NCBI GenBank assembly: GCA_947466405.1
Contig: CANICR010000004.1
Coordinates: forward strand, 1-48,906
Length of the DNA stretch: 48,906 nucleotides
From: Chitinophagaceae bacterium
Lineage (GTDB): Bacteria > Bacteroidota > Bacteroidia > Chitinophagales > Chitinophagaceae
Direction of reading: 5' to 3'
Part shown: in pieces, positions 1-48,906 of the stretch
Position numbering within the stretch: position 1 is the first letter of the stretch
Layout of the letters: each line of letters starts with the position of its first letter
The notes under the pieces: generated by a model
Database searches by the model: none
Told to the model about the DNA's origin: nothing
Seen by the model: the letters and a program-made list of their open reading frames with translations, nothing else
Made by a program: the position numbers and the translations under genes

Positions 1-704
1 AACATTTCAACAGAAAAAGAAAAGGCCATTCCAAAGTATATATAATTTTTAAATTGAAGCGATTCGGCTTTTTCGGCATCCCAGCCTTCCATCACTAAAC
101 TTAGCCCAATCATTACCAAAAATGAAAGCGCCAACATTTTTATTGTTGGGTGATGATGAATAAATTGTGAAATTTTAGGACTAAATAAAAACATAATAAT
201 CATCGCAATAATGACAGCAGCAATCATAATTTCTAAATGTTTGGCTGTGCCACCAGCAGTAATAATACTATCAAATGAAAAAATTGCATCAATAAGCATA
301 ATTTGCCCTATCGCATTTAATAAGGTAAGTTTTGCTTTTTGGTTACTTCCAGCTTTTAAATCTTCTCCCTCAAGTTTAGCATGAATTTCCATTACGGACT
401 TATAAATAAGAAAAACGCCGCCTACTAACATTACAATACTTGCCAAATCGAAGCCTTTGTGAAATATTGAAAGAATTGGTTTGCCCTTTTGCTGAAGTAG
501 CCAGCTTAAACCAAATAACAATAAACTTCTGGAAATCATACCCGTAATCATCCAAGTTCTTCTTGCGATAATTTCTTCACTTTCTTTCTTTAAACGATTC
601 ATGATAATACTAACAAAAATCACATTGTCAATACCCAGTACAATTTCTAAAATTACTAGAATGAAAAAACTGAGGAGACTTTCAGAGGTGAATAGATAAC
701 TCAT
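1..704 (-). CDS. TerC family integral membrane protein (partial, C-terminus outside window)
   Basis: The ORF track omits this gene because it runs off the left edge. Translating the minus strand from the ATG at 704 gives an open frame of 234 codons. It is strongly hydrophobic, with several membrane segments and the two acidic membrane motifs typical of TerC proteins: EIVLGIDNVIF in the first helix and IDAIFSFDSI near residue 145. TerC proteins are inner-membrane proteins linked to metal export (for example Mn2+ loading of exported proteins) and tellurite resistance; the substrate here is unknown. A His-rich loop (FIHHHP) follows. The gene is divergent from the TonB receptor, with a TAGATTTG box 32 nt upstream of the start. 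The 3' end is not visible. Confidence 0.88.
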   Translation of the reverse strand, partial: MSYLFTSESLLSFFILVILEIVLGIDNVIFVSIIMNRLKKESEEIIARRTWMITGMISRSLLLFGLSWLLQQKGKPILSIFHKGFDLASIVMLVGGVFLIYKSVMEIHAKLEGEDLKAGSNQKAKLTLLNAIGQIMLIDAIFSFDSIITAGGTAKHLEIMIAAVIIAMIIMFLFSPKISQFIHHHPTIKMLALSFLVMIGLSLVMEGWDAEKAESLQFKNYIYFGMAFSFSVEM

Positions 705-736
705 TATTAAGTACGACTTTATTTAATTTAAAAATA

Positions 737-744
737 CAAATCTA
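737..744 (-). promoter_or_regulatory. -7 promoter box for the terC-like gene
   Basis: On the minus strand this reads TAGATTTG, a full match to the Bacteroidota -7 consensus TAnnTTTG, 32 nt upstream of the ATG. I did not find a convincing -33 TTG at ideal spacing, so this is a motif-level call. Confidence 0.45.
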
Positions 745-791
745 CAGTACTATCTTTTAACACAACTATATTGTCAAAAAAAGTAAAAAAA

Positions 792-820
792 TTGCAACTA
801 AGGAATAAATTGTATATTTG
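792..820 (+). promoter_or_regulatory. Promoter of the TonB-dependent receptor gene
   Basis: A -33 TTG (792-794) is followed after 18 nt by TATATTTG (813-820), a full match to the Bacteroidota -7 box. The predicted transcription start falls near 826. This lies downstream of the ORF track's TTG start at 771, so the real start codon should be the ATG at 843. Confidence 0.65.
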
Positions 821-835
821 CAACATTGTTACAAA
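817..835 (+). promoter_or_regulatory. 19-bp palindromic operator overlapping the transcription start
   Basis: TTTGCAACATTGTTACAAA is an inverted repeat with 9-nt arms and one mismatched pair around a single central T. It overlaps the end of the -7 box and the predicted start site, the usual position for a repressor. Fur-family metalloregulators (Fur, Zur) bind palindromes of about this size. Assigning Zur or Fur here is inference from the receptor it controls. Confidence 0.55.
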
Positions 836-842
836 AAATAGC

Positions 843-3239
843 ATGAAAAATATCTATTCAATCTTTTTATTTTCTTTTGTTTTCTTATCGGGAAACACTT
901 TTGCAATGCTTACAAATAAAGGAGAATTCAGTGGCATAGTTAAAGATCGTAACTCGGGCAATCCTATTGAAGGGGCCTCTGTTTATATATCTGATCAAAA
1001 AATTGGTAGTAGTACGGATAGCAAAGGTTTGTTTTTGATAAATAACATTAGTGATGGAAAGCATCTGGTAGAAGTGTCTCATGTTGGATATGCTACTATT
1101 GCCATGTATGTGTATATAAATGGGAATACTAAGAAAGATTTTTTTCTAACTCAATCGATTATTGAAAATAATGCAGTTGTTGTTACTGGTGTTAGCAAAG
1201 CAACGCAATTAAAAAATATTCCATTCCAGGTTTCTGTAATGCGCAAGCAAGATTTATTACAAACCTCTTCAATGAATATTATTGAAAGCATCACAAAAAA
1301 AGCGGGTGTTTCCTCTATATCTTCAGGACCAGCCATTTCCAAACCCCTTATAAGGGGTTTGGGCTATAATAGAGTACTTACCATTAACGATGGAGTAAGA
1401 CAAGAAGGTCAGCAATGGGGTGATGAACATGGTATAGAGATTGATGATGCCAGCGTTAATAAGATTGAAATATTGAAAGGGCCTGCTTCTTTGGTGTATG
1501 GAAGTGATGCAATGGCAGGCGTAATTAATATTATCTCAAATGTTCCAGCACCTAATAATACCATAAAATTAAATGTCGCGACTAATTTACAGAGTAATAA
1601 CAATTTACAATCACTTAACGGAAATATTTCAGGCAATAAAAATGGATTTAACTGGAATGCATATGGTACCACAAAACAAGCAGGAGATTATAAAAACAAG
1701 TACGATGGGTATGTTTTCAATTCAAAATTCAACGAGCACAATATGGGTGGTTATGTAGGCTATAATAGTGCTTGGGGATTTAGTCATTTGCTATTTAGTA
1801 ATTTTGATTTGAAAGCCGGTCTGGTTGAAGGAGAGCGTGATAGTTTGGGTAATTTCATTAAGTCTGAAGTTGGTACAGTTATAACAAACCCAACCACACA
1901 AGATTTTAAAAGTACCAATCCCGAAATTCCTTTTCAGCATATCCAACATTTTAAGTTGGCTACAGATAATAGCATTAGACTTGGTAATAACCACTTAACA
2001 TTAAATATTGGTTGGCAACAGAATAAACGAGAAGAATTTGGCAACGTTGAAGATCTAAATGAGAGAGCTTTGTTTTTTGACATGAATACTATGACCTATG
2101 TATCTCAATTTCATTTTAAAGAAAAAAAAGGGTGGAAAAATTCAATAGGGTTCAACGGAATGTATCAAAAGAATGCCAATCATGGAGTAGAGCAGCTAAT
2201 ACCTGATTACCATTTATTAGACAACGGAATTTATTTTTTCTCTCAAAAAGAGTATAATAAAATAAATATGAGCGGCGGCATGAGGTATGATACTAGAAAT
2301 TTACAGGCCAATTCTCTCAAAGAAAATCAAATGGAAAAAGGGGAGGCCTTTAATAAAAAATTCTCTAATTTTTCTGGTAGCATAGGATTAACATATCCAA
2401 TCAATAAGCATATAAATATTAAAGCAAATCTAGCAAAAGCATTCAGGGCACCAAGCATACCAGAGTTAGCTTCCAATGGCGCTCATGAAGGAACATTGAG
2501 GTACGAATATGGAAACAAAGACTTGCAAAGTGAAATAAGTACACAGACCGATTTTGCAATAGAATTTTCAACAACTCATTTTTCATTAAATGTAGCTTCT
2601 TATTTAAATCGGTTCAGTAATTTTATTTTTTATAGAAAACTACAAAACATACAAGGCACAGATTCTATAATAATTGTAAATGGCAATAATCTTTCTGCCT
2701 TTAAATTTGATCAGCAAGGAGCAAATTTAAGCGGATTGGAATGCATTTTAGATATTCATCCGCATCCTTTAGATTGGCTTCATATTGAAAATACTTTTTC
2801 ATTTGTTTCCGGCAAATTTAACTCAGTAATTGAAGGGTCGCATAATCTTCCATTTATCCCTTCACCAAAATTATTAACAGAATGCAGAGCTGATTTTAAG
2901 CAAGTAAGTAAAAGCTTTAAAAATTGTTATGCAAAAATTGAAATAGACTATACGTTTAAACAAAACAACCCATTTACTGCCTATAATACTGAAACTAAAA
3001 CAGCAGCCTATACTTTATTAAATTTCGGAATCGGCACAGATTATTACCTTAAAAAAAATCATCAACTTCTTTCAGTTTATTTTACTGCTTCTAATATAGC
3101 AGATGTTGCTTATCAAAGTCATTTAAGCAGATTAAAATATGCTGCTGAAAATATGGTTACAAAAAGGCAAGGCGTTTTTAATGTTGGAAGAAACTTTGGG
3201 ATTAAAATAAATGTCCCTTTGAGTTTCACATTGAAATAA
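843..3239 (+). CDS. TonB-dependent outer-membrane receptor, ZnuD-like
   Basis: This is an outer-membrane transporter powered by TonB/ExbBD. From the ATG at 843 (798 aa) it starts with a clean signal peptide (MKNIYSIFLFSF...TFA). A CarboxypepD_reg-like beta-sandwich domain follows at about residues 30-110 (GIVKDRNSGNPIEGASVYI), then a plug domain at about 115-240 (IPFQVSVMRKQDLL; LKGPASLVYGSDAMAGVINI), then a long beta-barrel. The stretch ELASNGAHEGTLRYEYGN resembles the corresponding part of ZnuD-type zinc receptors, so zinc or another metal is the best substrate guess; iron chelates or heme remain possible. The track start at 771 is a TTG upstream of the promoter and is rejected. The gene stops 5 nt from the convergent DUF983 gene. 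The palindrome at 817-835 suggests metal repression. Confidence 0.9.
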   Translation: MKNIYSIFLFSFVFLSGNTFAMLTNKGEFSGIVKDRNSGNPIEGASVYISDQKIGSSTDSKGLFLINNISDGKHLVEVSHVGYATIAMYVYINGNTKKDFFLTQSIIENNAVVVTGVSKATQLKNIPFQVSVMRKQDLLQTSSMNIIESITKKAGVSSISSGPAISKPLIRGLGYNRVLTINDGVRQEGQQWGDEHGIEIDDASVNKIEILKGPASLVYGSDAMAGVINIISNVPAPNNTIKLNVATNLQSNNNLQSLNGNISGNKNGFNWNAYGTTKQAGDYKNKYDGYVFNSKFNEHNMGGYVGYNSAWGFSHLLFSNFDLKAGLVEGERDSLGNFIKSEVGTVITNPTTQDFKSTNPEIPFQHIQHFKLATDNSIRLGNNHLTLNIGWQQNKREEFGNVEDLNERALFFDMNTMTYVSQFHFKEKKGWKNSIGFNGMYQKNANHGVEQLIPDYHLLDNGIYFFSQKEYNKINMSGGMRYDTRNLQANSLKENQMEKGEAFNKKFSNFSGSIGLTYPINKHINIKANLAKAFRAPSIPELASNGAHEGTLRYEYGNKDLQSEISTQTDFAIEFSTTHFSLNVASYLNRFSNFIFYRKLQNIQGTDSIIIVNGNNLSAFKFDQQGANLSGLECILDIHPHPLDWLHIENTFSFVSGKFNSVIEGSHNLPFIPSPKLLTECRADFKQVSKSFKNCYAKIEIDYTFKQNNPFTAYNTETKTAAYTLLNFGIGTDYYLKKNHQLLSVYFTASNIADVAYQSHLSRLKYAAENMVTKRQGVFNVGRNFGIKINVPLSFTLK

Positions 3240-3244
3240 ATTGA

Positions 3245-3682
3245 CTATTCAAATTCTTTAGGCTTCGTCTCCTTATAATTTTCATCATATCGAATAAAAA
3301 ACCTCATGTAGATAACCCTACTTAATCTCATAATCCAGGGTTGCAACACAATGAGACAAATTGTATTTGTTATAAGCCAATAAAAAATCCTATTGTCTTC
3401 TGTTGAAATACCTACTAGAACATACCAGGCAACAAAAGTAGTCACTGATATTGCTACCGCTAACGCATAACTTACATATCCGGTTCCAATCCAAAACCCC
3501 GGCTCCATATCGTATTTTTGATCACAAACAGGACAGCTCTCAGGCATATCAAAAATATGCTTTAAGGATAGCTTTCTATACGCATTTGAATCTGTAAACA
3601 TTTCTCCTTTTCTGCATCGAGGACAAAGCATTTTAAAAATACTTAGATAGTAATTTGGTTTTTTATTTTTCAATTCCTTCAT
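3245..3682 (-). CDS. DUF983 family membrane protein
   Basis: A 145-aa protein with the DUF983 pattern: an N-terminal Cys pair (CPRCRKGEMF), a second pair (CPVCDQKY), the conserved MEPGFWIGTGYVSYAL, and two or three hydrophobic segments in the second half. The four cysteines probably bind zinc at the cytoplasmic face of an inner-membrane protein. The molecular function of DUF983 is not established. It lies 25 nt downstream of the ABC exporter on the same strand, so it may be co-transcribed. It also has its own TATCTTTG box only 4 nt from the ATG, which would allow a leaderless transcript. Confidence 0.85.
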   Translation of the reverse strand: MKELKNKKPNYYLSIFKMLCPRCRKGEMFTDSNAYRKLSLKHIFDMPESCPVCDQKYDMEPGFWIGTGYVSYALAVAISVTTFVAWYVLVGISTEDNRIFYWLITNTICLIVLQPWIMRLSRVIYMRFFIRYDENYKETKPKEFE

Positions 3683-3686
3683 TCAG

Positions 3687-3694
3687 CAAAGATA
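3687..3694 (-). promoter_or_regulatory. -7 box for a possible leaderless DUF983 transcript
   Basis: The minus strand reads TATCTTTG, then CTGA, then ATG. The box matches TAnnTTTG, and the 4-nt gap puts the start site at or near the start codon. No good -33 element is seen at standard spacing. Confidence 0.4.
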
Positions 3695-3707
3695 TTTTTT
3701 TAAATTA

Positions 3708-5513
3708 TCAAATGTCTGCTTTCTTTCTTTCGCCAATTTGTTGCCACCACATAGCATAATACAATCCTTTGTCATCCACTAAAGCCTGATGTGTTCCCGT
3801 TTCTACAATATTCCCTTTTTCTAATACATAAATCTTATCTGCATGCATAATAGTGCTAAGTCGATGAGCTATTAATATTGTTATTTGTTCCTTGGCTATG
3901 GATATTTCCTTTATAGTATTTGTTATTTCTTCTTCAGTTAATGAATCTAAAGCAGAAGTAGCTTCATCAAAAATCAAAATCCTTGGCTTGCGCAATAATG
4001 CTCGGGCTATAGAAATACGTTGCTTTTCACCACCACTTAATTTTAAGCCTCCTTCACCAATAATGGTTTCTATACCTTTTTCAGCACGAGATAATAAATT
4101 TGTACAGGAAGCTTTTTGTAATGCTTCATTAATATTTTCAGCTGATGCCATCGGGTTTACAAATAATAGATTTTCTTTTATTGTACCACTAAACAAGTTG
4201 GTGTCTTGTGTAACAAAACCAATTTGATTTCTCAAGTCATCGAATCTTATTTCTGTTTCATCTAAATTATTATATAAAATACGCCCCTCTTTGGGACGAT
4301 ATAAGCCTACTAAAAGTTTCATTAACGTAGATTTTCCACTACCGCTCGGACCAACAAATGCGATTGTATTTCCAAGGTTTACGTCAAAACTAATGTCATC
4401 AATAGCTTTATGAGAAGCTGTTTGATGTTGAAAGGAAACATGCTTAAATGACAATGATTCTATTAAACCTAACTGTGTTGGATTTATCGGCTCTGCTTCA
4501 GGAGCTTTTTTCATCAGCTTGTCGAAATTATTAAGCGAAGCTTCTGCTTCCCTGTATGATAATAATATATTTCCAATTTCTTGTAAAGGGCCAAAAACAA
4601 AAAATGAAAAAATCTGCATTGTCACCAATTGTCCCGCATCCATTTGATGATGAAATATCAACCACATGAGAATAAATAAAATAACTTGCCTTAATGTATT
4701 TACCATTGTTCCCTGAACAAAACTGATGCTTCTAATTCTCTTTACTTTTTTTAGCTCTAATCCAAGAATTTTGTAAGTGTTTTTATTTAATCTTTCTACT
4801 TCCTGATTAGTTAATCCAAGGCTTTTAACCAATTCAATATTCCTAAGCGATTCGGTGGTTGAGCCTGCTAAAGCTGTAGTTTCACTCACAATCTTTTTTT
4901 GAATCAGTTTTATTTTTTTACTGAGTTTATTAGTGATAATGGTTAAAACGCCAATTCCTATAAGGTAAGCTAAAGGTATACGCCAGTTAATGAAAACAGC
5001 TGCATAAACAAATACAAATATTACGCCTATGATTACCCCAAAAAGAATATTGATAAAATTGACCATGAATTTTTCAACATCGCTTCTTACTTTTGTAAGG
5101 ATGGATAATGTTTCACCACTTCTTTGGTCTTCAAAATCTTGATAAGGTAATTTCATTGCATGCTGAAGACCGTCCGTAAAAACTTTTGCGCCAAACTTTT
5201 GAATCACAAGATTTAAGAAATAATCTTGAAAAGCTTTTGCAATTCGGCTAATCATTGCAACAGATATTGAGAAAAGTAAAATATAAAATACGCCCAATTG
5301 AAAATAAGGGTTCCCTTTTCTCATTATTGATTCATAACCCCAAAAAAAGTCAACGCTTGAAAATGTCTTTGATTGATAATCCCCAGCCAAGTTCACCAGT
5401 TTACCAAGTAGAATAGGATCAATTAAGGAGAAGCCAATATTAATGGATGCTAGTAACAGGGTTAGTACTACAAGCCATTTATGTGGTTTAAGATAGTGAA
5501 GTAAAATCCGCAT
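3708..5513 (-). CDS. ABC transporter, fused permease and ATP-binding protein (exporter type)
   Basis: A 601-aa half-transporter of the MsbA/LmrA architecture that presumably works as a homodimer in the inner membrane. Residues 1-330 form a six-helix ABC transmembrane domain. The nucleotide-binding domain follows with Walker A GPSGSGKST (about 388-396), Q-loop VTQDTNLFSG, signature LSGGEKQ (about 492-498), Walker B ILIFDEATSALD and switch His in IAHRLST. The exported substrate cannot be read from sequence; lipid or drug export is typical of the family. It lies between yifB (90 nt upstream) and the DUF983 gene (25 nt downstream) on the same strand. All catalytic motifs look intact. Confidence 0.93.
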   Translation of the reverse strand: MRILLHYLKPHKWLVVLTLLLASINIGFSLIDPILLGKLVNLAGDYQSKTFSSVDFFWGYESIMRKGNPYFQLGVFYILLFSISVAMISRIAKAFQDYFLNLVIQKFGAKVFTDGLQHAMKLPYQDFEDQRSGETLSILTKVRSDVEKFMVNFINILFGVIIGVIFVFVYAAVFINWRIPLAYLIGIGVLTIITNKLSKKIKLIQKKIVSETTALAGSTTESLRNIELVKSLGLTNQEVERLNKNTYKILGLELKKVKRIRSISFVQGTMVNTLRQVILFILMWLIFHHQMDAGQLVTMQIFSFFVFGPLQEIGNILLSYREAEASLNNFDKLMKKAPEAEPINPTQLGLIESLSFKHVSFQHQTASHKAIDDISFDVNLGNTIAFVGPSGSGKSTLMKLLVGLYRPKEGRILYNNLDETEIRFDDLRNQIGFVTQDTNLFSGTIKENLLFVNPMASAENINEALQKASCTNLLSRAEKGIETIIGEGGLKLSGGEKQRISIARALLRKPRILIFDEATSALDSLTEEEITNTIKEISIAKEQITILIAHRLSTIMHADKIYVLEKGNIVETGTHQALVDDKGLYYAMWWQQIGERKKADI

Positions 5514-5603
5514 TATTTTCTTTTTTTACAGTATAACAAGAATAGTGCAATTTTATAAATAATGACGTAAAGGCAGACAATTATCCTGTATTTATTTTTT
5601 AAT

Positions 5604-7145
5604 TCAATTTCCCCAATTCTCTCTATCCAAACTTCTATACTGTATGGCTTCGGCCAAATGTTCGGGTTGTATTTCATCACTGGCAGCCAGGTCGGCAATC
5701 GTTCTGCTTACTTTTAAAATTCTATCATATGCCCTGGCAGATAAATTCAGCTTACCCATAGCCGATTTTAATAATCTTTTACTTACATCATCAATCATGC
5801 ATATTTCCTTAAGCATTTTACTACTCATTTGCGCATTGGCATAAATGCCGGGATAACTTTTATATCTTTTGGCTTGTATTCCTCTGGCATTAATTACTCG
5901 TTGCTTGATTATTTCACTTTTTTCATAGGCTTGTTTAGAAGATAATTCATCAAAAGCAACAGGAGTAACTTCAACATGTAAATCAATCCTATCTAGTAAA
6001 GGCCCCGAAACTTTATTTAAATATTTTTGAACTAACCCTGGAGGACAACTGCATTCTTTTTCAGGATGGTTAAAATAGCCACATGGACAAGGGTTCATAC
6101 TTGCAATGAGCATGAAATTTGCCGGAAAATCTAGTGCAATTTTTGCACGTGAAATAGTTACTTTTCTTTCTTCCATAGGTTGTCGCATAACCTCTAAAAC
6201 TGTCCTTTTAAATTCAGGGAGTTCATCTAAAAAAAGTACTCCATGGTGTGCTAAAGAAATTTCTCCAGGCTGAGGATTTCCTCCGCCACCAACTAATGCA
6301 ACATCAGATATTGTATGATGAGGGCTTCTAAATGGTCTTTTGCTGATGATACCTGTATTTTCAGGAATTTTCCCGGCAACACTATGAATTTTTGTAGTTT
6401 CCAATGCCTCCAATAAAGTTAATGGCGGTAATATGGTAGGTAAGCGTTTAGCCAACATTGTTTTACCCGCACCTGGTGGTCCAATTAATATTGCATTATG
6501 TCCACCTGCCGCTGCAATTTCTAGTGCTCTTTTAATATTTTCTTGACCTTTTACATCGGCAAAATCAATTTCATAATTACTTTGAGATAATAAAAAAGTA
6601 TCTGTGTTTACTACAATTGGATTGATTTTTTTTGAATTATTTAAAAATGCTACTACATCTTTAATGTGGGACACTCCAAAAACATTAAAATCATTAACCA
6701 TTGCAGCCTCATTTGCATTCTCTTTAGGCAAAATAAGGCCTTTGAAATTTTCTTTTTTGGCTTGCAAAGCAATGGGTAATGAGCCTTTAATTGACTTGAT
6801 GGCACCATCTAAACTTAATTCACCCATAATGATGTACTGCATAATTTTTTCTGGATCATTTATTTGTCCAGTTGCCCCCAATATTCCAATCGCAATTGAT
6901 AAATCAAATGCAGTACCTGTTTTTTTGATATCTGCAGGAGCAAGGTTTACCAATAATTTAGTGCGAGGCATATAAAATTTGTTGCTTTTTAATGCACTTT
7001 CTACCCGTTGCAAACTTTCCTTAATAGCATTATCAGGTAATCCAACAATAAAGTAATTTTTGCCTTGATTATTAACATCTACTTCTACTGAAATAGTAAT
7101 TGCCTCTACACCATAAACAGCACTTCCAAATGTTTTAACGAGCAT
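5604..7145 (-). CDS. YifB/ComM family Mg-chelatase-like AAA+ ATPase
   Basis: 513 aa, full length for the YifB/ComM family. The N-terminal Lon-protease-like ChlI domain (about 1-170) opens with the typical MLVKTFGSAVYGVEA. The AAA+ core has Walker A GPPGAGKT (about 222-229), Walker B GVLFLDELPEF (about 302-312) and the Cys-containing insert MNPCPCGYFNHPEKECSC. A C-terminal Mg-chelatase subunit domain ends with the conserved SRTIADLAASDEI. ComM relatives act as hexameric helicases that promote branch migration during natural transformation; whether this organism is competent is unknown. The start is supported by the conserved N-terminus. It is divergent from the RemB/Wzi-like gene. Confidence 0.92.
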   Translation of the reverse strand: MLVKTFGSAVYGVEAITISVEVDVNNQGKNYFIVGLPDNAIKESLQRVESALKSNKFYMPRTKLLVNLAPADIKKTGTAFDLSIAIGILGATGQINDPEKIMQYIIMGELSLDGAIKSIKGSLPIALQAKKENFKGLILPKENANEAAMVNDFNVFGVSHIKDVVAFLNNSKKINPIVVNTDTFLLSQSNYEIDFADVKGQENIKRALEIAAAGGHNAILIGPPGAGKTMLAKRLPTILPPLTLLEALETTKIHSVAGKIPENTGIISKRPFRSPHHTISDVALVGGGGNPQPGEISLAHHGVLFLDELPEFKRTVLEVMRQPMEERKVTISRAKIALDFPANFMLIASMNPCPCGYFNHPEKECSCPPGLVQKYLNKVSGPLLDRIDLHVEVTPVAFDELSSKQAYEKSEIIKQRVINARGIQAKRYKSYPGIYANAQMSSKMLKEICMIDDVSKRLLKSAMGKLNLSARAYDRILKVSRTIADLAASDEIQPEHLAEAIQYRSLDRENWGN

Positions 7146-7324
7146 TTGTAAAAGTGATAAACAACTCCAAAGAAAACAAAGTGGAGTACACTAAAAACAA
7201 AAAGAATAACTACTTATTTTATGGGGGATTTCAACAAAAAATAAATTAGTATGTAGCAGATGAAAAAGATAAAATGAATTATGTAATTACAATATTTCAT
7301 ATCTTTAATGATCACATCATTTAC

Positions 7325-9004
7325 ATGCAAAGAGAAGCAAAGATATTAATTTTACTATTCATTATTTTTTCCATTCATACATCGGCACAGTCTACGTTTA
7401 TTAATCTTGGAAATAGGGATAATCATTTTTTAGACAGGGTTGAAATAAAATATAATAAAATAGGGAATTTCAACTTCACTACCGTAAAGCCATTCAGTAG
7501 AAATTTTTTAATGCAACAAATTAATTTAGTTGATAGTCAACATCTAAATAGCATAAATAAAATTGATAAATACAATTTCGAGAGTCTTTACATGAACAAT
7601 ATCGAATGGGTTAATCCAGCTTCTTCTTTTTTTAAAAGTAAACGATCCTTGATAAAGTCGTTATATGTTACGAAGGCTAATCTTTTTGAAATAAAAAATG
7701 AAGATTTATTTCTTTGCATTAATCCAATTATTAATATCCAATATGGGCATGAATCTGGCTATGGCAAAGAATTATTTATTAATACAAGGGGTTTGACAAT
7801 GCGGGGAGTGATTGGAAATAAAATTGGCTTTTCTTCAACTATTACAGATAATCAAGAAAGAGGCCCTCAGTTTTTTCAGCAATTAGTAAGCCAATATAAA
7901 GCCGTTCCAGGAGTTGGATTTTACAAGGATTTTAAAGAAGATATTTCCGCCAATGATTATTTCGATGGAAGGGGATATATTACTTTTAATTCAGGTAAAT
8001 TTATTGATTTTCAATTAGGCTTTGATAAAAATTTTATTGGAAATGGGTATAGAAGTCTTTTTTTGAGTGACAATGCTAACAGTAATCTTTTTGCTAAAAT
8101 TAATACACGACTTTGGAAATTCAATTACCAGAATTTATATATGGAATTGATGCCTCAATTTAAGAAAAAAGGCGATCTTTTATTAAAAAGAAAGTTTGCT
8201 GTAATTCATCATTTAAGCATTGACGTTACTAAAAAACTAAATATTGGATTATTTGAAAGTGTAATGATGTCAAGAAGTGACCATATAGATTTCGAATATT
8301 TAAACCCCATTATTTTTTATAGACATATAGAAGGTAATGTTGGAAGTCCTGATAACGCATTAGCTGGATTTGATTTTAAGTATAATATACAACGAAAAAT
8401 TCAAGTATATGGACAATTACTGCTGGATGAATTTGTACTTTCAAAAATAAAAAACGAACCATCAAATTGGGTTAATAAATTTGGATATCAGTTAGGCGCT
8501 AAATATATTGATGCTTTTAGTATTCGAAACCTTGATTTGCAAATTGAAATGAATAGAGTTAGGCCATTTACATATAGCCATAATGATACCATTTGCAATT
8601 ATACACATTACAATCAACCTTTGGCTCACCCTCTTGGTGCAAATTTTCAAGAATTGATTGGTGTTATATCTTTTCAGGCATCTCCAAGACTAAATTTATA
8701 TGCTAGAGGTATTTATTATTATAAAGGAATGGATAGTTCCTCACAAAGTTATGGAGGAAATATTTTTAGAAGCTATAATGCAAGGGGTAAGCAAAATAAT
8801 GGCTTTTATGTAGGAAGTGGAAATAAAATACATTGCCTAAATTTATTACTCAATGCCTCTTATGAAATCAAGCGTAATTTATTTTTTGATGCAGGATTCT
8901 TGTTAAGAAATAATAAATCGCAAAATCAAAAAATATCTAACAGTGCATCTGTATTTAATGTAGGTATCAGACTCAATATAACTAGGAGAGAGTATGATTA
9001 TTAA
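7325..9004 (+). CDS. RemB/Wzi-like outer-membrane beta-barrel protein
   Basis: 559 aa from the ATG at 7325, which begins a good signal peptide (MQREAKILILLFIIFSIHTSAQ). The track start at 7274 adds 17 residues before it and is less likely; a near-consensus -7 box (TATCTTTA, 7300-7307) lies between the two. The body has the alternating, aromatic-rich pattern of an outer-membrane barrel. It contains motifs I associate with Bacteroidota proteins annotated as gliding protein RemB or capsule-assembly Wzi: TDNQERGPQFFQQ, FIGNGYRSLFLSDNA, LDVDEF-like LLLDEFVLSKI and GSPDNALAGFD. The family assignment is from memory and the exact role (gliding, polysaccharide assembly) is not proven. It ends 14 nt from convergent porT. 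Confidence 0.72.
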   Translation: MQREAKILILLFIIFSIHTSAQSTFINLGNRDNHFLDRVEIKYNKIGNFNFTTVKPFSRNFLMQQINLVDSQHLNSINKIDKYNFESLYMNNIEWVNPASSFFKSKRSLIKSLYVTKANLFEIKNEDLFLCINPIINIQYGHESGYGKELFINTRGLTMRGVIGNKIGFSSTITDNQERGPQFFQQLVSQYKAVPGVGFYKDFKEDISANDYFDGRGYITFNSGKFIDFQLGFDKNFIGNGYRSLFLSDNANSNLFAKINTRLWKFNYQNLYMELMPQFKKKGDLLLKRKFAVIHHLSIDVTKKLNIGLFESVMMSRSDHIDFEYLNPIIFYRHIEGNVGSPDNALAGFDFKYNIQRKIQVYGQLLLDEFVLSKIKNEPSNWVNKFGYQLGAKYIDAFSIRNLDLQIEMNRVRPFTYSHNDTICNYTHYNQPLAHPLGANFQELIGVISFQASPRLNLYARGIYYYKGMDSSSQSYGGNIFRSYNARGKQNNGFYVGSGNKIHCLNLLLNASYEIKRNLFFDAGFLLRNNKSQNQKISNSASVFNVGIRLNITRREYDY

Positions 9005-9018
9005 GAGAATGGCTGTGT

Positions 9019-9750
9019 TTATTCAATAATAAAGGAAAATGAAATCGTTCTTGATTTTATTTGATCAATCACGTTTGAATATTTTAAATTCTCATCTCTG
9101 CTATGAACATTATTTAATCCCCAGCCAACTTTCAATTCAGGTGATAGTACAAACATGGGGAAATAGAAATGAAATCCTATACCTGCCTCAATACCATAAT
9201 CAAGTTTTTTTAATTTAATTTGCCTTTCTGCATTCTTATCTCCTGCATTACCTGCAAAGTCATATTCGAGTTTTCCCCCGGCTAGCATGTATACTTTTAG
9301 GTTATTTATACGATCACTGTTGAATTTGATTTGTACAGGAAGCGCAAGTGTAATTCCCTGTACTTTTTTGATGGTAATACTATCTTCTTCATAATATTTT
9401 TCAGGGACTCTTAATCGATATTCAAAGGCTTTTTCAGTAAAAATTAAATCAAGCGGATAGGTGCGAAGATTAAAATGTTCATTCAGATTCATATCTACAA
9501 GCCATGCTAAGCTGACTCCAGAACTTTGAAGACTTTCTATCCCTAAAACACTATCTCTCGAAGTAAAATAGGGGTTATTGTTAAAATGATAAAATGACCT
9601 ATTTGATCCTAAACTGATTCCAAAGTGAAATAATTTATCATCATGATTTGGTAAATTATATTCTGGTTCAAATTGAGCAAAAGAAATTGATTTGACAGAA
9701 TTCAATAAAATAATGAGTAAGACTACTTTGTTCCGCAATATATACTGCAT
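9019..9750 (-). CDS. porT: PorT-like outer-membrane protein of the type IX secretion system
   Basis: 243 aa with an N-terminal signal (VVLLIILLNSVKSISFAQ) and an 8-strand-type outer-membrane beta-barrel. PorT is a component of T9SS needed for secretion of CTD-bearing cargo and for gliding in related bacteria. Support comes from the pattern after the signal (NHDDKLFHFGISLGSNRSFYHF) and from position: directly downstream of ubiE, an order often seen in Bacteroidota. The start at 9750 overlaps the end of ubiE by 28 nt, so the two are translationally coupled or at least co-transcribed. Two predicted T9SS cargos are encoded in the same window (11290-12867 and 31870-34059). The generic alternative is a porin-family outer-membrane protein. 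Confidence 0.75.
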   Translation of the reverse strand: MQYILRNKVVLLIILLNSVKSISFAQFEPEYNLPNHDDKLFHFGISLGSNRSFYHFNNNPYFTSRDSVLGIESLQSSGVSLAWLVDMNLNEHFNLRTYPLDLIFTEKAFEYRLRVPEKYYEEDSITIKKVQGITLALPVQIKFNSDRINNLKVYMLAGGKLEYDFAGNAGDKNAERQIKLKKLDYGIEAGIGFHFYFPMFVLSPELKVGWGLNNVHSRDENLKYSNVIDQIKSRTISFSFIIE

Positions 9751-10466
9751 ATTCCCAAGCTTAATTGTTTACAATATGTGTTACTATACCCCAAGGTATT
9801 TAAAATTTCAACAAAATAATGTCCTTCTGGAAATAATTTTATTGATTCATCCAGATAAGAGTAGGCATTTTTATTTTTTGAAAATAATTTTCCTATTGCA
9901 GGGGTTATTACTTTCATGTAAAATGAGTAAATGTTTTTGATGACAGGCTTTGTGGGTTTGCTAAATTCAAGGATTACTATTTTGCCACCCGGTTTCAATA
10001 CTCTCTTTATTTCTTCTAATCCCTTTGTTAAATTTTGAAAATTTCTCACACCAAAAGATATAGTAACGGCATCAAAATAATTATCTGAAAAATCCAACAA
10101 CTCACTATCTCCTTTTCTTAATTCAATTCTTTTAGAAAGCCCAGATTTTATTATTTTTTTTCTTCCAATTTCCAGCATTCCTTCACTTATATCTATTCCA
10201 ATTATTTTATCGGGTTGTAGTACTTTTGAAGCTAATATGGCAACGTCAGCTGTACCGGTAGCCACATCCAGCATAATTAACGGATGATCATTTTTTAAGT
10301 GATTTAACGCTTTTTTTCTCCATCTAACATCAATTCCAGCACTTAAAAGCCTATTTAAAAAGTCATATTTTCCAGCGATGGAATCAAACATTTCAGCAAC
10401 CTGATCTTTTTTGCTTAATGGCGAATTTTTATTCGGCACAACAATATCATGATTAAATGTTCTCAT
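9723..10466 (-). CDS. ubiE: Demethylmenaquinone methyltransferase (UbiE/MenG)
   Basis: 247 aa. It catalyses SAM-dependent C-methylation of demethylmenaquinone, the last step of menaquinone synthesis. The class I methyltransferase core is clear: MFDSIAGKYDFLNRLLSAGID at the N-terminus, SAM-binding LDVATGTADVAI, acidic IGIDISEGML, and the UbiE signatures DAVTISFGVRNFQNL and RVLKPGGKIVILEFSKP. The C-terminus is SLGICSIYCGTK and overlaps the start of porT. A TATATTTG box 8 nt upstream of the ATG, with TTTG 17 nt before it, forms a good promoter with a very short leader. Bacteroidota use menaquinone, so the menaquinone role is preferred over ubiquinone. Confidence 0.93.
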   Translation of the reverse strand: MRTFNHDIVVPNKNSPLSKKDQVAEMFDSIAGKYDFLNRLLSAGIDVRWRKKALNHLKNDHPLIMLDVATGTADVAILASKVLQPDKIIGIDISEGMLEIGRKKIIKSGLSKRIELRKGDSELLDFSDNYFDAVTISFGVRNFQNLTKGLEEIKRVLKPGGKIVILEFSKPTKPVIKNIYSFYMKVITPAIGKLFSKNKNAYSYLDESIKLFPEGHYFVEILNTLGYSNTYCKQLSLGICSIYCGTK

Positions 10467-10474
10467 TTTGATTG

Positions 10475-10503
10475 CAAATATACATTCTTTAAACCTTTAC
10501 AAA
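10475..10503 (-). promoter_or_regulatory. Promoter of the ubiE-porT operon
   Basis: The minus strand reads TTTG (10503-10500), 17 nt, then TATATTTG (10482-10475), then 8 nt to the ubiE ATG. Both halves match the Bacteroidota promoter consensus. The predicted 5' leader is only a few nucleotides. Confidence 0.6.
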
Positions 10504-10533
10504 GGATTCTTATAAGATTGGGTATATTATGAG

Positions 10534-10541
10534 TATTTTTG
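10534..10541 (+). promoter_or_regulatory. -7 box for engB
   Basis: TATTTTTG matches TAnnTTTG and lies 17 nt before the ATG at 10559. It sits inside the extra N-terminal codons of the track ORF (start 10529), which argues for the later start. The closest upstream TTG is spaced too short, so confidence is modest. Confidence 0.4.
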
Positions 10542-10558
10542 CAGTACAAATTATTTAC

Positions 10559-11188
10559 ATGCTGATTAAAAATGCAATTTATACAATTAGTAGTCCGGAA
10601 TTCGAAAAGTGTCCCGTTCCAGACAAGCCGGAATTTGCATTTATAGGAAGAAGCAATGTGGGGAAGTCTTCATTGATTAATATGTTATGTAATAATGATA
10701 AGCTTGCAAAAACATCTGGATCTCCAGGTAAAACGCAATTAATAAATCACTTTGATATAACAAGTAGTTCAAGTAAGGGAGTGATATTTAAATGGTTTTT
10801 AGTTGATCTGCCAGGTTATGGATTTGCTACAGTGAGCCAGCGAAGTAGAAGGCGTTGGGAACAAATGATTGAAAATTATTTAAGAAAGAGGGAAAATTTA
10901 TCCATGGTTTTTGTGCTCATCGATGCTCGTCATTCCCCACAAAAAATAGATTTAGCTTTTTTAGAAAATTTAAAAGTATGGAAAATTTCTTTTTGTCTGG
11001 TTTTTACAAAAAGTGATAAAGAAAATCAACGAACTGTAAGTAAGAATGTGAAAGCTTTTTTAGAAGCTATGAAAAAAACCTGGCAATTTCTTCCACAACA
11101 TTTTGTTACAAGCGCAGTTAAAAAATCCGGAAAAGATAAAATCTTAATTCACATTGAAGAAGTGGTTGATCAATTATTAGAAAAATGA
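10559..11188 (+). CDS. engB: Ribosome biogenesis GTP-binding protein EngB (YihA/YsxC)
   Basis: 209 aa from the ATG at 10559. EngB is a small essential GTPase needed for late 50S subunit assembly. G1 is GRSNVGKSS, the G2 region is KTQLINHF, G3 is DLPGYGFA, G4 is TKSDK and G5 is TSAVKKSGKD. The sequence begins IKNAIYTISSPEFEKCP, the usual EngB start. The track start at 10529 adds ten residues (MSIFAVQIIY) that overlap the -7 box, so the later ATG is preferred. The gene is divergent from ubiE across a short intergenic region. Confidence 0.94.
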   Translation: MLIKNAIYTISSPEFEKCPVPDKPEFAFIGRSNVGKSSLINMLCNNDKLAKTSGSPGKTQLINHFDITSSSSKGVIFKWFLVDLPGYGFATVSQRSRRRWEQMIENYLRKRENLSMVFVLIDARHSPQKIDLAFLENLKVWKISFCLVFTKSDKENQRTVSKNVKAFLEAMKKTWQFLPQHFVTSAVKKSGKDKILIHIEEVVDQLLEK

Positions 11189-11230
11189 CAGCTTCTAATT
11201 CTTTTGATATCAGCAATTCTATTTGATGGC

Positions 11231-11266
11231 AAAAATAAAAAGGACCAGTCCCTACAACTGATCCTT
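11231..11266 (-). terminator. Rho-independent terminator of the metalloprotease gene
   Basis: On the minus strand, AAGGATCAGT and ACTGGTCCTT form a 10-bp stem with one G-U pair and a 7-nt loop, followed directly by TTTTATTTTT. It starts 24 nt after the protease stop codon. On the plus strand the stem has a C-A mismatch and no T tract, so it serves the minus strand. Confidence 0.8.
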
Positions 11267-11289
11267 CAAAACTAAAACCAAAATCTACC

Positions 11290-12867
11290 TTACTGTTTTA
11301 TAATTCTTTTAATTTCTTTCTTTGTTGTTCCAAATAATTCAATGAAATACAATCCGGCTGAGGCATTGCCCATCTCAATTCTATTTGTCCCATTATTACC
11401 CATTCCAGACTTTACGATTCTACCATTTGTGTCAAATATTGTATACTTGTAATTTTCTGTTGCAGTAACTATTGCTTGATTATATACAATGGTTGGAACT
11501 ATAAAAGTAGTTGAGATAACGGGCATTGTTTTTAACGCAATCATATTAGAATAAGCGATTTCTCCTGAAACAGCAATTACTTTTAATCTATAATATCTAG
11601 TTTCTGTTTTATTCACATCATAGTTAATTGCTTTGCTATCTGAATTAGTATTTATTAAATTGCTAAAGTCAATGCCATTTGAAGAGATTTCAATTATTTT
11701 AGTTTCAATGTTTGTATTAGCAATAATATTCCAGCTTAAATTATCTTTACCATCAGTAGAATTACCCATTAAGCTCACCTCGTTAATTCCTAAAGTATTA
11801 GCAACGCCAGTAAATTTATATGCGCCCAAGCTTCCATAATTAGTTGAATTTTCATTACCCGTTCCTTCTAAAATAAAGTAATAAGTTCCAGCATCTAAAA
11901 TGGTATCAATTGAAATATTTAAAGTAGATGGATTGTACGTCTTAATTAAGATTTGTGAATCGTTATACAACGATACTTTTAGATCAAGGTTTGAACTAGA
12001 AAATTGATTATCATAATTATAAGGCATTGCTTCCAAATGAAGATTAGTTTGTTTAGTATAAGTAAATTTAAAAACATCTTTATCAGTATTGTTTGAAATA
12101 ATGCCATCAATAATAAATGAATTATTGTCTTTGTAGCTCATTGCTTGATTTAAATCATCTGAGTAATCATCATTTCTAAATGTAAATCCATTGGCTGAAG
12201 TAATGATACTTAAATTATCCTGCATATTGCCACATCCTGTAGGTATTGGTCCGTTGTTCCATCCTGTAATATTTTTACCATAGCTATTTCCCATGATTGG
12301 AGCCCAGCTAGTTTGGTCATTACCATTTCCAGAATTGTAAGATTCAATTAAATGACAACTTGAATCATATTTAGATTGATGAGCCAATCCAAGTGTGTGA
12401 CCTGTTTCATGACTGCAACATTCTGCAATGTTTTTTACATTATAACCTAATCTGTCAACAAACACGAATGCAGGTGTATTATCACCCCATACAAAAGAAC
12501 CAATAAAAGAAATTCCACCCACATTTTGTTTCCAAGCACTTGTTGGCGTAATGATTACCCTTATTCTTTGATTTGCTGGAGCATTAAAATATACAGATGA
12601 ATCGGTGGTGATATTAACATTAAAAGGTCTAAAATCTTCAGCAACTGAATTGAATATTTCATTGATTTGATTATCTGAAAGGATTGACGCTTCGCACATA
12701 AAGGAATTACCGTTATTCCAGATAGTATTGCTTACAAATTCACCATCAAAATCTAGGTAAATAGTAGCAGTTGCAGAAGGAAAACTATTCAGTGTAGGTA
12801 AGCAAAAGGCAGTACTTGACCAGATGAATAAGAATGAAGTAATTACTTTTTTTGTAAAGTTTTTCAT
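11290..12867 (-). CDS. Secreted metzincin-type zinc metalloprotease with T9SS type A sorting domain
   Basis: 525 aa. The signal peptide (to about residue 22) is followed almost directly by the catalytic domain (ATATIYLDFDGEFV). The zinc site is HETGHTLGLAH, with His153, Glu154, His157 and His163 fitting the metzincin HExxHxxGxxH, and there is a likely Met-turn at WAPIMGNSYG. The next region looks like a pre-peptidase C-terminal beta-sandwich (DVFKFTYTKQTNLHLEA; LDAGTYYFILEGTG), then a fibronectin-like segment (YYRLKVIAVSGEIAYSN). The protein ends with a T9SS type A signal (GRIVKSGMGNNGTNRIEM; SAGLYFIELF). It would be exported by Sec and secreted or surface-attached by T9SS. No N-terminal prodomain is evident. 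It lies 59 nt downstream of a small exported protein gene and ends at a strong terminator. Confidence 0.86.
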   Translation of the reverse strand: MKNFTKKVITSFLFIWSSTAFCLPTLNSFPSATATIYLDFDGEFVSNTIWNNGNSFMCEASILSDNQINEIFNSVAEDFRPFNVNITTDSSVYFNAPANQRIRVIITPTSAWKQNVGGISFIGSFVWGDNTPAFVFVDRLGYNVKNIAECCSHETGHTLGLAHQSKYDSSCHLIESYNSGNGNDQTSWAPIMGNSYGKNITGWNNGPIPTGCGNMQDNLSIITSANGFTFRNDDYSDDLNQAMSYKDNNSFIIDGIISNNTDKDVFKFTYTKQTNLHLEAMPYNYDNQFSSSNLDLKVSLYNDSQILIKTYNPSTLNISIDTILDAGTYYFILEGTGNENSTNYGSLGAYKFTGVANTLGINEVSLMGNSTDGKDNLSWNIIANTNIETKIIEISSNGIDFSNLINTNSDSKAINYDVNKTETRYYRLKVIAVSGEIAYSNMIALKTMPVISTTFIVPTIVYNQAIVTATENYKYTIFDTNGRIVKSGMGNNGTNRIEMGNASAGLYFIELFGTTKKEIKRIIKQ

Positions 12868-12926
12868 TTTGGTAGGGTTTTCGAATGATCGAAATGGATT
12901 AGGATTTAGGTACTTGGGTATTCGTA

Positions 12927-13382
12927 TTAATAACTACAATCTTGTAAGATATTTTTAAGTTCTATTTTATTTAATTGATAATTATTAGCAATGTTTTTAG
13001 AAATCATATATCCATCTTCAGCATCAGTACTTATTATTCTGCCAACATATGATTCGCTTTTATCAGTAAGTACAATTTTAGATAATTGAAAAATAGCATT
13101 TCCAAATTCTACAGATTTTATCAATAATGTTTGTTGAGTATTATTTACTGCTTGATTACTTAGTACAATACCTTTAAAAATAAAATCTTCACTAAAAGTT
13201 ACTGATATTATATTCCCTGCTTTTGCATTCATTAATTCAGAAAATAGTTCCTGATGTATGCTTACAGAATTGGGTTGTGTTGCAAATATTTCTTTTTTGA
13301 TTGAAGTGGTTTCCTGAGAGAATCCAAGAAAACTGTTGAGGGTAAATAACAACATTACTGTTGTTGCATAAATAGGGTTCAT
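12927..13382 (-). CDS. Small exported protein paired with the downstream metalloprotease
   Basis: 151 aa with a signal peptide (MNPIYATTVMLLFTLNSFLGFSQ) and a mature part of about 128 residues rich in beta-type segments (GNIISVTFSEDFIFKGIVL; TLLIKSVEFGNAIFQL; ESYVGRIISTDAEDGYMI), ending NILQDCSY. I do not recognise a named domain. Similar small proteins occur next to Bacteroidota secreted proteases as far as I recall, but I cannot verify this. Because the protease lacks an obvious prodomain, this protein could act as an inhibitor or folding partner supplied separately; that is inference. Same strand, 59 nt upstream of the protease, with no terminator between them. Confidence 0.7.
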   Translation of the reverse strand: MNPIYATTVMLLFTLNSFLGFSQETTSIKKEIFATQPNSVSIHQELFSELMNAKAGNIISVTFSEDFIFKGIVLSNQAVNNTQQTLLIKSVEFGNAIFQLSKIVLTDKSESYVGRIISTDAEDGYMISKNIANNYQLNKIELKNILQDCSY

Positions 13383-13597
13383 TGTTACGGTTTTTATAGG
13401 GTATGGATACGATTCTGACTATAAAACGCGTAGTAATTACTTTTTAGTATGTGTTAGGTAAATAAATATTAGTCATTTTTTAAAAAAATCTATAAAAATG
13501 AAATAAATGCAATATGTATTATATAGATATACAATTATTTATTAAATACATTATAAATAAAAATAATAAAAATAAGTTTCTTAATTTTATTTAGCAA

Positions 13598-13987
13598 TTA
13601 AAGAAATCGATCAGAAATTTCAGGAGGAGGTTTCATGCAGGTTTCATTTTTAGCAAACCATTTATATCTATTATTTGATATAAACTCATATAAATAATTC
13701 CTTATTTTTTCTGGAATCAGTATCAGTATATATAGCCACTTGATATATAGAGGAAGTTTCTTTGTTATTCTTAAAACAGCTGTTGATTTAGTATAAAATT
13801 TTCCATTTTCTAATAGCAGAAACGAATTTATTGAGGTATGTAAAAGCTTGTTTTCAGCTAATATTGATTGCCCTATTTCACTTTGAATGGATACGAAATG
13901 AAAATTTTTACTCCGGTCATACTTAATGAGCAATGAGACCATTTTTATACACAAAGTGCAATAACCATCAAAGAATATTATCGACAT
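13598..13987 (-). CDS. DCC (DUF393) family thiol-disulfide oxidoreductase-like protein
   Basis: 129 aa. The N-terminus SIIFFDGYCTLCIKMVSLLIKYD matches the DCC family, whose members begin with FDGxCxLC and have a predicted thioredoxin-like fold. Here the CxxC is CTLC. A later segment (STAVLRITKKLPLYIKWLYIL) is also typical. The family is assigned as thiol-disulfide oxidoreductase by fold, with no well-established substrate. It has no signal peptide and is presumably cytoplasmic. It follows the E2 gene on the same strand, but a strong terminator separates them, so it is likely transcribed separately. Confidence 0.8.
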   Translation of the reverse strand: MSIIFFDGYCTLCIKMVSLLIKYDRSKNFHFVSIQSEIGQSILAENKLLHTSINSFLLLENGKFYTKSTAVLRITKKLPLYIKWLYILILIPEKIRNYLYEFISNNRYKWFAKNETCMKPPPEISDRFL

Positions 13988-14000
13988 TTTAATTAGGGGT

Positions 14001-14028
14001 AAAAAAAATGGCAGAATATTTCTGCCAT
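14001..14028 (-). terminator. Rho-independent terminator of the pyruvate dehydrogenase E2 gene
   Basis: ATGGCAGAA and TTCTGCCAT form a perfect 9-bp stem with a 3-nt loop, followed on the minus strand by eight Ts. It starts 19 nt after the E2 stop codon. Confidence 0.85.
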
Positions 14029-14047
14029 ATAAGTAAAAAAGTTATAA

Positions 14048-15277
14048 TTAAACCAGCATCGTAACTGGGTTTTCTATGAATTTTTTTAAAGTTTGTAGGA
14101 AAGAAGCGGCAACAGCACCATCTACACTTCTATGGTCACAACTCAAAGTAACTTTCATTACATTAGTTACATCAAATCCACTTTCTTTTTTAACTACCAC
14201 TTCTTTTATTTTACCAACAGCAAGTATGCAGGAATCTGGAGGATTTATGATGGCGGTAAATTCTTCAATATCCATCATTCCAAGATTAGAAATAGTGAAA
14301 GTATTGCCACTAAATTCTGCCGGTTGAATTTTTTTATCTTTAGCTTTTGTATATAAACTTTTTGTTTCAGCGGCTATTTGTGATAATGATTTTTGATCCG
14401 CGAATTTTATTACAGGAACAATCAATCCGTCTGGCATTGCCACAGCAGAACCAATGTGAATATGATGGTTACGGCGAATGAAATCATTCATCCAGCTACT
14501 GTTTACATCGGGATGTTGACGCAACGCTGCTGCTGAAGCTTTGATGATCATATCATTGAACGAAACCTTTACTGGACTGATATCATTTATTGAAACTCTC
14601 GCTAACATAGCATTATCCATATTGATTTCCATCGTCAGATAAAAATGAGGCGCAGTGAACATACTTTCGCTTAGTCTTCTTGCAATAGTTTTACGCATTT
14701 GAGTTAGTGTGATATCTGTATATCCTTCCTCTCCATTTGCAATAAAATTAATAACCGGAGCAACAGTTTCTTTTCTATCAGCAGAAGTCGGACTATAATT
14801 ATCAATATCTTTTTTAATTACCCTGCCACCATCTCCACTTCCCGATAATTTTGTAATATCAATACCTTTATCAGCTGCAATTTTTTTTGCTAATGGGGAT
14901 GCTTTTATTCTTTCATCATCATTGGTTGTTAAATTATTTTCTGATTGAATAGGTTGACTCATTGAAGGTGCAGCTTTTACCTCTTCTTTTGTAGATGCAG
15001 AAGTAGGCATTTCTGTAAGAAGTGATTTAAAATCTTCCCCTTCTTTACCAACTACGGCCAATATGCCATCAACTACTACAGCATTACCAGCATCAACACC
15101 AATATGAAGCAATACGCCCTCATTATAACTCTCAAGTTCCATAGTGGCTTTATCAGTTTCCACATCAGCTAAAACGTCACCTGGTTTTATTTTATCACCC
15201 ACTTTTTTATTCCAAGCAATAATTTTTCCTTCAGTCATCGTATCGCTCAAACGGGGCATTCTTATTACCTCAGCCAT
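14048..15277 (-). CDS. Dihydrolipoamide acetyltransferase (E2) of the pyruvate dehydrogenase complex
   Basis: 409 aa. It transfers the acetyl group from lipoyl-lysine to CoA. One lipoyl domain covers residues 1-80 with the lipoylated lysine in VETDKATMELE (Lys43). A flexible Ser/Glu/Asn linker follows, then the peripheral-subunit-binding domain (ASPLAKKIAADKGIDITKL), a second linker, and the catalytic chloramphenicol-acetyltransferase-like domain with active-site CDHRSVDGAVAASF (His about 382). The opening sequence EVIRMPRLSDTMTEG is of the pyruvate dehydrogenase type rather than the 2-oxoglutarate type, though paralog assignment is not certain. E1 and E3 genes are not next to it. A strong terminator follows. 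Confidence 0.92.
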   Translation of the reverse strand: MAEVIRMPRLSDTMTEGKIIAWNKKVGDKIKPGDVLADVETDKATMELESYNEGVLLHIGVDAGNAVVVDGILAVVGKEGEDFKSLLTEMPTSASTKEEVKAAPSMSQPIQSENNLTTNDDERIKASPLAKKIAADKGIDITKLSGSGDGGRVIKKDIDNYSPTSADRKETVAPVINFIANGEEGYTDITLTQMRKTIARRLSESMFTAPHFYLTMEINMDNAMLARVSINDISPVKVSFNDMIIKASAAALRQHPDVNSSWMNDFIRRNHHIHIGSAVAMPDGLIVPVIKFADQKSLSQIAAETKSLYTKAKDKKIQPAEFSGNTFTISNLGMMDIEEFTAIINPPDSCILAVGKIKEVVVKKESGFDVTNVMKVTLSCDHRSVDGAVAASFLQTLKKFIENPVTMLV

Positions 15278-15391
15278 ATTTTCTGGTATTTAATAATTTG
15301 AAACTCGAAATTAATGCAAAATGGGGAAATTCAACTATTAGAATTGATTAGTTATTTTTCATTTTTTAGAAAACGTTTAAAAAAAGGACGC

Positions 15392-17167
15392 TTATAGCTC
15401 TAATTTTAGTTTTTCCTTTAATTCTTTGATAAAAGGATATTGCTCAGAAAGTATTTTATACAGCTCTTTATTCCCAATAGTCTTTATTTCAGCATTCTTT
15501 TCAGATTCTTTTTCTTCAATTGTTAACTGATATTTTATCAATTTATTATTAAAGAATTGTTGTAAATGGTCAATTAAATTAACCCGCTCTGATTCAATAA
15601 ACTTTAGTTGAATATTACTTTCAGTGATTATATTAAATGAGTTATCATCAACAATTAATAATGTGGCTAGTTTGAAATTAGTAACGGCTGAATGATTTTT
15701 ATTATTGATAAGCTTTTCAATATAGGATTCCCATGCTTGATTTAATAAAGGTATATCTAATACTCGCTTAATAAGCGGCTGATCATTTTTATTAGCCAGC
15801 TGTTGACGAATCTTAGATAATGAACCTAGTTTAGTTGTATTATTATCTGTAATTGTTTTTGTTGGAATGGCACTAGTATTCTGAATCTCAATATGATTAG
15901 GCGCAGACTCTATTACTAATTTTGCTGCGGTTGGTTTTTCTAATTTTATAGTTACCTTTTTTTGGCTGTTATCATTGATTGCAATAACGGGCAATGATTT
16001 AAAGGATATTGCTTTAGCGGAGTCAGTTATTTTTTTTTTTGAAATGCCTTCTTCATTTATTGTCAACTCTAATGCTTGCTTCAAGTAGCTAAGCTTTATC
16101 AACAAAAGTTCAATATGTAATTTCTTGTTTCTTGATTGCTTGTATTGAATGATGCCTTCGCTGATGATGTTTAATGAAGTGATAAGCCAGCCTGTGTCAG
16201 TATTTTTTGCATTTTCCAAATATTTAGGTTTAAAATCATCGGCAACTTCCAATAATACAGTTGCTTTTGGATCTTTACAAACCATAATATTTCTAATAAA
16301 CTCTGCGAACCCTTCCAGAAGCGCATCACCTTCAAATCCTTTTTGATTGATTTCATCAAATAAAAGCAGGGCATCAGCAACCTGTTGTTGATATGCGTAT
16401 TCTAATAATTTGAAATAATAATCTTCATCAAGAATATTTAAGTGCTCCAGTGTATTTAAATAAGTTAGGTTACCTCCAGTAAAACTAACTATCTTATCAA
16501 GTATACTCAAGGCATCTCTTAAACAACCTTCACTTTTTTGAGCAATCACATGTAATCCTGCTTTTTCGGCACTAATTTTTTCTTTTTGGGTGATATATTC
16601 TAAATGTTCAACTGTGTCATTTGTGGTAATTCTTTTAAAATCAAATATCTGGCATCGACTTAAAATCGTTGGAAGTATTTTATGTTTTTCAGTAGTAGCT
16701 AAGATAAATATGGCATAGGGTGGTGGTTCCTCTAATGTTTTTAAAAAAGCATTAAAGGCATTGGTACTAAGCATATGAACCTCATCAACAATATATACTT
16801 TGTAGGCACCTGCCTGTGGAGCAAATCTTACTTGATCAACTAATGCTCGAATATCTTCAACAGAATTATTGCTTGCTGCATCCAGTTCATGCACATTAAA
16901 TGAACTGCCATTATCAAAAGAAATACAGCTATTACATTTATTACAAGCTTCTCCATCTTTATCTTTATGCTCACAGTTGATTGTCTTTGCCAGGATTCTG
17001 GCACAAGTTGTTTTTCCAACACCCCTAGGTCCACAAAATAAAAAAGCATGAGCTAATTGATTATTATTAATGGCATTTTTAAGGGTAGTTGTAATATGAG
17101 ATTGACCAATTACGGTTGTAAAGTTTTGTGGCCTGTATTTTCTCGCTGAAACAATAAATTTATCCAT
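15392..17167 (-). CDS. dnaX: DNA polymerase III subunits gamma and tau (DnaX)
   Basis: 591 aa. This is the clamp-loader ATPase that opens the beta clamp and, as tau, links polymerase and helicase. The AAA+ domain begins RKYRPQNFTTVIGQ, with Walker A GPRGVGKTT (46-53), a four-Cys zinc module (Cys65, 75, 78, 81), Walker B VYIVDEVHML and the conserved LEEPPPYAIFILATT. Domain III ends near residue 370. An 11-A run then encodes KKK at 377-379, and the remaining 210 residues form the divergent tau tail. Slippage at the A run would give a 379-381 aa gamma form (see the separate feature). A TAAATTTG box lies 34 nt upstream of the ATG. Confidence 0.95.
   Translation of the reverse strand: MDKFIVSARKYRPQNFTTVIGQSHITTTLKNAINNNQLAHAFLFCGPRGVGKTTCARILAKTINCEHKDKDGEACNKCNSCISFDNGSSFNVHELDAASNNSVEDIRALVDQVRFAPQAGAYKVYIVDEVHMLSTNAFNAFLKTLEEPPPYAIFILATTEKHKILPTILSRCQIFDFKRITTNDTVEHLEYITQKEKISAEKAGLHVIAQKSEGCLRDALSILDKIVSFTGGNLTYLNTLEHLNILDEDYYFKLLEYAYQQQVADALLLFDEINQKGFEGDALLEGFAEFIRNIMVCKDPKATVLLEVADDFKPKYLENAKNTDTGWLITSLNIISEGIIQYKQSRNKKLHIELLLIKLSYLKQALELTINEEGISKKKITDSAKAISFKSLPVIAINDNSQKKVTIKLEKPTAAKLVIESAPNHIEIQNTSAIPTKTITDNNTTKLGSLSKIRQQLANKNDQPLIKRVLDIPLLNQAWESYIEKLINNKNHSAVTNFKLATLLIVDDNSFNIITESNIQLKFIESERVNLIDHLQQFFNNKLIKYQLTIEEKESEKNAEIKTIGNKELYKILSEQYPFIKELKEKLKLEL
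16030..16040 (-). other. A11 candidate slippage site in dnaX producing a gamma subunit
   Basis: The coding strand carries 11 consecutive As (TCA, nine As, then ATA), encoding S-KKK-I at residues 376-380, just after the clamp-loader domains. Removing one A gives TCA AAA AAA AAA TAA, an immediate stop (379 aa). Adding one A gives ...AAA AAT AAC TGA (381 aa). Thermus dnaX makes gamma by transcriptional slippage on an A9 run, so the mechanism has a precedent. That it operates here is inference. Confidence 0.6.
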
Positions 17168-17201
17168 AATAATAAGATGCTCGGGTATTTGATTGATCCC
17201 T

Positions 17202-17209
17202 CAAATTTA
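17202..17209 (-). promoter_or_regulatory. -7 box for dnaX
   Basis: The minus strand reads TAAATTTG, a full TAnnTTTG match, 34 nt before the dnaX ATG and in the 58-nt gap after the GNAT-like gene. No clear -33 element was found. Confidence 0.4.
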
Positions 17210-17225
17210 ATTCTTTAATTGTACA

Positions 17226-18395
17226 CTAAGACAAAATTGGATGCCTTTTAAAAGGGATTGTTTTATCAAATATATATCTAAACGTAGTAAGCTTTCTCGA
17301 AATGAATACTTCGCCCAAATTTTGGGCAATATTCAACATTTTAGGATTAAAGTCGCCAATCCATTGCATTTCATAAGAGGTATACTGAATTTTATCAGAT
17401 TGTATTATTTTAGCAGATTCAGCAATTAAAAATGCATCGACCCCAATCCCCTGAAATTCCGGCACGATTCCAAAAACCAACCCTGTAAATTTGGTATTTT
17501 TTTTAAATCGCTTCATCCATAAAAAGTACAACTTTTGAAGTAACCCAAATTTCCCATTTAAATGTTTGAACCATTGATTTAAATCAGGCAAGTTGATGAA
17601 AATAGCGATGGGGCTATTTTTATAATACGCAAACCAGATTATCTTTTCATCCATGACTGGTTTCATTTTATTGAACATCAACAACACTTGTTCATTGGAA
17701 AGCTCTTTTAATCCACCATGTCCAGCCCATGCTTTATTATATACTTCAGCAAAGTCTAAAGCATATTTATCTAAATCATTTTTCTTTAAATGAGTTGCGC
17801 TATAGTTCTTGTCAATTGCTAAAGAATCATGCCTTTCCCAAATTTTAGGTTGTAAAGGCTTTTTCGGATTCATGCCCATGCAAATTTGGTTATAAAATTC
17901 TTGAAAACCATATGACTCAAACAGTTGTTTGTAATAAGGCGGATTGTAATTCATACAATACATTGGCTCATGAAATCCTTCAGTGACTAGTCCCCACCAA
18001 CGATCTCTTTCTCCAAAATTAATTGGGCCATCCATTATTTCAAATTTTTCATTGATTAACCAATGTTTAGCGTTGTCAAATAATAAATCTGCCGCTTCTT
18101 GATTATTAATGCATTCAAAAAAGCCGATTCCTCCCGTGGCTAATTCGTCTCCCTTATTCTTGTATTTTTTATGATGGAATGCAGCGATTCTTCCAATAAG
18201 ATTTCCATTTTCGTCTTTCAGAATCCATCGTTGAGCTTTGCCAAAACGAAAAGACTTATTTTTTTTATTGTTAAATACATCTTCAATATCCTTGTTGAGC
18301 GGTTGTATCCATTGAGGATTTTTTTTGTAAATAGTTAAAGGCACTTTTAAAAAAAGAGCACAATCTGATTTATCAATTACCGGAAATATTTGCAT
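17226..18395 (-). CDS. GNAT-fold N-acetyltransferase-like protein of unknown substrate
   Basis: 389 aa, cytoplasmic. It resembles a Bacteroidota family with two GNAT-like halves: an N-terminal part with NPQWIQPLNKDIEDVFN and GRIAAFHHKKY (a GNAT-like strand), the conserved GPINFGERDRWWGLVTEGF, and a C-terminal half with EFQGIGVDAFLIAESAK, which resembles the acetyl-CoA-binding GNAT motif A. Relatives are often labelled hypothetical. The substrate is unknown. It lies 28 nt downstream of the sterol-desaturase-like gene and probably shares its transcript with frr. A lipid or cell-envelope link would fit that neighbour but is only inference. Confidence 0.68.
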   Translation of the reverse strand: MQIFPVIDKSDCALFLKVPLTIYKKNPQWIQPLNKDIEDVFNNKKNKSFRFGKAQRWILKDENGNLIGRIAAFHHKKYKNKGDELATGGIGFFECINNQEAADLLFDNAKHWLINEKFEIMDGPINFGERDRWWGLVTEGFHEPMYCMNYNPPYYKQLFESYGFQEFYNQICMGMNPKKPLQPKIWERHDSLAIDKNYSATHLKKNDLDKYALDFAEVYNKAWAGHGGLKELSNEQVLLMFNKMKPVMDEKIIWFAYYKNSPIAIFINLPDLNQWFKHLNGKFGLLQKLYFLWMKRFKKNTKFTGLVFGIVPEFQGIGVDAFLIAESAKIIQSDKIQYTSYEMQWIGDFNPKMLNIAQNLGEVFISRKLTTFRYIFDKTIPFKRHPILS

Positions 18396-18423
18396 GGAAT
18401 AAAAATAAATTTAATGACAAAAA

Positions 18424-19308
18424 TTAAGAAATATCTTTTCGCATTTGATTGGCAGTTTGACTACTTCCATCATGACTCCATCCTGGGGGCATAAATAGAT
18501 ACTTCATTTTATTTAAAAAAGATGTTTTTTTTGAAAGATCTTTAATGAGGGCAATCCATTCATGAAAAATAATATGAAATGGATTATTTGATTTTAATGC
18601 AGGTTTCGTTAAGCCATATTTCACTGGCTCTGTTGATAATTCTTCTTGAAAAGTTCCAAATAATTTATCCCAAATAATTAAACACATGCCCATATTTTTA
18701 TCAAGATAAATAATATTACTAGCGTGATGAACTCTATGATGAGAGGGACTAACAAATAAAACCTCAAACCATTTTGGCATTTTTTTGACATATTGTGTAT
18801 GAACCAAAATCCCATAAGTTTGAGTGACTGCATACATAAATACAATATCCATTGGATGAAATCCTAAAAAAACAATAGGAATAAAATATATAAAACGATA
18901 CACAGGCTGCAAGGCTGAAGAACGGAATCCGGTAGATAAATTAAATTCTTCAGAAGAATGATGCGTAACGTGCACAGCCCAAAAGATTCTACAATAGTGA
19001 TCAATTCTATGTTGAAAATAAAAAGCCATATCCTCTAAAATGAAAAGTAAAAACCAGTATAATAAATGGTTTTCTATTGTATAGATTCGATGTTGGTAAC
19101 ACCATAGGAGTATACTTAAATAGAAGATTGTTCGAAGCGTAAGGTCAAGGCTTGCATTAAATAACGTTAGAAATATATTTTCAATAGTGCTCCTTAAAGA
19201 ATAATATTTATGCTGGTGCCAGTTGCTTATAATGATTTCAGTGCCTATAAGAATGGTATACAAAGGAATCGAAAATAAAATAAATAATGTTTCTTTGGCT
19301 GTATCCAA
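18424..19308 (-). CDS. Sterol desaturase/fatty acid hydroxylase superfamily membrane protein
   Basis: 294 aa membrane-bound di-iron oxygenase-type protein. The histidine boxes are visible: HRIDH (101-105), HVTHH and HRVHH, among several hydrophobic segments. The superfamily hydroxylates or desaturates lipids, sterols and carotenoids; the substrate here is unknown. The start at 19308 is TTG. The next in-frame Met is near residue 94 and would remove the first helices, so TTG, 22 nt after the frr stop, is the best start. It is probably co-transcribed with frr and with the downstream GNAT-like gene. Confidence 0.86.
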   Translation of the reverse strand: MDTAKETLFILFSIPLYTILIGTEIIISNWHQHKYYSLRSTIENIFLTLFNASLDLTLRTIFYLSILLWCYQHRIYTIENHLLYWFLLFILEDMAFYFQHRIDHYCRIFWAVHVTHHSSEEFNLSTGFRSSALQPVYRFIYFIPIVFLGFHPMDIVFMYAVTQTYGILVHTQYVKKMPKWFEVLFVSPSHHRVHHASNIIYLDKNMGMCLIIWDKLFGTFQEELSTEPVKYGLTKPALKSNNPFHIIFHEWIALIKDLSKKTSFLNKMKYLFMPPGWSHDGSSQTANQMRKDIS

Positions 19309-19330
19309 AATAGTGTAAGTTGATAGTTGT

Positions 19331-19891
19331 TTAAACAGCCATTATTTCTTTTTCTTTTGCAACAAGATGCTTCTCTATAAGTAAAATAAATTTATCGGTG
19401 GTTTCTTGTGCTTCTTTTTCTCCGTCTTTACATTGATCTTCACTCAGGCCGTCCTTTTGTAATTTTTTAATTTGTTCGATAATATCTCTTCGAATATTTC
19501 TAATAGAAATTTTAGCATTTTCACCTTCCCCGTTACATCTCTTTACTAATTCTTTTCTTCTTTCTTCAGTTAATGGAGGTAAAAAAAGTCTAATTGTATT
19601 ACCATCATTTTGTGGAGTGATACCAATATTTGCTGCCATGATTCCTTTTTCAATAGATTGCAACATGGCCTTTTCCCATGGCTGAATGGATATAGTTCTG
19701 GCATCTAGTACTGTAACATTTGCAGCCTGGTTCAATGGAGTAGGATTGCCGTAATAATCAACCGATATTCCTTCTAGCATTGATGGGGAAGCTTTGCCGG
19801 CTCTTATTTTTGCTAATTCAGCTTCTAAATGGTTAATCGCTTTTCCCATGGAAGCATTTTCTTCTGCTAGTATTTGTTGGATGTCTGACAT
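19331..19891 (-). CDS. frr: Ribosome recycling factor
   Basis: 186 aa, normal length. With EF-G it splits post-termination ribosomes. Family features include LEAELAKIRAGKASPSMLEGI, VDYYGNPTPLNQAANVTV, the conserved ARTISIQPWEKAML, GITPQNDGNTIRLFLPPLTEERRKEL and the C-terminal helix ending near HLVAKEKEIMAV. In many bacteria frr follows pyrH; here the upstream gene is a WecA/MraY-type transferase 73 nt away, so that pairing is broken. A TAGATTTG box lies 18 nt before the ATG. The sterol-desaturase-like gene follows after 22 nt. Confidence 0.96.
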   Translation of the reverse strand: MSDIQQILAEENASMGKAINHLEAELAKIRAGKASPSMLEGISVDYYGNPTPLNQAANVTVLDARTISIQPWEKAMLQSIEKGIMAANIGITPQNDGNTIRLFLPPLTEERRKELVKRCNGEGENAKISIRNIRRDIIEQIKKLQKDGLSEDQCKDGEKEAQETTDKFILLIEKHLVAKEKEIMAV

Positions 19892-19909
19892 AATGTTATA
19901 AGTTATTTA

Positions 19910-19917
19910 CAAATCTA
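19910..19917 (-). promoter_or_regulatory. -7 box for frr
   Basis: The minus strand reads TAGATTTG, matching TAnnTTTG, 18 nt upstream of the frr ATG and in the 73-nt gap after the transferase gene. No -33 element at standard spacing was found. Confidence 0.4.
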
Positions 19918-19964
19918 TAAAAACACAATTTATAATTAATTATTTTAAGTAAAAAAGTTCAAAC

Positions 19965-21083
19965 TCAATCAATTTCAACAGTATCAGAAATTAATGAATA
20001 ATAATCATGAGTACTATTATTTTTATTCAATGCTTCTAATGTAGTGGTTCTTTTTAACGATCGAAAATAATAAATAGTCGTAAAAAATACAATGGCCATT
20101 CCGAATAAAATTCCAAATAATAAAGTGGTGCCGATTGAATTAAAATAAATGGCTACGGCTATAAAAATACAATTACTAATAAAGCAAATTAGTGTAGTTT
20201 TTTTATGTGAAAATCCTAGATCCAAAATTATATGGTGGATATGGTTTCTATCTGGACTAAACGGTGATCTATGGCTGAGAATTCTTAACCCAAACACCCT
20301 AAGGGTATCAAAGAGTGGCAACATTAAAATAGCAAAACCAACTGCAGGTGCTGATTCTATATGGAATGGGATATTAGGAGTATTTGAATAATTAATAAAT
20401 TTGATTACTAAAATAGAATTAATCAATCCAACTAATAAAGAGCCGGTGTCACCCATAAATATTTTTGCAGGCGGAAAATTGTAAATTAGAAAGCCAATTA
20501 AACTGCAGGTTAAAGAAAATGCAATTACAGCAAAGCTTTGCTCTCCATTAATAAAAAAGTATACCCCAAATATAGAAGAAGTTAAAATTCCTAAGCTTGC
20601 CGCTAGTCCATCGACGCCATCAATTAAATTAAAAGAGTTAGTAATTACAATAATGGTAAATAAAGAGAGAATAACACTGCTTACTTCCGAAATTTTTTCA
20701 ATGCCTAAAAAACCATGTAAATGTTGAATTTGCGCACCTCCGAGTTTCATTATAATGGCTGCTGCAATTAACTGACCAATGATTTTTTTTGTGGCGGATA
20801 AAATCAATATGTCATCTTTCAACCCAAGGAAAAAGATAACCGTTGCTGCAGCAATAAAGTACTGTAATAGTCCATTATTTTCTTTTGGCACACAAAGTAA
20901 AGTGGCAATCATGAATCCTGCAAAAATTCCAAGGCCTCCGAGATTTGGTATTACCGATTTGTGCACCTTTCTATTATCTGGTTCATCAAATAGTTTTTTT
21001 TCTTTGGCAACGATTATTATTACAGGAATTGCAAAAAAGGTAATAAAAAAAGCAACCATCCCTCCCATTAAAATATTTTCCAT
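19965..21083 (-). CDS. WecA/MraY-family undecaprenyl-phosphate sugar-1-phosphate transferase
   Basis: 372 aa polytopic inner-membrane enzyme with about ten hydrophobic segments. It moves a sugar-1-phosphate (often GlcNAc-1-P) from a UDP-sugar onto undecaprenyl phosphate, starting synthesis of a surface polysaccharide. Conserved cytosolic motifs are the Asp pair GLKDD, FNLIDGVDGLAASLG, FMGDTGSLLVG and the His motif RNHIHHIILDLGFSHKK. The last matches WecA/TagO/WbpL-type enzymes better than peptidoglycan MraY, so an O-antigen or exopolysaccharide role is preferred. No sugar-polymer gene cluster lies next to it. A TACATTTG box lies 24 nt upstream of the ATG. Confidence 0.9.
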   Translation of the reverse strand: MENILMGGMVAFFITFFAIPVIIIVAKEKKLFDEPDNRKVHKSVIPNLGGLGIFAGFMIATLLCVPKENNGLLQYFIAAATVIFFLGLKDDILILSATKKIIGQLIAAAIIMKLGGAQIQHLHGFLGIEKISEVSSVILSLFTIIVITNSFNLIDGVDGLAASLGILTSSIFGVYFFINGEQSFAVIAFSLTCSLIGFLIYNFPPAKIFMGDTGSLLVGLINSILVIKFINYSNTPNIPFHIESAPAVGFAILMLPLFDTLRVFGLRILSHRSPFSPDRNHIHHIILDLGFSHKKTTLICFISNCIFIAVAIYFNSIGTTLLFGILFGMAIVFFTTIYYFRSLKRTTTLEALNKNNSTHDYYSLISDTVEID

Positions 21084-21107
21084 ATCCTTTCAATTATAAA
21101 AACTAAA

Positions 21108-21115
21108 CAAATGTA
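21108..21115 (-). promoter_or_regulatory. -7 box for the WecA/MraY-family gene
   Basis: The minus strand reads TACATTTG, a full TAnnTTTG match, 24 nt before the ATG. It faces a plus-strand TACTTTTG (21131-21138), suggesting a divergent promoter region for this gene and the transketolase gene. Confidence 0.42.
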
Positions 21116-21130
21116 CCAATAAAAACAGTC

Positions 21131-21138
21131 TACTTTTG
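21131..21138 (+). promoter_or_regulatory. Possible -7 box for the transketolase subunit gene
   Basis: TACTTTTG matches TAnnTTTG and lies about 170 nt before the ATG at 21308, which would imply a long 5' leader. The leader contains nothing I recognise as a riboswitch. A -33 partner was not identified. Confidence 0.3.
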
Positions 21139-21307
21139 CATGATTTTAAATCTGTTTATCATAAATAATTGAACGATTAGGGCTGCTTTAAAAAATCTGA
21201 AATAGAGACCCCGCAGTTAATTTTTTTATTTATTTTATTTTTCTTTGCTGAAATTATATATTAAACTAGGTTTGCATAAAATAAAAAGTAATTTATTTCT
21301 ATTAATT

Positions 21308-22141
21308 ATGGAAAATCTTGAGAAAATTGCTACACAAATAAGGAGAGATATTGTAAGAATGGTACATGGTGTTCAAAGCGGTCATCCGGGAGGATCGCTT
21401 GGATGTGCTGATTTTTTAACTGCCTTATATTTCAAGGTGATGAAACATAATACATCTTTTTCTATGGATGGAATTGGGGAAGATCTTTTTTTCTTAAGTA
21501 ATGGACATGTATCTCCTGTTTTTTATAGTTGTTTAGCGAGAAGTGGTTATTTCCCTATTGAAGAGTTATCAACTTTTAGGAAATTAAATAGTCGGTTGCA
21601 AGGCCATCCTACTACTCATGAAAAATTACCTGGGGTAAGAATGTCTAGTGGTTCACTTGGGCAGGGATTAAGTGTAGCGATAGGAGCAGCACTAGCAAAA
21701 AAAATGAATAATGATGATAAAATTGTATACTCATTGCATGGAGATGGCGAGTTGGATGAAGGTCAAAATTGGGAAGCAATCATGTTTGCCCCTCATAAAA
21801 AAGTGGATAATTTAATTGCTACGATTGATTTTAATGGTCAGCAAATAGACGGAAGTACTAATAATGTAATGAATTTAGGTAATTTGAAATCAAAATTTGA
21901 ATCATTTGATTGGTTGGTTACTGAAATGGATGGGAATAATATGAGTGAGGTGATTGTTGGTTTAGAAAAGGCTAAATCTATGTTAGGTAAAGAAAAACCA
22001 GTAGTGATAATTATGAAAACAATAATGGGTAAAGGAGTTGATTTCATGGAAGGAACCCACGAGTGGCATGGAATTGCACCTAATGATGATCAGCTTTCAA
22101 AGGCACTTGGACAATTACCTGAAACGTTGGGTGACTATTAA
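21308..22141 (+). CDS. Transketolase, N-terminal (TPP-binding) subunit
   Basis: 277 aa from the ATG at 21308. It is half of a split transketolase of the pentose phosphate pathway. Thiamine-diphosphate features are SGHPGGSLGCADFLTALYF, GSLGQGLSVAIGAALAKK, GDGELDEGQNWEAI and IDFNGQQIDG. The track start at 21245 (TTG) adds 21 residues that do not look like the family N-terminus and is rejected. The C-terminal subunit usually follows directly; here the next gene is convergent with no gap (stop codons abut at 22141/22142), so the partner must be encoded elsewhere. Confidence 0.9.
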   Translation: MENLEKIATQIRRDIVRMVHGVQSGHPGGSLGCADFLTALYFKVMKHNTSFSMDGIGEDLFFLSNGHVSPVFYSCLARSGYFPIEELSTFRKLNSRLQGHPTTHEKLPGVRMSSGSLGQGLSVAIGAALAKKMNNDDKIVYSLHGDGELDEGQNWEAIMFAPHKKVDNLIATIDFNGQQIDGSTNNVMNLGNLKSKFESFDWLVTEMDGNNMSEVIVGLEKAKSMLGKEKPVVIIMKTIMGKGVDFMEGTHEWHGIAPNDDQLSKALGQLPETLGDY

Positions 22142-23362
22142 TTACTTTAATTCTAATGCTTGATTAGCGGCTTTGTGGGAAGGAAACCAGGATGCTAATA
22201 AGGTAATAATCATTGCGGTGAAGGCTACGAGTATAAAATCTGCTGCCATTATTTTCACTGGAAAATAATCAATTAAAAAAGACCCGCCTTCTAATTTTAT
22301 CAATTTAAATTTCACCTGTAGTAAACAAATCAGGCTAGCCAGTGTAATCCCAATAAAAGTACCAATTGAACCCAATAAAAGACCTTCAATTAAAAAAATA
22401 TTTTTAATGGCATTTTTATTAGCACCCATACTTTGAAGAATTGAAATGTCATGTTTTTTTTCTAGCACCAACATAGTTAGAGAACTTATCATGTTGAATG
22501 CGGCAATAATTAGAATTAGGCAAAGTAGCGCATAGATTGCCCACTTTTCAATTTTCATCGTATTGTACAGGTTCTCGTTTTGTTCGTATTTATTTTTAAC
22601 AATAAAATTACTGCCTAATAATTTTTGAATGTTAAGCTTGGTAAGGTTTTCTAGGGATTCATTTTTTAATTTTATTTCTATATTAGTGAATTCGTTTTTT
22701 TGCAAACCGATTTGTTGTTTAATAAAATCAATATTTGTTATTGCATAACTATTGTCAAATTCCTGTTGTATTGAAAATGTGCCTGAAGCGGTAATAACAC
22801 CTTCGCTTAATGTTTCTAATGGGTCATTATTGATGACATTGGATTTTGGCAAAATGGCTACTATTTTTTCAGGGGCAAAAGCTTCATTCAGTGTTATTCC
22901 AGTCGCCTCCTCAATCCCAGCACCTACTACAATCCGAGCATTTTCCGAATCTCCGATATCGTATTTTCCATTTATTATTTTTGATGAAATATCGCAAATG
23001 GCTGGATAATTACTATCAACTCCTTTTAGTTGAACGATTGACTGTAATTCATCGTTTTTTAACAGCGCCTTTTCTTCAACAATAAAGGAAATATGTTGGA
23101 CATTTGAAATTCCCTCCAGGGCTTTTATTTTCGCCCCATCAATAAAGAATGTTTTACCAGTGGCGGGTGATACCTTAATATCTGCATAGAAGGAAGAATA
23201 GAGTGACTTGACAATATCTTCAAATCCATTAAAAACACTCAATACCAATATTTGGCAACAGGTTGCAAATGCAATAACACCTGTTGTAACCCATGCAATA
23301 ATGTTTATAGCATTTGCCGATTTTTTTGCTTTAAAATAACGCCATGCAAATCTTAAATACAT
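22142..23362 (-). CDS. FtsX/LolC-LolE-like ABC transporter permease
   Basis: 406 aa. Architecture is of the MacB/LolC/E type: an N-terminal helix (ANAINIIAWVTTGVIAFATCCQILVL), a large periplasmic domain at about 45-270, then three C-terminal helices forming the FtsX domain (IYALLCLILIIAAFNMISSL; LEKKHDISILQSMGANKNAI; IFLIEGLLLGSIGTFIGI). These transporters extract lipoproteins or move other envelope substrates. The opening YLRFAWRYFKAKKSANAINII is like LolC/E. No ATPase gene lies nearby. It follows rbfA by 9 nt and is likely co-transcribed with it. Confidence 0.86.
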   Translation of the reverse strand: MYLRFAWRYFKAKKSANAINIIAWVTTGVIAFATCCQILVLSVFNGFEDIVKSLYSSFYADIKVSPATGKTFFIDGAKIKALEGISNVQHISFIVEEKALLKNDELQSIVQLKGVDSNYPAICDISSKIINGKYDIGDSENARIVVGAGIEEATGITLNEAFAPEKIVAILPKSNVINNDPLETLSEGVITASGTFSIQQEFDNSYAITNIDFIKQQIGLQKNEFTNIEIKLKNESLENLTKLNIQKLLGSNFIVKNKYEQNENLYNTMKIEKWAIYALLCLILIIAAFNMISSLTMLVLEKKHDISILQSMGANKNAIKNIFLIEGLLLGSIGTFIGITLASLICLLQVKFKLIKLEGGSFLIDYFPVKIMAADFILVAFTAMIITLLASWFPSHKAANQALELK

Positions 23363-23371
23363 TGGTAAAGC

Positions 23372-23749
23372 TTATTTGTTTTCTTTATTTTTTTCGTCTT
23401 CTTTATTAATGTCTTTAAAAAGTTGCTCCATTTTGTCAACATAATCTAAGGTGTCGTCAATAAAAAAATTAAGTTGAGGCATTGATCTTAACTGGTGTCG
23501 AACTCTTGCTGTTAATTCTTTTTTTATTTCCCAACTTTTTTCCTGGATGGTATTTAGTGTTTTAACAGGGTCGGCTACTTTGTAAAAGCTAAGATAAATT
23601 CTGGCATCAAAAAGGTCGGGTGTTATTCGCACAGATGAAATGGAAACCATGCCGCCATTTTGCATAGAAAGGCCTAAGCGTTGAAAAATATCATTTAGAT
23701 CTTTTTCTAATACTGCAGCTACTTGTTTTTGTCTTTTTCCTTCAATCAT
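23372..23749 (-). CDS. rbfA: 30S ribosome-binding factor RbfA
   Basis: 125 aa. RbfA helps mature the 16S rRNA 5' end and supports cold growth. Family features are RQKQVAAVLEKDLNDIFQR at the start, VSISSVRITPDLFDARIYLSF, and the KH-type end VRHQLRSMPQLNFFIDDTLDYVDKMEQLF. It lies between the DksA-like gene's terminator and the LolC/E-like permease (9 nt), so transcription probably begins in the 50 nt between its start and the terminator at 23801-23832. Confidence 0.93.
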   Translation of the reverse strand: MIEGKRQKQVAAVLEKDLNDIFQRLGLSMQNGGMVSISSVRITPDLFDARIYLSFYKVADPVKTLNTIQEKSWEIKKELTARVRHQLRSMPQLNFFIDDTLDYVDKMEQLFKDINKEDEKNKENK

Positions 23750-23800
23750 TCTAAATTATATTTTAGGTATAAAGTTATTATCATTTAACGATAGGTTCAT

Positions 23801-23832
23801 AAAAAAAGGAGTTTGAAATTCAAACTCCTTTT
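23801..23832 (-). terminator. Rho-independent terminator after the DksA-like gene
   Basis: AAAAGGAGTTTGAA and TTCAAACTCCTTTT form a perfect 14-bp inverted repeat around one central base. On the minus strand it is followed by a T tract formed by the seven As at 23801-23807. It begins 20 nt after the stop codon of the DksA-like gene and should separate the ileS unit from rbfA. Confidence 0.88.
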
Positions 23833-23851
23833 GAGGTATAAGTATAGTAGG

Positions 23852-24748
23852 TTATTTTACAATTCCCATTTTAGCTTCGATGCTTAATGTGGCATGTGGT
23901 ACAGCCCTTAATCTCGCCTTGTCAATAAGCTTGCCTGTAACTCTGCAAACACCATATGTTTTATTTTCAATTCTCATTAAAGCTTTTTCAAGATGGTCAA
24001 TAAAAGTAATCTGACGACTTGCCATTTGACTCAGTTGTTCTCTTTCCATACTAAGGCTACCATCTTCCATAGTCATATATCTATTTTCACTTTCATCACC
24101 ACCCGTTTCATCTTTTCTTGTTATTAATCCTTGGAGATAATTAAGCTCTTTTTTGGCAGCTTCCATCTTGCGAAGTATCAGGTCCTTAAATTCACGCAAC
24201 TCAGTATCTGAATATTTGATAATAAATGCACCTGGATCGTTCTTTTTATAATCTAATACAGACTTAGTGAAATCTGGTTGATATTTTTTTGATGTTTTTG
24301 TATTTATTTTTGGCAGAACCACAGGTTTAGCTGGAGTTATTTTTATATCTTTTGGATTTTTAGCTACCACTTTTTTGACAACAACAGGTGGTTTAACAAT
24401 CGCTTTGGCTTTAGGCTCTACTTTTTTGACAACAACAGGTGGTTTAGCAATGGCTTTGACTTTTTGCTCCACTTTCTTTACTACAACAACGGGTTTTTTC
24501 ACGATAGATTTTTTAGCCGGCAAAACTTTAGCTGCCACTTTTTTGACAATTGCTTTAACTTGTTTTGTTTTACCTTTTACAGGGGCGGCTTTTTTTATAA
24601 TAGCTTTTTTCGGAGCTTGTTTTTTTGATGCCGGAATAGATTTTACTACCTTTTTTGGAGCAATTACCTTTTTTACTGATTTTGGTTTCGCTTTTCCAGG
24701 TGCTGGTTTTTTGGCTGCCGCTTTTTTTATTGGTTTTTTGGTTGCCAT
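23852..24748 (-). CDS. DksA/TraR-family protein with a long histone-like Lys/Ala/Pro N-terminal tail
   Basis: 298 aa in two parts. Residues 1 to about 150 are low-complexity Lys, Ala, Pro and Val (KKPIKKAAAKKPAPGKAKPK) with 17-residue tandem repeats containing KPPVVVKKVE. The C-terminal part, about 120 residues, is DksA/TraR-like: an acidic coiled-coil hairpin (LRKMEAAKKELNYLQGLITR; DGSLSMEREQLSQMASRQ), then YGVCRVTGKLIDKARLRAVPHATLSIEAK. Only one Cys of the four-Cys zinc finger remains, a variant seen in some DksA-like families. DksA proteins bind RNA polymerase in its secondary channel; the basic tail could bind DNA or RNA. It starts 2 nt after the ileS stop, so translation is probably coupled. 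Confidence 0.85.
   Translation of the reverse strand: MATKKPIKKAAAKKPAPGKAKPKSVKKVIAPKKVVKSIPASKKQAPKKAIIKKAAPVKGKTKQVKAIVKKVAAKVLPAKKSIVKKPVVVVKKVEQKVKAIAKPPVVVKKVEPKAKAIVKPPVVVKKVVAKNPKDIKITPAKPVVLPKINTKTSKKYQPDFTKSVLDYKKNDPGAFIIKYSDTELREFKDLILRKMEAAKKELNYLQGLITRKDETGGDESENRYMTMEDGSLSMEREQLSQMASRQITFIDHLEKALMRIENKTYGVCRVTGKLIDKARLRAVPHATLSIEAKMGIVK
24369..24470 (-). repeat. 51-bp tandem repeat (2 copies) in the DksA-like gene tail
   Basis: Two adjacent 51-bp units starting at 24369 and 24420 differ at 6 positions. Each encodes a 17-residue unit containing KPPVVVKKV. A third, shorter and more divergent copy lies on the higher-coordinate side (VVVVKKVEQK). This suggests in-frame duplication of the tail. 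Confidence 0.85.
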
Positions 24749-24750
24749 AA

Positions 24751-27700
24751 CTAATTACTTTTTTTGTTAACATTAACTATGAGTGAAATGTCATTCACTT
24801 CAACGTTTATCCCGCTCTTTAATGCTGGTACAAACTCCATGGAGTCTGCTAAGATTTCGCGGCAAATATAGTCTTTAAATTCTATTAAAGAGGGCTGTAG
24901 TTCTACATTATCCCCAATTGTGACTAAAATTCTATCCGTCAATTCATATCCATTCTCCTTTCTAATCGTTTGGATTTTATTGACAAATTCGCGCGCATTT
25001 CCTTCATTTTGAAGCACTTGTGAAATGGTAATGTCTAAAGCAACCGTTAAAATACCCTTGCTGGCAATTTCATAGCCTGGGATGCTATCAGTAATTATTT
25101 CTATGTCTTCTTCCGTTATAACGATAGGATCCTCACCTTTTTTTACTAACTCTTCGTTTAATACATAGGGTCCTTTTTGTACTTTTTCTATCAATATATT
25201 ATCAAAAGACTCTATTTCATTAGCTGCCCATTTCATGTTTGCCCCTAATTTTTTCCCTAAAGTTTTGAAATTTGCTTTAGCTTTTTTTCTAATGAAATCA
25301 TTTTTGGCATCCAGTATTTCAATTTCTTTGATATTGGTTTCGGATTTAATAATCTCTTCAACCAATTTTATGTTCTTAACCATTTCGCTGTCAAGAGCTG
25401 GAATGAAAACTTTTTGCAAGGGCTGCCTTACTTTAATATTAACTTTCTTTCTGATAGATAAAATAAGCGACGAAGTGTCTTGGGCGAGTTTCATCCTTTT
25501 TTCTAAATCAATATTGATGTTTTCTGATTGAAATTTTGGAAAAAGGGTATGATGAACAGAATGGTATTCAAATCGATTTGTGATACTGTTTAAATTATTA
25601 AACAACCACTCGCTAAAAAATGGTGCAATGGGAGCAATGAGCTGACTGATTGTTTCTAGACATTCATATAATGTTTGATAGGCGCATTTTTTATCGTGCT
25701 CATATTCTCCTTTCCAAAATCTTCTTCTGCATAATCTTACATACCAGTTGCTTAATTGGGCGTCTACAAAATCTTCAATAGCTCTGCCTGCTTGTGTAGG
25801 TTCATAGGCATCAAAATTTTCAACTACAGTTTTGATTAAACTCTGTAAGGATGATATAATCCATTGGTCAATTTCGGGCCTTTTCTCAATAGGTATTTTT
25901 TCTTCTGCATAACTAAATCCATCCACATTAGCATACAAAGCAAAGAACTGATAAGTATTATAAACTGTTCCAAAGAATTTCCTCTGCACTTCTTTGATTC
26001 CTTCCTCATCAAATTTTAAACTATCCCATGGAGAGGCATTGGTAATGAGATACCATCTGGTAGCATCTGCTCCATAGTTATTTATAGTTACAAATGGATC
26101 AACCACATTGCCCAAACGCTTACTCATTTTATTACCCGCTTTGTCTAAAACTAAACCATTGCTTACAACAGTTTTATAAGCAACATTGTCAAATAATAAT
26201 ACGCCTAATGCATGCAACGTATAAAACCATCCACGTGTTTGATCTACGCCTTCAGCAATAAAATCTGCAGGAAAATTATTTTTAAAAGTTTCTTTATTTT
26301 CAAATGGGAAATGCCATTGTGCATAGGGCATCGCACCGCTGTCGAACCATACATCTATTAAATCAGGAACCCGGTGCATCGGCTTTCCAGAATCACTAAC
26401 TAGTATGATTTCATCCACAAATGGCTTGTGTAAATCTGAAGTGATGTGGTTGATATAATCCTCAGCGCTTTGTCCGGTTGGTTTCCAGCAATTTGCTTCA
26501 AATGATTTTTTTAATGCTGCTTTTAATTCTTCTACGGAGCCAATACATTTTTGTTCACTACCATCTTCAGTTTTCCATATGGGCAAAGGAGTTCCCCAAA
26601 ATCTACTACGACTAAGATTCCAGTCCACCATATTTTCTAGCCAATTTCCAAAGCGTCCGGATCCTGTACTAGCAGGTTTCCATTGAATGGTTTTATTTAG
26701 CTCAATCATCCTTTCTTTTACAGCGGTTGTTTTAATAAACCAGGCATCTAATGGGTAATAAATAATTGGCTTATCTGTTCTCCAGCAGTGCGGATAATTG
26801 TGTTCATATTTTTCTACTTTAAAAGCCCGATTTTCTTTTTTCAGTTTAACAGCAATATCTACATTAACATCCACGTAACCAGATTCGTCTTTATAATTTT
26901 TTACATAGCGGTTACTAAATTCACCAACACCCTCAATAAATTTCCCTTGTTTATCTACTAGGGTTAAAATGCCTAAATTATTTTTCTTTCCTACTTTATA
27001 GTCATCTGCGCCAAAAGCAGGCGCAGTGTGTACTATACCCGTTCCGTCTTCTGTGGTTACAAAGTCGCCCACAATAACTCTAAATGGTTTTGCCGTTGGT
27101 GTTTCTTCCAAAATTTTCTCCAAACTATTGGCTTCAAATGGCATCAATTGTTCGTAACCGGTACCTTCCAAATCTTGCCCGCTAAAACAGGATAATATCT
27201 TCCATGGAATTATTTTATCGCCTTCTCTATATGCATCAAATGGAAGATTATTGCCGTCTTCTTTAAAATATTTTCCAACCAATGCTTTTGCCAAAATAAC
27301 ATTGACCGGTAAAAATGTATAAGGATTAAATGAACTTACTAATACGTATTCTATGGAATTGCCAACGGTAAGGCCTAAGTTAGAAGGCAATGTCCAAGGA
27401 GTGGTTGTCCATGCCATTAAGTAAAGATCTTTGTGTGCATTTTCATTTAAAATAGCTATCAGTTTATTGTTTAAAGTATCATTCTTTACTTTAAACATTG
27501 CCACAGCACTGGTGTCTTTTACATCTTTATAAGTTCCTGGTTGATTTAATTCATGTGAGGAAAGACCCGTTCCTGCTGCAGGGGAATAAGGTTGTATACT
27601 AACACTCTCATAGAGATATCCCTTTTTATATAATTCACCTAAGCACCACCAAAGTGTTTCAATGTAATTGTTTTCAAAAGTCACATAAGGCTCTTTCAAA

Positions 27701-28134
27701 TCTACCCAATACCCCATTTTTTGTGTAATGTCATCCCATTTATCTTTAAACTGCATGACTACTTCACGACATTTCTTATTATAATCTTCAACGGTGATTT
27801 TTTTTCCGATGTCTTCTTTCGTAATACCTAATTGTTTTTCAACGCCTAATTCCACTGGCAATCCATGTGTATCCCAACCGCCCTTTCTGTTTACCTGAAA
27901 ACCTTGCATGGTTTTATATCGGCAAACTAAATCTTTAAGTGTTCTTGAAATTACGTGGTGAATGCCAGGCATACCATTGGCACTTGGAGGGCCTTCAAAA
28001 AACACAAACGGTTTTTGACCATCTCGTAGACTAATGCTTTTCTCAAAAGATTGTTCTTTTTCCCACTTTTGGAGTATTTCATTACCAATATTAGGTAAAT
28101 TCAATTGCTGATATTCTTTATACTTGGCTGACAT
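24751..28134 (-). CDS. ileS: Isoleucyl-tRNA synthetase
   Basis: 1127 aa, the longer form. It charges tRNA-Ile and edits Val. The class I HIGH-type motif is in GPPSANGMPGIHHVISRTLKD, and the KMSKS motif is GNKMSKRLGNVVDPF. The CP1 editing domain includes LMAWTTTPWTLPSNLGLTVG and GTGIVHTAPAFGADDY. The C-terminal anticodon-binding region follows (DRFWKGE-like RRRFWKGEYEHDKK; SIRKKVNIKVRQPL). The end overlaps no other gene, and the DksA-like gene begins 2 nt later, so the two are one transcription unit ending at 23801. The upstream gap to the AraC regulator is 45 nt. Confidence 0.97.
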   Translation of the reverse strand: MSAKYKEYQQLNLPNIGNEILQKWEKEQSFEKSISLRDGQKPFVFFEGPPSANGMPGIHHVISRTLKDLVCRYKTMQGFQVNRKGGWDTHGLPVELGVEKQLGITKEDIGKKITVEDYNKKCREVVMQFKDKWDDITQKMGYWVDLKEPYVTFENNYIETLWWCLGELYKKGYLYESVSIQPYSPAAGTGLSSHELNQPGTYKDVKDTSAVAMFKVKNDTLNNKLIAILNENAHKDLYLMAWTTTPWTLPSNLGLTVGNSIEYVLVSSFNPYTFLPVNVILAKALVGKYFKEDGNNLPFDAYREGDKIIPWKILSCFSGQDLEGTGYEQLMPFEANSLEKILEETPTAKPFRVIVGDFVTTEDGTGIVHTAPAFGADDYKVGKKNNLGILTLVDKQGKFIEGVGEFSNRYVKNYKDESGYVDVNVDIAVKLKKENRAFKVEKYEHNYPHCWRTDKPIIYYPLDAWFIKTTAVKERMIELNKTIQWKPASTGSGRFGNWLENMVDWNLSRSRFWGTPLPIWKTEDGSEQKCIGSVEELKAALKKSFEANCWKPTGQSAEDYINHITSDLHKPFVDEIILVSDSGKPMHRVPDLIDVWFDSGAMPYAQWHFPFENKETFKNNFPADFIAEGVDQTRGWFYTLHALGVLLFDNVAYKTVVSNGLVLDKAGNKMSKRLGNVVDPFVTINNYGADATRWYLITNASPWDSLKFDEEGIKEVQRKFFGTVYNTYQFFALYANVDGFSYAEEKIPIEKRPEIDQWIISSLQSLIKTVVENFDAYEPTQAGRAIEDFVDAQLSNWYVRLCRRRFWKGEYEHDKKCAYQTLYECLETISQLIAPIAPFFSEWLFNNLNSITNRFEYHSVHHTLFPKFQSENINIDLEKRMKLAQDTSSLILSIRKKVNIKVRQPLQKVFIPALDSEMVKNIKLVEEIIKSETNIKEIEILDAKNDFIRKKAKANFKTLGKKLGANMKWAANEIESFDNILIEKVQKGPYVLNEELVKKGEDPIVITEEDIEIITDSIPGYEIASKGILTVALDITISQVLQNEGNAREFVNKIQTIRKENGYELTDRILVTIGDNVELQPSLIEFKDYICREILADSMEFVPALKSGINVEVNDISLIVNVNKKSN

Positions 28135-28179
28135 AATCTGCGTCTTGCTTAATAAATTATGAAAAAATGTGCCGCGAAG

Positions 28180-29121
28180 TTAATGAATTAACAATTCACA
28201 AGGTTTGATACCTGTATGGTTTTTAAAAGCAGTGCTGAAATGAGAAATAGAAGAGTAGCCTAATGAAGAAGAAACTTCGGTAACACTCAATCCTTTTTCA
28301 TACAAAAGATATTTGGCATGTTCCATTCGCTGACCTTGATAGAAATCAAAAATAGTAGTACCGAAAATCTCTTTAAATCCTTTTTTTAAGTAGCATTCAT
28401 TGATAGCTACTTTACGGCTCAAAGCCTTTATGGTAATGGGTTCTCCGATATGTTGCAAAAGTATTTCACGCGCGTTAATTATTTTCTCGCGATCCTCTTC
28501 ATTAGAAAGAAACTTACAGGCAAATTCGTCCTCTTCTTTTTCTCCCAACAGGCAATCGGTGGTATATAAAAAAATAATCTGCGTTTGAGCATTGATAAAA
28601 ATATTCTCCCTGGTATCTGTATAATGATGATTTAATAAAGCTTGAATGGCGCCAGTAGTTTTTGTACAAAGGTTGCTTGTTTTTGAAAAAGAAAAGGGAT
28701 GATTAAATGAAAGAACTTGTTCAAAGTGAGAATGTTCCTTTTTGTGCGCCTTTGCAAACTGCTGTAAATAAGTTGGACTGTAGGTAAAACTTAGCATATC
28801 TACCGATTCTATTTTTTCTATACAGGTTTTTGTATTATTTAGCTTGCAAAAATCACATTCAGCTTCTTTTTCTTTACAAAAAAAATTACCAGAAACACAA
28901 AACTTTAATTCAAGATAGTTTTCTTCGGCATTCATTTCGTTAAAATGATACACCATCACGCCTGTATCTTCAATATTCCAATGGGATTGTTTCCTGATGC
29001 GCTTGATACTGTATTTTATGGATCCAGGTACATTTCTTTCGATATATTGTAATACATCAATGTCATCCGTTAAGATGGGTTGGCTGCTTGCTACATCTAA
29101 TATGCTGCTTAATTGACTCAT
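28180..29121 (-). CDS. AraC-family regulator with an N-terminal Cys cluster
   Basis: 313 aa from the ATG at 29121 (MSQLSSILDV). The track start at 29154 is a TTG upstream of a TATATTTG box and is rejected. The C-terminal 100 residues are a standard AraC double helix-turn-helix (VAINECYLKKGFKEIFGTT; VTEVSSSLGYSSISHFSTAFKNHTGIKPCE). The N-terminal half has no typical cupin motif; instead it has closely spaced cysteines (FCVSGNFFCKEKEAECDFCK and, further on, TC) that could bind a metal or Fe-S cluster, or sense redox; this is inference. The target is unknown. It is divergent from gyrB and upstream of ileS on the same strand. Confidence 0.88.
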   Translation of the reverse strand: MSQLSSILDVASSQPILTDDIDVLQYIERNVPGSIKYSIKRIRKQSHWNIEDTGVMVYHFNEMNAEENYLELKFCVSGNFFCKEKEAECDFCKLNNTKTCIEKIESVDMLSFTYSPTYLQQFAKAHKKEHSHFEQVLSFNHPFSFSKTSNLCTKTTGAIQALLNHHYTDTRENIFINAQTQIIFLYTTDCLLGEKEEDEFACKFLSNEEDREKIINAREILLQHIGEPITIKALSRKVAINECYLKKGFKEIFGTTIFDFYQGQRMEHAKYLLYEKGLSVTEVSSSLGYSSISHFSTAFKNHTGIKPCELLIH

Positions 29122-29128
29122 TGGTATG

Positions 29129-29136
29129 CAAATATA
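29129..29136 (-). promoter_or_regulatory. -7 box for the AraC-family gene
   Basis: The minus strand reads TATATTTG, followed by 7 nt and the ATG at 29121. A TTTG lies 15 nt upstream of the box, slightly closer than usual. The layout implies a nearly leaderless transcript and supports the downstream ATG over the track's TTG. Confidence 0.45.
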
Positions 29137-29273
29137 CAATAGCAAGTATCTCAAACGATTTGTTTTTGTTTAACAAGGTTGATTTTAGCTTTTTATTACA
29201 AGATAATGCTTGGTGGATGATCATAAAAAACGAAGGAATTCGGCCTTGTTCTTCCTCATAATTTCTATATATT

Positions 29274-29282
29274 TTATCCACA
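29274..29282 (+). promoter_or_regulatory. Single consensus DnaA box upstream of gyrB
   Basis: TTATCCACA is an exact DnaA box, located about 65 nt before the gyrB -7 box. I see no cluster of boxes around it, so this is not evidence for an origin. It could link gyrB to replication state or be chance. Confidence 0.35.
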
Positions 29283-29347
29283 GCAAGGTTGTGAAAAAGT
29301 ATTGCCAAATGCTTTCTAAAAAAAGCTCAAAAACCTTTTATTTTCAG

Positions 29348-29355
29348 TATATTTG
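29348..29355 (+). promoter_or_regulatory. -7 box for gyrB
   Basis: TATATTTG is a full TAnnTTTG match 43 nt upstream of the gyrB ATG. No strong TTG was found at the ideal -33 distance. Confidence 0.45.
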
Positions 29356-29392
29356 TCTGTATATATTTTTTTCAATTTAAAGAGATTTCTAA

Positions 29393-31378
<1,986 letters not shown>

Positions 31379-31557
31379 TCTTACAAAGAGTTAATTTTTT
31401 ATATACCAAAGCCAAAGGATATGCACATAGTGTGGAGAGTTATTATATGATGTTTTTGGGTAAAATCAATATTTTTTGTAGCTTGTACCTATTAGCAAAT
31501 TCTTCCACTTCGTAAGAATAGTTATAAAAATTATTTACTAACATAAATTCTATTAAA

Positions 31558-31758
31558 ATGTCAAAAATGCTAACAGCTTATTGCATGAAAACAAAAGAGA
31601 AAAATGTACCTATGCAAGATGCAGTAATAACTAAAACTGCCCGTGGTGGATACATGGCTCAAGGTAATGATGGTAAAGGGAATAAAATGACTACTATGCT
31701 TGGAGAAGCAACGGCACTTCAAGCTGTAAAAGACGGAGTAGCTAAAAAAGCTTGGTAA
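31558..31758 (+). CDS. Small conserved-type 66-aa protein (DUF5679-like start, cysteines lost)
   Basis: A 66-aa basic, cytoplasmic protein. MLTAYCMKTKEKNVPMQDAVI resembles the start of DUF5679 proteins (YCxKCK...K...), but only one Cys remains and the second half (GGYMAQGNDGKGNKMTTM; LGEATALQAVKDGVAKKAW) is different. The family link is weak. It is flanked by a 179-nt leader and a strong terminator, so it appears to be an independently transcribed gene rather than a spurious ORF. Function unknown. Confidence 0.7.
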   Translation: MSKMLTAYCMKTKEKNVPMQDAVITKTARGGYMAQGNDGKGNKMTTMLGEATALQAVKDGVAKKAW

Positions 31759-31777
31759 TTTTTAAAAGTATTCTTTT

Positions 31778-31808
31778 GCCGTTCTGCTTGCAGAACGGCT
31801 TTTTTTTT
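31778..31808 (+). terminator. Rho-independent terminator after the 66-aa gene
   Basis: GCCGTTCTGC, a 2-nt spacer and GCAGAACGGC give a perfect GC-rich stem, followed by nine Ts. It lies 19 nt after the stop codon and is one of the strongest terminators in the window. Confidence 0.92.
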
Positions 31809-31869
31809 GATTATTTTAGTTAACTTCATTACTAATGAATATTAAAAATATCCAAAGAAAAATTTGATA

Positions 31870-34059
31870 ATGAAAAATCTATTACTTTCTTTCCTGTTTT
31901 TTTCTATTTGTATTTGCGTTAATGCTCAGTATACGATTAATGGAAATTCTGCCAGAATTGATTGCCATTGCTATAAATTAACGAATGATTTATCTACTCA
32001 ACATGGATCAGTGTGGTTCAATAATAAAATTGATTTAAATCAATCTTTTGACTATAGTTTTAAAGTTTTTTTTGGTTGTGCCGATGCTAATGGTGCCGAC
32101 GGAATGGCATTTGTGCTTCAACCAATAAGTACTAGTGTTGGAACCTTAGGAGGAGGCATGGGATATAGTGGTGTTACTCCAGCAGTTGCTATCACATTAG
32201 ATACCTATCAAAATTCTTCTCCTGATAACGACCCTACTTATGATCATATTGCTATACAATTAAATGGCGATCTAAATCATAATACCGCAAATACAATTAC
32301 ACCACTTACCGCTATTTCTGCAACTAATGCGAATGTAGAAGATTGTATAGATCACATTTTAAGAATTGCCTGGGATGCCACCAATAAAAGTTTAACGGCC
32401 TGGTTTGATGGTCAACAAAGAGTTACAGCAACCAGTAATTTTGTGAATACTGTTTTTAGTGGCAATAGTATGGTGTATTGGGGGTTTACTGGTGCAACTG
32501 GTATGCTGCATAATGTACAAAAATTTTGCACAATTCTTACACCTCAATTTCATTTCGCACCCACACAAAAAAAATGCGTCGGTGAACCAATTACGTTTTA
32601 CGATTCAACAATTAGTGCAACAGGTGTAATGAAAAGATATTGGAACTTTGGTGATGGAAGTCCTATTGATTCAATTAGTGTTAATCCAATTCATATTTAT
32701 ACTTTGCCTGGAACTTATAACGTCACATTTAAGGTCATTTCTCCAGATGGATGTGAAGATATTTTTCCTCAAACAATAATTGTTGGGAATAGCCCAAATG
32801 TGAGTTTTTCAATAAATGACAGCTGCTTATCTAATCCAATAAATTTTATAGATCATTCAACAATATTATTTGACTCCTTGAAATATTGGTACTGGGATTT
32901 AGATAATGGGGGTGTTCCATCAACTTCCAAGAATCCGATTACCACGTATTTAACACCTGGAGTTAAAATTATCAAATTAGTAATAACAACTAAATTCGGC
33001 TGTAGGTCTGATACCATCATTAAACCTATTAATATTTATCCTTCTCCTATTAATAATTTCACCTTTACCGATTCTGTTTGTCTAGGCCAACCTACTGTTT
33101 TTCATGATTCATCTATTGTTAGTTTTGGAACTGTAAACTATTGGCAATGGACTTATAGTGATAGTAGTTATCCTGCAAAAAATAAAAACCCCACGCATGT
33201 TTTCACTTCCCCTGGTATTAATTATGTTACCTTAGTAACTTCTGCAATTGGTAATAATGCTTGTACTGCGATTGGCATAACAAAGCAAGTCTACGTTAGA
33301 GATAAACCAAAAATTGAATTATATTTCACGGATACTTGTAAAAATTTTCCAGTTGGATTTATAGGATTAGAAATACCAACTAATTTAGGAATTAATAGTT
33401 GGCATTGGAATTTTGGTGACGGACAACAAATAAATGGCGCGTCCAATATCACACATACCTATATTCACAATGGACAGTACGTTGTTCAATTATATGGGGT
33501 TGCCCAAAATGGTTGTGTTTCTGATGTAAAATCAGATACCATTAAAATATTTGGGAACGATGTTTTTGCAGGCAGTGATACCTTAGTTGCCATTAATCAG
33601 CCATTACAATTACAGGCTGCTGGTGGTATTACTTATCAATGGTCTCCTTCTTATGGTTTAAGTGCAACAAATATTTCCAATCCAATTGCTACTCTTTCAA
33701 GTGATGCCACTTATTACCTTAAAGCTGGTACGCTTGGTGGTTGCGATAGCTATGATACTATCCATATAAAAGTGTACAAAGGCCCCGATATCTACATGCC
33801 TACTGTTTTTACACCTAATAATGATGGATTAAATGATGTGTTAACTCCATTCCTAGTAGGGTTAAAAAACTTCCATTATTTTCATGTGTATGATCGTTAC
33901 GGACAATTGGTATATTCTACATTTAATAGTAATAAAGGATGGAATGGAAAAATGAATGGAAAAGACCAGCCAATTGGAACTTATGTATGGGTTGCTTCTG
34001 GCACAAATTATTCAGGAATTCCAATTCTTAAAAAAGGAACGGTAATGATTATTCGTTGA
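31870..34059 (+). CDS. Large secreted lectin-like and PKD-repeat protein with T9SS type B sorting domain
   Basis: 729 aa from the ATG at 31870; the track start at 31864 is a TTG. A signal peptide (MKNLLLSFLFFSICICVNAQ) precedes a legume-type (L-type) lectin-like domain at about 20-220 (ADANGADGMAFVLQP; WDATNKSLTAWFDGQQRV). Four PKD-like beta-sandwich repeats follow (YWNFGDGSPI; WYWDLDNGG; YWQWTYSD; WHWNFGDGQQ). The protein ends with the gliding-motility-associated (CHU_C, type B) T9SS signal: MPTVFTPNNDGLNDVL and FHVYDRYGQLVYST. It is predicted to be secreted or displayed on the surface and to bind sugars or act in adhesion. It ends 2 nt from convergent mfd. Confidence 0.87.
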   Translation: MKNLLLSFLFFSICICVNAQYTINGNSARIDCHCYKLTNDLSTQHGSVWFNNKIDLNQSFDYSFKVFFGCADANGADGMAFVLQPISTSVGTLGGGMGYSGVTPAVAITLDTYQNSSPDNDPTYDHIAIQLNGDLNHNTANTITPLTAISATNANVEDCIDHILRIAWDATNKSLTAWFDGQQRVTATSNFVNTVFSGNSMVYWGFTGATGMLHNVQKFCTILTPQFHFAPTQKKCVGEPITFYDSTISATGVMKRYWNFGDGSPIDSISVNPIHIYTLPGTYNVTFKVISPDGCEDIFPQTIIVGNSPNVSFSINDSCLSNPINFIDHSTILFDSLKYWYWDLDNGGVPSTSKNPITTYLTPGVKIIKLVITTKFGCRSDTIIKPINIYPSPINNFTFTDSVCLGQPTVFHDSSIVSFGTVNYWQWTYSDSSYPAKNKNPTHVFTSPGINYVTLVTSAIGNNACTAIGITKQVYVRDKPKIELYFTDTCKNFPVGFIGLEIPTNLGINSWHWNFGDGQQINGASNITHTYIHNGQYVVQLYGVAQNGCVSDVKSDTIKIFGNDVFAGSDTLVAINQPLQLQAAGGITYQWSPSYGLSATNISNPIATLSSDATYYLKAGTLGGCDSYDTIHIKVYKGPDIYMPTVFTPNNDGLNDVLTPFLVGLKNFHYFHVYDRYGQLVYSTFNSNKGWNGKMNGKDQPIGTYVWVASGTNYSGIPILKKGTVMIIR

Positions 34060-34061
34060 CG

Positions 34062-37000
34062 TTAAATAGAATGAATACTTTTTATCATTTTTGATAAAAA
34101 GTCATAGATGTCATTCATAGTTTTTATTTTTTCAACAATCAGCATACCATTTTTCCCAACTTGTTTTAATGTGGCTTTGTTTGTGCCCAATTGTAAGAAT
34201 AGTAATATCTTATTAAATACATCACTTTGGAAATAAGGCGAATCAGGATTGCTAACAAAAAAACATTTGAGCGTTTCATTTTTCAAGAATAATTTTTCAA
34301 ATCCTAATTCTACAGCCATTTTTCTGCAGCGTACTGTTACAAAAAGATCTTCTGCTTCGGGAGGAACGGGCCCAAATCGATCTATTAATTCATTGTGAAA
34401 TTCAATTAGGTTTGTTTCGTTTTCACAATTATCCAATCTTGAATATAGGCTAAGTCTTTCACTGATGCTTTCTACATAATCATCTGGGATTAATATTTCT
34501 AAATCTGTATCAAAACTGCAATCCCTTACAAAATCATCCTGCTGGCTAATTTCTTCTTTGAATAAATCTTTAAACTGATTCCTTTTTAATTCTCGAATCG
34601 CCTCATCTAAAATCTTTTGATACATTTCAAAACCAATTTCTGCAATAAAACCACTTTGCTCTCCTCCCAACATATTGCCGGCTCCACGTATATCTAAATC
34701 TCGCATGGCAATTTGAAACCCGCTTCCTAAATCGCTGTACTGCTCAAGTGTATTTAGTCTTTTTCTGCTATCAGAAGGAAGTGTGCTTAATGGGGGTGCT
34801 AATAAATAACAAAATGCTTTTTTGTTGCTTCTACCAACTCTACCGCGTAATTGATGCAAATCGCTTAATCCAAATTGATGCGCATTATTAACAATAATAG
34901 TATTTACATTTGGAATATCCACGCCACTTTCTACTATGTTGGTACATACAAGCACGTCATATTTCTTATCCATAAAATCAAGAATAGTATCTTCAAGTTT
35001 ATCGCCTTCCATTTGTCCGTGCGCATAGGCTATACTAATATCTGGACATAATCCTTGAATAAATCCGGTCATTTCTGCTAATCCATTAACTCTATTATGG
35101 ATAAAAAAAACTTGTCCGCCTCTTTCTGTTTCATAATAGATAATATCTCTGATACTGTCTTCATTAAATACAGCTACTTCAGTCTGGATAGGTTGTCTGT
35201 TAGGGGGAGGCGTATTTATGATACTCAAATCCCTTGCGCCCATTAAACTAAATTGAAGGGTTCTAGGTATAGGCGTTGCTGTTAGAGTAAGGGAATCAAC
35301 AGTCGTTCTGATTTGTTTTAATTTTTCCTTTGCAGTGACACCAAATTTTTGCTCTTCATCAATTATCATAACGCCCAAGTCTTTAAATTTTACATCTTTA
35401 CTTAAGATAGAATGTGTACCTATGATGATATCTATTTTGCCTTCTTCTAATTTAAGTAGCGTTTCCTTTTTTTCTTTCGCAGTTTTAAATCGGTTAATAA
35501 AATCTACTGTAACAGGGAAATCTCGTAATCTGTCTTTGAATGTTTTATAATGCTGATAAGCGAGAATAGTAGTAGGAACTAATATAGCAGCTTGCTTGCC
35601 ATCACAACAAGTTTTGAAAGCAGCCCGAATAGCTACTTCAGTTTTCCCAAATCCTACATCACCACAAACCAAGCGATCCATCGGTGATTCTTTTTCCATA
35701 TCTCTTTTTACATCTTCACTAGCTTTTGCTTGATCTGGAGTGTCCTCATATATAAAACTCGCTTCAAGCTCAGTTTGCATATAATTATCGGGACTATGCG
35801 AAAATCCATGTTGGCTTTTCCTTTGTGCATATAATTTTATCAAATCAGTAGCAATGTCTTTTACTTGTTTTTTTGTTTTATCTTTTAATTTATTCCAAAC
35901 ATCGCTGCCAAGTTTATTCATTTTCGGAATAGATCCTTCTTTGCCACTATACTTGCTAATTTTATGTAACGATGAAATATTTACATATAATAAATCTCCA
36001 TCTTTATATTGAATTCTAACGGCTTCTTGTACACGCCCATTGGCTTCTATTTTTTGTAAACCGCTATAAACTCCTACACCATGATCAATATGAGACACAT
36101 AATCGCCGGGTTGTAAATCTCGGAGCGTTTTTAAAGTAAGGGCTTTATTTTTACTAAACGCCTGCTTCACTTTATATTTATGATACCTTTGAAACAACTG
36201 ATGGTCAGTATAGCAAATCAGTTTATTATCGTCATCAATGAACCCCTCATGAATAGCTATTGGTATAGGTGTTACCTGAATGTCTGCTTTCAGGTCTGTG
36301 AAAATAATATGTAAACGTTCTAATTGTTTTGGGTTCTCAGCAAAGAGAAAAATATTATATTTTTTATTTTCGTAGTCCTGTAAATTTTTAATCAATAATT
36401 CAAACTGACGATTAAAAGAGGGCTGAGGTTTTGAAGAAAAATTTATTTTCTCAATTATAGTATCTTTTCGCAAACAAACCTTATTTCCAATCTCTATAAT
36501 ACTTTTTAAATTCAGTTGGTCTTCAATTTCTTTTGCTGAAATAAAATCAAGAGGAGATATTTCAATTTTATAATTAATAGGATCGCGATCATTGTTGAAT
36601 TCGTCTTTACCCTGGTTGTTTTTTAAAAGGTCCATGTAAATATTCAAATACTCTTCTTCTTGTTCTATTTTCTCACGGATAAAATTCCAGTCATTTAACC
36701 AAACAACAGTATTAGTAGATAAAAAATCAAACAGTGAAACTTTCTCACCTGTATCAAACTGAGTTTCTACATTTGGAATAATATTGACTTGTAATAATTT
36801 TCTTTCACTTAATTGAGTCTCCGGATTAAAGATTCTGATGCTATCGACCTCATTGCCAAACAACTCAATCCTATAGGGCTTTTCATTTCCAAAAGAATAG
36901 ATATCTAGTATTCCTCCGCGAATTGCAAATTGACCAGGCTCATAAACGAAATCAGACCTGGTAAAACCATATTTTACAAATTGTTGAATAATTTTTTCTA

Positions 37001-37469
37001 CGTGAATAACATCAGCTTGTTTAATGCTAATAATATTATTAGACAACGTTTTTGACAATACTACTTTTTCAAAAATAGCTTCAGGATAGGTAACTATAAT
37101 TTTTTTATTACCACTGGTAGCAATTTTAGTTAAAGCTTCTGTTCGAAGCATTACATGGCTACTATTTAGATGCTGATAATTTTTTTTATTTTTAAATGAG
37201 GAAGGAAAATAAAAAACATCTAACGCATTAGAAATATTCTCCAAAGTGTTTTGAAAATAGGCAGCTTCTTCAGCATCTCGTAGAATCAGGAGGTGGTTTA
37301 AATGATTTGAAGCAGGATTACTATGAATAGAAGCTACTACAAACTCCAAATGACTTCCATGTAGTCCGGAAAGTAAAAAATGTTGAATATCGGGCATTGA
37401 AATCCCCTTCGCAATTTGTAAACAGCGAGAATCATTTTTATAAACATTCATCAACACATCCAAATTCAT
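34062..37469 (-). CDS. mfd: Transcription-repair coupling factor
   Basis: 1135 aa. Mfd removes RNA polymerase stalled at DNA damage and recruits UvrA. The N-terminal UvrB-homology region (about 1-330) is followed by the CarD-like RNA polymerase interaction domain (PGDYVSHIDHGVGVYSGL). The RecG-like translocase has Walker A CGDVGFGKTEVAIRAAF, the DEEQ box MIIDEEQKFGV, LTATPIPRTLQFSL, and the RecG/TRG motif QLRGRVGRSNKKAFCYLL. The C-terminal TRCF domain follows (LIDRFGPVPPEAEDLF). A TATCTTTG box lies 20 nt before the ATG. The last codons contain a perfect 10-bp inverted repeat (34078-34101). Confidence 0.97.
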   Translation of the reverse strand: MNLDVLMNVYKNDSRCLQIAKGISMPDIQHFLLSGLHGSHLEFVVASIHSNPASNHLNHLLILRDAEEAAYFQNTLENISNALDVFYFPSSFKNKKNYQHLNSSHVMLRTEALTKIATSGNKKIIVTYPEAIFEKVVLSKTLSNNIISIKQADVIHVEKIIQQFVKYGFTRSDFVYEPGQFAIRGGILDIYSFGNEKPYRIELFGNEVDSIRIFNPETQLSERKLLQVNIIPNVETQFDTGEKVSLFDFLSTNTVVWLNDWNFIREKIEQEEEYLNIYMDLLKNNQGKDEFNNDRDPINYKIEISPLDFISAKEIEDQLNLKSIIEIGNKVCLRKDTIIEKINFSSKPQPSFNRQFELLIKNLQDYENKKYNIFLFAENPKQLERLHIIFTDLKADIQVTPIPIAIHEGFIDDDNKLICYTDHQLFQRYHKYKVKQAFSKNKALTLKTLRDLQPGDYVSHIDHGVGVYSGLQKIEANGRVQEAVRIQYKDGDLLYVNISSLHKISKYSGKEGSIPKMNKLGSDVWNKLKDKTKKQVKDIATDLIKLYAQRKSQHGFSHSPDNYMQTELEASFIYEDTPDQAKASEDVKRDMEKESPMDRLVCGDVGFGKTEVAIRAAFKTCCDGKQAAILVPTTILAYQHYKTFKDRLRDFPVTVDFINRFKTAKEKKETLLKLEEGKIDIIIGTHSILSKDVKFKDLGVMIIDEEQKFGVTAKEKLKQIRTTVDSLTLTATPIPRTLQFSLMGARDLSIINTPPPNRQPIQTEVAVFNEDSIRDIIYYETERGGQVFFIHNRVNGLAEMTGFIQGLCPDISIAYAHGQMEGDKLEDTILDFMDKKYDVLVCTNIVESGVDIPNVNTIIVNNAHQFGLSDLHQLRGRVGRSNKKAFCYLLAPPLSTLPSDSRKRLNTLEQYSDLGSGFQIAMRDLDIRGAGNMLGGEQSGFIAEIGFEMYQKILDEAIRELKRNQFKDLFKEEISQQDDFVRDCSFDTDLEILIPDDYVESISERLSLYSRLDNCENETNLIEFHNELIDRFGPVPPEAEDLFVTVRCRKMAVELGFEKLFLKNETLKCFFVSNPDSPYFQSDVFNKILLFLQLGTNKATLKQVGKNGMLIVEKIKTMNDIYDFLSKMIKSIHSI
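34078..34101. other. Perfect 10-bp inverted repeat at the 3' end of mfd
   Basis: CTTTTTATCA and TGATAAAAAG flank TTTT. It lies within the last mfd codons and just past the end of the lectin/PKD gene, which has no other visible terminator. The stem is AT-rich and has no T tract after it, so terminator activity is doubtful. Confidence 0.35.
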
Positions 37470-37489
37470 TCACCCGATAGTTAGAAATG

Positions 37490-37497
37490 CAAAGATA
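37490..37497 (-). promoter_or_regulatory. -7 box for mfd
   Basis: The minus strand reads TATCTTTG, matching TAnnTTTG, 20 nt upstream of the mfd ATG. No clear -33 partner was seen. Confidence 0.4.
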
Positions 37498-37559
37498 TCC
37501 ATCTAATAGAAAAATGTATTATTAATTCTAGATTTTGTATCTTACTAAAAATATTTAAT

Positions 37560-38279
37560 ATGGCTTTACAACCTTGGCGTATAGGAATTGTCATAAAAAT
37601 AGAGGATGAAACACCTGACACCAAAAGGTTTTGGATTCAGGTGCCCGAATTGGATATATTTGATTTTATCCCAGGTCAGTTTGTAACACTTGATTTGCCA
37701 ATTCATGAAAAGCCAAATAAAAGGTGGAGAAGTTATTCTATTGCCTCTTGGCCCGATAAGTCCAATGTATTTGAGCTATTAATTGTATTGAATCCAAATG
37801 GATTGGGAACGCCGTATTTATTTAATGAAATCAAGGTTGGGAGTGAAATTACTTTTCGAGGTCCACAAGGTGTGTTTATTTTGAAACAACCAATTGAAAA
37901 AGATATTTATCTCATTTGTACCGGAACAGGAATTGCTCCATTCAGAAGCATGGTAAATTTTATTCAGCAGAATCATATATCCTATAATAGAATATTTCTA
38001 ATCTATGGCTGTAGAAATAAAAATAATCTGCTGTATTATGAGGAAATGAATCAATTAGAAACAATAATGCCTAATTTAAAATATATCCCAACTTTATCAC
38101 GAGATACATGGGATGGCAAAACTGGGTATGTTCATGATATTTATGAAATGTTATGCGTCAATAAAAATCCGGCAGACTTTTATTTGTGTGGTTGGAAAAA
38201 TATGATTGATGAGGCAAAGGAGAGAATTCTAAAATTAGGGTACGATAAAACAGATATACATCTAGAAATTTACGGCTAG
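37560..38279 (+). CDS. Ferredoxin/flavodoxin-NADP reductase family oxidoreductase
   Basis: 239 aa. This is an FAD-containing enzyme that moves electrons between NAD(P)H and a small redox protein. The FAD-binding beta-barrel (1-100) has the RxYS-type motif RWRSYSIAS and GTPYLFNEIKVGSEITFRGPQG. The NAD(P) domain has ICTGTGIAPFRSMV, FLIYGCRNKNNLLYYEE and the C-terminal ADFYLCGWKNMIDEAKERI. It lacks any iron-sulfur domain, so it needs a separate partner. It is convergent with the DUF2238 gene (11 nt) and divergent from mfd. Confidence 0.87.
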   Translation: MALQPWRIGIVIKIEDETPDTKRFWIQVPELDIFDFIPGQFVTLDLPIHEKPNKRWRSYSIASWPDKSNVFELLIVLNPNGLGTPYLFNEIKVGSEITFRGPQGVFILKQPIEKDIYLICTGTGIAPFRSMVNFIQQNHISYNRIFLIYGCRNKNNLLYYEEMNQLETIMPNLKYIPTLSRDTWDGKTGYVHDIYEMLCVNKNPADFYLCGWKNMIDEAKERILKLGYDKTDIHLEIYG

Positions 38280-38290
38280 AATAATCAAAT

Positions 38291-38938
38291 CTATTTTTCG
38301 TAGATGTTAAATAATTTTTTGATTAAAGAAACGATAGTAGTTGCCAGTATTGCCCCAAGGAATGCCATAAATATGTCTTTTTGAGCATCCCAAATATCGC
38401 CCTGCGTTCCTAAATATGCATCACCCTGCGCTTTAAAAAACACATCCGCAACAGCCCACTCAATTAATTCATACAAAGCACTGATGGATAAAGTGATTTC
38501 AATTGGTAAAACCCAAGCGACCATTTTTGGATACTTCAGCCATTTTAAAAATAATTCCCTCATCGGATAAGACAATAAAAATCCAAAGGAAAAATGTACA
38601 ATCCTGTCGTAATAATTTCTGGAGGAATGAGTGTATACTTTTAGCCAATATCCGAAATGGTTTTCAGCATAAGTATATTTAGACCCATACACATGCATGC
38701 ATAAGTAAACACAAATGAGCAAATAACTCAGATCACTGAACTGATAATTTTTATAGGAAAAAATAATAAAAACCAGAAACAATACTGTAAGTGTATTTTC
38801 AATGATCCAATTGTTGATATCTGTAGTTCCTATAAATGAGTTTGTCCAAATACAAAAAAAAGAAAAGAACAATAGCCAAAGCAGTTTGTTTTTTTTAAAT
38901 GACACCCTGACTGGTGAAATGGTAATGGTAAAATTCAT
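38291..38938 (-). CDS. DUF2238 (YjdF family) integral membrane protein
   Basis: 215 aa with about six hydrophobic segments. Family hallmarks are YAENHFGYWL, RNYYDRIVHFSFGFLLSYPMRE, ALYELIEWAVADVFF and the aspartate-rich YLGTQGDIWDAQKDIFMAFLGA. Function of the family is not established. The conserved charged and aromatic residues inside the membrane suggest a catalytic or transport role. It is the first of a minus-strand group of accessory-type genes and begins 14 nt after the stop of the small lipoprotein gene, suggesting co-transcription. Confidence 0.87.
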   Translation of the reverse strand: MNFTITISPVRVSFKKNKLLWLLFFSFFCIWTNSFIGTTDINNWIIENTLTVLFLVFIIFSYKNYQFSDLSYLLICVYLCMHVYGSKYTYAENHFGYWLKVYTHSSRNYYDRIVHFSFGFLLSYPMRELFLKWLKYPKMVAWVLPIEITLSISALYELIEWAVADVFFKAQGDAYLGTQGDIWDAQKDIFMAFLGAILATTIVSLIKKLFNIYEK

Positions 38939-38952
38939 GATAAGTTATTTAC

Positions 38953-39321
38953 CTAGAGAGTCACTTCCAAATTTCCACTTACATATTGAATATGACATTG
39001 ATCTGCTTTGATTACAAATAGCTCATTGACTACAATGCTGTCGTTAATGATGCCAATAAATCTAAAATTTTCAGTATTGTTCACTATTCTTGATTGGTAA
39101 GAATCATCTAATACGGGGTAACTATTTTTATTGAATATATTCCCTTGATTGAATCGAATTGTATCCCCAGTGTTTTGCCTTATTGTGAAAAATCTATGCA
39201 GAGAATCACCATTAACTTTTATAGCAATTGTCCGAAACTCCATTGTGCAGATAATGGCATTACTGGTTCGGTTAATACAGGAATAAAAAACTACAAGAAA
39301 AGATAAAAAATAAAGCTTCAT
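38953..39321 (-). CDS. Small predicted lipoprotein of unknown function
   Basis: 122 aa. The N-terminus MKLYFLSFLVVFYSC has a lipobox-like FYSC at Cys15, so it is probably lipid-anchored. The mature part of about 107 residues is beta-rich (RTIAIKVNGDSLHRFFTIRQ; ENFRFIGIINDSIVVNELFV) and contains two more Cys. I recognise no domain. It lies 13 nt after the DUF6150 repeat gene and 14 nt before the DUF2238 gene on the same strand. Confidence 0.68.
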   Translation of the reverse strand: MKLYFLSFLVVFYSCINRTSNAIICTMEFRTIAIKVNGDSLHRFFTIRQNTGDTIRFNQGNIFNKNSYPVLDDSYQSRIVNNTENFRFIGIINDSIVVNELFVIKADQCHIQYVSGNLEVTL

Positions 39322-39334
39322 TTTAAAATAGTGT

Positions 39335-39673
39335 TTATCTGTACATCATTGCCTTCTTTGAAGATTTATTCCAGCCAGCTTGATTTTCGTAATTAACGAA
39401 ATATATTTTCAAATCGGCTTGATTTTCATAATCAACAAAAAATATTTTTTTGTCAGCCTGATTGGCATATTCGGTAAAAAACCATTTGCCATTATTATCC
39501 CCCGCTTGATTAGCATATTTGACTTTATAAACGCTAAGATCTGCCTGGTTTTCATATTTAACTACAAAAACTTTTACATCTGCCTGATTAGCATAATCTA
39601 CAGCGTATATTTTTTGGGCAGTTAAATAATTAGAGTAGCACAAAAGTGAAATAAATAAAATCAGTATTTTCAT
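39335..39673 (-). CDS. DUF6150-like exported protein made of YxNQAD repeats
   Basis: 112 aa from the ATG at 39673, which begins a compact signal peptide (MKILILFISLLCYSNYLTAQ); the track start at 39694 adds seven residues. The mature part is six copies of a roughly 13-residue unit with the core Y-(A/E)-N-Q-A-(D/G) between hydrophobic beta-type strands, for example DYANQADVKVFVV and KYENQADLKIYFV. The fourth unit carries a 3-residue insert. I recall this pattern from DUF6150 proteins of Bacteroidota; function unknown. The regular spacing suggests a small beta-solenoid or stacked-strand surface protein (inference). It ends with a short basic tail (KSSKKAMMYR). Confidence 0.75.
   Translation of the reverse strand: MKILILFISLLCYSNYLTAQKIYAVDYANQADVKVFVVKYENQADLSVYKVKYANQAGDNNGKWFFTEYANQADKKIFFVDYENQADLKIYFVNYENQAGWNKSSKKAMMYR
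39356..39616 (-). repeat. Six-copy ~13-residue repeat array inside the DUF6150-like gene
   Basis: The encoded units end in YANQAD, YENQAD, YANQAG, YANQAD, YENQAD and YENQAG. Period is 13 residues (39 nt) except one 16-residue unit. At DNA level the copies share the TAT/AAT/CAG codons but differ elsewhere, so the array is not a recent amplification. Edges are approximate. Confidence 0.75.
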
Positions 39674-39749
39674 TTTAAAAAATTTATAGTTCATTTGAAT
39701 TTATACTACATAAATATACTGCAAATTAAATAGTATTATAACAATTTAA

Positions 39750-41195
39750 TCAACATGCTTTTGCAACCAGCTTACTGACTTCGCTCATTGGAATTCTCTC
39801 TTGTAGCATGGTGTCTCTGTATCTAATGGTAACGGTATTATCTTCTTTTGTTTGATGATCTATTGTTACACAGAAAGGGGTGCCAATGGCATCCATTCTC
39901 CTATATCTTTTTCCAATGGCATCTTTTTCTTCATAAAAACAATGAAACTGAGATTTACACTCATTCATTAAAGCAGAAGCGATTTCTGGGAGTCCATCTT
40001 TTTTCAAAAGAGGCAATATGGCTAATTTTGTTGGAGCGATTTTTGCAGGTATTTTCAATACTACCCTGCTATCTTCTGTTCCGTCTTCTTTTGTCCATTT
40101 TTCTACCTGATAAGCTAAGGAGATAACTGTTAAGAATAAACGATCAAGTCCTACTGATGTTTCTACTACAAAAGGAGTGTAATTGCCATATGGTTTACCT
40201 TCAGCATTTAAATCATTATCAAAGTATTGAATTTTCTTTTTACTAAATTTTGCATGTTGATTTAAATCGAAATCTGTTCTGCTGTGAATTCCTTCTAATT
40301 CTTTCCATCCAAATGGAAATTCAAATTCAATATCCAGTGCAGCATCAGCATAGTGAGCAAGTTTTATATGATCATGGAATCGTAGTTTATCTGAAGGTAT
40401 TCCAATGCTCTCATGCCATTTCTTTCTAGCATCTTTCCAATAATTATACCATTCCATTTGAGTGCCTGGACGAACAAAGAATTGCATTTCCATTTGTTCA
40501 AATTCCCTCATTCGAAAAATAAATTGACGGGCAACAATCTCATTTCTAAATGCTTTTCCAGTTTGGGCAATTCCGAAAGGAATCTTCATCCTTCCTGTTT
40601 TTTGTACGTTTAAAAAATTAACGAAGATGCCTTGTGCTGTTTCTGGTCTTAAATAAATAGTATCAGCTTCTTCAGCAACGCTTCCAATTTGTGTACTGAA
40701 CATTAAATTGAACTGACGAACATCTGTCCAGTTAACAGTTTTACTGATGGAACATTTAATTTTATTAACCTCAATCAGGCTTTTTAATCCAGTAAGATCA
40801 TCAGCTGCTAATAGTTTATCCATTTCAGCAATTAATGTATCAGCAGCAGATTTTTCTAAGGTTTCTGCAAAAGCTTCAATCAAATGATCAACACGGTATC
40901 TTTTATTGCTGTCTTTATTATCTATCATAGGGTCGCTGAAATTATCAACGTGACCACTTGCTTTCCACACGGTAGGGTGCATGAATATCGCCGCATCTAT
41001 TCCAACAATGTTTTCATGCATTTGTGTCATACTTTTCCACCATTCATCGCGAAGATTTTTCTTTAACTGAGCGCCCATCTGTCCGTAGTCATATACAGCG
41101 CTTAATCCATCGTATAATTCTGATGATTGAAAAATATAACCATACTCTTTACAATGAGAGATGATTTCTTGGAAGTTATTGATTTCATTTGCCAT
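39750..41195 (-). CDS. glyS: Glycyl-tRNA synthetase, dimeric class II type
   Basis: 481 aa. It charges tRNA-Gly as a homodimer (the alpha2 type also found in eukaryotes). Class II motifs are RPETAQGIFVNFLNVQ, motif 2 FRNEIVARQFIFRMREFEQ, and motif 3 ETSVGLDRLFL. The substrate loop MEMQFFVRPGTQ and the C-terminal anticodon-binding domain (IAPTKLAILPLL; YRRMDAIGTPFCVTID) are present. A TATATTTG box lies just 4 nt before the ATG, so a leaderless mRNA is likely. Symbol usage for the dimeric enzyme varies (glyS or glyQS). Confidence 0.95.
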   Translation of the reverse strand: MANEINNFQEIISHCKEYGYIFQSSELYDGLSAVYDYGQMGAQLKKNLRDEWWKSMTQMHENIVGIDAAIFMHPTVWKASGHVDNFSDPMIDNKDSNKRYRVDHLIEAFAETLEKSAADTLIAEMDKLLAADDLTGLKSLIEVNKIKCSISKTVNWTDVRQFNLMFSTQIGSVAEEADTIYLRPETAQGIFVNFLNVQKTGRMKIPFGIAQTGKAFRNEIVARQFIFRMREFEQMEMQFFVRPGTQMEWYNYWKDARKKWHESIGIPSDKLRFHDHIKLAHYADAALDIEFEFPFGWKELEGIHSRTDFDLNQHAKFSKKKIQYFDNDLNAEGKPYGNYTPFVVETSVGLDRLFLTVISLAYQVEKWTKEDGTEDSRVVLKIPAKIAPTKLAILPLLKKDGLPEIASALMNECKSQFHCFYEEKDAIGKRYRRMDAIGTPFCVTIDHQTKEDNTVTIRYRDTMLQERIPMSEVSKLVAKAC

Positions 41196-41563
41196 AATGC
41201 AAATATAGAAAAGAAAAAAAAGACAAAATAAAATACTATTTGATGATTGAATTAAATTTATTACACCAAAGTTTAATAGGGTAGGCTTAATATGGATGAC
41301 AATATTCGGACTGGAGTATTGAACTTGTATTAAAAAAAGCGCTAGCCGTCGACAGTATTTAAAACATTAATTTACTTATATTGAGTTATATCGGGCTGGA
41401 TATTTACTATTTAGCTTTTTGTTGTTATCTTTATCATTAGTTTTTCACTCAGAATTGGTTCCGGGCGGATGAAATACTAATTTCTTTAATTCGGCAAGCC
41501 TTTTCCCATGGCTTTAATTTTATAAGACTATCATCTATAACTGTAATAAACAAAACTTTCACT
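41196..41563. other. 368-nt gene-free stretch between glyS and the coiled-coil lipoprotein gene
   Basis: Apart from the glyS promoter and a near-consensus TATCTTTA (41426-41433) on the plus strand, I see no gene, tRNA-like fold or strong hairpin. The track ORF at 41449-41709 minus is a shadow of the lipoprotein gene. Confidence 0.6.
41200..41207 (-). promoter_or_regulatory. -7 box for glyS, leaderless layout
   Basis: The minus strand reads TATATTTG, CATT, ATG. A TTTTG lies about 16 nt upstream as a possible -33. The predicted start site falls at the start codon. Confidence 0.5.
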
Positions 41564-42160
41564 ATGCGACACATCATTTTTATTTTTACAGCTTCATTCT
41601 TTCTTATATCATGCGGACAAAATGAAACAAAGCAAAAAGAATTAGAGCTTAAAGAAAAAGAGCTTGCTCTTAAAGAAAGAGAATTGCTTTTAAAAGAAAA
41701 AGAAAACACTCATCAGCAACCAACGAAAGAGAATACAGATATTTATTATAAATCCTATAAGCCATGTTCTTTCAGTGTAGTTTTACCTTCTAATTTGGAT
41801 CTGCAACCAATCTATGAAGACAGAAATCCAAATTATTGCGATTTCAGTGTGAAAAGTAAAGACGGCTTTGAATTTATACAAATCCACTCTTTAATCAATT
41901 CGAGATTTGAGTTTAATTCTATTGTTGAATTGTACCAATCTGCTATCAACGAATCAGATTTTGACATTACATATAAAATTCAAAAATCAAATTGGTTTGT
42001 ATTAAGTGGCATTAATAGAAAAAACGGCAATGTTATTTATTGGAAAAGAGTATCAGGCAATCGGTTCATTAGTGATTTGTATATAGAATATCCCAAGAGC
42101 AGAGAATTAGATATTATGCCTCATATAACAACGATTTCAAGGTCATTTGCGAGTGAATAA
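41564..42160 (+). CDS. Predicted lipoprotein with a short coiled coil, unknown function
   Basis: 198 aa. The signal peptide MRHIIFIFTASFFLISC ends in a lipobox with Cys17. Next comes a charged heptad-repeat coiled coil at residues 25-47 (three KELxLKE-type units), then a flexible Gln/Thr stretch and a C-terminal globular part of about 140 residues (YKSYKPCSFSVVLPSNLDL; FEFNSIVELYQSAINESDF; GNVIYWKRVSGNRFISDLYIEYPKS). The globular part recalls small exported domains that bind or shield something at the cell surface, but I recognise no named family. It is the first of three plus-strand exported-protein genes in an otherwise minus-strand region. Confidence 0.72.
   Translation: MRHIIFIFTASFFLISCGQNETKQKELELKEKELALKERELLLKEKENTHQQPTKENTDIYYKSYKPCSFSVVLPSNLDLQPIYEDRNPNYCDFSVKSKDGFEFIQIHSLINSRFEFNSIVELYQSAINESDFDITYKIQKSNWFVLSGINRKNGNVIYWKRVSGNRFISDLYIEYPKSRELDIMPHITTISRSFASE
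41636..41698 (+). repeat. 21-bp heptad-coding repeat (3 copies)
   Basis: Three in-frame 21-bp units encode KELELKE, KELALKE and RELLLKE, a coiled-coil spacer right after the lipobox. The units are similar at DNA level (aaagaa..gcttaaagaa), consistent with slipped duplication. Confidence 0.8.
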
Positions 42161-42206
42161 ACTACAACTAATAATTAATATTTTATTTTTCAACTAAAAA
42201 AAATAG

Positions 42207-42686
42207 ATGAAATATTTTAAAAAAGTAATTATAAAATCAAACGTGTCATTTTTCATTGCTACGCTTTTTTTATGTGTTTGGACTGTATCTGTTAAGGGAC
42301 AGACATCCATTCAAAAAGGGAAAGCACAATTAATTGAATTTACCAATGCTACTCCAAATTTCATTGTTCCTGAAGGAAAAACATGGGTTGTTTATTCAAT
42401 TTTTTCAGATTATGCTTCATTTATTACAAATGCTACAGATGGTAATAATTACAATGAAATAAAAATTTTTATAAAAAATATTAACGGTGTTGAGAAAACT
42501 AATAGTGTTAAAAATTTATATGGAACTCAAGTTTACAGATCATCAAATACTTCAACAGCATTCCCGTATCCGATAATTTTCCCTGAAAAAACTTCCTTAT
42601 CTTTTATCATTATGCAAGGCGAATTAGAAAAGATTAAAGAATATAGCGGTAAGGCTTATATATCTTTTGTTGAAGTAGAAAACTAA
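42207..42686 (+). CDS. Exported protein of unknown function
   Basis: 159 aa. After a basic N-terminus (MKYFKKVIIKSN) a hydrophobic signal segment (VSFFIATLFLCVWTVSVKG) leads to a mature part of about 128 residues, beta-rich and aromatic (FIVPEGKTWVVYSIFSDYASFI; TAFPYPIIFPEKTSLSFIIMQ; GKAYISFVEVEN). The PEGKTW... phrase is typical of small jelly-roll-like exported proteins, but I cannot name the family. It lies 46 nt after the coiled-coil lipoprotein gene, so co-transcription is likely. Confidence 0.68.
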   Translation: MKYFKKVIIKSNVSFFIATLFLCVWTVSVKGQTSIQKGKAQLIEFTNATPNFIVPEGKTWVVYSIFSDYASFITNATDGNNYNEIKIFIKNINGVEKTNSVKNLYGTQVYRSSNTSTAFPYPIIFPEKTSLSFIIMQGELEKIKEYSGKAYISFVEVEN

Positions 42687-42824
42687 AAATTGACATGCCT
42701 ATAAATAGGGTTCAAATCAGGCTGAATAAATAAAAAAAGTATTATTGAAAATTTAAAGTCAGGCCTAATAATAATTAAAAAAATAGGATGAATTTTTAAA
42801 ATCCTATAAAGTAAAAAATAGTAT

Positions 42825-43427
42825 ATGAAAAAAATAATACCAATTCTTTTAGTCTCGTTACTGTATATAAATTTTGTTTTTGCTCAAGAATCAAAAGTAA
42901 TTTGTGAAAATTTCAGAAAAGACTCAGTAGAATTTCGAGCGCTTCAAAATAAAAAGATTTTATCAAGCAAACTATCAGTTTATGAATTAGGTTTTGAAAA
43001 CTACCCTGGTAAAAAACAAAATCAATTCGCTCAAATAAAAAAACAAGGGTCATATGTTTGGGTTATGAAAGATACCACCAGTAAAATAAAATTAATTGTA
43101 GCTATTAGTCAAAACTCAAGCGAAGAGTGGGGTACAAATTTAACAGTTTTACATTTTGATGAAAACCAAAATTTAAAACTGTATCGACATGATCGGAATA
43201 CATATGAAAGTTATAGTCGGGCAAATATTTCACAAAATTGGATATCTGACAAAGATGCACAACCATGCGACTTCTTCTTCATAGACGGCAAAATTATTAG
43301 CAAAGATTCTTTTTGCAATATCGATGACATTACAAATGAGTATCAAAAAAATAAGATTGCATTAAATGGTGGATTTTCAGAGACAAATATTTCAGCAATA
43401 CTAATGGCTTTCGGAATCTATAAATAA
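42825..43427 (+). CDS. Exported protein of unknown function
   Basis: 200 aa with a signal peptide (MKKIIPILLVSLLYINFVFAQ). The mature part (about 179 aa) is rich in charged and aromatic residues (LGFENYPGKKQNQFAQIKKQGSY-like region; GTNLTVLHFDENQNLKLYRH; DAQPCDFFFIDGKIIS) and has three Cys. No domain is recognised. It lies 138 nt after the previous exported gene. It closes the three-gene island; no clear plus-strand terminator follows it. Confidence 0.68.
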   Translation: MKKIIPILLVSLLYINFVFAQESKVICENFRKDSVEFRALQNKKILSSKLSVYELGFENYPGKKQNQFAQIKKQGSYVWVMKDTTSKIKLIVAISQNSSEEWGTNLTVLHFDENQNLKLYRHDRNTYESYSRANISQNWISDKDAQPCDFFFIDGKIISKDSFCNIDDITNEYQKNKIALNGGFSETNISAILMAFGIYK

Positions 43428-43681
43428 CTTACACTCAAAGTAAAGAGTAAGTTTGAGTGAGATGTCTTAAGGAAAGAGAACACAGTTAAACTTCATTGTC
43501 AATCATTCTCAAAACTTTTTATAAGAAAACGGCTCTAATCTTTAATAGATGCCAGAAATATTAGGCATGAGAGTTTTATAACTATATAATTCTCTATGCA
43601 TCAAAGAAATAGATCACTTTAATATCCCGACAAACAATTCTCTTTTACAGTAATTATAAGAAAAGAACAACAAGATAAAAA
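43428..43681. other. Gene-free stretch downstream of the exported-protein island
   Basis: AT-rich sequence with stops in all frames I followed. I see no RNA gene, hairpin of note or repeat here. It ends at the tandem hairpins belonging to nrdJ. Confidence 0.55.
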
Positions 43682-43710
43682 TGAACCGGTCGCAATTTTC
43701 GACCGGTTCA
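43682..43710 (-). terminator. Second (distal) terminator-like hairpin downstream of nrdJ
   Basis: TGAACCGGTCG and CGACCGGTTCA form a perfect 11-bp stem around a 7-nt loop. On the minus strand it is followed by TTTTTAT shortly after the stem. It lies about 37 nt beyond the first nrdJ terminator and could act as a backup or as a 3'-end stabiliser. Confidence 0.65.
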
Positions 43711-43741
43711 AAATGTCTAGTTAACTTAATTTAGTTGGTAT

Positions 43742-43772
43742 AAAAAAACCACCGGATTTTATCCCGATGGTT
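43742..43772 (-). terminator. Rho-independent terminator of nrdJ
   Basis: On the minus strand AACCATCGG and CCGGTGGTT pair over 9 positions (one G-U) with an 8-nt loop, followed by seven Ts. It begins 28 nt after the nrdJ stop codon. Confidence 0.83.
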
Positions 43773-43800
43773 GTGTTTTGCAATTAATCAAACTATTATT

Positions 43801-46800
43801 TTAGCTACAACCTAAGCTGTTACCGCAGTTTAAACATTTGTAACAAGTGCCACTTCTTACAGTAATGTGTCCGCAGGTATTACAAGCAGGGGCATCGCCT
43901 TGCATTGATTTGTTGGCTGCATTCATTGCATCAAGGGAAGTAACAAATTTTGCAGGACCGGCTTCTCTATGAGATTTAGTACCGTCCTGGTTATTACCAA
44001 TTACCCTCACATCACTCAATTCGTGTGTTCTTTCTCCAATGGTTGGGGTAGTTTGATCCCAGGCTTCATTTCCAAGATTGCCAACTTCTGGCTTATCCAA
44101 TACATGCACTAAATCAGTTCTGCCCAAATATTCATATGCCAATGAGCGGAACATGAAATCAATAATAGAAGTAGTTGTTTTGATGTTTGGATGTTCTACC
44201 ATTCCGGCTGGTTCAAATCTTGTAAAAACAAATTTTTCTACGTACTCTTCTAGCGGAACACCATATTGAAGTCCAATAGAAATAGCGATGGCAAAACAGT
44301 TTAGCATACTACGCATCGTAGCGCCTTCTTTAGCCATATCAATGAAAATTTCACCTAAGGTGCCGTCATTGTATTCACCGGTACGTAAGAATAAAGCTTG
44401 ACCGTTTATTTTTGCTTTTTGAGTAAATCCTCTTCGCTTAGCAGGTAGGGCTCTGCGCTCTACAATCATTGCTAATTGACGCTTCAGAGAAGTATCAGCG
44501 CTGCTTTGCACACGCTTGTTCATTTCTTCTAGCAATTCATCGATAGTAAGTTTACCCATATCTACCAACCCGCTTTCACCTATTGTAGTTTCTAAAGTAG
44601 ATTCTTCGGAGGTGCCGTCTGTAACTTTTTTCTTTTTATCTGATTTATTGCTAAGAGGCTGACTTAATTTTGATCCATCACGGTAAAGTGCACATGCTTT
44701 CAATCCCAATTCCCAACTCAAACGGTAAGAATCAGCGATTTCTTCAATAGTGGCTTCGTGTGGTAGGTTTATTGTTTTACTAATAGCTCCACTTAAGAAA
44801 GGTTGAGCCGCAGCCATCATACGAATATGGCCATGTGCATGGATAAAACGCTGACCAGTTTGTCCGCATTTGTTTGCACAATCGAATACCGATAAATGCT
44901 CATCTTTTAAATATGGCGCACCTTCTACAGTCATGGTACCGCATACATAAATATTGGCTGCCTCTATTTCTTCATCACTAAATCCAAGTGATTCTAGTAA
45001 GCTCCAGCCAAAGTCATTATATTGTTCTGGTGCAAATCCAAGTCTTTGTAAACAAGACTCCCCAAGTGTAAATACATTGAATACAAATCCAATTTCGAAT
45101 GCGCTGGCCATTGCGGCATTTAATCTATCTATTTCAGCAGGAAGAAATCCTAATTGTGTAAGTGTCTCTTCATTTACAAAAGGTGCTCCTTTTAAAGTAG
45201 CATGTCCTTTGGCAAAGTTTACAATTTCTGTTATTTCTTTTTCAGAATATTTAAGATTTCTTAAAGCTTGTGGCACACTTTGATTAATTATTTTGAAATA
45301 ACCACCACCGCTTAATTTTTTAAATTTAACCAATGCAAAATCTGGTTCAACGCCAGTTGTATCACAATCCATTACCAATCCTATTGTTCCAGTGGGAGCG
45401 ATAACTGTTGTTTGTGCATTTCTATAACCATGTTTCTCACCCATTTGAACAGCATCGTCCCATGCTTTTGTGGCAGCTGTTAATAAATAATCTGGGCAAT
45501 ACTTAGCATTAATTCCATGTGGCTTTATTTCAAGTCCATCATACGCGTCCATTGCATCATAAGCTGCAGCACGGTGATTGCGCATAACTTTCAACATGTG
45601 TTTTTTGTTGTCTTTATATCGATCAAAAGCACCTAAAAAGCTCGCCATCTCTGCAGATGTTTTATAGGCAACACCGGTCATGATTGCCGTGATTGCTCCA
45701 GCAATTCCTCTCGCTTGTTCACTATCATAAGCTATACCGCTTACCATAAGCATACTGCCTAAATTCGCATAGCCTAATCCAAGTGTTCTATAATCATAGC
45801 TTAGTTGCGCTACTTCCTTTGATGGAAACTGAGCCATAAGCACAGATATTTCTAATACTACAGTCCACAAACGACAAGTATGTTCAAATCCTTTCACATC
45901 AAAGATGTTATCATCTTCATTAAAGAAACGACGAAGATTTACGCTCGCAAGATTGCAGGCGGTATTATCTAAGAACATATATTCACTACAAGGATTAGAA
46001 GCGCGTATTGGTCCACCTTCTGGGCAAGTATGCCATTCGTTGATAGTCGTATCATATTGCGTTCCTGGATCTGCACAACGCCAAGCTGCATAATTTATCT
46101 GATCCCATAATTCTTGTGCTTTTACACTCCTCATTGTTGCCCCAGTGCTTCTTGCTTTCAAGTCCCAATCACCATTCTCATCAAGTACTTTAAAGAAAGA
46201 ATTTGGAATGCGAACGGAGTTATTGCTGTTCTGTCCACTTACCGTACGATAAGCTTCTCCCTCATAATCACTTGGATATCCTGCAGCAATTAGTGCAGCT
46301 ACTTTATCTTCTTCTTGTAATTTCCAATTAACAAATTCTACAATTTCAGGATGATCCAAATCTAAACAAACCATTTTAGCAGCACGGCGAGTTGTACCTC
46401 CGCTTTTTATAGCACCCGCTGAACGATCGCCTATTTTCAAGAAACTCATTAATCCACTTGATGTACCACCTCCACTTAATTTTTCACCTTCTCCTCTAAT
46501 ACTGCTAAAGTTTGTACCCACACCACTTCCGTATTTGAAAATCCTTGCTTCTCTAACCCAAAGATCCATGATACCCCCTTCATTTACTAAATCATCATCA
46601 ACGCTAAGGATAAAGCATGCATGTGGTTGAGGGCGTTCGTATGCGGAAGTAGATTTTTTTAATTTACCATCTTTTGAGTCTACAAAATAGTGTCCTTGAG
46701 GCTTTCCTGTTATGCCATACACTTCATGTAAGCCAGTATTAAACCATTGAGGGCTATTGGGAACACACGCTTGATTGAGAATGCTATATACTAATTCGTC

Positions 46801-47157
46801 ATAAAAAATTTGGGCATCTTTCGGTGAATTAAAGTAATCATAGCGCTCTCCCCAAACTCTCCAACAATGAGCCATTCTGTGCGCCACTTGCTTCGATGTA
46901 GTTTCTCTACCCAAACTTCCATCAGGTTGAGGAACCCCCGCCTTTCTGAAATATTTTTGAGCAAGAATATCGGTCGCAATTTGGCTCCATCCTTTTGGAA
47001 CTTCTACATTATCCATCTGAAAAACAACCTCTCCACTCGGATTCTTAATCACTGAAGTACGATAATCGTATTCAAACATATCAAAAGGACTAACATCGTC
47101 CTTCGTAAACTGTCGCTGGAAGCTGAGCGCCTTAGTTGGTTGTTTTTTTGTTGGCAT
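43801..47157 (-). CDS. nrdJ: Adenosylcobalamin-dependent (class II) ribonucleotide reductase
   Basis: 1118 aa. It makes deoxyribonucleotides using B12, without a separate radical subunit and independent of oxygen. Features are KYGSGVGTNFSSIRG, the substrate loop NPCSEYMFLDNTACNLASVNL (active-site Cys), APTGTIGLVMDCDTTGVEPDF, and the long C-terminal extension ending with a four-Cys zinc-like module (CNTCGHITVRSGTCYKCLNCG) and a terminal GCS. This is the long B12 RNR form often annotated as vitamin B12-dependent. The 290-nt upstream region contains a DnaA-like box and no cobalamin riboswitch that I can recognise. Two hairpins follow the gene. Confidence 0.95.
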   Translation of the reverse strand: MPTKKQPTKALSFQRQFTKDDVSPFDMFEYDYRTSVIKNPSGEVVFQMDNVEVPKGWSQIATDILAQKYFRKAGVPQPDGSLGRETTSKQVAHRMAHCWRVWGERYDYFNSPKDAQIFYDELVYSILNQACVPNSPQWFNTGLHEVYGITGKPQGHYFVDSKDGKLKKSTSAYERPQPHACFILSVDDDLVNEGGIMDLWVREARIFKYGSGVGTNFSSIRGEGEKLSGGGTSSGLMSFLKIGDRSAGAIKSGGTTRRAAKMVCLDLDHPEIVEFVNWKLQEEDKVAALIAAGYPSDYEGEAYRTVSGQNSNNSVRIPNSFFKVLDENGDWDLKARSTGATMRSVKAQELWDQINYAAWRCADPGTQYDTTINEWHTCPEGGPIRASNPCSEYMFLDNTACNLASVNLRRFFNEDDNIFDVKGFEHTCRLWTVVLEISVLMAQFPSKEVAQLSYDYRTLGLGYANLGSMLMVSGIAYDSEQARGIAGAITAIMTGVAYKTSAEMASFLGAFDRYKDNKKHMLKVMRNHRAAAYDAMDAYDGLEIKPHGINAKYCPDYLLTAATKAWDDAVQMGEKHGYRNAQTTVIAPTGTIGLVMDCDTTGVEPDFALVKFKKLSGGGYFKIINQSVPQALRNLKYSEKEITEIVNFAKGHATLKGAPFVNEETLTQLGFLPAEIDRLNAAMASAFEIGFVFNVFTLGESCLQRLGFAPEQYNDFGWSLLESLGFSDEEIEAANIYVCGTMTVEGAPYLKDEHLSVFDCANKCGQTGQRFIHAHGHIRMMAAAQPFLSGAISKTINLPHEATIEEIADSYRLSWELGLKACALYRDGSKLSQPLSNKSDKKKKVTDGTSEESTLETTIGESGLVDMGKLTIDELLEEMNKRVQSSADTSLKRQLAMIVERRALPAKRRGFTQKAKINGQALFLRTGEYNDGTLGEIFIDMAKEGATMRSMLNCFAIAISIGLQYGVPLEEYVEKFVFTRFEPAGMVEHPNIKTTTSIIDFMFRSLAYEYLGRTDLVHVLDKPEVGNLGNEAWDQTTPTIGERTHELSDVRVIGNNQDGTKSHREAGPAKFVTSLDAMNAANKSMQGDAPACNTCGHITVRSGTCYKCLNCGNSLGCS

Positions 47158-47263
47158 AAATTTTAAAATATTTTGATGGTTAGTAAGTTTTGGTCCTCAT
47201 TGCATGGGGTGAACGAAAATATTCGAAGTAAGCCAACAAATTCACTCATAAATATCAACACCT

Positions 47264-47272
47264 TGTGGACAA
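47264..47272 (-). promoter_or_regulatory. DnaA-like box upstream of nrdJ
   Basis: The minus strand reads TTGTCCACA, one base from the E. coli consensus and identical to the form used in high-GC Gram-positives. A second, weaker match (CTTTCCACA) lies at 47332-47340. Both lie in the region shared by divergent nrdJ and dtd. Confidence 0.35.
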
Positions 47273-47359
47273 AATCGACAAATATTTATGTAGATCACAA
47301 TCACATTGAATTTCATGAGTTTTGCACTTTTTGTGGAAAGAATATATTTTTTTATAGTG

Positions 47360-47367
47360 TAAATTTG
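47360..47367 (+). promoter_or_regulatory. Possible -7 box for dtd
   Basis: TAAATTTG matches TAnnTTTG about 80 nt upstream of the dtd ATG. Upstream TTTG is further away than usual, so this is tentative. Confidence 0.3.
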
Positions 47368-47447
47368 TTGTAATAAATAAGCAATAGGTATGCTGATAAT
47401 CATATTTAGAACTATGTTTGGATATTGTAAGAAAATAAACTAAAATA

Positions 47448-47900
47448 ATGAGGGTTGTTATACAACGAGTAAGCTTTGCCAGCGTTACGATTCATGATGA
47501 AATTAAATCGGCAATAAAAAAAGGGATGTTGATTTTTGTAGGGATTGAAGATGGTGACGATATGGAGGATATTCAATGGCTTAGCAACAAAATAATAAAT
47601 CTTAGAATTTTTGACGATGAAAATAAAATTCCCAATCTTTCTCTGAAGGAAATCAATGGCGATATATTATTGGTTAGTCAGTTTACTTTACAGGCCTCAA
47701 TAAAAAAGGGTAACCGTCCCAGTTATATTAAAGCCAGCAAGCCAGCTATAGCTTTGCCTATTTATGAAAGCTTTATTACTCATTTAGAAAAATTATTTGA
47801 AAAAAAAATTTATACAGGGGTATTTGGTGCAGAAATGGAAATAAATTTATTAAATGATGGTCCGGTTACCATTTGGATAGACTCTAAAAATAGAGAATAG
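47448..47900 (+). CDS. dtd: D-aminoacyl-tRNA deacylase
   Basis: 150 aa, normal length. It removes D-amino acids (and misplaced glycine) from tRNA. Family features are MRVVIQRVSFASVTI at the start, LLVSQFTLQASIKKGNRPSY with the catalytic SQFT motif, the stretch ASKPAIALPIYESF, and the C-terminal NDGPVTIWIDS. An A9 run occurs in the 3' third (KLFEKKIYTG). It is followed after 62 nt by the MazG-like gene and precedes it as a likely unit. Confidence 0.95.
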   Translation: MRVVIQRVSFASVTIHDEIKSAIKKGMLIFVGIEDGDDMEDIQWLSNKIINLRIFDDENKIPNLSLKEINGDILLVSQFTLQASIKKGNRPSYIKASKPAIALPIYESFITHLEKLFEKKIYTGVFGAEMEINLLNDGPVTIWIDSKNRE

Positions 47901-47962
47901 GTAAAGCCGAAAAATACGAATCGCTCTAGAAAAAATAGCATTTAAATCAAACGAAATATACA

Positions 47963-48319
47963 ATGAACAGTATTACAATTCAAGAGGCTCAGGAGAAAGT
48001 AGACCAATGGATCACTTCGACTGGCGTTAGGTATTTTAATGAATTAACCAACCTTGGGATTCTAATGGAAGAAGTGGGTGAGCTAAGCAGATTGATGGTA
48101 AGAAAGTATGGTGAACAGTCTTTTAAAGAAAGTGATAAAGGCAAAGAAATGGCAGATGAAATGGCAGATGTTCTTTGGGTATTGATTTGTTTGGCCAATC
48201 AAACGGGCGTTAATCTCACGGAGGCACTAGAGATAAATTTCAATAAAAAATCTTCAAGAGATTCAATACGTCATATTGATAATGAAAAATTAAAAATCGA
48301 TAATAAACATACATCATAA
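47963..48319 (+). CDS. MazG-like nucleotide pyrophosphohydrolase
   Basis: 118 aa all-alpha protein. MazG-type enzymes hydrolyse nucleoside triphosphates to monophosphates and pyrophosphate. The metal-binding acidic motifs are LMEEVGELSRLMVRKYGEQ and KGKEMADEMADVLWVLICLAN, which match the ExxE-12-28-ExxD pattern. Short length fits the single-domain house-cleaning type. The tail (KLKIDNKHTS) is unstructured. It follows dtd, consistent with a quality-control pair. Confidence 0.88.
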   Translation: MNSITIQEAQEKVDQWITSTGVRYFNELTNLGILMEEVGELSRLMVRKYGEQSFKESDKGKEMADEMADVLWVLICLANQTGVNLTEALEINFNKKSSRDSIRHIDNEKLKIDNKHTS

Positions 48320-48404
48320 ATTAATAAGTTTTCATACCACGTAGCTTCATTTCAATCAAATACATTTACCTATCTTGCAATCATCACCACACAAAATAAA
48401 TAGG

Positions 48405-48906
48405 ATGAAAAAATCAGTTGTTTCCATTTTCGCATTTATCTTTTCTATTGCCATTTCTTACAGTCAGCAAACCAATAAACTAATCAGTGGCCCATGGGCA
48501 GGAAATGTAGAGTTGCGTACTGCAACAATTTGGATGGAGGTTTCGCCTGCTGTAAAAAAAATAAATGTTAAGTACCATCCAATATCAAATGAAGCAGCTG
48601 TTAAAAATGTTCAATTTAAAGGGGAGCTTGGAAAAGAGTTTAATCCAATAAAAATAGACCTTAATGACTTAGAATTTGGAACGGCCTATTCATATGAGGT
48701 TTTCTTGGACAATAAAAAAATACCGGTTTCTTTTCAAACAAATTTCACCACAAAAGATTTATGGCAATATAGAAAACCGGCACCCGATTTTAGTTTCCTT
48801 ACAGGTAGTTGTGCTTACTTTAATGATCCAAAATATGACAGACCGGGGAAACCTTATGGCGGAGATTCTACTATTTTTGAAACGATGGCCAAAACGCCAG
48901 CGGAAT
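48405..48906 (+). CDS. PhoD-like alkaline phosphatase/phosphodiesterase (partial, runs off the window)
   Basis: 167 codons are visible from the ATG at 48405. A signal peptide (MKKSVVSIFAFIFSIAISYSQ) is followed by the N-terminal Ig/fibronectin-like domain common to PhoD-like proteins (ISGPWAGNVELRTATIWMEV; DLEFGTAYSYEVFLDNKK) and the start of the metallophosphatase domain (FSFLTGSCAYFND). The gene is missing from the ORF track because it is cut by the window end. Metal ligands lie beyond the visible part, so activity cannot be judged. PhoD-like enzymes release phosphate from diesters outside the cytoplasm. Confidence 0.82.
   Translation, partial: MKKSVVSIFAFIFSIAISYSQQTNKLISGPWAGNVELRTATIWMEVSPAVKKINVKYHPISNEAAVKNVQFKGELGKEFNPIKIDLNDLEFGTAYSYEVFLDNKKIPVSFQTNFTTKDLWQYRKPAPDFSFLTGSCAYFNDPKYDRPGKPYGGDSTIFETMAKTPAE

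Follow-up and report, generated by a model that had tools for sequence, protein, structure and literature searches.

Control of zinc uptake by the repressor Zur is well described. Zinc-bound Zur represses by blocking RNA polymerase, and its boxes are palindromes that often lie over core promoter elements, sometimes as two boxes over the -35 and -10 elements; known Zur regulons include TonB receptors and COG0523 chaperones, and in some species Zur regulates its own synthesis (PMC6103462). A COG0523 gene lying behind a Zur site is a recognised sign of a zinc regulon (PMC2770081), and cysteines of the sensory site are essential in the Zur proteins of E. coli and S. coelicolor (PMC6103462). The closest described receptor is the TonB-dependent ZnuD of N. 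meningitidis, which in Neisseria is under Zur control. ZnuD was originally annotated as a heme receptor, and its high-affinity zinc ligands are Asp99, His100, Glu340 and His499 (PMC4557270). For the Bacteroidota, neither a Zur box nor any described use of the motif reported here was found in the openly accessible papers searched; the letters of the motif turned up there only in work on insects, vertebrates and plants that has no bearing on it. The switch is of a well-known type, and its version in the Chitinophagaceae appears to be undescribed.

Here we analyse the start region of a ZnuD-like receptor gene in a 48,906-nt stretch of DNA from a Chitinophagaceae bacterium (GCA_947466405.1, contig CANICR010000004.1; hereafter the window). 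The palindrome at this promoter is very probably the operator of a Zur-type repressor, which in its zinc-bound form would block the receptor promoter and would also control its own merC / sco1-zur divergon. The analysis supplies a defined operator sequence and a target list for zinc control in this family; hereby a regulator is named and an orphan receptor is putatively tied to zinc.

A palindrome merged with the receptor promoter

The palindrome TTTGCAACATTGTTACAAA is built of 9-nt arms, complementary at eight of nine positions, around one central base. It is present as a single exact copy in the window and likewise in the whole 2.08-Mb genome. An earlier note on this DNA had described a near-perfect palindrome over the predicted start site of a promoter with a TTG element and an 18-nt spacer, and the palindrome, the promoter and their overlap were all recovered (Table 1). 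In Flavobacterium psychrophilum the TAnnTTTG box sits at -12 to -5 (PMC9723704); applying this position to the -7 box of the receptor gene yields the predicted +1, from which a leader of 18 nt would extend to the receptor ATG. The position of the operator relative to this start fits simple steric repression.

Table 1. Features around the receptor start and two further genes of the window.
Feature	Position in window	Strand	Remarks
-33 element TTG	792-794	+	18-nt spacer to -7 box; starts a degenerate second half-operator
Half-operator remnant TTGCAAC	792-798		left half only; 26-nt register to the operator
-7 box TATATTTG	813-820	+	TAnnTTTG in the Bacteroidota consensus; the operator begins on the left with its TTTG
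Putative Zur-type operator TTTGCAACATTGTTACAAA	817-835	+	from about -8 to +11; kept upstream of receptor orthologs
Predicted +1	825	+	inside the operator
ZnuD-like TonB-dependent receptor, 798 aa	843-3239	+	single-gene unit; next gene downstream on opposite strand
TerC-family membrane protein	3-704	-	divergent from the receptor
PorT/SprT type IX secretion/gliding protein	9019-9750	-	exceeds curated cut-off

Symmetry alone was rejected as evidence, since 9-1-9 palindromes of like quality are common in the window (18 observed against 15.3 ± 3.6 in shuffled sequences); the evidence is the conservation of the site in relatives. For footprinting, the 800 bases upstream of receptor orthologs, brought to one orientation, were searched for the relaxed consensus TTGCAACANTGTTGCAA with at most two mismatches, using as controls palindromes made of the same half-site letters in permuted order. 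The site was found at 13 of 29 receptor orthologs from the family (permuted palindromes average 0.01) and at 33 of 80 orthologs of a named, mostly Chitinophagaceae set (average 0.02), some genomes being common to both sets. In many relatives the operator is merged with TAnnTTTG exactly as at 813-835. Two tandem operators, with the -7 box at the downstream copy, are present in relatives L016, L024, L026, L029 and L036. In relatives such as L016 the full second operator overlaps the -33 TTG, and the half-operator remnant of the window keeps the register seen in L016. In some relatives the operator precedes a small gene ahead of the receptor, and for some close orthologs (L180, L182, L188) no clear operator was found in the upstream DNA examined. 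Across the phylum the exact motif occurs in 3 of 297 genomes, so that in its strict form it is mostly confined to the family.

These data also bear on the notion that the promoter consensus TAnnTTTGCAA gave rise to the palindrome by chance, without any regulator. The abundance of similar symmetry in the window would agree with this, as would the frequency of TANNTTTGCAA, which is about equal to chance. However, the right arm is as conserved as the left, which also holds for sites standing apart from a -7 box and for the fur operon promoter described below, and the permuted-palindrome controls contradict such an origin, which we regard as barely credible.

Two kinds of neighbouring genes were noted along the way. 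Small His/Cys proteins (about 90-130 aa) with a terminal LRGPP or LRAPP are encoded just before the receptor at 13 of 30 loci (L012-L015, L018, L022, L023, L028, L030-L032, L035, L037), and none was seen beside the receptor in the window; small proteins related to them and encoded behind the operator (L040, L063, L086, L092) matched no Pfam or NCBIfam model. The TerC-family gene divergent from the receptor belongs to a family whose member in Riemerella has been named a manganese efflux protein (PMC11960050).

The Fur-family gene and its own putative operator

One Fur-family gene is detectable in the genome, in a sco1-fur operon that diverges from merC. It was read across two contig ends (end of C71 and start of C88; L039, L038) with an identical overlap of about 127 bases within the gene, which is an assembly break and not two genes. 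The merC / sco1-fur intergenic region holds TTGCAATACCGTTGCAA, also fused to TATATTTG, as the sole other intergenic site found in the genome within three mismatches of the relaxed consensus; the remaining sites examined within this limit lie inside or at the extreme ends of open reading frames. Starting from the Fur orthologs, 22 of 29 keep the site at this place within two mismatches (permuted mean 0.014). This link between operator and fur was found independently, by starting from the protein, and is the strongest reason for naming the Fur-family protein as the probable binder. The earlier note had proposed to search the genome for the palindrome itself with up to three mismatches and to look for hits in front of zinc or iron genes, fur/zur among them. 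A site does precede the operon of the sole Fur-family gene detected, but the proposed search misses it because it differs from the palindrome at four positions, and the other matches of that search lie mostly inside genes.

The regulator carries the FUR domain (PF01475; 41.9 bits, cut-off 23.1). Across 30 sequences Cys79 and Cys83 are invariant, a His cluster lies at positions 87-89, and the structural Cys4 site is represented by the invariant pairs C97xxC100 and C133xxC136. The sensory-site cysteine is present as well, Cys79 aligning with a cysteine of M. tuberculosis Zur, a position at which the match 5nbc (C. jejuni Fur) has Asn. On the Zur equivalog model NF008646, which is one equivalog model and not the whole Zur subfamily, the protein scores 29.3 bits against a cut-off of 167, hardly above its scores on PerR or Fur models. 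Hence we call it Zur-type and do not claim membership of that equivalog.

The cysteines of the regulator, a ZigA-like COG0523 target and the lack of a recurrent iron class among the family targets (see below) together make zinc the likely effector. Under zinc sufficiency, 817-835 would be occupied by dimers of Zn-loaded Zur, which would lie over the -7 box together with the start site and keep RNA polymerase away. Zinc starvation would release Zur, the ZnuD-like outer-membrane receptor would be made and zinc would be brought in. Zur would also repress its own cluster, the merC / sco1-zur divergon, and, since the same repressor would control both the receptor and this cluster, they would form a minimal two-promoter regulon in the genome. 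In line with known Zur systems, the proposed operator lies over core promoter elements and is linked to a TonB receptor, a COG0523 chaperone and the regulator gene itself. It differs from known Zur boxes in its consensus TTGCAACNNNGTTGCAA, which was not found in the literature searched, and in its fusion to the Bacteroidota -7 box, and from known Zur regulons in that the main conserved target is the merC / sco1-zur divergon, znuABC and ribosomal paralogs not being seen.

Receptor identity and putative zinc-site residues

The receptor comprises CarbopepD_reg_2, Plug and barrel domains. Its best sequence match in the PDB is N. meningitidis ZnuD (E 4e-23), which bears out the likeness to ZnuD stated in the earlier note as far as the nearest structure is concerned; the protein falls short of the curated ZnuD model NF038289, however, scoring 111 bits where the cut-off is 950. 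Apart from this distance to the ZnuD family, it differs from ZnuD in its extra CarboxypepD_reg-like N-terminal domain. In the HMMER alignment, Glu195, His196 and His548 of the receptor correspond to Asp99, His100 and His499 of ZnuD, the matching being based on a chain-numbering offset of 14 that is consistent for all three positions; the position of Glu340 falls outside the aligned parts. The receptor therefore has two histidines, one of the plug and one of a loop, and one acidic residue (Glu in place of Asp99) at ZnuD zinc-site positions. The motifs that hold them, WGDEH (E195/H196; once WGEEH) and NGxH (NGAH in the receptor, H548), are kept in 30 of 30 receptor orthologs.

Heme receptors share two distal histidines (PMC4557270), and on the heme-receptor model TIGR01785 the receptor reaches 147 bits, below the cut-off of 317. 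Since both the ZnuD and the heme model miss their cut-offs, and since ZnuD too was at first taken for a heme receptor, the substrate is not decided by sequence alone; zinc is the candidate we favour. One alternative sees in the Fur-family protein an iron-responsive Fur, or a PerR-like sensor, and in the receptor an importer of heme or a ferric siderophore. This would accord with the higher score on the heme/hemoglobin model than on the ZnuD model and with no second Fur-family gene having been found in the genome. We nevertheless consider it improbable: no iron gene recurs among the one-mismatch targets found in the family, where a ZigA-like zinc chaperone does, and the regulator has invariant Cys79/Cys83, with the Zur-aligned cysteine in place of the Asn of the 5nbc protein.

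Recurrent targets in the family and a candidate uptake route

The 120 family genomes contain 71 one-mismatch sites, 55 of which precede recurrent gene classes: MerC/SCO1 (26, one jointly with an ABC gene), the receptor or its small partner gene (14), a TrxB-like flavoprotein (6), COG0523 (4), a second Fur-family gene (2), an M57 peptidase (2) and a DUF3526 ABC permease (1). As the classes were built from the same loci, the evidence lies in their recurrence across genomes and not in the total. The COG0523 protein behind the operator scores 558 bits on the ZigA model, just under its cut-off of 600, and resembles this zinc metallochaperone; in the source genome no clear copy was found, a cobW search giving weak matches only. 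No iron gene class is recurrent among the one-mismatch targets of the 120 family genomes, and neither a znuABC nor a zinc-free ribosomal protein target was seen behind the operator.

A palindrome that overlaps a putative zinc-uptake promoter and is common to other putative zinc genes is thus found by comparison across the family, and at two promoters in the source genome. The earlier interpretation as a metal-repressed uptake system, with zinc as the probable metal and repression as the presumed mode of control, gains support from an operator shared with the fur operon and with the ZigA-like chaperone. Its suggestion that the motif might define a regulon agrees with the two promoters and with the recurrent family targets; of the zinc genes it had named as informative, znuABC and zinc-free ribosomal protein paralogs were not seen among the targets.

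The identity of the most conserved targets leaves room for yet another view, in which the operator does belong to the Fur-family protein, with copper, cobalt or some other thiophilic metal being sensed or transported; MerC represents a mercury transporter family and SCO1 a copper chaperone family. Against this, the ZigA-like COG0523 target and the ZnuD-like site residues favour zinc, and we hold a different metal to be quite unlikely.

Within the zinc reading, searches of the 96%-complete source genome for ZnuA and ZIP gave no match, which makes MerC a candidate inner-membrane zinc importer. Speculatively, the MerC encoded beside the zur operon could import zinc across the inner membrane, and receptor, MerC and SCO-like protein could form a ZnuABC-free, Zur-regulated zinc uptake route; we put this forward as a tentative and rather doubtful proposal. 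More generally, the target list offers uncharacterised likely partners in zinc starvation, namely the MerC-family protein, the SCO-like protein, the LRGPP small His/Cys proteins, the TrxB-like flavoprotein and the DUF3526 ABC permease.

Further genes accompany the operator in individual genomes. At L092, L099 and L047 it stands in front of genes for a small HHH protein and, next in order, a NosF-like ABC ATPase, or of a gene for a DUF3526 ABC-2 permease; these may constitute an uncharacterised metal transport system. The TrxB-like NAD(P)/FAD oxidoreductase (GGSYAGLSAAMALGRS) lies near or behind the operator at L084, L089, L093, L098, L132, L136 and L141, and the M57 (HEIGH-type) metallopeptidases found behind it in two genomes (L100, L128) are lipoprotein-like.

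Follow-up and report, generated by a model that had tools for sequence, protein, structure and literature searches.

The dnaX gene in a 48,906-nucleotide stretch of a Chitinophagaceae genome (GenBank assembly GCA_947466405.1, contig CANICR010000004.1; hereafter, the window) carries 11 consecutive A nucleotides in its coding strand, which raises the question of whether slippage at this run allows one gene to yield both the tau subunit of DNA polymerase III and a short gamma subunit. The gene (positions 15392–17167, minus strand) encodes a tau protein of 591 amino acids (aa), and slippage would give a predicted gamma of 379–381 aa. Its product matches TIGR02397 with 434.7 bits, above the cut-off, has Pfam AAA, DNAX lid and domain III matches, and shares 36% identity with Escherichia coli clamp-loader structures in a fold comparison. 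The gene just downstream, also on the minus strand (14048–15277), is 2-oxoacid dehydrogenase E2-like.

The predicted slippage run occupies positions 16030–16040 of the minus strand (T11 on the plus strand), beginning at the third base of codon 376 and finishing within codon 380, which agrees with a preliminary description that placed it at residues 376–380. The frame arithmetic given there is likewise correct. Specifically, an mRNA with one A fewer (10 As) would end gamma at 379 aa at a TAA (16027–16029, minus strand), and an mRNA with one A more (12 As) would end it at 381 aa at a TGA (16023–16025, minus strand). The tau frame is open with 8, 11 or 14 As. The window dnaX is thus a single ORF, and not a gene whose tau is split over two template frames.

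The run lies just past the part of the protein that tau and gamma would share. On the basis of Pfam, AlphaFold and alignment, the clamp-loader core, comprising domains I–III, spans residues 1–366 (16070–17167, minus strand). The Pfam domain III match extends to residue 364, and the end of E. coli domain III (residues 361–363) aligns with residues 364–366 here. In an AlphaFold model, order extends to a helix at residues 362–366, disorder covers residues 367–448, and residues 472–587 are folded again. The disordered segment (15824–16069, minus strand; pLDDT <50) corresponds to the tau linker and begins about 10 residues before the run. On the sense strand, an A-run of at least nine follows the core. 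The modelled C-terminal tau domain (15407–15754, minus strand) would be missing from gamma. A fold search with this domain gave nothing significant: DciA and DnaA domain I, which are KH-like, matched weakly, and a chain from an E. coli Pol III complex ranked 23rd. Because the core ends near residue 366 and the stops fall at 379–381, the predicted gamma would be almost exactly the clamp-loader core.

Runs of this length are rare in the genome. The preliminary description had singled out the run as the longest homopolymer in any coding region; it is in fact the longest of the entire window, followed by two 9-base runs. The A count comes from a 188-contig, MAG-like draft assembly of 2.08 Mb, in which 14 A/T runs reach at least 10 bases and the dnaX run alone reaches at least 11. 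The nearest named relatives of this genome are Chitinophagaceae MAGs, Ferruginibacter among them, and its genus is approximately Ferruginibacter. Further A10/T10 runs lie in ORFs of the same genome (G000:C9:4161, G000:C12:24338, G000:C6:10325 and G000:C25:11822), two of which were tested as control runs. Neither of these two is conserved: at the homologous site in congeners, the longest A stretch is 2–6 bases.

To place the run in an evolutionary context, we compared 233 distinct dnaX genes, each from a different genome, sampled from the genus out to the phylum. A run of A9–A12 occurs at the same site, just past the clamp-loader core, in 201 of the 233, a count of phylogenetically non-independent genes in which close matches are favoured at the genus and family levels. 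The lengths, which rest mostly on draft assemblies, are A9 in 56 genes, A10 in 129 (the mode), A11 in 15 and A12 in one. All 57 of the first-fetched family-level genes carry A8–A11 at codons 375–379. Outside the family, 41 of the 44 genes sampled at order level have the run, and outside the order, 65 of the 77 sampled at class level do. At phylum level the figure is 16 of 30, although this sample was partly hand-picked and its fraction is not a rate. The device is not universal, as 32 of the 233 genes lack an A9 or longer.

Conservation of this kind could reflect the protein and not the mRNA. A lysine tract might be kept for protein reasons, with the A-run following from AT-rich codon use and no slippage involved, and the near-invariance of K377 and K378 among 24 aligned proteins and the 33% GC content of the window fit this reading. 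However, AAA codons at the run lysines persist in 14 genes with GC3 of 0.6–0.92, 13 of which have A10, and the phase of the run relative to the codons varies among family dnaX genes. Codon choice at the run, measured against the AAA share of each gene, gives a log10 P of about −85 on an assumption of independence that relatedness violates. The stops and the relatives with tau in another frame, both considered below, also count against this reading, which we regard as very improbable. Chance or composition as the origin of the run was ruled out by the codon, stop and control-run tests; chance is excluded because the run is conserved in all 57 first-fetched family genes.

If slippage feeds gamma, then both frames other than that of tau should close soon after the run, and this is what we observe. 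In 198 of the 201 run-bearing genes, tau is open to just one run-length class out of three, and the remaining two frames hit a stop within a median of about 5–7 codons. Of the three exceptions, two lie at contig ends. Among genes with tau in one ORF, the frame reached with one A fewer has a stop within 10 codons in 91%, versus 41% at control sites, and the frame reached with one A more does so in 99%, versus 46%. Taking one such gene per family gives 94% versus 41% and 100% versus 49%, respectively. Each wrong-frame stop is enriched separately (84–100% within 8–10 codons versus 32–49% at control sites), which the lysine-tract reading does not account for. The preliminary description had considered termination in both directions unlikely to be chance and had proposed looking in related genera for a run of at least nine As with stops in both shifted frames. 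Conservation and the enrichment of wrong-frame stops over control sites bear out the first point, and both the run and its two stops are kept across the class. The lack of conservation in close relatives that the description had named as counting against it is thus not what the relatives show.

These data leave the question of which enzyme slips. In E. coli, dnaX uses a −1 ribosomal frameshift at A_AAA_AAG, aided by an SD-like element and a stem-loop as stimulators. Like that gene, the window dnaX would give gamma and tau from one gene by truncation past the core, and ribosomes could in principle slip back on an A_AAA_AAA that is present in phase within the run and terminate at the TGA. The frame reached by a −1 shift indeed has the best-kept stop (the 99% given above), and some run-less lineages have an SD-like GGAGG upstream of A7G. 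Unlike the E. coli gene, however, the window run lacks the A_AAA_AAG heptamer, as a T comes next (codon ATA), and its flanks fold no better than shuffled sequences (z-scores of −0.18 and −0.50). The flanks of 99 genes show no conserved downstream structure, and none beyond that of control windows. SD-like four-letter motifs are mildly commoner upstream of the run (8% versus 2%) but are missing in most genes, and a regular SD-like element was not found as a feature of the group. Furthermore, the stop in the other frame is strongly enriched too, and the conserved run length of 9–12 exceeds a heptamer. Frameshifting of the E. coli type is therefore an unlikely source of gamma here.

A further indication that the run is recoded comes from relatives in which tau cannot be read directly from the template. 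The template carries tau in frame in 153 genes, but 39 genes need one extra A at the run and six need one A fewer, so that 45 relatives have a two-ORF form that leaves tau unreadable without recoding, a state at odds with a mere lysine tract. In L062, which belongs to the same genus as the window, the frame encoded by the template gives a 384-aa gamma, and tau is open solely in a different frame. The C-terminal part of tau is retained in the recoded frame in each of the 44 complete two-ORF genes (E values of 1e-8 to 1e-58). Among the two-ORF isolates is Chitinophagaceae bacterium LY-5 (L329), whereas the cultured species Flavihumibacter solisilvae and Segetibacter koreensis (L289 and L305) have one-ORF genes. 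Separate translation of the C-terminal part was rejected as an explanation in a search confined to ATG starts, although a GTG or TTG start may serve: none of the 44 has an ATG within 25 codons after the run, and most have none for 50–180 codons. If tau is needed, as what is known of the replicase suggests, recoding must occur at the run in two-ORF species. Since these relatives would recode at the run, the similar run in one-ORF species very probably slips as well.

The direction of recoding bears on the choice between polymerase and ribosome. Two-ORF genes with tau in the frame reached by a −1 shift are the commoner kind (39 of 45), and this 39:6 excess fits −1 ribosomal slippage; the six remaining genes require the opposite shift, which does not. 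Transcriptional slippage is favoured over ribosomal slippage because stops are enriched in both wrong frames and stimulators of ribosomal frameshifting are absent, and it fits with recoding in both directions and with the conserved length of 9–12. A ribosomal share in the slippage would also fit, given the excess of +1 states.

The template frame changes often among relatives. Parsimony on two quickly made trees requires at least 27 changes of state, compared with 37–44 for shuffled labels on one of the two, and states are mixed within 11 families and five genera. Three congeneric pairs are exactly one A apart in run length (L248 with A10 and L249 with A9; L033 with A10 and L062 with A11; L228 with A11 and L231 with A12). 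Long A-runs are hypermutable. The same point is made in PMC1088944. Such pairs could also arise if slippage acted on the DNA, with the run as a contingency locus that toggles tau within a population and the two-ORF assemblies being off variants or assembly errors. However, two-ORF genes are common, or have become fixed, in several families (in f77, for example, they make up 9 of 11), and one-contig genomes have them as well (for example, that of L249, G520). Tau is expected to be indispensable to replicase coupling, and a purely harmful tract would be purged, so we consider a contingency locus extremely improbable.

Taken together, the sequence evidence makes it highly likely that the A11 run of the window dnaX is a programmed transcriptional slippage site. 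The slippage reading of the preliminary description is thereby supported, through conservation of the run and through two-ORF relatives in which tau would need recoding. In this mechanism, RNA polymerase would slip on A11 to produce dnaX mRNAs with varied A counts. Those with 11 ± 3n As would encode full tau. On the remainder, translation would terminate only a few codons later and yield gamma, a bare core of 379–381 aa that lacks both the linker and the C-terminal domain of tau. The predicted masses of the two forms are about 42 and 66 kDa, and gamma chains of the window species would end in GISKKK or GISKKKNN.

On balance, we lean towards a broader model in which slippage is so strong in Chitinophagaceae and the wider class that the downstream template frame is selectively near-neutral. 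Indels of a single A or of other kinds would then let an essential gene drift among the one-ORF state and the two kinds of two-ORF state, with selection keeping the run at 9–12 and a stop in each wrong frame. If this model is correct, the encoded frame would hardly matter as long as the three-frame arrangement is kept.

The mechanism itself has precedents. Thermus thermophilus dnaX undergoes transcriptional slippage on A9 (Larsen 2000, as described in PMC1088944 and PMC5009743), a precedent that the preliminary description had cited correctly. The window gene resembles Thermus dnaX in having one tau ORF, a long A-run, near stops in both other frames and, as predicted here, gamma made from slipped mRNAs. 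Thermus belongs to another phylum, however, and its A9 lies about seven-eighths through the gene, whereas the window A11 lies about two-thirds through and would leave gamma with only the core; unlike in Thermus, the template frame also varies among the relatives of the window dnaX. In the GeneTack survey (PMC3711429, 2013), 17 dnaX genes were of two-ORF form, nine of them with 10 As, and slippage by the polymerase was put forward as the cause. Several relatives have exactly that form, with a long A-run, gamma in the template frame and tau recoded, although the window gene itself is one-ORF. Those 17 genes shift in one direction, whereas our set includes both directions and has one-ORF and two-ORF forms within single genera. 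A survey from 2005 left out genes like that of the window, in which slippage shortens the product.

The slippage mechanism is already known, and the new part is the evolutionary pattern. In a literature search that covered few subscription papers, we found no account of wide use in this group or of a drifting template frame, and both the near class-wide use and the drift appear to be undescribed. So far measured in the single genus Thermus and predicted for a few further ones, the mechanism would be extended to most sampled families of a large class. This pattern would imply that a short gamma has been under long-term selection in the group, which bears on the debate about whether gamma is needed. 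Between congeners one base apart, the standard product of one is the slipped product of the other, which provides a natural experiment. For annotation, apparent truncation or frameshifting of dnaX probably conceals an intact gene in many cases.

Several genes in the comparison depart from the common arrangement. One genome that also has a normal dnaX encodes a second DnaX-like protein (L081, G037:C29:7654–8850), which is 34% identical to the window protein and lacks the run. Three Paludibacteraceae genes (L335, L336 and L338) have no long A-run near codon 368 and instead carry an A7G that is preceded by GGAGG at a distance of about 8–11 bases and has a −1 stop nearby; L181 resembles this arrangement. 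Their signal looks like that of an E. coli-type ribosomal frameshift and possibly marks a switch of mechanism. In Ginsengibacter hankyongi and its kin (L278 and L048), the run is an A8 followed by G, which places A_AAA_AAG in frame.
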